Positions 1 through 33,290 of a stretch of 33,290 nt of DNA are shown here, one piece after another. This DNA is from Bacteroidales bacterium. GTDB taxonomy: Bacteria; Bacteroidota; Bacteroidia; Bacteroidales; JAIORY01. Position 1 is the stretch's first letter; every line of letters starts with the position of its first letter. The stretch is taken from positions 1 to 33,290 of the forward strand of contig DAOVNY010000004.1 in assembly GCA_030630005.1 (NCBI GenBank), given 5' to 3'. Both the position numbers and the translations under genes were made by a program. The notes beneath the pieces were generated by a model. That model saw only the letters and a list, made by a program, of their open reading frames with translations, was not told the origin of the DNA and ran no database searches.

Positions 1-1037
1 AAGAAAATTCCTCCGTAAACACTTCCATCACCGGTCAGGAAATAAACATAATCGGGATTTGCCGGTGTAACACCGATAACCCCTCTTGATACGTTAGGAA
101 TGCCTGATGTAATCATTGTCCATGTTTCACCGGTATCTGTTGAACGATAGAATTTTCCGTTCATAGATGCGAAAACAATTTCAGGATTATCGGTTTTAAA
201 TACGATTTCCTTGAAGTTGCCTCCATAGGTTTTGGATTCCCAGTTGGCACCGGCATCATAAGATTTGTAAACACCTCCGCTTGTTGCTGCCAATATTATA
301 TCGGTATTTGTAGGATGCTGAATAAGTCTGCCAACAATTTTATTATCCATCCCTGTGTTTGACATTTCCCATGTTTGTCCACCGTCATAACTTTTCAAAA
401 CACCAAATCCAACGGCATCTCCGGCATCTCTGTCGCCGGTACCGATATAAATTATATCAGGATTATTGTAATCAACAATAATTGAAGAGACTCCAAGAGT
501 TGGCAAATCATCGGTATGGCTTATCCATGTATCACCTGCATCAGTGGTTTTCCATAATCCACCTGAAGGAGCACCAATATATATAATATTTTCGTCGGTA
601 GGATGAAAAGCAATACTGTTTATTCTTCCTAAACCTTGATAACCTCTGTCGGCAAGCGGAATGGTGAAAGGACCTGTATTTGTCCAGTTTCCTGTGAATG
701 ACTTTGATTCGGGATGTTTTTCGAGATAACTAAAATATTCATTCCAATCATGGTTAGCAGGTAAACGATCACCATTAGGTAAAATCCTGAACTGCATCAT
801 ATATTCCCAACGTTTAAACGGCTTCCATCCGCAACCTTTGGTAATTTTCCTGTCTTTCCAGTATTTATTGAAAGCACTAACAGTTTGATAAAAGTTTGCA
901 TTTTGATCTTGCATCATCTCAATCCAATATGGATAATCAGCAGTATCCGGTGGATTTACTGAATTAGTATTTTGTGAAAACCCAAAAAGAAAGAAAAATG
1001 ATAATAATGAAATAAGTAAAATTTTAATCTTTTTCAT
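1..1037 (-). CDS. Secreted Asp-box (BNR/sortilin-like) beta-propeller protein, partial
   Basis: This gene is missing from the ORF track because it runs off the left edge; only the first 345 codons are in view. It starts at an ATG at 1037 with a clear signal peptide (MKKIKILLISLLSFFFLFG), so the product is exported. From about residue 130 it carries regularly spaced Asp-box motifs of the form S/T-x-D-x-G-x-T-W (TTDAGDTW, SYDGGQTW, SYDAGANW, STDTGETW), each in a repeat of about 40-50 residues. These are the turns of sialidase/VPS10-type propeller blades. Proteins of this sort in Bacteroidota are usually large and often end in a T9SS sorting domain, but the C-terminus is not visible here. No catalytic residues can be assigned, so a binding or structural surface role is as likely as an enzyme. 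It is divergent from the lpx operon, with 143 bp between them. Confidence 0.85.
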   Translation of the reverse strand, partial: MKKIKILLISLLSFFFLFGFSQNTNSVNPPDTADYPYWIEMMQDQNANFYQTVSAFNKYWKDRKITKGCGWKPFKRWEYMMQFRILPNGDRLPANHDWNEYFSYLEKHPESKSFTGNWTNTGPFTIPLADRGYQGLGRINSIAFHPTDENIIYIGAPSGGLWKTTDAGDTWISHTDDLPTLGVSSIIVDYNNPDIIYIGTGDRDAGDAVGFGVLKSYDGGQTWEMSNTGMDNKIVGRLIQHPTNTDIILAATSGGVYKSYDAGANWESKTYGGNFKEIVFKTDNPEIVFASMNGKFYRSTDTGETWTMITSGIPNVSRGVIGVTPANPDYVYFLTGDGSVYGGIF

Positions 1038-1138
1038 GACATTTTAAGTTTAATTATTTTTTGGATAAAAATTTCTATGTAAAAGTATAAAATTTAGCCG
1101 TCTTCATGTTTTATTAAAGATGATTTAATAAATTTTAT

Positions 1139-1146
1139 TATTTTTG
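1139..1146 (+). promoter_or_regulatory. Candidate -7 box (TAnnTTTG) for the lpxC-fabZ operon
   Basis: TATTTTTG followed by GC matches the Bacteroidota -7 consensus TAnnTTTG and lies 34 bp before the lpxC start. No convincing TTG/TTTG -33 partner is visible at the usual spacing, so this rests on the -7 box alone. Confidence 0.5.
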
Positions 1147-1180
1147 CACGACAATTTAGAAATTAATATTTCAGGTATTT

Positions 1181-2578
1181 ATGCTAACCAAGCAACATAC
1201 GTTAAAGAGGAAAATAAGTGTATCCGGCACAGGACTACATACGGGAGAAAAGGTTAATATTACTTTTAAACCGGCACATGAAAATCACGGTATAAAATTT
1301 AAGCGAATTGATATAGAAAATCAACCTGTAATAGATGCAGATGTTGATAATGTGGTTGATACTTCCCGTGGAACTACTCTCGAACAAAATGGAGCCAGTA
1401 TTTATACAACTGAACATGTATTGGCTGCAATAATCGGTTCCGGTATTGATAATATTTTAATTGAGCTCGATCAACTTGAAATACCTATTATGGATGGCAG
1501 TTCAAAATATTTTGTTGAAGCTTTCGAAAAAGCAGGTGTTGTTGAGCAAAATGCCAACAGGGAATATATTGAAATAACCTCTAACATTGAATATATCAAT
1601 CCTGGAAATAAAGTCAAAATAACTGCATCTCCATCTGATGATTATAAGATAAATGTTGATATTGATTTTGAGACAAAAGTTTTGAATACACAAAGTGCTA
1701 AACTCAATAATATCAATAATTTTAATGAAGAGATATCAAAATGTAGAACATTTGTTTTTCTTCATGAACTGGAATTTCTTCTTAAAAATGATCTTATTAA
1801 AGGTGGTGATCTTAGCAATGCAATAGTATTTGTAAATAAAAAGGTTTCGCAGAAAGAACTTGATCATTTAGCAACTTTGTTTAACAAGCCAAAAATAAAA
1901 GTATTAAAAGAAGGGATACTTAATAATCTGGAATTACAGTATACTAATGAACCTGCACGTCACAAACTTCTTGATGTAGTTGGTGATCTGGCATTACTTG
2001 GAAAACCAATTAAAGGAACAATTACTGCCAAACGTCCGGGACATACGTCTAATATTCAATTTGCAAAACTTATTAAACAACAATATTTAAAAAATAAATC
2101 AAAAATGAATGAAGTGCTAAACTTTGATCTGAATAAGAAGCCGGTTTTTGATATTAATCAGATCAAAAAAATACTCCCTCACCGGCCTCCGTTTTTATTT
2201 GTCGATAAAATATTAGAATTATCTGATACACATGTTGTAGGATTGAAAAATGTTACAATGAATGAGAATTTCTTTGTTGGACATTTTCCCAATGAACCTA
2301 TTTTCCCTGGTGTAATACAGGTAGAGGCAATGGCTCAAACAGGAGGGATTCTTGTTTTAAATTCAGTTCCCGATCCTGAAAATTACCTTACCTATTTCAT
2401 GAAAATTGACAATGTAAAATTCCGAAAACCTGTTGTTCCAGGCGATACTATCGTATTTGTACTTGAGTTGATTTCACCTATAAGAAGAGGTTTGGCAAAT
2501 ATGAAAGGTAAAGCTTATGTTGGAGGAAAAGTTGTTATGGAAGCAGTTATGCTGGCTCAAATAACAAAAGTAAAATAA
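1181..2578 (+). CDS. lpxC/fabZ: Bifunctional UDP-3-O-acyl-GlcNAc deacetylase / 3-hydroxyacyl-ACP dehydratase
   Basis: This is a fusion of LpxC (about residues 1-305) and FabZ (about 320-465). LpxC is the zinc deacetylase that commits the cell to lipid A synthesis; FabZ dehydrates 3-hydroxyacyl-ACP during fatty acid elongation. Visible LpxC residues are the zinc ligands H79 (TTEHVLAA) and H261/D265 (HKLLDVVGD) and the acid-base histidine H288 (GHTS). The FabZ part shows LPHRPPFLFVD, catalytic H368 in GHFPNEP and E382 in VEAMAQTGG. The fusion is normal for Bacteroidota and couples the two uses of hydroxyacyl-ACP. It heads a tight operon with lpxA, efp and lpxD. The ATG at 1181 gives the expected LpxC N-terminus (KQHTLKRKISVSGTGLHTG). 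Both active sites look complete. Confidence 0.97.
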   Translation: MLTKQHTLKRKISVSGTGLHTGEKVNITFKPAHENHGIKFKRIDIENQPVIDADVDNVVDTSRGTTLEQNGASIYTTEHVLAAIIGSGIDNILIELDQLEIPIMDGSSKYFVEAFEKAGVVEQNANREYIEITSNIEYINPGNKVKITASPSDDYKINVDIDFETKVLNTQSAKLNNINNFNEEISKCRTFVFLHELEFLLKNDLIKGGDLSNAIVFVNKKVSQKELDHLATLFNKPKIKVLKEGILNNLELQYTNEPARHKLLDVVGDLALLGKPIKGTITAKRPGHTSNIQFAKLIKQQYLKNKSKMNEVLNFDLNKKPVFDINQIKKILPHRPPFLFVDKILELSDTHVVGLKNVTMNENFFVGHFPNEPIFPGVIQVEAMAQTGGILVLNSVPDPENYLTYFMKIDNVKFRKPVVPGDTIVFVLELISPIRRGLANMKGKAYVGGKVVMEAVMLAQITKVK

Positions 2579-2602
2579 TCGGATAATGTAAAAATTAAAG
2601 AC

Positions 2603-3397
2603 ATGAATCAACCATTGGCATATGTTCACCCGCAGGCAAAAATAGCAAGCAATGTTGTTATTGAACCTTTCGTGAATATTGAAAAAAATGTTATTATTGA
2701 GGAAGGAACATGGATAGGATCAAATGTTACGATCATGGAAGGTGCACGGATTGGTAAGAATTGTAAAATATTCCCCGGTGCTGTTATCTCTGCAATTCCA
2801 CAGGATCTGAAATATGATGGAGAGGAAACTATTGTTAAAGTAGGAAATAATACAACTATTCGCGAATTTGTTACAATTAACAGAGGAACAAAAGCTAATT
2901 ACGAAACTGTTGTTGGAAATAATTGTCTTTTAATGGCTTATGTTCACATTGCTCATGATTGTATTATTGGTGATAATGTAATTCTGGCAAATGCAGCAAC
3001 TCTTGCCGGGCACATAATTATTGAAGATTGGGCGATTGTTGGTGGTTTGGTTGCTGTTCACCAGTTTGTAAATATTGGAAAACACGCAATGGTTTCCGGT
3101 GGGGCTTTAGTAAGAAAAGATGTTCCTCCATATTCCAAGGGAGCAAGAGAACCTATGTCGTATGTCGGGGTTAATTCAATAGGCTTGCGTAGAAGAGGGT
3201 TTTCTAATGACCAGATAAACTCAATTCAAGAGATATTCCGAATAATTTATTTAAGAGGATATAACGTGTCTCAGGCTGTTTCGATTATTGAAGCAGATGT
3301 TCCGGTTACACCCGAGCGAGACGAAATACTTTCATTTATTGCAAAATCAAAACGTGGTTTAATGAAAGGATATTCAAAATATCAAAAATCAGAATAA
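2603..3397 (+). CDS. lpxA: Acyl-ACP--UDP-N-acetylglucosamine O-acyltransferase
   Basis: LpxA performs the first step of lipid A synthesis, moving a 3-hydroxyacyl chain from ACP to the 3-OH of UDP-GlcNAc in the cytoplasm. The 264 residues match the family length. The first two thirds are left-handed beta-helix hexapeptide repeats (for example IGSNVT, IGKNCK, VVGNNC), and the catalytic histidine is H118 in HIAHDC, equivalent to E. coli H125. LANAATLAGH and the later KDVPPYSKG segment are also typical. The last 60 or so residues form the helical C-terminal domain. It starts 24 bp after lpxC-fabZ and ends 13 bp before efp, so it is co-transcribed with both. The next enzyme, LpxC, is encoded just upstream, which keeps consecutive pathway steps together. 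Confidence 0.97.
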   Translation: MNQPLAYVHPQAKIASNVVIEPFVNIEKNVIIEEGTWIGSNVTIMEGARIGKNCKIFPGAVISAIPQDLKYDGEETIVKVGNNTTIREFVTINRGTKANYETVVGNNCLLMAYVHIAHDCIIGDNVILANAATLAGHIIIEDWAIVGGLVAVHQFVNIGKHAMVSGGALVRKDVPPYSKGAREPMSYVGVNSIGLRRRGFSNDQINSIQEIFRIIYLRGYNVSQAVSIIEADVPVTPERDEILSFIAKSKRGLMKGYSKYQKSE

Positions 3398-3410
3398 AAA
3401 TTATTATAAT

Positions 3411-3974
3411 ATGGCTAATACATCGGATATCAGAAACGGACTTTGTATAAAATTTAATAGTGAATTATGGTCTATTGTTGAATTTTTGCATGTTAAACCG
3501 GGAAAAGGTGGTGCATTTGTTAGAACAAAACTAAAAAATCTAAAAACAGGAAAAGTGCTGGCACATACATTTCCTGCAAGTGCAAAAATAGATGACCAGA
3601 GAGTTGAGCGTCGGAAATATCAATTTCTTTACAAACAAGAATCCTTATTTCATTTTATGAATTCCGAGACTTTTGAACAAACATTTATTGATGAAGCTTT
3701 GTTAGATGCTCCAGGTTTGTTAAAAGAAGGACTTGAAGTTGAAATACTTTTCCATGTTGAAACCGAGACACCTCTTTCGTGTGATATGCCGGCTTACGTT
3801 GTGCTTGAAATTACATATACCGAGCCTGGAGAAAAAGGAAATACAGCTACCAATGCTTTAAAAAATGCAACTGTTGAAACCGGTACTATTGTAAAAGTTC
3901 CACTTTTTATCAATATTGGTGATAAAATAAAAGTTGATACTCGCTCAGGTCAATATTCGGAGAGAGTGAAATAG
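3411..3974 (+). CDS. efp: Translation elongation factor P
   Basis: EF-P relieves ribosome stalling at polyproline stretches. The 187-residue product has the three beta-barrel domains of the family: an N-terminal KOW-like domain, a central OB domain and a C-terminal OB domain (KVDTRSGQYSERVK at the very end). The loop that enters the peptidyl-transferase centre reads KPGKGGAF, with the tip lysine at K32; in many bacteria this residue carries a post-translational modification. No epmA/epmB or earP modification gene is in the window, so the state of K32 cannot be told. The gene lies inside the lpx operon between lpxA and lpxD. As I recall this order is common in Bacteroidota; it has no obvious functional link to lipid A. 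Confidence 0.97.
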   Translation: MANTSDIRNGLCIKFNSELWSIVEFLHVKPGKGGAFVRTKLKNLKTGKVLAHTFPASAKIDDQRVERRKYQFLYKQESLFHFMNSETFEQTFIDEALLDAPGLLKEGLEVEILFHVETETPLSCDMPAYVVLEITYTEPGEKGNTATNALKNATVETGTIVKVPLFINIGDKIKVDTRSGQYSERVK

Positions 3975-4002
3975 ATGAACTGATAAATTTTTTATACCGG
4001 AA

Positions 4003-4935
4003 ATGAAATTAAATTCAAATCTTAAAGTAAGTGAAGTTGCTCAACTTCTTAATGCAGAATATATCGGAAACTCTGATCATCTGATTAGTGGTATTAATGA
4101 AATTCACATGGTAGAGGTTGGTGATATTACTTTTGTCGATCATTCGAAATATTACAATAAAGCATTAAATTCTAAGGCTACTACTATTATCATCAACAAA
4201 AAAGTTGATTGTCCTGAGGGGAAAGCATTAATAATTTCTAAAGATCCTTTTAGTGATTATGTGAGTTTAGTAAAAAAATTCAGACCATTTGAATCTTGTT
4301 CAGACTTAATCAGCAAAACTGCCGAAATAGGCAAGGGAACAATTTTACAACCCGGAGTTTTTATTGGTAATAATGTTAAAATTGGTAAAAATTGTATAAT
4401 CCATTCAAATGTGAGTATTTATGATTTTTGCGAAATAGAAGATAATGTAATTATCCATGCTAATTCTGTAATTGGTGCTGATGCATTTTATTTTCAGAGA
4501 CGTAAGCAAGGGTATAAAAAATTTGAATCCTGTGGCAGAGTATTATTGAAAAACAATGTTGAGGTGGGTGCTCTTTGCTCAATTGATAAAGGAGTTTCGG
4601 GGGATACAATTATTGATGAAGGTACTAAATTAGACAACCATTGTCAGATAGGTCATGATACATATATCGGAAAAAATTGCCTGATTGGTTCTCATGCTGC
4701 GATTGCCGGTGTTACAAAAATTGAGGATGATGTAATACTGTGGGGACGGGTTGCTGTAGATAAAGATTTGGTTATTGGGAAAGGTGCAGTAGTTTTAGGT
4801 ACTTCGGGTGTAGATAAAAATATCGAAGGGGGCAAAACATACTTTGGTGTCCCAGCCGAAGAAGCAAGAAAAAAATGGAAAGAATTGGCTGCGCTCCGGC
4901 AGCTTCCCGGTATTCTGAAAAAAAATAAATTCTGA
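4003..4935 (+). CDS. lpxD: UDP-3-O-(3-hydroxyacyl)glucosamine N-acyltransferase, LpxD family
   Basis: LpxD adds the second, N-linked hydroxyacyl chain after LpxC has deacetylated the precursor. The protein has the LpxD-type N-terminal domain (about residues 1-95, with GDITFVDHSKYY typical of the uridine-binding part), then left-handed beta-helix hexapeptide repeats, then a short helical tail. The likely catalytic histidine is H218 in QIGHDTYIG. In other Bacteroidota that I know of, an lpxD gene precedes lpxC-fabZ and a second LpxD paralogue follows efp. This gene sits in the second position, and the first position is taken by the unrelated Asp-box gene, so it may be either the paralogue or the only copy. 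The operon ends here, with the stop codon 14 bp before a strong terminator. Confidence 0.9.
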   Translation: MKLNSNLKVSEVAQLLNAEYIGNSDHLISGINEIHMVEVGDITFVDHSKYYNKALNSKATTIIINKKVDCPEGKALIISKDPFSDYVSLVKKFRPFESCSDLISKTAEIGKGTILQPGVFIGNNVKIGKNCIIHSNVSIYDFCEIEDNVIIHANSVIGADAFYFQRRKQGYKKFESCGRVLLKNNVEVGALCSIDKGVSGDTIIDEGTKLDNHCQIGHDTYIGKNCLIGSHAAIAGVTKIEDDVILWGRVAVDKDLVIGKGAVVLGTSGVDKNIEGGKTYFGVPAEEARKKWKELAALRQLPGILKKNKF

Positions 4936-4937
4936 GA

Positions 4938-6386
4938 TCAGATTTTATTACCCGGAGTATCAACTTCGGGTTTTTTGTTTAAATAATAAATATCAAGAGT
5001 AACAATTATTGCAATAAACCCCCAAAAAGGCACCGAAGCTTTATCTGTATCAAGAAAATTATTTAATAATCCATGAACAAAGTATGTTATTAAACCCAAT
5101 ACAGTTGCCAAACTAATGAGTTTGATTTCTTTATTTTCTGATTTTCGGTAAACTCTTAGTCCTGTTCTTATAGAAAATATCACTAATAAAATAACTAATA
5201 GAGAACCCACAACTCCCATTTCGGCAAGAGGACCAATATATTCACTGTGTGCATTACCCTTATCTCCTGCATTAGTACTTATTATAGTTTTTTCTTTTGA
5301 GCTCTGAAACGAGGCATAGAAAAACTGATAAGTACCGGGACCCCAGCCCCAAAATGGTTTTTCATTAAACATTCTTATTGCAGATTGCCACCTGTTTATC
5401 CTTTCCAGATTTGAAGCATCGGACGAAATATTGGAGATTGATTGAATATGTTCGATGAAATTTGCTGATGAGTCTTGTTTATTTCTTTCTAATGAATCGA
5501 TGATCTGGTTTTGAAAGCTCAGAAATAATCCGATTACTAAAGCAATGGAAAGTAATATCCATCTGAATTTGATTTTGAGAATAATAATAAGAAATACTGC
5601 AAATGAAACCACCAAACTTATCCATGCTGCCCTGCTATACGAAAAGAAAAGAGCAATAAACAAAATGCCGGTAATAATAATAGCAAAAAGTTTGTAAGTA
5701 CGACTATAATTCTTATTAAAAGAAAATCCAATAAATATTGGAATAAAAAAAGCTAAAATAGTACCATAAGCCGTATGGTCATTATAAAATGGATTCATTA
5801 CCCAATGACCGGCTTCTTCGCTAAACCCTCTTAATGCATGATTGTAAATTGTATAAAAAATCACACCCAATAATGGAATAACATATAACCATGAAAAAAG
5901 TTTAATGTTTTTGTAATCTTTAAATAGATATATTCCAAGAAAATAAAACGGAATAACAAACCATAAGCGTGCAATCAAATATTTGAATGAAACAAGAGGT
6001 AGTTCACTCGTAAGACTTGTGAAAAACATCCAAAATAAGCTCAATAAAATGATAATACTTATGGGATGTTTTAATATTTTAATATCATAAGTACTGGTAT
6101 AAAATAATCTTATTATAAAAATAAGTACTACGCCTGCCAATAATGGTTCAGTAGGTAATGAGATTCCAAACCCTGTATCGAAACTCCTGATATTTACCGC
6201 AATAGGAGTAAGAAAAACGATGAGCAATAATATTTTATCAAGAGAAATGAAATACAAAACAAAGAAAAATAAAACAGCAGGTATTATTAACGACCAGTAT
6301 ATTTCTTTGGTCAGTAATATTGTATTTAGTATTATAAAAAGAATACTAAATACATAAACCAATAATATTTTATTTTTCTTTGACAA
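4938..6386 (-). CDS. O-antigen ligase / Wzy-type polymerase-like integral membrane protein
   Basis: A 482-residue membrane protein with about 10-12 hydrophobic segments and one large periplasmic loop in the second half (about residues 295-380). The loop region holds WGWGPGTYQFF and HSEYIGPLAEMGVVG, the signature of the O-antigen ligase domain (Wzy_C family). The conserved histidine before the closing helices fits WaaL-type ligases, which join undecaprenyl-linked polysaccharide to lipid A core, but Wzy polymerases share the fold and cannot be excluded from sequence alone. It is the last gene of a minus-strand set behind two Wzz proteins, with 24 bp to the nearest. That context supports a role in length-controlled surface polysaccharide assembly in the inner membrane. 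Its stop codon lies 2 bp from the end of lpxD on the other strand. Confidence 0.85.
   Translation of the reverse strand: MSKKNKILLVYVFSILFIILNTILLTKEIYWSLIIPAVLFFFVLYFISLDKILLLIVFLTPIAVNIRSFDTGFGISLPTEPLLAGVVLIFIIRLFYTSTYDIKILKHPISIIILLSLFWMFFTSLTSELPLVSFKYLIARLWFVIPFYFLGIYLFKDYKNIKLFSWLYVIPLLGVIFYTIYNHALRGFSEEAGHWVMNPFYNDHTAYGTILAFFIPIFIGFSFNKNYSRTYKLFAIIITGILFIALFFSYSRAAWISLVVSFAVFLIIILKIKFRWILLSIALVIGLFLSFQNQIIDSLERNKQDSSANFIEHIQSISNISSDASNLERINRWQSAIRMFNEKPFWGWGPGTYQFFYASFQSSKEKTIISTNAGDKGNAHSEYIGPLAEMGVVGSLLVILLVIFSIRTGLRVYRKSENKEIKLISLATVLGLITYFVHGLLNNFLDTDKASVPFWGFIAIIVTLDIYYLNKKPEVDTPGNKI
4950..4976 (+). terminator. Rho-independent terminator of the lpx-efp operon
   Basis: A 9-bp stem ACCCGGAGT / ACTTCGGGT (one G-T pair) with a 4-base ATCA loop is followed by TTTTTT on the plus strand. 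The minus strand has no U-tract on the other side, so it works in one direction. It lies inside the last codons of the convergent O-antigen ligase-like gene, whose peptide ...EVDTPG... it encodes. Confidence 0.8.
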
Positions 6387-6410
6387 AATAATTTTCTTCA
6401 GAGTTAATGA

Positions 6411-7373
6411 TTATTTAGAATTTCTGTAAACTTGATAATTTTCAATGATCATAATAACAATTAGTGAAAGAAAGAAAGTTGCAATAGCAGTAATAACAAC
6501 GATCAACCATCTTATCGGATAGGCTTTTTTGTCGGCAGGATAAGGGGTGGTAATCATTGTATAATACGTTAATTCCTTATTTATATCAATATATGCCTGA
6601 TCATTTGCCATTTTGTATTGTCCATATTCCTCAATTAAGTCATAGAATCTGTCATTATATTTCACCCACTCACCTCCTTTTTCTTCAATATTTTTCTTTA
6701 ACTTCAAAACTTCCTTTGTGTTGATTTGCATCACATTATCACCATCAATAGTACGCAAAAATCCCTTGGCAACCTCTCTTGATTGGTTAGGATAATCTAC
6801 AATTCCATAGTTATTTCGTAATTCTGATAAAAATCCTTCAGTTGAATCTATTTCGGTTTGTTTTCTATACAATTTATCCGTACTCATTAAATATGTTTCC
6901 ATATATTTTTTTCTATGTTCTCTTAATACTTTATTATTAAAAAATTTTATAATTGCATTAGCCATTTTACAAGCAATTTCTGGATTCTTGTCAAGAACAA
7001 CTATACTAACTGCCTCAAAAAGCGTTTTACTAATTTTTACATTTTTATTATACTCATTTATTACGTGTGTATAAAAGTATTTATCGTGTTTATTAATTTT
7101 ATAATGCTCCACTAAATCAAACTTTTGTATTACACTATCCATAATAGATCGAGATTGAAAAAATTGAAGCATCTGCTCTGTTTCACTCTCCTCTGAATAA
7201 GAAGTAAGATTTGCCGGATAAACAACCGCATTAGACTTAAATAGTGGAGTAATAAATATTGAACCGGAGAATATTACAGCACAGATAATAGATAACAAAA
7301 CAATAATAATAAAATGAATCTTCCATTTGAAGATCAATTTTAAAATATTAATACTACTCTTAAAATTTTCCAT
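6411..7373 (-). CDS. Wzz-type chain-length determinant (polysaccharide co-polymerase)
   Basis: A 320-residue protein with the two-helix layout of polysaccharide co-polymerases: an N-terminal membrane segment at about residues 18-42 (KIHFIIIVLLSIICAVIFSG), a long mostly helical periplasmic part, and a second membrane segment near the C-terminus (RWLIVVITAIATFFLSLIVIMIIE). The short motif KKAYPIRWL just before the second segment is the proline-containing feature typical of Wzz. There is no C-terminal Walker kinase domain and no tyrosine-rich tail, so this is a Wzz-like protein rather than a Wzc-type kinase. It resembles the next gene upstream in layout and motifs (TP.FKS, YPIRWLIV), indicating an old tandem duplication. 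Proteins of this type set the modal length of O-antigen or other lipid-linked glycans made by a Wzy polymerase. Confidence 0.85.
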   Translation of the reverse strand: MENFKSSINILKLIFKWKIHFIIIVLLSIICAVIFSGSIFITPLFKSNAVVYPANLTSYSEESETEQMLQFFQSRSIMDSVIQKFDLVEHYKINKHDKYFYTHVINEYNKNVKISKTLFEAVSIVVLDKNPEIACKMANAIIKFFNNKVLREHRKKYMETYLMSTDKLYRKQTEIDSTEGFLSELRNNYGIVDYPNQSREVAKGFLRTIDGDNVMQINTKEVLKLKKNIEEKGGEWVKYNDRFYDLIEEYGQYKMANDQAYIDINKELTYYTMITTPYPADKKAYPIRWLIVVITAIATFFLSLIVIMIIENYQVYRNSK

Positions 7374-7478
7374 TTTGACAGGTGTTTTAATAATTGATGA
7401 ACCTCTTTTAACTTTAATTGAGCCTTCTTTTTATTTATTATATCTTTACTTTTTTTAAAGGAGACATTAAATAAGTTG

Positions 7479-8528
7479 TTAAACTTGATTTTTAAAAATT
7501 TCCTTTTTTTTATTTTTTATTTTTTCTAAATTTTCAATAATTATCAATACTAAAATACTAAAAAATGCTGCTGAAAAAGCAGAAACCAACACAATTAGCC
7601 ATCTGATAGGGTAAGACTTTTTTTCAGCTTTGAAGGCATGATTTACAATAAATTTCTGTGGTAGTACTTGTTCGGCATCTATTCGAGCTTCTTCATATCT
7701 GGCTTTTACTATACTAAGTTGTTCAATATCATATTCCAGTCCATCTCTTAATGTTACATAAGCGCCACCGTAATTAGCAAGGACATTAAGTTTTTTCTCA
7801 AGTCTTTTTATGCTTTGTTGATTCCCTTTGGCTATTTCAATAGCAAGTTGTTGGTTAATCATTTCTGCTTGAGATTCATAATCATGTACTCCGAGTTTTC
7901 TGAGGATTAATAATGAATCTTCAGTTTCTTTTATCTGGGATTTAAGTCGCAGGTATTCTTTTTCAACAATTTGGAAACCCTTAAAAGATCTTTCTTTTTT
8001 GATTTCATTTACAGTTGAATCGAGAAGTATCGAAATATCATTAGCAATGTTTGCTGCCATCTGTGGGTCTTTATCCAAAACAGAAATTTTGACAGCCATG
8101 TATTTAGTTCGTCGGAAAGAAACGTTGCTTTCGTATTCACGATTTACTTTTGTATTTATGTATTTCGAGTCTTTGTCAATCTTATAATAATTCATAAGAT
8201 CGTGCTTTTCTACTATCCTGTTTCTTATCTTATTTGAATTCAGTATCTGTAACATTCTTTCGGCTTGTTCATCTTCTCCAAATTCTAATATATCTTTTTT
8301 ATTATTTATTTTATTTCCAAGTAAAGCTTGTGAAATTGAGTTGCTTGATGTCGGAAATAAAATTACCGTTGATTTATATTTCGGCGTAATAAAAAAAGGA
8401 GAAGAGAAAATAAATGAAGCAACAACAGCAAGGATAACTATGATTATCAAAGGTTGTCTCCATTTGTACAAAAAATAAATAAAACCGGATGAATCAAAAT
8501 ACCCGTTATTAATTATTCGATTAACCAT
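7479..8528 (-). CDS. Wzz-type chain-length determinant, paralogue
   Basis: A 349-residue co-polymerase with the same plan as its neighbour: membrane segment at about residues 25-48 (QPLIIIVILAVVASFIFSS), an extended helical periplasmic region with probable coiled coil (about 170-275), then KKSYPIRWLIVLVSAFSAAFFS as the second membrane segment, and a lysine-rich cytoplasmic tail. No kinase domain is present. It is the first gene of the minus-strand set and lies behind a good promoter. The 105-bp AT-rich gap to the next gene shows no obvious terminator, so all three genes are probably co-transcribed. Two different Wzz proteins in one cluster could set two chain lengths or form mixed oligomers; the sequence does not decide between these. 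Confidence 0.85.
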   Translation of the reverse strand: MVNRIINNGYFDSSGFIYFLYKWRQPLIIIVILAVVASFIFSSPFFITPKYKSTVILFPTSSNSISQALLGNKINNKKDILEFGEDEQAERMLQILNSNKIRNRIVEKHDLMNYYKIDKDSKYINTKVNREYESNVSFRRTKYMAVKISVLDKDPQMAANIANDISILLDSTVNEIKKERSFKGFQIVEKEYLRLKSQIKETEDSLLILRKLGVHDYESQAEMINQQLAIEIAKGNQQSIKRLEKKLNVLANYGGAYVTLRDGLEYDIEQLSIVKARYEEARIDAEQVLPQKFIVNHAFKAEKKSYPIRWLIVLVSAFSAAFFSILVLIIIENLEKIKNKKKEIFKNQV

Positions 8529-8560
8529 TGTAATAATTTTAGGTTTTATAAATGAGTGTT

Positions 8561-8591
8561 CAAAAGTAGAAAATTTTATTTATTGAGCAAA
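8561..8591 (-). promoter_or_regulatory. Promoter of the wzz-wzz-ligase set
   Basis: On the minus strand TTTG (about 8591-8588) is followed after 19 bp by TACTTTTG (8568-8561). This is a close match to the Bacteroidota -33/-7 pair. It lies about 33 bp upstream of the ATG at 8528 and diverges from the aminotransferase promoter. Confidence 0.65.
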
Positions 8592-8654
8592 TATTTATTG
8601 ATAATTATTTAGAGTTTGTATATAAAATAAACATTTAGAAACATTTAAAAATTG

Positions 8655-8662
8655 TATTTTTG
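8655..8662 (+). promoter_or_regulatory. Candidate -7 box for the aminotransferase gene
   Basis: TATTTTTG followed by CGCC matches TAnnTTTG and lies 44 bp upstream of the ATG at 8707. The -33 partner is weak (AT-rich only). Confidence 0.5.
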
Positions 8663-8706
8663 CGCCTTTATAAAAAGTAGTTTAATTTCAATAAAATAAA
8701 TATCAA

Positions 8707-9915
8707 ATGAAAAGTAATTTATTATCAGACAGAGTTAGGAATTTAACCGAATCAGCTACACTTGAAATGACCCGTCGTAGCAGGATGTTGAAATCTCAGG
8801 GTTATGATGTCATCACTTTAAGTATCGGTGAACCGGATTTTAATACTCCCGAAGCAATTAAAGATGAAGCAAAAAATGCAATCGACAATAATAAAACTCA
8901 TTATACACCTGTATCGGGTCTTCCGGAACTTCGTGAGGCAATTGCCGAAAAATTGAAAAGAGATAACAATCTGGATTATGATGTTGATCAAATAATAGTT
9001 TCTAATGGTGCAAAACAATCTATTGCTAATGTGGTTTTATGTCTTATCAATTCCGGTGATGAGGTTATTATCCCTTCTCCTTACTGGGTTTCGTATCCTG
9101 AGTTTGTTCATATTGCCGAAGGAAAAATTGTAGAAATCCCAACAACTATTGACACTGATTTTAAAATTACAGCCGAACAACTTGAGAATGCAATCACTGA
9201 AAAAACAAAAGCTATTATTTTTAGTTCTCCCAGCAATCCTACAGGAATGCTTTATTCTGAGGATGAACTGAGAAAAATCGCTGAAGTAATTTCTAAACAT
9301 AAAAATATTGTTATCATTTCTGATGAAATTTATGAATACATAAACTTTTCGGGAAAACACAGGAGCATTGCAGAATTTGATTTTGTTAAAGATCAGGTTG
9401 TAGTTATTAACGGGGTTTCTAAAGGATATGCGATGACCGGTTGGAGAATAGGTTATGCTGCCGCCCCAAAATATCTTGCCAAAGCTTGCGATATTATTCA
9501 GGGACAATATACTTCGGGTGCTTCGTCAATATCACAGATGGCTGCGTTGAAAGCTGTACAAACAGGAAAGGATTCTTCAAGTGAAATAAAAAATATGCTT
9601 AAGGCTTTTAAAGAAAGAAGAGATCTGGTTTATGGATTGTTGAGCGAAGTTCCCGGTATTAAAGCAAATATGCCGGATGGAGCATTTTATTTCTTCCCTG
9701 ATGTGAGTTCCTATTACGGAAAATCAAATGGTGAAACAAACATCAAAAACAGTAAAGATTTTTGTATGTATATTCTCGAAAAAGTTCATGTAGCATTGGT
9801 TCCCGGAGCTGCTTTTGGCAATCCTGATTGTGTGAGACTTTCTTATGCAACTTCCAACGAACTTCTTATAGAAGCAATAAAAAGGATTAAATCTGCTTTG
9901 GCAGAGTTGAAATAA
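8707..9915 (+). CDS. PLP-dependent aspartate aminotransferase (class I, type Ib)
   Basis: A 402-residue cytoplasmic aminotransferase of fold type I. Signs are LSIGEPDF near the N-terminus, SNGAKQS for PLP phosphate binding, SSPSNPTG with the conserved asparagine, SDEIYEYI with the PLP-ring aspartate, and SKGYAMTGWRIGY with the Schiff-base lysine at K239. The MTGWRIGY pattern and the length place it with the bacterial Ib aspartate aminotransferases, which transfer the amino group between aspartate and 2-oxoglutarate; some members also use prephenate or aromatic substrates. It appears to stand alone: the upstream gene is divergent, and the downstream kinase gene has its own candidate promoter in the 84-bp gap. 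ATG 8707 gives the standard N-terminus. Confidence 0.93.
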   Translation: MKSNLLSDRVRNLTESATLEMTRRSRMLKSQGYDVITLSIGEPDFNTPEAIKDEAKNAIDNNKTHYTPVSGLPELREAIAEKLKRDNNLDYDVDQIIVSNGAKQSIANVVLCLINSGDEVIIPSPYWVSYPEFVHIAEGKIVEIPTTIDTDFKITAEQLENAITEKTKAIIFSSPSNPTGMLYSEDELRKIAEVISKHKNIVIISDEIYEYINFSGKHRSIAEFDFVKDQVVVINGVSKGYAMTGWRIGYAAAPKYLAKACDIIQGQYTSGASSISQMAALKAVQTGKDSSSEIKNMLKAFKERRDLVYGLLSEVPGIKANMPDGAFYFFPDVSSYYGKSNGETNIKNSKDFCMYILEKVHVALVPGAAFGNPDCVRLSYATSNELLIEAIKRIKSALAELK

Positions 9916-9973
9916 TTATAACTCTATGTTGAATTAGATTTATTAATCACAATTATTGTTCTGATAAAATAAT

Positions 9974-9981
9974 TACATTTG
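9974..9981 (+). promoter_or_regulatory. Candidate -7 box that decides the start of the HldE-type kinase
   Basis: TACATTTG matches TAnnTTTG. It covers the TTG codon used as start in the ORF track (9979), which makes that start unlikely and favours the ATG pair at 10000/10003. A TTG 15 bp further upstream is a weak -33 candidate. Confidence 0.4.
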
Positions 9982-9999
9982 TTTTTTGTTATAATAGTT

Positions 10000-11025
10000 A
10001 TGATGCTGACAAAAGATACTTGCCATAAAATATTTAATTTTTTCAATGATCAGAAAATACTGGTCATTGGTGATGTGATGGTTGATTCCTACTTGTGGGG
10101 AAAAGTTGACAGGATATCACCGGAAGCTCCTGTCCCTGTGGTGGCTGTAAAGAAAAGAGAAAACCGTCTTGGGGGTGCAGCTAATGTTGCTTTAAACTTA
10201 AAATCGCTTGGAGCAAAACCTGTCCTCTGCTCTGTTATTGGTAATGATCTTAAAGGAAATGAATTTATCGAACTTCTGAAAAATGAAAACCTTTCTTTTG
10301 AAGGAATTACTAAAAGCAGCCATCGTATTACAACAACAAAATTTAGGGTTATAGGAAACAATTCACAATTGATAAGAGTTGACGAAGAAATTATTACCGA
10401 CCTTATTAAAAATGACCTTGACAAATTACTAACTGTTATCTCCGGACTTCTGAATAAAAATGATATCAAAGCAATTGTTTTTCAGGATTATAATAAAGGT
10501 ATCCTGACAAAAGATTTGATCCGTAAAGTGATAGCTCTGGCAAATGATAAAAATATTCCTGTTGTGGTTGACCCGAAAAAGAAAAATTTCGGTGAGTTTA
10601 AAAATATAGATCTTTTTAAACCTAATCTGAAGGAATTAAAAGAAGGTTTGAAAATGGAAGCAGACCTCGGAGAAAATTCAGTTTTAAAAAATGCAGTTGA
10701 CAAATTGCACAAACGGCAAAACATAAAAACTATTCTTACCACTTTATCTGAAAAAGGTGTTTTAATAAGCTCAAAAGTATCTGAAAATAAATTTGAAAAA
10801 CATTTTATTCCTGCGCATGTCCGTGTTATTTCCGATGTTTCGGGAGCCGGTGATACCGTTATCAGTGTGGCTACATTATGTCTCGTTGCAGGTCTCGCTC
10901 CTAAGGATATTGCTTCGATCTCGAATCTTGCCGGCGGAATTGTTTGTGAAGAAGTAGGGGTAGTTCCGATAAATAAGGAACGACTTTTTAAAGATCATTT
11001 GAATTGCAGGAGAAAAAAAATATAA
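10000..11025 (+). CDS. HldE-type heptose-7-phosphate kinase (PfkB/ribokinase family), kinase domain only
   Basis: The protein is a PfkB-family sugar kinase closest to the N-terminal half of HldE (RfaE), which phosphorylates D-glycero-D-manno-heptose 7-phosphate at C1 for ADP-heptose synthesis. Signs are ILVIGDVMVDSYLWG, RISPEAPVPVV (a strong HldE marker), GGAANVALNLKSLG in the substrate lid and the catalytic DVSGAGDT with its general-base aspartate. The nucleotidyltransferase half of HldE is absent, so that step would need a separate gene not seen here. I chose ATG 10000 (ATG 10003 is equally possible) over the TTG at 9979 because that TTG sits in a promoter-like box. The gene overlaps the next by 22 bp, so the two are translated from one message. 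Confidence 0.85.
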   Translation: MMLTKDTCHKIFNFFNDQKILVIGDVMVDSYLWGKVDRISPEAPVPVVAVKKRENRLGGAANVALNLKSLGAKPVLCSVIGNDLKGNEFIELLKNENLSFEGITKSSHRITTTKFRVIGNNSQLIRVDEEIITDLIKNDLDKLLTVISGLLNKNDIKAIVFQDYNKGILTKDLIRKVIALANDKNIPVVVDPKKKNFGEFKNIDLFKPNLKELKEGLKMEADLGENSVLKNAVDKLHKRQNIKTILTTLSEKGVLISSKVSENKFEKHFIPAHVRVISDVSGAGDTVISVATLCLVAGLAPKDIASISNLAGGIVCEEVGVVPINKERLFKDHLNCRRKKI

Positions 11026-11720
11026 ATAACAAAGAAAAGGAAAATATAAGGCAAATGTTTGATAACATTGCTACAAATTATGATTTTCTAAATCATTTTT
11101 TTTCCTTTGGGATTGACCATTTATGGCGTCGTAAAGTTGTAAAAATATTAAAACCGCTTAAACCGGTATCAATTCTTGATATTGCAACAGGTACAGGTGA
11201 TTTGGCTATCAGGGAAGTAAAACTTAATCCTGAAAAGATTGTTGGAATTGATATTTCGGGAAATATGCTCAGGATAGGGGAGGAGAAAGTTCTTGCCGCA
11301 AAGCTTGATAATATTATTAGTTTTAAACAAGCTGACTCAGCAGAAATTCCTTTTGATGAAAATACATTTGAGGCGGTTACCGTTGCTTTTGGTGTGAGGA
11401 ATTTTGAAGACCTTGATAAATCCCTTTCTGAAATTTTTCGTGTTTTGAAAAAGAACGGACAACTTGCAGTTCTTGAATTTTCGATGCCTGAAAAATTTCC
11501 TTTTAAGCAGTTTTATAAAATTTATCTTAATAAAATTATTCCTTTGGCAGGAAAAATAATTTCAAAAGATGTGTCAGCATATTCGTATCTTTCGGTTAGT
11601 ATTGGTGCTTTTCCATCGGGTGAAAAATTTCTTGACTACATGAAAAAAGCAGGATTTATAAAAACATTTCAACGCAGGCTTACTTTTGGAGTGGCATCGG
11701 TTTATGTTGGAACTAAATGA
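11004..11720 (+). CDS. ubiE: Demethylmenaquinone methyltransferase (MenG/UbiE)
   Basis: A class I SAM-dependent methyltransferase that performs the C-methylation finishing menaquinone (and ubiquinone in organisms that make it). Family marks are MFDNIATNYDFLNHFFSFGIDHLWR, the SAM site DIATGTGDLA, AFGVRNFEDL, and YSYLSVSIGAFPSGEKF near the end. Length is 238 residues, as expected. The start is a TTG at 11004 overlapping the kinase gene; the first in-frame ATG (11055) would remove about 17 residues that the family normally has, so TTG is preferred, though AGGAG lies just after it rather than before. Since Bacteroidota use menaquinone, MenG is the likely physiological role. PorT follows, a neighbour pair I recall from other Bacteroidota. 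Confidence 0.93.
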   Translation: MQEKKNINNKEKENIRQMFDNIATNYDFLNHFFSFGIDHLWRRKVVKILKPLKPVSILDIATGTGDLAIREVKLNPEKIVGIDISGNMLRIGEEKVLAAKLDNIISFKQADSAEIPFDENTFEAVTVAFGVRNFEDLDKSLSEIFRVLKKNGQLAVLEFSMPEKFPFKQFYKIYLNKIIPLAGKIISKDVSAYSYLSVSIGAFPSGEKFLDYMKKAGFIKTFQRRLTFGVASVYVGTK

Positions 11721-11840
11721 GCAGTAACTAAGTCGGACTAAATAAATATTATTATTGAATATTTATACTCATTTAATTCAAAATCAGGAAATAAATAAAA
11801 AATTTGCTCGTTAATAAATAATACCTCAAAATACAGATCA

Positions 11841-12617
11841 TTGAAGATTATAAAAGTTATAATAGTAAGTATAATTGTTGGAGTATTTCTTATGCAGGGA
11901 AATGCTTTTGCGCAATTTGATAAAGTAAAAAATTTACCTTATTATGATCAAACGAAATTTCATTTTGGATTTATCCTTGCTGCAAATACCATGTTTTTCA
12001 CAGTAAAAACAAATCCCGGATTTCAAACAGAATTGTATGATGGAAATATGTTGCCACCGGATATTTCCGGAGATTCATTTTATTTGTATGGTGTTACTTC
12101 CCAACCCACTTACGGATTTACTATCGGAATTGTTGCTAACATGAGAGTGGCAAAATATGTAGATCTTAGATTTATTCCTTCACTTGCTTTTGGCGAAAGA
12201 TATTTGATCTACAGTATTAATAAATATCAGAATCAGGATACTATACTGGTGGATATGAAAAAGAGTATCACTTCAACCTGTGTCCTTTTTCCTTTACATT
12301 TTAAATATAAATCTGCAAGAACAAATAATTTCAGAGCCTATGTCCTTGGCGGGATAAATTATAGTATTGACCTTGCCTCACAATCAAAGAATAAAGAAGC
12401 AGAAGGTAGCGGAACAGTATTGAAATTATATAGAAATGATTTATTATTTGACATTGGTGTTGGTGGAGATTTTTATACTACTTTTTTCAAATTTGGTGTA
12501 GAACTAAAAATGTCGTACGGAATTAATGATCTCCTGAAACCGGAAGATAATATCTATACCAATGGAATAGAACGCCTTAACGGTAAGGTTTTTCAGTTGG
12601 CACTTACTTTTGAATAA
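11841..12617 (+). CDS. porT: PorT-like outer-membrane protein (type IX secretion / gliding)
   Basis: A 258-residue exported protein with signal peptide MKIIKVIIVSIIVGVFLM...AFAQ and alternating beta strands ending in an aromatic C-terminus (FQLALTFE), as in an eight-stranded outer-membrane barrel. The segment NLPYYDQTKFHFGF right after the signal peptide is the PorT hallmark, and in Bacteroidota PorT commonly follows ubiE. PorT is needed for the type IX secretion system, which exports proteins carrying C-terminal sorting domains such as the one at 13595-14977. The start is TTG 11841; the only in-frame ATG downstream would cut the signal peptide in half. About 120 bp of AT-rich DNA separates it from ubiE, so it may have its own promoter, but no clear box is visible. 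Confidence 0.8.
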   Translation: MKIIKVIIVSIIVGVFLMQGNAFAQFDKVKNLPYYDQTKFHFGFILAANTMFFTVKTNPGFQTELYDGNMLPPDISGDSFYLYGVTSQPTYGFTIGIVANMRVAKYVDLRFIPSLAFGERYLIYSINKYQNQDTILVDMKKSITSTCVLFPLHFKYKSARTNNFRAYVLGGINYSIDLASQSKNKEAEGSGTVLKLYRNDLLFDIGVGGDFYTTFFKFGVELKMSYGINDLLKPEDNIYTNGIERLNGKVFQLALTFE

Positions 12618-12694
12618 ACCAGAAACCAGTATCAAGCATCCGGTTAATTATTTTTTTTCTTATCTTGCAAAACAAAATTAAATCATAAACAAAC

Positions 12695-13375
12695 ATGAAC
12701 TCACAAAAACACCAACCAACAATATTTGATGCTTTTGTAAAAAAAGCTAAACTAAAACAATATGTTTATTCAAATACTTTAAACACTATAAAATTATTTA
12801 AGAAAACAATAAATGAAGTAGTTTTAGAATATCAGGATCAATATAAAAATACTGAAAAATTAATCCCTTTTGAATATAAAGATAAAAGTGATTTTGAGAT
12901 TGAATTAAAATTTGGAGGAGATGTTTTATTGTTTTTGATGCATACAAATGTTTTTGAATTTCCCCGCGAACATGAGGTGATGAAAACTTCATATATAAAA
13001 GAAGACAAGTTTAGATCGTATTGCGGGATAATTCATATTTATAATTTCCTTGCCGATTCATTCAAATATAATCGTGTTAATGATGTTGGATATCTTATCG
13101 GACGTGTATTTATAAATAAGGATAAACATTATTTTATTGAAGGGAAAAGAGAACTAGGATTATTATATAATAAATTCGGAGAAGCAAAAATGGGTAAAAA
13201 AGCAGCCCGCGATATTATTGAATCTTCTATTAATTACACTATTAATTTTGATCTTTTAACTCCTCCATATCAAAATATTCAGGAAATATACGTTCAGGAT
13301 ATAAAATATGCTATTGATAATATGACACTTAAAACGGGTAAACGATTAGGTTTTAGATTTCAAGCAGATAAATAA
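12695..13375 (+). CDS. Conserved-looking protein of unknown function (226 aa)
   Basis: I do not recognise this family. It is a soluble, lysine- and aromatic-rich protein with no signal peptide and no membrane segment, starting MNSQKHQPTIFDAF. The middle part (about 65-105) has a beta-rich stretch FEIELKFGGDVLLFLMHTNVF and the C-terminal part contains INFDLLTPPYQNIQEIYVQDI. Codon use and base composition look like the surrounding core genes, which suggests a native gene. It lies between porT and tRNA-Glu on the same strand, 77 bp after porT, with TATCTTGC (one base short of TAnnTTTG) about 30 bp upstream as a weak promoter candidate. Its place near porT gives no firm hint of function. Confidence 0.75.
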   Translation: MNSQKHQPTIFDAFVKKAKLKQYVYSNTLNTIKLFKKTINEVVLEYQDQYKNTEKLIPFEYKDKSDFEIELKFGGDVLLFLMHTNVFEFPREHEVMKTSYIKEDKFRSYCGIIHIYNFLADSFKYNRVNDVGYLIGRVFINKDKHYFIEGKRELGLLYNKFGEAKMGKKAARDIIESSINYTINFDLLTPPYQNIQEIYVQDIKYAIDNMTLKTGKRLGFRFQADK

Positions 13376-13405
13376 TTACAGAGTAAAATATTTTTTGAAA
13401 AAATG

Positions 13406-13435
13406 TTGCTGTATTAAAAAATTATTATAAATTTG
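13406..13435 (+). promoter_or_regulatory. Promoter of tRNA-Glu
   Basis: TTG (13406-13408), 19-bp spacer, TAAATTTG (13428-13435), then the tRNA begins 15 bp later. This is the cleanest plus-strand Bacteroidota-type promoter in the window. Confidence 0.75.
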
Positions 13436-13450
13436 CACCTCGAAAATTAT

Positions 13451-13524
13451 GGTCCGTTCGTCTAGCCAGGTCAGGACGTCAGGTTTTCATCCTGGTAACA
13501 CGGGTTCGAATCCCGTACGGACTA
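13451..13524 (+). tRNA. tRNA-Glu (anticodon TTC)
   Basis: A 74-base cloverleaf: acceptor GGTCCGT/ACGGACT with discriminator A, D-arm region with GTCTAGCCAGGTC, anticodon stem TCAGG/CCTGG enclosing TTTTCAT (anticodon TTC, glutamate), and T arm ACGGG-TTCGAAT-CCCGT. The 3' CCA is not encoded (ACA follows). It is flanked by its own promoter and terminator. The short ORF 13449-13670 on the ORF track is an artefact of this gene. Confidence 0.97.
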
Positions 13525-13525
13525 C

Positions 13526-13567
13526 AAACCCTTGTAAGTATTGCTTGCAAGGGTTTTTGGTTTTTTG
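13526..13567 (+). terminator. Rho-independent terminator after tRNA-Glu
   Basis: A 13-bp stem AAACCCTTGTAAG / CTTGCAAGGGTTT (one G-T pair) with loop TATTG is followed by a T-rich tract (TTGGTTTTTT). It begins two bases after the tRNA. Confidence 0.9.
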
Positions 13568-13594
13568 TCTTAATTTTTTCTATTTGTTTCTCTG

Positions 13595-14977
13595 TCAATA
13601 TTTGACTATTTTTTCAACTTTTATAAAATCTTTTCCTGTTAGTTTTACAAAATATACACCTTTTGAATAATTGGAAATATTTATTTTTTCAGTTGTTGTA
13701 TTAAGCATTCTACTTAAAATAACTTGTCCACTGAGATTGCTGATTTGGATATTGGCATCTTCGATATTTGTAAACTCAATGTTAATTGTTTCATTTGTAG
13801 GATTTGGATAAACTACATATTTTGAGTCATTCCATTTATTATTAATATTTTGAATAGTATTATTTATGAACAGAGTATTTTGCTCTCCTTCGTAATCAAA
13901 TTCTGATGTCCAGATAAACCTCATAACAGAAATATCTAAATCTCCATCACCATCAGCATCTCCAAGCGATATATCAGAAATAGCGTTTATAGGCCAATCA
14001 GTATATCCACCTGTTTCGATAGTACTTTTCTCAAAAGACATATTATTATTTAAATAAACAGCAAGACGATCTGATAAAAAGCCATAAGCTCCTACAACCA
14101 AATCTATATCATTATCGTTATCAATATCACCAAATTTAGAACAACTGAAATTAATATTATCAATTATAATACATGAAAAATCTCCATTTCCGTCATTGAT
14201 ATAAATACATACTTTGCTGTCTGAATCCCATGTATTTGATGTAATATCAACGTCACCATCATTATCAACATCTGTATATGAAAGATTACTCATATGAGCA
14301 ATTTTCTTGTCCAAAACATGAATAAAGCGAAAACAATCCTGTCCCATCATTTTTATATACCTTGCTTGAGTCAATACAACATCCCGCTCCAAAAATTATA
14401 TCTAAATCATTATCATTATCAACATCAAAAACAGCAACAGAAACAGCATCATTAAATTCATTGTTGAAGTCAGGTAAATACTCATTGTTCCCATTATTCA
14501 ATAAAATAAAAGAATAATCATCTCCCCAGCAAGTAATTACTATATCTATGTTGCCATCTTCATCAAAATCCCCTTTATCTATATCAGTAATATTATATGG
14601 AATTATAAATTCATTCTTTACTAAATTACCGTTTCCCTGATTATAATAGATGTAATTAGGATTGGTATCATAATTTCCGATGAAAAGATCAATATCATTA
14701 TCATCATCAATATCAATCCACTTAACAAAATTGGTAGGGGGAGTGAATCAGAAATTATTGAGTCAATAAAATTTCCATTACCTTCATTAATATAAATTAA
14801 ATTCTGTCCAATATTTCCAACAACCAAATCTAAATCACCATCATTATCATAATCTCCCCAATCGGAACTTGATGATATTCTTGTGCCAAATTTCGATAAA
14901 TTGGTAAATGATGGTTGCGAATAAATCAGTAATTGATATTTAATTATTATAATTATTAAACATATTATTTTTTTCAT
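13595..14977 (-). pseudogene. Secreted VCBS/FG-GAP repeat protein with T9SS sorting domain, two frameshifts
   Basis: Three ORF-track fragments (14621-14977, 14286-14501 and 13595-14392) are one gene of about 460 codons. It starts with a signal peptide (MKKIICLIIIIIKYQLLIYS), then has about seven calcium-binding-type repeats (DYDNDGDLDLVVGN, DIDDDNDIDLFIGN, DVDNDGDVDI and others) and ends with a T9SS type A sorting domain (VYPNPTNETINIEF ... GVYFVKLTG). The first break fits loss of one base at a G5 run (14737-14741, plus strand); the second fits one extra base at a T4 run (14302-14305). The outer parts share one frame and the middle 430 bp is in another, without stops. The gene is either newly inactivated or carries sequence errors. 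Intact, it would be a surface protein exported through T9SS, probably for binding. Confidence 0.85.
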
Positions 14978-15005
14978 AAAAAAAGTGTTTATTTTTAATA
15001 TTCAC

Positions 15006-15013
15006 CAAATATA
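15006..15013 (-). promoter_or_regulatory. Candidate -7 box for the VCBS-repeat gene
   Basis: On the minus strand TATATTTG followed by GTG matches TAnnTTTG, 29 bp upstream of the ATG at 14977. No clear -33 box is present. Confidence 0.4.
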
Positions 15014-15049
15014 TAAAAAATCTTAAGGGTGTGTGAAAAAAGAAATTTT

Positions 15050-15484
15050 TTATTTTTCCTTTGTCTTTTTATAAACAGAATACATACATGGCTTTGAAGT
15101 TGGTCTTGTTTTAAAACCGAATTTATGATAAAATTTTTTAACTCCCTCAGCTGTCATTAAACCGATAAATGAATTATGGTTAGCATTATCATCTAAATAT
15201 TTTATTACTTCATTCATTATAATTTTGCCGAATCCTTTTCCCTGATATTCCGGAATTACAATAATATCCTGTATGTAAAAATATATTGAACCATCGCCAA
15301 CTATTCTTCCAATTCCAATTAGTTTGTCAATGTTATATATACAAACGGAAAACAAAGATTTCTCAAGCCCTTTCTTTATTGTTTCTAAATCCAATTTATC
15401 CCAAGTTGTTGTATTCCTGATTTTATCATATTCAATTGGTGTGGGATTTTTAAACTCAATTCTATAACCTTTTGGTAAATCCAT
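15050..15484 (-). CDS. GNAT-family N-acetyltransferase
   Basis: A 144-residue single-domain GNAT protein. The acetyl-CoA binding motif A is visible as DIIVIPEYQGKGFGKIIM (Q-G-K-G-F-G), preceded by the strand IGIGRIVGDGSIYFYIQ and followed by the C-terminal FYHKFGFKTRP segment common to small GNAT enzymes. The length is normal. The substrate cannot be inferred: such proteins modify small amines, antibiotics, amino acids or protein N-termini. It lies between the broken VCBS gene and an outer-membrane protein gene on the same strand. The 220-bp gap upstream (15485-15705) contains no gene that I can support. Confidence 0.85.
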   Translation of the reverse strand: MDLPKGYRIEFKNPTPIEYDKIRNTTTWDKLDLETIKKGLEKSLFSVCIYNIDKLIGIGRIVGDGSIYFYIQDIIVIPEYQGKGFGKIIMNEVIKYLDDNANHNSFIGLMTAEGVKKFYHKFGFKTRPTSKPCMYSVYKKTKEK

Positions 15485-15705
15485 TTCTTATTCCTTTTTT
15501 ATTTGTTTATTCACAGTTTTCATATATCTTATTTTGTAGCGTTTCTAAAGCAGGATAAACAGGATGATCTGTAAAGAAATCCGGGTAGGCAGTTTATTCC
15601 TTTATTAATTTTTATTTCAGGTTTATGACTTCAAAACATTTTTAATTATAAAAACTCGAACTTTAATTTATTTGGATCGCAATTGTAAATTATAGCTTCT
15701 TGCTC

Positions 15706-16593
15706 TTATTTTTTTCCAAAAGGAATGGTAATTCCCAACCATGGTAATGCTATGAAATCTTCTATTTCACTATTGAATGGTATCAGCAGGCCATAATCCA
15801 GTCCTGCATCTTTAATAATTTGTCTTCCTCCAAATGAAAGAATTACCGTAGTTGTTTTCCCTGTTTGGATGAAGTAGTTTTCGGTTAGAAAATACCCTCG
15901 TGCCCCTGTACGCAACATTGCATTAATATTTATCATGGGAGATTTTGCCCATTCACCTCCTGCATAACCATAACCCAAGCCAATACTTATATTATTATCT
16001 TTTGATCCAAAAGTTGATATACCATAGAGTATTCCAAATCCGGTATTTTCTTCTCCTACTACGGTACCAATCAATGCCCCTGCACCTATGCTTAGCTTAT
16101 CTTTAGTTATCGGAATGGAAAACTTTGGTGTAAACCAAACCGGAGTGGAAATACCTGCAAAAAGGAAAAGAGGAACCAAGCCACCTCCAATTGAAACAGC
16201 GTCGGTAAGCCCCACTGCAAATGAGTTAACCAACACCCACACATTTTGGTAATAACCTTCGCCTGCTTTCAGTCCGTAACCATTTGGTGAAAAGAAATAA
16301 CGCGTTGCCTGAGGATTATCAAACCAATATTTCTCATCCTTTACTTTTTTCATATCGATGGGATGCATTTTTTTAATATCGGTTTTTAAAATATTTATCT
16401 CTCCTAATTTATTTGAATTGAATAAAATTTTCACTGAATCCTGGGACATGATTTGTCCTATGTAAGTATTTCCATCGTTTGTTTCAATGTGATAGGTCAG
16501 TGAATCAGGTTGATTTTGAGCCGGGCAGTATAATATTGTCAGGAATAGTGCAATGATAATACTCAGTTTGCAGTATTTGATTTTTATTTTCAT
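15706..16593 (-). CDS. Predicted outer-membrane protein, unknown function
   Basis: A 295-residue exported protein: N-terminal membrane/signal segment (LSIIIALFLTILYCPAQ), a short beta-rich domain at about residues 30-75 with DGNTYIGQIMSQDSVKILF, where each strand is followed by a turn, and a longer glycine-rich region (about 105-295) with alternating hydrophobic residues that looks like a beta barrel, ending ALPWLGITIPFGKK. I recognise the general pattern of Bacteroidota outer-membrane proteins but not a named family. There is no lipobox and no T9SS sorting domain. A good promoter lies upstream, and no neighbour suggests a function. Confidence 0.75.
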   Translation of the reverse strand: MKIKIKYCKLSIIIALFLTILYCPAQNQPDSLTYHIETNDGNTYIGQIMSQDSVKILFNSNKLGEINILKTDIKKMHPIDMKKVKDEKYWFDNPQATRYFFSPNGYGLKAGEGYYQNVWVLVNSFAVGLTDAVSIGGGLVPLFLFAGISTPVWFTPKFSIPITKDKLSIGAGALIGTVVGEENTGFGILYGISTFGSKDNNISIGLGYGYAGGEWAKSPMININAMLRTGARGYFLTENYFIQTGKTTTVILSFGGRQIIKDAGLDYGLLIPFNSEIEDFIALPWLGITIPFGKK

Positions 16594-16658
16594 AAAGCTA
16601 AGATTTTAATTATTTTGAATTCATGTTAAAATGTTGTGCTGTTATATTAAGCATTCTT

Positions 16659-16690
16659 CAAATATATAAAAATACTCTAAATATTCCAAA
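16659..16690 (-). promoter_or_regulatory. Promoter of the outer-membrane protein gene
   Basis: Minus strand TTTG (16690-16687), 20-bp AT-rich spacer, TATATTTG (16666-16659). It lies about 65 bp upstream of the ATG at 16593. Confidence 0.6.
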
Positions 16691-16845
16691 TATTTGGTGG
16701 ATTTTTTATTATCTGCAAATGTTTATTTACAACCTGGGTATAAATTTCTGTTGTTTTTGATGAAAATTTTTTAATTTTTATTAAGCTGATAAACAGGCTG
16801 TAATAGTAGTATCATATTTAATAAATAAAAAAAGTTAAAAAAAAC

Positions 16846-16877
16846 TTGACTTTTGGGGTTATATATTTCTATATTTG
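16846..16877 (+). promoter_or_regulatory. Promoter of the membrane protein / small protein / wHTH operon
   Basis: TTG (16846-16848), 21-bp spacer, TATATTTG (16870-16877), followed by a leader of roughly 65 bases to the ATG at 16948. The 354-bp gap 16594-16947 thus holds two divergent promoters and AT-rich DNA and no gene. Confidence 0.65.
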
Positions 16878-16947
16878 CATAGTTCATAAAAAGTGAAGCA
16901 TATAAAATACTAATAAAAAGACTTTAAAAAATTATAAAATATATATT

Positions 16948-17775
16948 ATGACAAACAACACTTCAATTAAACAGCAAATAAACTGGAATTTCTGGATACC
17001 GGCAGTAATGTTTTTCTTGTTGCTGATAATAGAAGATCAGGCTTTTGGCACTTATTATTCATCATGGGTTTATGGTTTAATTTTAATCTTGGTTGGAATA
17101 CTGTATTCTGTACGCTACAAACTTTATCAGCCGGCTCTAATTATTTGCCTTATTGGATTAACAGTCTGGCATTATTTTCTGGCTACCCATTTTGAAGCCA
17201 ATATTTACATGCTTCAATTATTAGGAATTGACATTTCGATCAACCTTGAAGATAATCCATTTTCCTTGTTTACGTGGATAATAAACGCTGTTGTTTTATT
17301 TATTTTGATGGCTATAACTTCATCCGTTTTGGATAAAGCATTCAAATTGGAAAAATCTGCAAGGAGAATATTTAAAACAGCAGCCTTGACTGTTTATAGT
17401 GTCTCAAATGGATTCACATCCCGGCCATATTCTGCCGGTTATGCTGAATATACTAAAGAACAAATAATAGGTTTTGCACATTATTTATCAGGGGAAATAA
17501 TTGTTTTCCCTGTTTACAGAGAAAACGGTATTTATCTTACATTTTCGATGCGAAGAAGCCCGCTTTCAATTCATGAACCTTCGGAAATAAGTTATGTTTA
17601 TTTTGATTATAAAGGGAAAATAACTGTTCATATTTCGGAAACGGATTACAGAAGGTATAAAACTGAACTCAGCTTTGATCAATTATGTGAATCAATGAGT
17701 GATGTTTTTAAACGTTTTTTAAATTATTACATAAATAACCATGAAAGTAGAATAGATACCGAGTTGAAAAATTAG
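16948..17775 (+). CDS. Integral membrane protein of unknown function
   Basis: The first 130 or so residues contain four hydrophobic segments (WIPAVMFFLLLII, SSWVYGLILILVGILY, YQPALIICLIGLTVW, FTWIINAVVLFILMAI); the remainder (about 140-275) is soluble and probably cytoplasmic. The soluble part begins with RRIFKTAALTVYSVSNGFTSRPYSAGYAEYTKEQI and has a beta-rich centre (GEIIVFPVYRENGIYLTFSM). I do not recognise a named family. It is the first gene of a compact operon with a 61-residue protein (16 bp downstream) and a winged-helix protein. A membrane sensor feeding a DNA-binding partner is a fair guess from this layout, but it is inference only. Confidence 0.8.
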   Translation: MTNNTSIKQQINWNFWIPAVMFFLLLIIEDQAFGTYYSSWVYGLILILVGILYSVRYKLYQPALIICLIGLTVWHYFLATHFEANIYMLQLLGIDISINLEDNPFSLFTWIINAVVLFILMAITSSVLDKAFKLEKSARRIFKTAALTVYSVSNGFTSRPYSAGYAEYTKEQIIGFAHYLSGEIIVFPVYRENGIYLTFSMRRSPLSIHEPSEISYVYFDYKGKITVHISETDYRRYKTELSFDQLCESMSDVFKRFLNYYINNHESRIDTELKN

Positions 17776-17779
17776 AAAA

Positions 17780-17785
17780 AGGAGG
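17780..17785 (+). promoter_or_regulatory. Strong Shine-Dalgarno sequence, unusual for this genome
   Basis: AGGAGG lies 6 bases before the ATG at 17792. Nearly all other starts in the window have only AT-rich leaders, as is usual in Bacteroidota, so this site stands out and supports the small ORF as a real, highly translated gene. Confidence 0.7.
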
Positions 17786-17791
17786 AATATT

Positions 17792-17977
17792 ATGAAATAC
17801 AAAGTACATCGTTTTGAAATCAATATGGTCCAAGATCATGGCAGATTAGAACATTTCTTAAATAATTTGAAAGGAGAAATTGTATCAATAATTCCAAATA
17901 TTGCAAAAACAACCTTGTTTCAAATATATGGGGTGACGCGTAAAGTTGACTTTCTTTTGATAGTTGAAAAAATTTAA
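17792..17977 (+). CDS. Small conserved-looking protein (61 aa)
   Basis: A 61-residue soluble protein (MKYKVHRFEIN ... FLLIVEKI) with a predicted strand-helix-strand pattern: strand KVHRFEINM, helix GRLEHFLNNLKGEIVS, strand IIPNIA, strand VDFLLIVEK. The layout is reminiscent of DUF4177-type small proteins, but I cannot confirm membership. Its reality is backed by a strong ribosome binding site and by tight packing between the membrane protein gene (16 bp upstream) and the winged-helix gene. From memory, similar small proteins sit beside similar winged-helix genes in distant bacteria; this is unchecked. It could be a binding adaptor between the two larger partners. Confidence 0.75.
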   Translation: MKYKVHRFEINMVQDHGRLEHFLNNLKGEIVSIIPNIAKTTLFQIYGVTRKVDFLLIVEKI

Positions 17978-18013
17978 TATCATTTAAATAAATTGCGAAA
18001 CATAAAATTGGGA

Positions 18014-18625
18014 ATGGATTTTAAAGAAGCTGCAATATTAGGATCATATATATCAAAGGATTATGCGGAGTCGCTTTTTAAGTTATTGGCGATTTATCAT
18101 AATATCTCAGCTTCGGAAGCTGCGTCGAGGTTGAATATGCACATTCGTACTGTTCAGGATTTTATGGAAGCGATGGTTTTGTTGGATATTTTGGAGAAAG
18201 AAGAAGTTTACGAAAAGAAAAGACCATATTTCAGGTACTCTTTAAAGAAACACAAAATATTAATGGAGATTGATCTTGATACTTTGTTCAAAAATCCTCA
18301 ACCATTAAATGAATTTACTAAAAAAATCCGTGAAAAGAAAAATGCAGGAGCACGTTTCTCAATTGCTCGTAACAATCAATATTTTAGCAGTGTAGCAATT
18401 TGGATTGGAGAAGGACGACAGCAAAAAGAGCGGAAGATCAGCCTGACTATTGCACAAGGTAAATTTCTTTATAATCTTCCTTTTCCGAGTGCAGAAACTC
18501 GGAGTATTTCAGAATTAATGAAAAAAGCAGAAATTGATCAGGAACATGCTTCTGAAATTCTTGATATTGTAAATGTTTTAATTGAATATAAAGTGGTTGA
18601 AGTGGAAAAAAATATTTTGTCTTGA
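18014..18625 (+). CDS. Winged helix-turn-helix protein, probable regulator
   Basis: The N-terminal part (to about residue 85) is a winged HTH: ISASEAASRLNMHIRTVQDFMEAMVLLDILEKEE forms the helix-turn-helix, and the wing follows in KKRPYFRYSLKKH. The C-terminal half contains a second small domain (RKISLTIAQGKFLYNLPFPSAETRSI ... MKKAEIDQEHASEILDIVNVLIEYKVVEV) that may be another winged-helix unit, used for binding or dimerisation. I prefer the ATG at 18014 over the TTG at 17993 given by the ORF track; the two differ by seven codons. It ends the three-gene operon and presumably acts with the upstream membrane and small proteins. The target is unknown; self-regulation through the upstream promoter is a testable guess. 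Confidence 0.75.
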   Translation: MDFKEAAILGSYISKDYAESLFKLLAIYHNISASEAASRLNMHIRTVQDFMEAMVLLDILEKEEVYEKKRPYFRYSLKKHKILMEIDLDTLFKNPQPLNEFTKKIREKKNAGARFSIARNNQYFSSVAIWIGEGRQQKERKISLTIAQGKFLYNLPFPSAETRSISELMKKAEIDQEHASEILDIVNVLIEYKVVEVEKNILS

Positions 18626-18771
18626 AAATTATTTCCTTCTACGATTTTCTATTCTTCTGATTTCTTACTAATGTCTGGAGTATTTTTTCTTATATTTAAA
18701 CTTTCTATTGTAAAATATTATTATAATATTTGGCTTTTTTAAAAAGCATCTGTTTAATATTTAATTTTATT

Positions 18772-19533
18772 ATGAAAGACTTAAAACACTTCGCTTTATT
18801 AATGTTCTTTTTATTTGCATTAGATGGCGAATGCCTATCTTGACCCTGGTACAGGAAGTATAATAATCCATGCATTAATTGCAGGTTTTGTTGGTGCAGT
18901 TTTTGTCATCAAAATTTATCGCCGGATAAATAAAGTCTATGCTGATGATTATGAGCAATTAATGTTTTCGGGATTATATAACAAGCTTGTAGAAAACCAT
19001 TTATTAATACCTCATATTGAAACAAAATTAATTCCGTAAAAACATGGACACCTTTGAGAATGGCAAGTATATTAAATATGGAGCAAATTAAATCGAATGA
19101 AATTAATCAATGTTATAAATTAATAAAAAACAGCAAGGTTGTTGATATTTTAAAATCAAAAGATTATACCATTTATAATTTTCCGATGCGTTATTACGAA
19201 GATAAAATTTCGCCTATGACCAAGGCAGATACTACCTTTGGGACTTCGTTTGGAAAATACAAAGGACCTGCTTATAAACTTAGTAATTTCAATAATGAAT
19301 TACTAAAGACAAGTGTTTTTAGAAAATTCATTAAAAATTATTACCGTAAAAGTTTGGGCGATGATAAAAAATATAATAATATTTATTCAAATTATATAAG
19401 TTTTACCTTTAACAAACTGAAAGAAATACCCGAATATCAGAGTCCGAAATTTATTTATGCACATATTGAATGTCCCCATAATCCTTATGTTTTTGATAAA
19501 GATGGTAAACGAATAGGTGTAAAGTGGGTATGA
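18772..19533 (+). pseudogene. Remnants of a YLDPGTGS small protein joined to a sulfatase/LTA-synthase-like protein
   Basis: Three frames together look like decayed genes. ATG 18772 begins a signal-peptide-like stretch (MKDLKHFALLMFFLFAL) that is out of frame by one base with ORF 18824-19039, whose ANAYLDPGTGSIIIHALIAG would complete a signal peptide and is the hallmark of a small membrane protein family. That ORF then changes character (YADDYEQL ... IPHIETKLIP) and stops. A second shift leads into ORF 19054-19533, which contains ASILNM, NFPMRYY and PKFIYAHIECPHNPYVFD, typical of the central part of sulfatase/LTA-synthase-like membrane enzymes. The catalytic N-terminal part and the whole C-terminal half are missing. 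I read this as internal deletion plus frameshifts; none of the pieces is likely to work. Confidence 0.65.
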
Positions 19534-19560
19534 GTTGATAGAAAATTAATCATTATAGTT

Positions 19561-20028
19561 TCATCTTACGTTAATGTGATATTTTTTTTGCAATCCGTGT
19601 AAGAAATTACGCAATATCTGATCTTTACATTGGCGATATTGGCTCTGATTTGGCTTACGAAAGAATGCACTTAATTCGTGTTTACTTATGCGAAGATCCA
19701 CCAGATCAAGAATTTCCAGAATATCATGATCTTTCAGGTTTAATGCTATTTTTAATTTTCTAAAAACGATATTATTATTTAGTCGTTTTTCGGGAATAGG
19801 TGGAGGTCCTTCTTTTTTACCGCGTTTATCTATTATCAGACCATTCAGAAAAATTGCCAGTTGCAGGTCATAAAGTCCTTCATACGCAGGATCATCATCT
19901 TTTTTTAACCAATTACTTATCTGTGCTCGTGTTACCTTATAATCGGCTAAGCCAAATATCTCAATCATCTTCGAATCGCTAAAATCGAAAGTGTAACGGA
20001 TACGGCGTAATATGTCGTTATGATTCAT
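19561..20028 (-). CDS. yehS: DUF1456 (YehS-type) protein
   Basis: A 155-residue protein made of two copies of the DUF1456 repeat. The first is NHNDILRRIRYTFDFSDSKMIEIFGLADYKVTRAQISNWLKK (about 2-43) and the second LNNNIVFRKLKIALNLKDHDILEILDLVDLRISKHELSAFFRKP (about 83-126), closing with RQCKDQILRNFLHGL. This matches E. coli YehS in length and order. The biochemical function of the family is, to my knowledge, unknown; the fold looks helix-rich and possibly nucleic-acid-binding. It starts 3 bp after the stop of the beta-barrel gene, so the two are co-transcribed. Confidence 0.9.
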   Translation of the reverse strand: MNHNDILRRIRYTFDFSDSKMIEIFGLADYKVTRAQISNWLKKDDDPAYEGLYDLQLAIFLNGLIIDKRGKKEGPPPIPEKRLNNNIVFRKLKIALNLKDHDILEILDLVDLRISKHELSAFFRKPNQSQYRQCKDQILRNFLHGLQKKYHINVR

Positions 20029-20031
20029 AAT

Positions 20032-20679
20032 TTATATTTTCACTCTAATCATTATTCTAAAATATCTGTTGAAAATTTGATCTCCATAGTCATATAATGA
20101 TGTCACACCAAACTTATATTCCGGTTTTATCATTAATTTATATTTTGATAATGGAATATCTATTCCTAATCCAAATGAAATTCCATAATTCAGATTTGAA
20201 ATATTTGCTTTTCCATCAAACTCATATTCATTATATTCAATTTGATTATTCGCATTGGGCAAATATGTGTGCATAGTGCCTTTTTTTCTTGCTCTTATGT
20301 TTAGGTCTAAAAAAGGACCCGTTTCTACAAATGCTTTTGACTTATTGCCAAAGTTAACTCTTACAGTTAATGGAATAGATACACTATTAATATAATAAGT
20401 TAAATCAGTTGAGTGGGCAAAGTGTCCTTCATACATTATTGTTTTAAATTGACTTGTTTTATTATATTCAAATCCAATAATCAGGTTAACTTTTTTGTCT
20501 GCTGAAAATGCGTGATATGCCCCTATTCCAAATCCAATTCCGTCATTAGTATTATTGTCATTTACATTTGTTTCGTTTAATGAGATGCTAAATTCGTCAA
20601 AAAAGAAAGTACTGTCTCCCTGCCCAAATGTTAATGAATAAGAGAAAATAAATGCCAATATTAAAATCAAGTTTTTCAT
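20032..20679 (-). CDS. Outer-membrane beta-barrel protein (porin-like)
   Basis: A 215-residue exported protein. The signal peptide is MKNLILILAFIFSYSLTFGQ, followed by amphipathic beta strands separated by charged turns, with strand ends such as GIGFGIGAYHAF, GFEYNKTS, SIPLTVRVNFG, YGISFGLGIDIPL and the final YFRIMIRVKI. This is the general form of small eight-stranded outer-membrane barrels common in Bacteroidota. No specific function can be assigned. It is the first gene of a pair with yehS. Its leader carries copy 1 of the dispersed hairpin repeat (20701-20784), which ends 22 bp upstream of the start. Confidence 0.8.
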   Translation of the reverse strand: MKNLILILAFIFSYSLTFGQGDSTFFFDEFSISLNETNVNDNNTNDGIGFGIGAYHAFSADKKVNLIIGFEYNKTSQFKTIMYEGHFAHSTDLTYYINSVSIPLTVRVNFGNKSKAFVETGPFLDLNIRARKKGTMHTYLPNANNQIEYNEYEFDGKANISNLNYGISFGLGIDIPLSKYKLMIKPEYKFGVTSLYDYGDQIFNRYFRIMIRVKI

Positions 20680-20700
20680 TTGTGTGTTTTGGTTGCAGTC

Positions 20701-20784
20701 AACTTCTAAATAATTACTACACTATGCATATTATTTCGCCTTTGTCTATTGTAGTATTTTTTGTTAATACTTGAAATTTCTTTT
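20701..20784 (-). repeat. Dispersed hairpin repeat, copy 1
   Basis: Shares the core ACAAAGGCGAAAT and the flanking inverted arms (TACTACA ... TGTAGTA on the minus strand) with copies at 26046-26128 and 26912-26980 and a partial copy at 22180-22216. It lies just upstream of a minus-strand start codon. Confidence 0.75.
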
Positions 20785-20887
20785 GGCCAATCATAACTTT
20801 TAAGTACGACTTCTGCCGGGCATTTTGTGAACAAAGGAATGCAGTCTTATACAAGTCTAATATTTTTATGTTACCTTTATGTTCCAC
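20785..20887 (-). pseudogene. Stub of a DprA/Smf-like (Rossmann-fold) gene
   Basis: Reading the minus strand from a GTG that overlaps the RhuM stop codon (TAGTG) gives ...DLYKTAFLCSQ; after loss of one A at an A4 run (plus 20823-20826) it continues CPAEVVLKSYDW. Joined, KTAFLCSQ-K-CPAEVVLKSYDW is the start of a small Rossmann-fold protein family that I know as DNA-processing (DprA/Smf)-like. After about 33 codons the sequence runs into hairpin repeat copy 1 and the rest of the gene is gone. It was probably a translationally coupled partner of the RhuM gene. Confidence 0.6.
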
Positions 20888-21918
20888 TATTTATCATTAT
20901 TTTTTTCAAGTTGCTTTTTAATCATTTTATCAAAATCGCTTTCAAACAAACTGTCTTGAATAGGTTTATACCTGTCGTATTCTTTTTCTGCAAATGATTT
21001 TGCTATTGCTGCGTTAACTTTTCCGGCATTTTGCAGTATATCTTTTTGGTTAAATTGCAAAAAAGCATTTAATTTTTCTACCCAATCTTTCATAGTCATT
21101 ACAATGCCTTGCCCAGCCTGATCTTCGGCATAATCTAAGTACATCGTAACAATTCTATTCAGTGGTTTTAGCTCTTTTTCTGATAGGTAATTTTTAGCAA
21201 TAGAAATATCAGATTTTCTAATTTTACCATCAGGTGAATTTTTCCAGGATGTTAAGCCCATTTTTTCTTTTTTGTGGTTGGCTCTCGAAACAATAATCTC
21301 AGAAGCAGTTTTTCCGGTAATAGCCCAATGCAATTTATTTTGTACTGTGGCAAAAAACTTTTTGGTTGTTTCCGATTCATATTCATAGTCGATACTACAC
21401 TCGGCATAAATATCTGTAATTTGCTGATACAATCGCCTTTCGCTACTGCGAATATCTCTAATCTTTTCAAGTTGTTCTTTAAAATAGTCTTCTCCAAAAA
21501 GTGGCTGTGGATTTTTTAATCTTTCCACATCCATGGTATAGCCTTTAATGATAAACTCTTTTAATACAGCAGTTGCCCAAATTCTGAATTGAGTTGCCCG
21601 GTTTGAATTTACACGATAACCTACCGCAATAATAGCATCGAGATTATAAAATTCTGTATTCCTTTTAACTTCTCTGCCACTTTCGTTTTGAACTATTTCC
21701 ATAATGGAAACAGTTACTTCTTTTTGCAACTCTCCACTCTCAAAAATATTTTTAAGATGTTTTGATACTGCCGGAACATTTATATCAAAAAGCTCTGCAA
21801 TCTTTTTTTGCGGCATCCAAATAGTTTCGTTTTGCAAAAGCACATCTACTTTAACATCTCCGTTTGATGTTTTATAAAGTAGAAACTCTCTGTTTGGTTT
21901 ATATTTTTCTAAATCCAT
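20887..21918 (-). CDS. RhuM-family (virulence RhuM) protein
   Basis: A 343-residue protein of the RhuM family. The N-terminal part holds a helix-turn-helix (WMPQKKIAELFDINVPAVSKHLKNIFESGEL), followed by the conserved core FYNLDAIIAVGYRVNSNRATQFRIWATAVLKEFIIKGY, then IRSSERRLYQQITDIYAECSIDY and KFFATVQNKLHWAITGKTASEII. The family is accessory, often found beside type I restriction genes or on islands; its molecular function is unknown as far as I know. It is clearly homologous to the RhuM gene at 27273-28295. Its 5' flank carries a GC-rich element (22011-22056), and directly after its stop lies the stub of another gene. The ATG at 21918 gives the standard N-terminus. Confidence 0.9.
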   Translation of the reverse strand: MDLEKYKPNREFLLYKTSNGDVKVDVLLQNETIWMPQKKIAELFDINVPAVSKHLKNIFESGELQKEVTVSIMEIVQNESGREVKRNTEFYNLDAIIAVGYRVNSNRATQFRIWATAVLKEFIIKGYTMDVERLKNPQPLFGEDYFKEQLEKIRDIRSSERRLYQQITDIYAECSIDYEYESETTKKFFATVQNKLHWAITGKTASEIIVSRANHKKEKMGLTSWKNSPDGKIRKSDISIAKNYLSEKELKPLNRIVTMYLDYAEDQAGQGIVMTMKDWVEKLNAFLQFNQKDILQNAGKVNAAIAKSFAEKEYDRYKPIQDSLFESDFDKMIKKQLEKNNDK

Positions 21919-22010
21919 ATTTTTTATTCCTCACTCTCTCAATTATTTAACTCTTTTTCCATTCTATACTTAATATCATAATTAATAATAAAATCCAACT
22001 CTTCTCCCTG

Positions 22011-22056
22011 TTAGTGTTTACTGGCGGGGCGGGATCGATTGTGTGGTCGTGCTTTG
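22011..22056. repeat. GC-rich intergenic element A
   Basis: An isolated GC-rich patch in AT-rich DNA with ACTGGCGGGGCGGGAT and then GGTCGTG. It shares the words ACTGGCGGG and GGTCGT, in the same order and orientation, with the element at 24251-24330. It lies between RhuM and BRO-N genes. Confidence 0.5.
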
Positions 22057-22215
22057 CTATTTCATTTTAATATCTGGCATTTCTTTCCCGAATTCATCAT
22101 CAATTAAATGTATTTGTTTTCTTATAATTGAACGTTTTGCAATAACCATATTTAAACAAAAATTCTCAAATTCCGTTTTATTTATTTCGCCTTTGTATAT
22201 TGTAATGTTTTTTGT
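22057..22215 (-). pseudogene. Possible 3' fragment of an unrecognised gene
   Basis: The ORF-track line 22057-22242 overlaps the end of the BRO-N gene in another frame. Its last 45 or so residues (TEFENFCLNM ... DEFGKEMPDIKMK) look like protein rather than noise and end just before the GC-rich element, but there is no start of its own. It may be the tail of a gene whose front was replaced when the BRO-N gene arrived. Family unknown. Confidence 0.3.
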
Positions 22216-23023
22216 TTTCAGGGGCATCAAGATAATTTTCATCTGTACTTACTTTTTTATCTGTCTTTTTTTCAAGTGCATTTTTTGCATCTCCTGCAAT
22301 TTTCCCACCCTCTTTGGCATCCTGTTTTAACTTATTGAAGCCTTGCGAATCATTTGTTTGAGTTATTTCCGTAGTAGCTCTTTCGCCAAGCATAGAGAAT
22401 ATAAGTTCAAGGTCTGTCATATGATCTCTTAAATTCTCTCTTTTTAATTTTTTCAACTCTTTGTATTCACTTGGGGTCATTCCAAAAGTTGCTTTGCTTA
22501 TTTCTGCTGTTAAAATTGCATATTCAATTTTTTCTTTAGCGCCTCTGCTTTTCCATTCATCAGTAAGTTCTTCACGAATTGCAATACCACGCATTCGTTT
22601 TTCAACCCAGTCGGCACTGTAACCTTTTGCCTGATATAAAGCTCTTGTTCGTTTAGTTGCAAGTTCGGGGTCCTCAATCTCCTGCACTCTTTCATATCCT
22701 ACCTTAGCCAGCCATCTTTTAAAAGGTTCTGCTTTAGGTGAGGGAATAGATTGTATTATGCGAAATATACCTTCAGTATTTGCACAATTTATTTTCTGAA
22801 CACCACCGGCAGTTTTTATCGAAAGGGGGGTGGCAATTTGCCCCCACCCTTTGGAAAGTTCTGAATCTCGTCTTCGCATATCCTTAATATACCCTTTAGG
22901 GTTTTTAGAGTCAGTAAGGGCAAAAACAACATCCTCTATAACAAACCACCATTCATTTTTATAAATGATTTTTCTAATCTCTTTTTTTTGAAAAATTGCT
23001 ATTTTTTTATTTTGCTTACTCAT
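22178..23023 (-). CDS. BRO-N domain (phage antirepressor-type) protein
   Basis: A 281-residue protein. The BRO-N domain spans about residues 8-110 (IRKIIYKNEWWFVIEDVVFALTDSKNPKGYIKDMRRRD ... NTEGIFRIIQSIPSPKAEPFKRWLAKVG). The C-terminal part has the run TDLELIFSMLGERATTEI and GGKIAGDAKNALEKKTDKKV typical of bacterial BRO/DinD-like proteins. The family includes phage antirepressors; stand-alone bacterial members have unknown roles. Its natural end is probably near ENYLDAPENKK: the last nine residues (HYNIQRRNK) are read from the partial hairpin repeat, so the tail seems to have been replaced. The first eight codons (MSKQNKKI) and the leader are identical to those of the KilA-N gene upstream. 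Confidence 0.88.
   Translation of the reverse strand: MSKQNKKIAIFQKKEIRKIIYKNEWWFVIEDVVFALTDSKNPKGYIKDMRRRDSELSKGWGQIATPLSIKTAGGVQKINCANTEGIFRIIQSIPSPKAEPFKRWLAKVGYERVQEIEDPELATKRTRALYQAKGYSADWVEKRMRGIAIREELTDEWKSRGAKEKIEYAILTAEISKATFGMTPSEYKELKKLKRENLRDHMTDLELIFSMLGERATTEITQTNDSQGFNKLKQDAKEGGKIAGDAKNALEKKTDKKVSTDENYLDAPENKKHYNIQRRNK
22180..22216 (-). repeat. Dispersed hairpin repeat, partial copy 4
   Basis: On the minus strand ACAAAAAACATTACAATA and CAAAGGCGAAATAA match the left half of copies 1-3; the right arm is absent. It is read as the last codons of the BRO-N gene. Confidence 0.55.
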
Positions 23024-23106
23024 TTCAAATTCCGGCTCTATGATTTTTAATTTTACTATTCATTTGTTTTGGTAACCATTACCTGCGGCATACGATATGA
23101 CCCGTT
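23000..23106 (-). repeat. 107-bp direct repeat, copy 1 (5' module of BRO-N gene)
   Basis: Identical base for base to 23956-24062. It covers the leader and first eight codons of the BRO-N gene. The match stops at the edge of a palindrome (TCGCCT-C-AGGCGA, 23107-23119). Confidence 0.95.
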
Positions 23107-23129
23107 TCGCCTCAGGCGAGATGGTATGC
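23088..23129. repeat. Nested palindrome at the edge of the 107-bp repeat
   Basis: Outer arms GCATACGAT / ATGGTATGC (one mismatch) enclose a perfect inner palindrome TCGCCT-C-AGGCGA. No T-run follows, so a terminator is unlikely. The left outer arm lies in the repeat; the inner palindrome and the right arm lie outside it. Confidence 0.6.
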
Positions 23130-23142
23130 TTGCTTCGTATTA

Positions 23143-23979
23143 TTATTCATTTGATCTCTCATTTAATTTTTTTACTTTTTTATCTTCTAAAAGTATTTTC
23201 ATTTGCTGAATAGCAATTTTATTTAAACGAATTAATCGTTCTTGTTGCGAAAATTCTTCGTTAATAAATACTGAGTTAAGATTTTCAAGATTTGAAAGAC
23301 ATACTAATTGCGAAACATTGGCATAATCACGGATATTGCCTTTCTTATCAGGATTTTCAGTCCGCCACTGTTTTGCTGTTTTCCCGAATAGAGCCATATT
23401 TAAAACATCGGCTTCGGTAGCATATATAAGATTTATTTGTTTTGTATCTAATTCCGGTGGAATAAGATTTTCTTTTATTGCATCAGTATGAATGCGGTAA
23501 TTTATCTTTGCCAAATTTCGTTTTATATCCCAGCCAAGTTGCTTTTGTTCTTCTTCTTTTAAACGCTGAAACTCTTTTATTAGATAAAGTTTAAATTCAA
23601 CCGATATCCACGAAGCAAATTCAAATGCTATATCTTTATGAGCATAAGTTCCACCATAGCGTCCTGCTTTTGATATAATGCCAATTGCATTGGTTTTTTC
23701 TATCCATTGCTTAGGTGTTAATGTAAAACTGTTAAGCCCTGACGATTTTCTAAACCCGTCGAATTCGACGGGTTTAAAATCCGAATTATTAAGACTTTCC
23801 CAAATACCAAGAAACTCAATTGTATTTCTGTTACGTAACCAATTTCTTACCAGATCATCAGTTCTATCGGAATTTTTATAGCGAGCAATATCTGTAATAC
23901 AAATATAATCGTCTTGATTGTTTGTAATTACTGTGATTTCTTCACCCTTGACTTTTATTTTTTTATTTTGCTTACTCAT
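23143..23979 (-). CDS. KilA-N domain protein
   Basis: A 278-residue protein with an N-terminal KilA-N DNA-binding domain (about residues 10-115): YICITDIARYKNSDRTDDLVRNWLRNRNTIEFLGIWE, then GLNSFTLTPKQWIEKTNAIGIISKAGRYGGTYAHKDIAFEFASWISVEFKLYLIKEFQRL. The C-terminal half (WDIKRNLAKINYRIHTDAIKENLIPP ... YATEADVLNMALFGKTAKQWR) is typical of bacterial KilA-N proteins. The family derives from phage and large-virus DNA-binding proteins; the role of chromosomal copies is unclear. The start ATG 23979 lies in the 107-bp repeat shared with the BRO-N gene, so the two genes have the same leader and N-terminal eight residues (MSKQNKKI) but unrelated bodies. Confidence 0.88.
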   Translation of the reverse strand: MSKQNKKIKVKGEEITVITNNQDDYICITDIARYKNSDRTDDLVRNWLRNRNTIEFLGIWESLNNSDFKPVEFDGFRKSSGLNSFTLTPKQWIEKTNAIGIISKAGRYGGTYAHKDIAFEFASWISVEFKLYLIKEFQRLKEEEQKQLGWDIKRNLAKINYRIHTDAIKENLIPPELDTKQINLIYATEADVLNMALFGKTAKQWRTENPDKKGNIRDYANVSQLVCLSNLENLNSVFINEEFSQQERLIRLNKIAIQQMKILLEDKKVKKLNERSNE

Positions 23980-24062
23980 TTCAAATTCCGGCTCTATGAT
24001 TTTTAATTTTACTATTCATTTGTTTTGGTAACCATTACCTGCGGCATACGATATGACCCGTT
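23956..24062 (-). repeat. 107-bp direct repeat, copy 2 (5' module of KilA-N gene)
   Basis: Identical to 23000-23106; see that entry. Beyond 24062 the two copies share nothing obvious. Confidence 0.95.
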
Positions 24063-24079
24063 GTGTGTACCTTGAATGG

Positions 24080-24087
24080 CAAATATA
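24080..24087 (-). promoter_or_regulatory. Candidate -7 box for the KilA-N gene
   Basis: Minus strand TATATTTG followed by CC matches TAnnTTTG, about 100 bp upstream of ATG 23979 and just outside repeat copy 2. No clear -33 box. The 355-bp gap 23980-24334 otherwise holds repeat copy 2, GC-rich element B and no supported gene. Confidence 0.4.
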
Positions 24088-24250
24088 ATAAAAGTTCTTT
24101 GAATAGATAAAATTTAAAGAAAATCCAATGATGAAAACAACCGTAATTGAAAGGCTGAAAAGGAGAGGATACTTTTTTTTCTCAGGGCAATTTCTGAAAT
24201 TTTTTCGGTTTGTATCAAATGAGACACTGCTCAAAATTTCTTTTGTTTGG

Positions 24251-24330
24251 TGAACCGTTTGCCTATGGCGGGATGGTGGGATAGGTGCACTGGCGGGTTA
24301 TTCGGTCGTTAGTCTCCTACGATTAGCTGC
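24251..24330. repeat. GC-rich intergenic element B
   Basis: GC-rich patch with TATGGCGGGATGGTGGGAT, ACTGGCGGG and GGTCGTTAG, sharing ordered words with element A (22011-22056). It lies directly after the DUF2971 stop codon (minus strand), as an end-of-gene element would. Confidence 0.5.
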
Positions 24331-24334
24331 CTTT

Positions 24335-25120
24335 TCATTTTAATATTTCAACTTTAGATTTTATTGGTTTAGGCAATTTGAACTTTGAGCAAATGCTCTC
24401 AATATTTCTAAATTTCCAGTCTGGCATTTCAGGATGACATACGATATCCATCAAATTAAATAAAGACTGAGTTATGTTTAATCTAATGAATTTCGGATTT
24501 TTTTTAGCTACGTTTTTGGGTGTTGCGATTAGAAGACGAAACTCTTTTTCATAATCGTAAGAAACGTCTTTTTTGAAAGCACTATATTTTGGAAGAATAA
24601 CTTTCTCAGAGAGGTCAATAGGATTCAATTTACAGTAGGTAACGCTTCCACAAATGAATTCAAACGTTGGATGGAGTAATGGTTGAATTTCAATGTTAGT
24701 TTTAAAGTAACTTACAAGATCATATGCCCTTGCTTTCATAGCGATGCTATCTTTGTTTGAATAAAGATTCCACATTGCATTAGATTCTCTTGTTGAATTT
24801 ATCCAACAATTAACAAATTGCGTTTCTCTTTGTATTTGAGATTGGATTTCATAGTTCTCAAGAGTACGTTTATTTCTCATGTTTTGAGCATCAGCAAATT
24901 CTTTTGTAATCTTTGGATTTGTTATTGTTGAAATCTTTGCAATGTGTCTCTGAACAATTAATTTTCTGGTTATTCCTTCAAATGGATCATTGTATTGATC
25001 CAGTCTGTTGAAATATAAATTCTTGTCTGAAGCTATGTCAAGTAGCTTATGAAGATCAATGTATCTCCATAAGTAGTCGTCTTTCTTCAATTTGGATTTC
25101 GCTATTTCTTTAAATTTCAT
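24335..25120 (-). CDS. DUF2971 family protein
   Basis: A 261-residue soluble protein with the landmarks of DUF2971: an N-terminal YLWRYIDLHKLLDIASDKNLYFNRLDQYNDPFEG (strand-helix, then F-N-D-P-F-E), a central FVNCWINSTRESNAMWNLYS (the C-W/S...MW.-Y segment) and DYEKEFRLL near residue 205. The function of the family is unknown to me; it is widespread on islands and near defence genes. In this block it sits between the GC-rich element B at its 3' side and the GNAT cassette at its 5' side. ATG 25120 fits the usual start, with no clear promoter box in the 65-bp gap upstream. Confidence 0.85.
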   Translation of the reverse strand: MKFKEIAKSKLKKDDYLWRYIDLHKLLDIASDKNLYFNRLDQYNDPFEGITRKLIVQRHIAKISTITNPKITKEFADAQNMRNKRTLENYEIQSQIQRETQFVNCWINSTRESNAMWNLYSNKDSIAMKARAYDLVSYFKTNIEIQPLLHPTFEFICGSVTYCKLNPIDLSEKVILPKYSAFKKDVSYDYEKEFRLLIATPKNVAKKNPKFIRLNITQSLFNLMDIVCHPEMPDWKFRNIESICSKFKLPKPIKSKVEILK

Positions 25121-25142
25121 ATTAATTGTTGCTTGTTTAAAA

Positions 25143-25167
25143 ACCGTAGATGCTGTGCACTACGGGA
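25143..25167. repeat. Small inverted repeat between DUF2971 and GNAT genes
   Basis: CCGTAG-a-TG ... CA-CTACGG forms a short hairpin around CTGTG. It resembles, in position and in the CACTAC word, the hairpin on the other side of the GNAT gene. Confidence 0.45.
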
Positions 25168-25178
25168 GTTTTATATGC

Positions 25179-25199
25179 TTAGGTGTTACCCACAGTTAT
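25179..25199 (+). repeat. Left inverted repeat of the GNAT cassette
   Basis: TTAGGTGTTACCCACAG followed by TTAT; matches in inverse orientation the sequence at 26034-26054 at 19 of 21 positions. It contains the GNAT stop codon. Confidence 0.75.
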
Positions 25200-26022
25200 T
25201 TAATATTTTTGTTGAGTATTGATATATTCGTTTATAACCTACTGCAAAAGCCAATTTGTTTGAGCTTCCTTTAAGTTTATCAGTCATAAGATAGCACTTT
25301 TTGCTTGAATTTTTTTCTAACAATTTTTTAGTAACACAAGCAAGAAGCGATTTCCCATAACCTTTTTTACGAAACCCTTTTTTTATAAAAATTATGCCGA
25401 GTCGTTCAGAATCAAGAACGGAGCATGAACCTATTAAATTTCCTTGAGCATTTTGAATTACAAAAAGTCGATTATTATAAATTCCCTTTCTAACAATGGG
25501 AGCAATTTCAAATTCACTTTTATTATTCTCTCCATTATACTCTTCAAAATAATAATCAATTCTCATTGAAATTAAAACTTGCAAATCATCTAATTTAGCA
25601 TATCTAATATTTACATGCTCAGATGTGATTTTAGATTCACCATCTATTCTAAAAAAATTTCGCAATTTATTATCATGAAAATTTACTGTAAAATTTAAAT
25701 TTTGAATGTCTTCTAATAAATTATGAGTCCCAGAAAATGCAAAACTTTTAAATTTCTCAAATTCAATTAATTTATTTACTTCTGTTAGTTGTGATGTTAT
25801 CCAATTATTACCAAAGAGATAATATGTATCTCTTGTCCAAACCCCCAAAATCCATGAATCTTTTCCTCCTTTTATACTCCAAGCATCGCAATATTCGAGC
25901 GTTTTATTCTTTATCTTTTGAATTGCATTAATCAAATAAAAATGCTCATATCTTTTATCTGAAATAAGAAAGTCTATTTCTTCTAAAACTTCATCATTTA
26001 ATATCGAGTAATGTTTTATCAT
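25186..26022 (-). CDS. GNAT-family acetyltransferase with extra N-terminal domain (278 aa)
   Basis: The C-terminal half (about residues 140-275) is a GNAT domain: ARYAKLDDLQVLISMRIDYYFEE at its start, the acetyl-CoA loop GIIFIKKGFRKKGYGKSLLACVTKKLLE (R-K-K-G-Y-G), and SSNKLAFAVGYKRI near the end. The first 130 residues form a separate domain (FYLINAIQKI ... WILGVWTRDTYYLFGNNWI) similar in plan to the N-terminal domain of two-domain GNAT proteins. The substrate is unknown. The gene is bracketed by a 21-bp inverted repeat pair: the left copy includes the stop codon and the right copy lies 12 bp before the start. The hairpin repeat copy 2 lies just outside the right repeat. This suggests that gene and repeats move as a unit. 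Confidence 0.82.
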   Translation of the reverse strand: MIKHYSILNDEVLEEIDFLISDKRYEHFYLINAIQKIKNKTLEYCDAWSIKGGKDSWILGVWTRDTYYLFGNNWITSQLTEVNKLIEFEKFKSFAFSGTHNLLEDIQNLNFTVNFHDNKLRNFFRIDGESKITSEHVNIRYAKLDDLQVLISMRIDYYFEEYNGENNKSEFEIAPIVRKGIYNNRLFVIQNAQGNLIGSCSVLDSERLGIIFIKKGFRKKGYGKSLLACVTKKLLEKNSSKKCYLMTDKLKGSSNKLAFAVGYKRIYQYSTKILNNCG

Positions 26023-26033
26023 ATGGCTTCGTT

Positions 26034-26054
26034 ATAATTGTGGGTAACTCCTAA
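26034..26054 (-). repeat. Right inverted repeat of the GNAT cassette
   Basis: Minus strand TTAGGAGTTACCCACAA then TTAT; partner of 25179-25199 (19 of 21 positions). It overlaps the end of hairpin repeat copy 2. Confidence 0.75.
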
Positions 26055-26128
26055 ATATTCACTACACCATGTCCAATATTTTGCCTTTGTCTTTTGTAGT
26101 GTTTTTTGTTAATGCTTAAAATTTCTTT
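26046..26128 (-). repeat. Dispersed hairpin repeat, copy 2
   Basis: Arms CACTACA (26060-26066) and TGTAGTG (26095-26101) enclose the conserved core with TTTGCCTTTGTC on the plus strand. Flanks TAAATATT and TTTTTTGTTAAT are shared with copies 1 and 3. Located just upstream of the GNAT start. Confidence 0.8.
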
Positions 26129-26231
26129 TTATTTGATGAACCTCCATATTCGAGATTTGAATTCCGAAAGTCTTCTTTCATCTGATGTCAAAATTAATGC
26201 AAAATAAAATTGGTTTTTAATGCAGTATTTT

Positions 26232-26247
26232 GATTATGGGCTGGGCT
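26232..26247 (+). repeat. Left inverted repeat of the 208-residue gene
   Basis: GATTATGGGCTGGGCT, starting 2 bp beyond the stop codon of the minus-strand gene; matches inversely the sequence at 26900-26915 at 14 of 16 positions. It is different in sequence from the GNAT pair. Confidence 0.65.
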
Positions 26248-26249
26248 TT

Positions 26250-26876
26250 TTATAATTGTTTTTTAATATTCTTAATTAATTCATGTACTGCAAGTCTATT
26301 TTTTTCCAATGAATCAACAACTTTTTGTAAACTTTCAGCATAAGCAGGTAACATTTCTTGTATTTTATTCCAATAAAAATCTGCTTTATCTTTTTCCCCT
26401 TTATCTAAGTGTGAATTATAAATATTTAGCCAAAATTGGATGTCGTTATCTTTATATTTTGTTTCAGAAAGATTTTCTAAAAAGTTAGAAATATCATTCT
26501 CATTCCATTTTTCAAGGTCTTCCAATTCAAAATATAAATGAACAGCATTAGATTCTGGATAGCTATTTTTCATTAATTCTGTCAAGTTTAAACTGTGCTG
26601 ATTAAGGATGCCTCCTATAATCGAAATATCGATATCATTGTCTTCTTTTAAAGCTTTAAGGATTACTTCAAGAGATTTTTTCATTTCAATTATTGCATTT
26701 AAATAAGTTGAATAAACGCTTACAGCCTTTTCTGCTTTTTCAATCTTTCTAGTAAACATGAGCTTTTTTAAATCTCTATTAAAATCGACTTTTCTATTAA
26801 TTTGATTAAAAACTTCCTTTATAAGAAGTGTAGCAAGAGAACCAGAAAGCAATCCAATAATTATTTTTAAATCCAT
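26250..26876 (-). CDS. Membrane-anchored coiled-coil protein of unknown function
   Basis: I do not recognise this 208-residue protein. It has one N-terminal hydrophobic segment (about residues 4-20, IIIGLLSGSLATLLIKEVF), then a basic stretch and a strongly helical, charged body (KIEKAEKAVSVYSTYLNAIIEMKKSLEVILKAL ... LQKVVDSLEKNRLAVHELIKNIKKQ) that is probably coiled coil, placed in the cytoplasm by the positive-inside rule. No enzyme motif is visible. Like the GNAT gene next to it, it is bracketed by a matched inverted repeat pair, and its leader contains hairpin repeat copy 3. This makes it the second cassette-like unit in a row. Its role cannot be inferred. Confidence 0.7.
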   Translation of the reverse strand: MDLKIIIGLLSGSLATLLIKEVFNQINRKVDFNRDLKKLMFTRKIEKAEKAVSVYSTYLNAIIEMKKSLEVILKALKEDNDIDISIIGGILNQHSLNLTELMKNSYPESNAVHLYFELEDLEKWNENDISNFLENLSETKYKDNDIQFWLNIYNSHLDKGEKDKADFYWNKIQEMLPAYAESLQKVVDSLEKNRLAVHELIKNIKKQL

Positions 26877-26899
26877 AATGTTATCTATTGTTGTTATTT

Positions 26900-26915
26900 A
26901 GCCTTGCCCATAATC
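26900..26915 (-). repeat. Right inverted repeat of the 208-residue gene
   Basis: Minus strand GATTATGGGCAAGGCT, 24 bp upstream of the start; partner of 26232-26247 (14 of 16 positions). It abuts hairpin repeat copy 3. Confidence 0.65.
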
Positions 26916-26980
26916 CTAAATATTCACTACACTATGCCCAATATTTCACCTTTGTCCATTGTAGTGTACTTTGTTAATAT
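26912..26980 (-). repeat. Dispersed hairpin repeat, copy 3
   Basis: Plus strand CTAAATATTCACTACACTAT ... CCTTTGTCCATTGTAGTG ... TTTGTTAAT; same arms and core as copies 1 and 2. Confidence 0.78.
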
Positions 26981-27008
26981 GTTTACATTTAGAAAATAAT
27001 CTCTCATT

Positions 27009-27190
27009 TTTAATTCTTCAAATATACAAAAACATTTTAAATATTTAAATCACCCAAATCATAAATCTAAAATCATAAATCATAAATCCATCAGCCTTTC
27101 TCTCGCAACACAAACCTATCATAAAGCCACAACAGCACAACAGTTCCCATTCCAATTCCGGTAACTACCATCCAGAAATCGTAAGGGTGA
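27009..27190 (-). repeat. Left copy of the direct repeat flanking RhuM 2
   Basis: A 182-bp stretch matching 28298-28536 with about 85-90% identity outside an extra hairpin cluster in the right copy. It contains a promoter-like TATATTTG, a string of CATAAAT repeats and a copy of the last 33 codons of the POT transporter gene. The 396-bp gap 26877-27272 consists of this, hairpin repeat copy 3 and the gene stubs listed here. Confidence 0.85.
27091..27189 (-). pseudogene. Duplicated 3' end of the POT transporter gene
   Basis: Encodes HPYDFWMVVTGIGMGTVV and on to LYDRFVLREKG plus stop, against ...LYDRFVLIDKG in the full gene at 28437. Four of the six differing codons are synonymous; only the tail differs in sequence (RE against ID). 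Its upstream side joins directly to an HsdR-like stub. Confidence 0.85.
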
Positions 27191-27283
27191 AATATCAGGT
27201 GCATAAATATACTGATAGCCCAAACGCTCCAATAATTCTATTGCAAATTTTTCTCTTGTATTTTCGGTTATTCTATTGCTTAT
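27188..27283 (-). pseudogene. 5' stub of a type I restriction HsdR-like gene
   Basis: Overlapping the end of RhuM 2 in another frame, the minus strand reads ITENTREKFAIELLERLG then YQYIYAPDI. This is the start of type I restriction endonuclease R subunits (hydrophilic TREKFAIE followed by LGYxYxYxPDI). After about 32 codons it joins the transporter tail copy. No ATG is visible; AAGATAAGC at the expected place may be a lost start codon. RhuM genes are known to lie between hsdM/hsdS and hsdR genes, which fits. Confidence 0.65.
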
Positions 27284-28295
27284 CTTTTTTACCGGTTATT
27301 CGTTTAATTTCCCTGTCAAAATCTGAGATATAATTTTTATCCTGTATTACTCTATATTTATCATATTCAGCTTCTGCTTTAATTTTGGCTTCTAATGCTG
27401 AAATCTTTCCTTTATCAAGCAAGATCGGATAATCTGATAATTCTAAAAATTTATCCAAAAACAACACCCAATCTTTCATATTCATCACAACACCACGGTT
27501 TGCCCTATTTTCGGCAAGGTCTAAGTAGGCAGTAACTATTCTTTCGAGTTGCTTAAGGTGTTGTTCTTCCAAATAATTTTTTGCAATAGTCGCATCAGAT
27601 TTTAATATTTTTCCTTCTGGTGAGTTTCCCCAAGATTTTAGACCCATATATATTTTTTCTGCATCGGCTTCGGTATAAATAATTTCTGCAGCTGTTTTCC
27701 CTTGAATAGCCCAATGCAACTTATTTTGTGTTGTTGCAAAAAAATCTTTGGTAATAAAAGCCCCACTATCATAATCAGCAGAGAGTGCGTAGATGTCAGT
27801 AATTTTCTGATAAAACCTCCTTTCGCTTAATCTGATTTCTCGGATTCGCTCCAACATTTCGTCAAAATAATCTTTACCGAAATGTCTAATTTGTTTCAAA
27901 CGCTCATCATCCATAGCAAAACCTTTGATGATATATTCGTGCAAAATTTCTGTTGCCCACTTTCTAAACTCTGTTGCCCTATGTGAATTTACCCGGTAGC
28001 CAATAGCGGTAATGGCTCTTAGATTGTAGTATTTTGTATTGTAGGTTTTACCGTCTTGGGCAGTATGTGTAAAATTTGCACATACTGAATTTTTATCCAA
28101 TTCACCTTCATTAAAAACATTTTTTAGATGTTTAGTAATAACACTTCTGTCTTTTTCAAAAAGCTCCGCGATTTTCTTTTGTGTAAGCCATAAAGTATCG
28201 TTCTGAAAAAAGACATCTATATTTACTTTGCCTGTGGCTGTTTGAAAAATAACGAAGTTTGAGAATTTTTCTAATTGTTTGTTTTTATCTTTCAT
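27273..28295 (-). CDS. RhuM-family (virulence RhuM) protein, second copy
   Basis: A 340-residue paralogue of 20887-21918 with all landmarks: HTH WLTQKKIAELFEKDRSVITKHLKNVFNEGEL, core YYNLRAITAIGYRVNSHRATEFRKWATEILHEYIIKGF, IRLSERRFYQKITDIYALSADY and DFFATTQNKLHWAIQGKTAAEII. By eye the two are about half identical. Here the link to type I restriction is visible, since a truncated hsdR-like reading frame starts in its last codons. The gene lies between two direct repeats (27009-27190 and 28298-28536) that contain its promoter region and a piece of the neighbouring transporter gene. It therefore looks like part of a lost restriction locus left at the transporter 3' end. Function unknown. Confidence 0.9.
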   Translation of the reverse strand: MKDKNKQLEKFSNFVIFQTATGKVNIDVFFQNDTLWLTQKKIAELFEKDRSVITKHLKNVFNEGELDKNSVCANFTHTAQDGKTYNTKYYNLRAITAIGYRVNSHRATEFRKWATEILHEYIIKGFAMDDERLKQIRHFGKDYFDEMLERIREIRLSERRFYQKITDIYALSADYDSGAFITKDFFATTQNKLHWAIQGKTAAEIIYTEADAEKIYMGLKSWGNSPEGKILKSDATIAKNYLEEQHLKQLERIVTAYLDLAENRANRGVVMNMKDWVLFLDKFLELSDYPILLDKGKISALEAKIKAEAEYDKYRVIQDKNYISDFDREIKRITGKKDKQ

Positions 28296-28307
28296 AATTT
28301 AATTCCT

Positions 28308-28315
28308 CAAATATA
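28308..28315 (-). promoter_or_regulatory. Candidate -7 box for RhuM 2
   Basis: Minus strand TATATTTG, 13 bp before ATG 28295, which would give an almost leaderless message. The same box is present in the left repeat (27019-27026), where it faces the 208-residue gene. Confidence 0.4.
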
Positions 28316-28356
28316 CAAAAACATTTTAAATATTAAATTCCCCAAATCATAAATGC

Positions 28357-28422
28357 CGAGCTTTGCTCGAGCATCTTCCGAATCCTCGGATTCGTGAATC
28401 CGGGACTCGAAGCTCTGCTTCG
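28357..28422. repeat. Cluster of three hairpins (REP-like)
   Basis: Three perfect short palindromes in 66 bp: CGAGC-TTT-GCTCG (28357-28369), CGAATCC-TC-GGATTCG (28379-28394), CGAAGC-TCT-GCTTCG (28408-28422). It is GC-rich relative to its surroundings, lies after the transporter stop, and is absent from the left repeat copy. Confidence 0.75.
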
Positions 28423-28436
28423 GGATCATAAATCCA

Positions 28437-29885
28437 TCAGCCTTTATCTATCAGCACAAACCTATCATAAAGCCACAACAGTACAACAGTTCCCATTCCA
28501 ATTCCTGTAACTACCATCCAAAAATCGTAAGGGTGATAGGTGTTCCATAGGTGGTTAGATAATTCGGGAATGCTCATATTTAATTTTGTGGCGGCGGTGT
28601 TTACAAAATCGTTTTGAGTAAAATTATCTGATATCTCCGGTATGTTCAATCCTCTTGCTTCAACTTCGGTGCGGAGTAATGATATTTTGTCAGACATACG
28701 TCCGTAAACATCTCCCGAAATTATTCCTGCAAAAAAATTGCCTCCCGCCATCGGCAAAAAATAACATCCCATATAAAGAGCCACTTTGTCTTTAGGGGCA
28801 ATCCTGCCAATGTATTCGAGTATCTTGGGAGAGCTTACCATTTCACCAATCCCGAAAATAAAAATTGTAAGAAACAAATAAAACGGGTTGCGGGTTACAA
28901 ACCATAAACCAATTCCTATGGCGGAAATCAAAAAACCGGATATCATGGTGTTGAGTGGTTTGTATTTCATGACAATGGTAGAAACAGTAATCTGGAAAAT
29001 TACAATGTACAGAGCATCAATATTAACAAGCATCTCGGGTGAAATAGTTCCGTTGTCGTTTCCAATGGCGGAGGCAAGGGCAGGGGAGATGTTTGCAATA
29101 GCATTGTAAATTACTGATGTGTCTATCCATTGTTCGATAAAAACCGGCAGAGTGTAAAACAACTGATTGTACATTGTCCAGAAACCAATTATAATTATCA
29201 GAAACAATAAAAGCTTTATGTCTTTTAAAGCAGAAAAGATGTTTTTAAAGATAGTGACCATTGACTTTCCGAGAGCTTCGGTATTTGGTTTTCTTTCGGG
29301 TTCTTTAAAGAAGAAAATAACAAGAATCATATTTATTCCAATCACCACCGAAGACATCACAAAAACAAAAAACCAGTCCACTTCACGGAGTTTGGATGCG
29401 AATATTGGTCCGATAAAAGCACCAATATTTACTATCATGTAAAATATCCCGAAACCAATAGATGCTGTTTTGTCGTTTGTTGTTTTTGCAATAGTTGCCG
29501 AGATTACAGGTTTAAAAAGCCCGGCTCCAACGGCAAGATATAAAAAGACAAACCACATTGATGTGTAAGTCTTAAATAATCCCATCATCAGGTAACCGCT
29601 CGACAGAATTATATATGCGATAATAAGTACTTTTTTGTATCCGTATTTGTCGGCAATAGCACCGGTAATTACGGGTAGGAAATACAAAACGGCAACTACT
29701 GTTCCCATCAGATAACCTTTTTGTACTTGGGTAAATCCCAATGCTCCGGTATCTTTTGAGGCGGTCAGATAAATTGCCAAAACCATAAATAATCCATACC
29801 ACGCCCAGCGTTCGAATAACTCCATTGTGTTTGCTACCCAAAAAGTACGGGGAAATTTCTTAAAAGTGTGTGAAAGTCTGCTCAT
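28437..29885 (-). CDS. POT/PTR-type MFS transporter
   Basis: A 482-residue membrane protein with about 12-14 helices. The N-terminal ELFERWAWYGL corresponds to the E-x-x-E-R-x-x-Y-Y proton-coupling motif region of proton-dependent oligopeptide transporters, and GAGLFKPVISATIAKT matches their G-x-G-x-F/L-K-P-x-I-S motif. GAIADKYGYKKVLI is the MFS loop motif. It probably imports peptides or related small molecules with protons, although substrate choice in divergent members is hard to call. It is 19 bp from the HhH gene upstream and likely shares its transcript. Its 3' end is the right boundary of the accessory block, and a copy of its last 33 codons lies 1.3 kb away. Confidence 0.88.
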   Translation of the reverse strand: MSRLSHTFKKFPRTFWVANTMELFERWAWYGLFMVLAIYLTASKDTGALGFTQVQKGYLMGTVVAVLYFLPVITGAIADKYGYKKVLIIAYIILSSGYLMMGLFKTYTSMWFVFLYLAVGAGLFKPVISATIAKTTNDKTASIGFGIFYMIVNIGAFIGPIFASKLREVDWFFVFVMSSVVIGINMILVIFFFKEPERKPNTEALGKSMVTIFKNIFSALKDIKLLLFLIIIIGFWTMYNQLFYTLPVFIEQWIDTSVIYNAIANISPALASAIGNDNGTISPEMLVNIDALYIVIFQITVSTIVMKYKPLNTMISGFLISAIGIGLWFVTRNPFYLFLTIFIFGIGEMVSSPKILEYIGRIAPKDKVALYMGCYFLPMAGGNFFAGIISGDVYGRMSDKISLLRTEVEARGLNIPEISDNFTQNDFVNTAATKLNMSIPELSNHLWNTYHPYDFWMVVTGIGMGTVVLLWLYDRFVLIDKG

Positions 29886-29904
29886 GTTTCAATTGATATT
29901 AATT

Positions 29905-30822
29905 TTATTTCACTGACAAATATGGAACTATTTTTTGAAATAATGAATCATTTACAAGACCAATTTTTTTGAGCTGCTTAATATTTTTAAGTTGCCCTTG
30001 TTTTTTTCTGAGTTTAAAAATTTGTGAAGTCAGTTCGTAAGAAATGTATGGATGCCTGAGTAATTCTTTAAATCCGGCATTGTTAATATTGATTTTTTTG
30101 ATTTTTTCCGGTTTAACCGAAATATTTTTTATTATCATTTTTAAGCGGGTGCTGTCAAAACCATAGATTTCCAGAAGCTGATCTTTGGAATAGAATCCTC
30201 CAAGCAGATTGCGGTATTTTATTATTCGTGATGAAAAAGCCGGTCCGATGCCATAAAGTTTTGTTAGTCCGGCGGAGTCGGTGGTGTTAAGTTCTATTAT
30301 TATTTTCTTTTTGACCTGAGGTTTTTTAACGATTTCTTTTTGTTGTTTCTCTTTATGTTGTTTCTTTTTTGTGGGGATTGTTATGAATGGTTCTAATGAT
30401 TTATATTTCCTTTCGCTAATGCTGTATATTTTTTTCAGGTCTTCTTTTTTGTAGAATTTACCTCCTTTTTCCTTATAGTTTTTAATTACTTTAATTTGCT
30501 TTTCAGATAAACCCAGTTTTTTCCATTCTTTGGCAGATAAATGATTGGGGTCAAATTCGAATAATTTTATTTGCTGATTTATGCTTTCTGAAATTATTTT
30601 CTTTTGCCTGATATTATTTAAAGAATCAAAATATTCTGTCTTTGATTTTTCATAAAATGATATTTCTTTTTCAAATTCAGAATAGTCAAACTCAGTATTA
30701 TTTGTAAATCTTGGTGGTAATATATTGATTAACAATAAAGTTAATATCAGCGAAAGCAAAACAAAAATCCCCTGTCTTTCTCTTTTGTTAAAACTAAAAT
30801 ATTCTTTCAGGAATCGTAGCAT
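29905..30822 (-). CDS. Membrane-anchored helix-hairpin-helix (ComEA-like) protein
   Basis: A 305-residue protein: short cytoplasmic start (MLRFLKEYFSFNKRERQG), one membrane segment (IFVLLSLILTLLLINILPP, about 19-37), a charged linker, then three helix-hairpin-helix units: WKKLGLSEKQIKVIKNYKEKGGKFYKKEDLKKI (about 98-130), ELNTTDSAGLTKLYGIGPAFSSRIIKYR (about 176-203) and ININNAGFKELLRHPYISYELTSQIFKLRKKQG (about 243-275). This plan is that of ComEA-like DNA-binding proteins outside the inner membrane, and it is common in Bacteroidota without other competence genes nearby. A role in DNA uptake or cell-envelope DNA binding is possible but unproven. Confidence 0.85.
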   Translation of the reverse strand: MLRFLKEYFSFNKRERQGIFVLLSLILTLLLINILPPRFTNNTEFDYSEFEKEISFYEKSKTEYFDSLNNIRQKKIISESINQQIKLFEFDPNHLSAKEWKKLGLSEKQIKVIKNYKEKGGKFYKKEDLKKIYSISERKYKSLEPFITIPTKKKQHKEKQQKEIVKKPQVKKKIIIELNTTDSAGLTKLYGIGPAFSSRIIKYRNLLGGFYSKDQLLEIYGFDSTRLKMIIKNISVKPEKIKKININNAGFKELLRHPYISYELTSQIFKLRKKQGQLKNIKQLKKIGLVNDSLFQKIVPYLSVK

Positions 30823-30905
30823 AGTGATTGGAATTAAAATTTAATAAAGGAAAACACACTTTTGTTTAATAACAAAAACTAAAAAATGTTCCAGAAGGGG
30901 ATGTG

Positions 30906-32582
30906 TTATTTGTACTTCTTTATCTCTCCACTTTTCAATCGCTTCATATAAGATTTAAGATCTTTTCTAACTTCACCGGATAAAAGTAATAAACCGAAGA
31001 TATTTGGGAAAGCCATGCTAAGAATCATCATATCCGAGAAATCAATTACAACATCAAGAGTTGAAGAAGCACCGATTACAGCAAAACTTAAAAATACGAT
31101 TTGAAAAATTATTGTGCCGGTTTTACGGTTTCCGAGTTTGTTTTCAAAAAATCCTCCAAATAAATAATCAAATCCTTTTAAACCATAATACGACCATGAG
31201 ACCATTGTTGAGAAAGCAAATAAAAATATTGCAACTGCCAGTAAATAAGGGAACCATGAGAATACACTTCCGAATGCAGCGGATGTTAATTGCGAACCTT
31301 CGAGGTTTCCCGGGTTTAAGTAAAATCCTGAGAAAATAATAACTAAGGCTGTCATGGTGCAAATAACCACAGTATCGATAAAAGGTTCTAAGAGAGCAAC
31401 AATACCCTCGCTGATAGGTTCATCGGTTTTAACGGCAGAGTGAGCAATTGATGCTGAGCCAACTCCTGCTTCGTTGGAGAATGATGCTCTTTGAAAACCT
31501 AATATCAGAACACCTATAAATCCACCTTTCATTGCCATAGCATTAAATGCTCCATCAATAATTAATTTGAATACTTCACCAATATGAGTAATGTTCATAA
31601 AGATAATTACCAAAGCTGTACTAACATAAAGCAGCGACATTAAAGGGACAACTTTGGAAGTAATATTTCCTATGCTTTTTATTCCTCCAATGATAACTAA
31701 TCCCACAAGAATTGCTATAAAAATTCCAAAATAAGCTCCTTTGCCTTCCAGAAATGGAATAAATAAAGCAAGTTGTGAAAAGGCTTGATTAGCCTGAAAC
31801 ATATTGCCACCTCCAAAAGAGCAACCCATTATTAAAATTGCAAAAATAACTGCAAGTACTTTTCCTAAAATACCAAGATTTCGTTTTTTTAAAGCCCGGC
31901 TCAGATAATACATAGGTCCGCCTGAAACTTGTCCTGAAGAATCAATTTTTCTGTATTTGACTGCAAGAGAACATTCAACAAATTTGGATGACATTCCAAG
32001 AAATCCGGCGACTATCATCCAGAAAGTAGCTCCCGGACCGCCAATAGCGATCGCAATGGCAACACTTGCAATATTTCCTAAGCCAACGGTTGCCGATAAA
32101 GCTGTTGTCAGAGCCTGAAAATGCGAGACTTCCCCTTTGTCGCCGGCTTTATCATATTTTCCGCGTATTAATTGAATGCTGTGACCGAAAGCACGGAAAT
32201 TTATAAAACGCATTTTAATTGTAAAAAAAACAGCTCCCAAAACAAGCCATAAAACCACTATTGGAACTCCCTGTTTTTTGTGATTGCCATCAGCATCAAG
32301 CACAGGGCTGCCATCATTATAATAGAGATATGGATTGCGGATACCCATTGCTTCCAACGGATCCCAAAATAAAACATAACCCATGGAATTAACAATCGGC
32401 TCAAAAAATTCGTTTATTTTTTGGCTAAAAGTTTTTTCGGTATCAATAGTTGTTGAAGGAATATTTTCTGTTTGTTCCTGAAGATTTAAAGTGTCCTCAG
32501 TAACATAATTTTTCGAAGCATTTGATTGTATTGAAATAGAAAATAATAATGCGATAAAAATAAAAAATAACCAATGCTTCAT
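30906..32582 (-). CDS. AGCS-type alanine/glycine:cation symporter
   Basis: A sodium- or proton-coupled amino-acid symporter of the AGCS family with about 10-11 helices. Clear family segments are [68 protein letters not shown] and [31 protein letters not shown]. The ORF track starts at 32648, but the ATG at 32582 is better: it gives a signal-like [20 protein letters not shown] and leaves a leader after the preceding gene. The first 110 or so residues (signal, soluble stretch [15 protein letters not shown], and a hairpin with [23 protein letters not shown]) are longer than in plain family members. That exported extension with a soluble loop is worth noting. A second AGCS gene lies directly upstream. 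Confidence 0.88.
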
Positions 32583-32648
32583 ATTAATTATTGATATGTG
32601 ATGATTGAGTTGAAAGATTATTTTACAAAAATGATAAAATAATGGCAA

Positions 32649-33290
32649 TTAAAAAATATTTGTCCGGGATTTATTTTTATTCTTCAACTTTCTCATCTCA
32701 GCAAAATATTTCCTCGTTTCACTCATCACAACCGGAGTGAGTAATATTAAGGCGATTAGATTTGGAATAGTCATAAAGGTGATGACCATATCAACAAAGT
32801 GCCATACAAGTTCGATGCCCCAAATTGCTCCCAAAAAAACAAATAATCCGTATAGGTATCTATATGGTTTTATGAATTTTTCGCCAAATAAATAATTTAT
32901 TGCTCTTGTTCCGTAATACGACCAACTGATAATTGTACTGAAGGCAAAAAGAATTAAGCCAATGGCTACAATATGTTTTGCAAGAAAAGATAAACCTATT
33001 TTAGATAAACCTCTTGACATACCTTCAACAGTCATTGCAATTTCTTCGGTATTGGAATTCCACGCGCCTGTAACAATAATAACTAATGCAGTTAAAGTAC
33101 AAATAATAAGAGTGTCAACAAGTGGACCTACTGATGCAACAAGACCTTCACGAGCAGAGTACTCGGTTTTTGCTGCAGCATGAGCAATGGCGGCAGAGCC
33201 TTGTCCTGCCTCGTTTGAAAATAATCCGCGCCTTACTCCCCACAACAAAGTCATCATAAATGTAGAACCTACAAAACCTCCTGTTACAGC
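32649..33290 (-). CDS. AGCS-type amino-acid:cation symporter, partial
   Basis: The C-terminal 213 codons of a second AGCS symporter; the gene runs off the right edge, so the start in the ORF track (33257) is not real and the frame is open to 33290. RRGLFSNEAGQGSAAIAHAAAKTEYSAREGLVASVGPLVDT is the family signature, followed by three or four helices and a short basic tail (AEMRKLKNKNKSR). It resembles the downstream symporter gene in this region but is clearly diverged. The two genes are in tandem with 66 bp between this stop and the next start, and probably form one transcript. Confidence 0.9.
   Translation of the reverse strand, partial: AVTGGFVGSTFMMTLLWGVRRGLFSNEAGQGSAAIAHAAAKTEYSAREGLVASVGPLVDTLIICTLTALVIIVTGAWNSNTEEIAMTVEGMSRGLSKIGLSFLAKHIVAIGLILFAFSTIISWSYYGTRAINYLFGEKFIKPYRYLYGLFVFLGAIWGIELVWHFVDMVITFMTIPNLIALILLTPVVMSETRKYFAEMRKLKNKNKSRTNIF

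Follow-up and report, generated by a model that had tools for sequence, protein, structure and literature searches.

Gene cassettes in a Bacteroidales genome and a candidate integron-like capture system whose integrase lacks the IntI-specific insertion

The attC sites of integrons are recognised as folded single strands with extrahelical bases, and clusters of at least two such canonical attC sites without an IntI, as found by IntegronFinder with its attC covariance model, are known as CALINs. Xer proteins act at dif sites and are not known to have an attI site or a cassette array. IntI itself is defined by a further domain close to patch III (Messier and Roy 2001, cited by PMC9668308); a reverse-orientation IntI in Spirochaetota is mentioned in the same paper. 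According to the IntegronFinder 2 census (PMC9024848), the only complete integron of the Bacteroidetes is that of Salinibacter ruber, all else being integrase-only elements, and the Firmicutes have a single complete integron.

The window analysed here is a stretch of 33,290 nucleotides, contig 180 of a 2.26-Mb Bacteroidales genome (231 contigs, 85%-complete; its relatives and promoter type agree with this order), in which an earlier note had pointed out two neighbouring genes, each bracketed by its own matched inverted repeat. I propose, with a probability of roughly 85%, that both genes are cassettes and belong to an integron-like capture system with a tyrosine integrase that lacks the IntI-specific insertion. 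For want of this insertion the system is not an integron by the accepted definition, yet it appears to work like one. It is likely to be novel, as the note had suspected: the literature searched, with preprints and most subscription papers outside it, holds no account of such a system.

Two genes with matched ends and the platform ahead of them

The cargo of the first unit is a GNAT acetyltransferase gene (25186-26022, minus strand). The inverse pair placed around it in the note, 25179-25199 and 26034-26054, is present with 19/21 identical bases, and it is the sole inverse 21-mer pair with at least 18 matches between positions 20,000 and 29,000 at a spacing of 400-3000 bp. Read on the minus strand, the unit runs (hairpin..TTTAGGA)GTTACCCACA-A-TTAT..gene..ATAA-C-TGTGGGTAAC(ACCTAAGCATATAAAACTCCCGTAG..CTACGG..), and its ends consist of ten paired bases, one fixed mismatch (A:G) and an A/T-rich match. 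The outer 10 bp are GTT plus seven gene-specific bases in inverse match. The matched ends of the note are real; the true unit, in place of the extent it gave, is 10 bp plus an A/T-rich tail. The 5' box, GTTACCCACA (then A, then TTAT), lies at 26039-26048 and the 3' box, TGTGGGTAAC, at 25185-25194, both on the minus strand. The left repeat had been said to touch the stop codon of the GNAT gene, and this adjacency holds, but the wording is too weak, as the 3' box overlaps the stop (..TGT GGG TAA C).

Pairs were scored over GTT + 7 bases, one skipped position and 3 further bases against an AAC-anchored downstream partner. By this rule the GNAT pair scores 10/10, which none of the swapped ends reached (0/34), and in 10 shuffled windows no pair reached 10/10 together with the A/G mismatch. 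Past the 3' box follows an attC-like remainder, ACCTAAGCATATAAAACTCCCGTAGTGC..GCATCTACGGTTTTTAAACAAGC (25131-25184, minus strand), which is decayed in the window (DNA fold z -1.4); near-identical intact versions follow box ends on contigs C83 and C184 of the assembly, with z of -3.9 and -5.6. Among 295 genomes searched in the order there is one relative of the GNAT gene, a distant one with 30% identity, and the relative in locus L258 is bracketed by another rule-obeying pair, GTTAGCCAAAATTT or GTTAGCCACAATTT / AAACTGTGGCTAAC.

The second unit, cassette A, carries a gene for 208 amino acids (26250-26876, minus strand) with no Pfam family above cut-off and no relative in the other 294 of the 295 genomes. 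Its 3' matched end, AAGCCCAGCCCATAAT, lies at 26233-26248 and its 5' matched end, (A)TTATGGGC-A-AGGCT, at 26900-26913 (both minus strand). This second pair is present as described, with the qualification that the core G is lost and that the core reads ATT/AAT where GTT/AAC is expected. A cassette in L173 carries the same end with an intact GTT (GTTATGGGCAAGGC .. GCCCAGCCCATAAC), of which the end of cassette A is a degenerate copy.

Outside both units lies the hairpin that the note had described as shared. In a sequence search of the genome this repeat has about 13 copies, the good ones ending in TTTAGGAGTT, after which gene-specific sequence begins. The shared hairpin is the attI-like site of an integron-like platform, with a leader ORF and a promoter that is kept in one of the described copies, and is not a part of each cassette. 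Ahead of cassette A, on the minus strand, there is a putative Pc-like promoter at 27019-27033 (..TTTTTGTATATTTG, with the Bacteroidota -7 box TAnnTTTG), which most platform copies retain, then a leader ORF within the attI-like region at 26927-27007 (MRDYFLNVNILTKYTTMDKGEILGIV, then stop), and the hairpin at 26925-26966 (DNA fold z -2.8 for 26895-26975). The TAnnTTTG element is presumably a promoter, given what is established for promoters of Bacteroidota; platforms of the window's type conserve this box between the integrase stop and attI. Many platform copies, though not all, have a related leader ORF (MKNYLLNTKTLLINILTKHTTTDKGEIMRVV, then stop) of about 26-32 codons between the promoter and the attI core, and in the copies in L004-L126 the ORF ends just ahead of an AGGAG motif and its frame is broken in several cases. 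The leader could provide translational coupling to cassette genes without a ribosome site of their own.

A second attI-like copy (26049-26129, minus strand; hairpin 26060-26101) has no promoter and ends in TTTAGGA, directly followed by GTT. A third (20701-20784, minus strand; hairpin 20715-20756) is followed by GTTGACTGCA (20694-20703) and a gene at 20032-20679, and no matching 3' end was detected for it. At 28308-28322 (minus strand) the platform promoter is fused directly to a RhuM gene (27273-28295), the attI part being lost. The extended platform, consisting of an integrase tail, the promoter-like TTTTTATACATTTG, the leader ORF and the hairpin, is multi-copy also in the congener G001 and in G051, and occurs in 8/393 genomes of the order. 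Over the window's genome and its relatives, 8/35 platform copies score at least 9 (9-10), against 4/1190 swapped-end controls. For most attI copies in the window's genus no 3' partner was detected, the partnerless copies being truncated, decayed or located at contig ends.

A promoter, a leader ORF and an AGGAG motif ahead of genes would also be expected of a regulatory leader, an attenuator of operons, with the flanks being terminators or chance sequence. However, the swapped-end and shuffle controls, together with the exact GTT boundaries of homology described below, point to recombination, and the leader frame is broken in several copies, so that I consider an attenuator very improbable. The note's other suggestion, gene-carrying miniature elements, fares no better. 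Insertion-sequence or REP-like elements with genes between their terminal inverted repeats would likewise be dispersed, with inverted matches at their termini and a hairpin repeat beside each unit. The ends of such elements are constant, whereas the ends observed here vary from gene to gene; moreover, the conserved part is one-sided and continues into integrase coding sequence, and tandem arrays share sites. Miniature elements are therefore a most unlikely source of these repeats, and a cassette system remains the preferred reading.

The linked integrase and its cassettes in other genomes

The note had seen no integrase in view. This is true of the window, and for the intact form also of the genome, in whose 85%-complete assembly no intact linked integrase was found; however, remnants abut the repeats elsewhere in the genome. 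These remnants are decayed 3'-terminal parts of a gene for a tyrosine integrase (..YIQELLGHSSSKTTEIYTHVANKHLQKIKNPLDNLDI, then stop), located upstream of the platform on C184 and in relatives. A TIGR02249 search of the window's genome returned only XerC/XerD-like genes and two short remnants and no canonical IntI, and an Rfam search of the window gave one tRNA and no other match. Intact linked integrases are present in relatives of this genome. G098, of the same order, has an open 486-aa integrase (L266), followed by the same promoter, leader and hairpin as in the window's platform and then by a cassette (GTTGTGTGGCATAA, gene, TTACGCCACACAAC) that obeys the rule 10/10 with the same mismatch. 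Two further candidates were rejected: the candidate integrase of G051 (L070) lies beside an IS91-type transposase and not a platform, and the related integrase of G054 (L069) has no recognisable attI before its contig ends.

GTDB species genomes were searched with the C-terminus of the integrase, which yielded 80 loci, 65 of them with enough downstream sequence. Within 260 nt past the integrase stop a matched-end cassette starts in 34/65 loci, as compared to 3/280 upstream control windows, and 31 of these 34 linked cassettes have the A/G mismatch at position 8. The spacing between integrase and first cassette is fixed: the GTT follows the stop at about 105 nt, mostly 101-106, over a range of about 65-250, and the attI ends are similar to each other. 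Multi-cassette arrays that obey the rule were found in Flavobacterium, Halpernia, Brumimicrobium and Paenibacillus, and L173 holds an array of three; these are tandem cassettes of ORF and attC-like site, with complementary R boxes around GTT/AAC and with inter-cassette sites of about 110-125 bp that contain inner stems. Lone first cassettes were observed in assemblies of Nitrospirae, Aminicenantes and Micrarchaeota. In line with the note's proposal of integron-like cassettes that carry their own half-sites, unrelated genes sit between gene-specific matched pairs in many genomes. Another 30 Bacteroidia integrase loci, sampled separately and with 1.5 kb downstream only, gave a partner in 6/22 (0/30 in controls), and most of those without one have, about 100 nt past the stop, an attI end of similar sequence such as ..TATAAACAAGTT. 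Loci L285-L314 are in contig orientation and were parsed on both strands.

The matched part is longer than in integron cassettes, as stated in the note. Downstream of the integrase, exact pairs up to GTT+7 number 79 versus 21 in shuffles (upstream 30 vs. 36), and at GTT+8, where the mismatch is forced, the excess is gone (9 vs. 7). In other classes of the phylum, arrays with a canonical IntI show their excess at GTT+4 to +6, and it is nearly gone at +7 (6 vs. 3.7). As the GTT/AAC pattern is strand-symmetric, pair counts on the reverse strand are uninformative. The boxes do not follow the 7-bp R box GTTRRRY, with GTTACCC, GTTATGG and GTTAGCA among them, and some do fit it. Extended matches also occur outside this system: by eye, the match of aadB in a class 1 integron spans 12 bp.

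The catalytic residues R, K, HxxR, H and Y are invariant in 23 aligned integrases. From the R of the catalytic GLR to HxLRH the spacing is 91-93 residues in 43/43 measurable array-linked integrases, 133 in IntI and 95-98 in XerC/D. All 10 scanned array-linked integrases stay under the TIGR02249 cut-off and lack model positions ~180-240, the IntI-specific additional domain being absent, and they also score below the cut-offs of the XerC and XerD models. NF040815 is matched by 10/10, of which 6 pass its cut-off (XerA_Arch); the NCBIfam name of this model is 'site-specific tyrosine recombinase/integron integrase', and with 6/10 above a XerA cut-off the database names evidently lump integron-like enzymes together with XerA-like ones. 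By sequence and by fold the closest matches are IntI4 and XerA, and the best structural match is the integron integrase IntI4 (structure model with mean pLDDT 82, pTM 0.51). In the tree, IntI falls inside the array-linked integrases with 99/96 support; an AU test does not reject the one-clade alternative (p 0.185), and for this reason I do not claim an origin of IntI within them. Close relatives of the integrase (E <= 1e-60) were found in 165/395 sampled Bacteroidia genomes. Canonical IntI occurs in 107 genomes of the phylum at the same E value and exceeds the TIGR02249 cut-off in 105 of 396; only one IntI-positive genome lies within Bacteroidia.

Homology between shared copies of a cassette begins exactly at the GTT. 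Flavobacterium cheongpyeongense and F. denitrificans have a cassette in common whose ~85% identity starts exactly there, the preceding sites being different. A plasmid-borne blaVEB-3 lies behind a remnant of the array-linked integrase type (..VKSPFDDL, then stop), with its cassette boundary at GTTAGCGGTAATTT. The blaVEB of a class 1 integron shares sequence from the boundary G of this plasmid copy (query position 28), ends in AAAAAACTACCGCTAAC and obeys the 10-bp + A/G rule. Behind such an integrase remnant and among class 1 integron cassettes, blaVEB has an identical boundary. The blaVEB-3 plasmids come from Klebsiella michiganensis and Citrobacter freundii (L261 and L265), and the remnant there retains an attI-like region. 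A 135-bp 'Re' repeat with a promoter has reportedly been described around blaVEB-1, and I presume that it may equal the attI region of this platform. Plasmid pHH1107 (L259, 4004-6190) has, directly before tet(X3), a remnant of the array-linked integrase (under the annotation tpnF) with a TAnnTTTG promoter and attI-like sequence; an attC-like site comes after the gene. The two boxes, GTTATGTGCCATTTTT and GTTAGTAGCCGTTTTT, agree only in part, and the status of tet(X3) as a cassette is therefore based on its position and the following attC-like site, not on the box rule.

Alternatively, all of these could be a CALIN, with ordinary integron cassettes that a canonical IntI moves from elsewhere in the genome or moved before it was lost, and the linked integrase could be a mere bystander. 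The attC-like sites, the VEB cassette in class 1 integrons and the canonical IntI in other classes of the phylum (those 105/396 genomes) agree with this, and CALINs are a known result of integrase loss (PMC8618304). However, it does not account for an integrase that is linked to the first cassette at a fixed distance and lacks the IntI insertion (R-to-HxLRH spacing of 91-93 residues in 43/43, against 133 in IntI), the window's class has just one IntI-positive genome, and the end rule, GTT+7 and then a mismatch, is unlike that of canonical arrays. I regard a bystander integrase as unlikely, and prefer one that serves its own cassettes.

Apparent decay and reworking in the window's genome

The cassette system in the window's genome looks decayed, with ~13 solo promoter/attI copies, some of them with integrase remnants. 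Of the platforms in the window, one has promoter and leader and has lost the core G, one is promoterless, one partnerless and one fused to RhuM. The 3' end of the MFS transporter gene is present twice, over 112 bp and with 94% identity, on either side of the RhuM gene: at 28425-28536, and as a copy just upstream of the platform at 27079-27190 (minus strand). The congener G001 also has the MFS 3' end followed by platform and RhuM (contig C286, L109), and the platform here therefore appears to be older than the split of the two and to have been reworked since.

For the solo platforms, left edges were compared over L006, L008, L012, L013/L015, L063, L064, L113 and L118-L124. In about 12/18 distinct copies they lie 10-34 nt before the end of integrase homology, and the remaining ones retain at least 60 nt of it, one via an indel. 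This clustering suggests that platforms spread as defined units. Core-like GTTAGAT/ATTAGAT sequences are found near the left edges.

Other repeats of the window are mentioned here for completeness. Identical 107-bp direct repeats at 23000-23106 and 23956-24062, which contain TACCTGCGGCATACGATATGACCCGTT, sit just upstream of a Bro-N gene (22178-23023) and a KilA-N gene (23143-23979), and are possibly another class of cassette-like flanks. Stretches at 22000-22060 and 24230-24340, located after minus-strand genes, are attC-like and rich in GGCGGG / CCCGCC and TAACG / CGTTAG motifs; they resemble the type between cassettes in other Bacteroidota.

Proposed mechanism and comparison with known systems

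In the mechanism proposed here, a tyrosine integrase without the IntI insertion would be encoded in the direction of the cassettes, followed at ~105 nt past its stop by an attI-like site with the recombination core G^TT and, at least in the window's own platform type, by a promoter in the gap between the two. Cassettes would be circles, the joined ends of which would form a foldable site with 10-bp boxes (NNNNNNNAAC / GTTNNNNNNN) matched within each gene's own pair, one constant mismatched position beside them, an A/T-rich outer match and an inner hairpin. A circle opened by insertion at the GTT would leave each gene bracketed by its own box pair. I infer that the array-linked integrase catalyses this recombination; a folded single strand would probably be its substrate, although the folding predicted for the window's own site is weak (z -1.4), and the extended boxes may substitute for the contacts of the missing IntI domain. 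The case for recombination is comparative throughout.

If the integrase recombines cassettes, the IntI-specific domain, which has been called necessary for integron recombination, would be dispensable for cassette capture, and the mechanism could be dissected by comparison. There would also be a large unseen reservoir of mobile genes, with remnants of the system directly before tet(X3) and blaVEB-3 on plasmids. Relatives of the integrase are present in 165/395 Bacteroidia genomes, though published surveys found almost no integrons in this class; where loci were examined, a cassette was detected behind about every second integrase. More tentatively, and I hold this to be rather doubtful, the system may be a second, older type of integron. 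Across bacteria and in some archaeal MAGs, integrases without the insertion would already have run arrays of attI and cassettes; IntI would have arisen within these integrases by gaining its insertion, clinical integrons would have been seeded by them with cassettes such as blaVEB, and promoter-attI segments whose left edge lies in the final integrase codons would later have spread solo in some genomes.

Among described systems, integrons come closest, with a tyrosine integrase beside attI, tandem and mostly one-gene cassettes in a single orientation, the core G^TT and attC-like inverted sites of ~60-125 bp; the blaVEB cassette is common to class 1 integrons and the present system, and IntI4 is the best structural match of its integrase. 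In contrast to integrons, the integrase here lacks the IntI insertion (~40 residues) and falls under the TIGR02249 cut-off, it points in the cassette direction with attI past its stop codon, and the matched cassette ends extend over GTT+7, up to a fixed mismatch, in place of GTTRRRY. The window's genome resembles a CALIN in having cassettes without an intact integrase, but differs in its solo attI/promoter copies, some with integrase remnants, at ~13 loci. The integrons of Spirochaetota likewise have an integrase orientation that is reversed relative to most integrons, but their integrases are IntI proper. Finally, XerA, XerC, XerD and the NF040815 recombinases share the lack of the IntI insertion, whereas the array-linked integrases have an N-terminal extension and the K/QSPxDxL C-terminus that they have in common with IntI.
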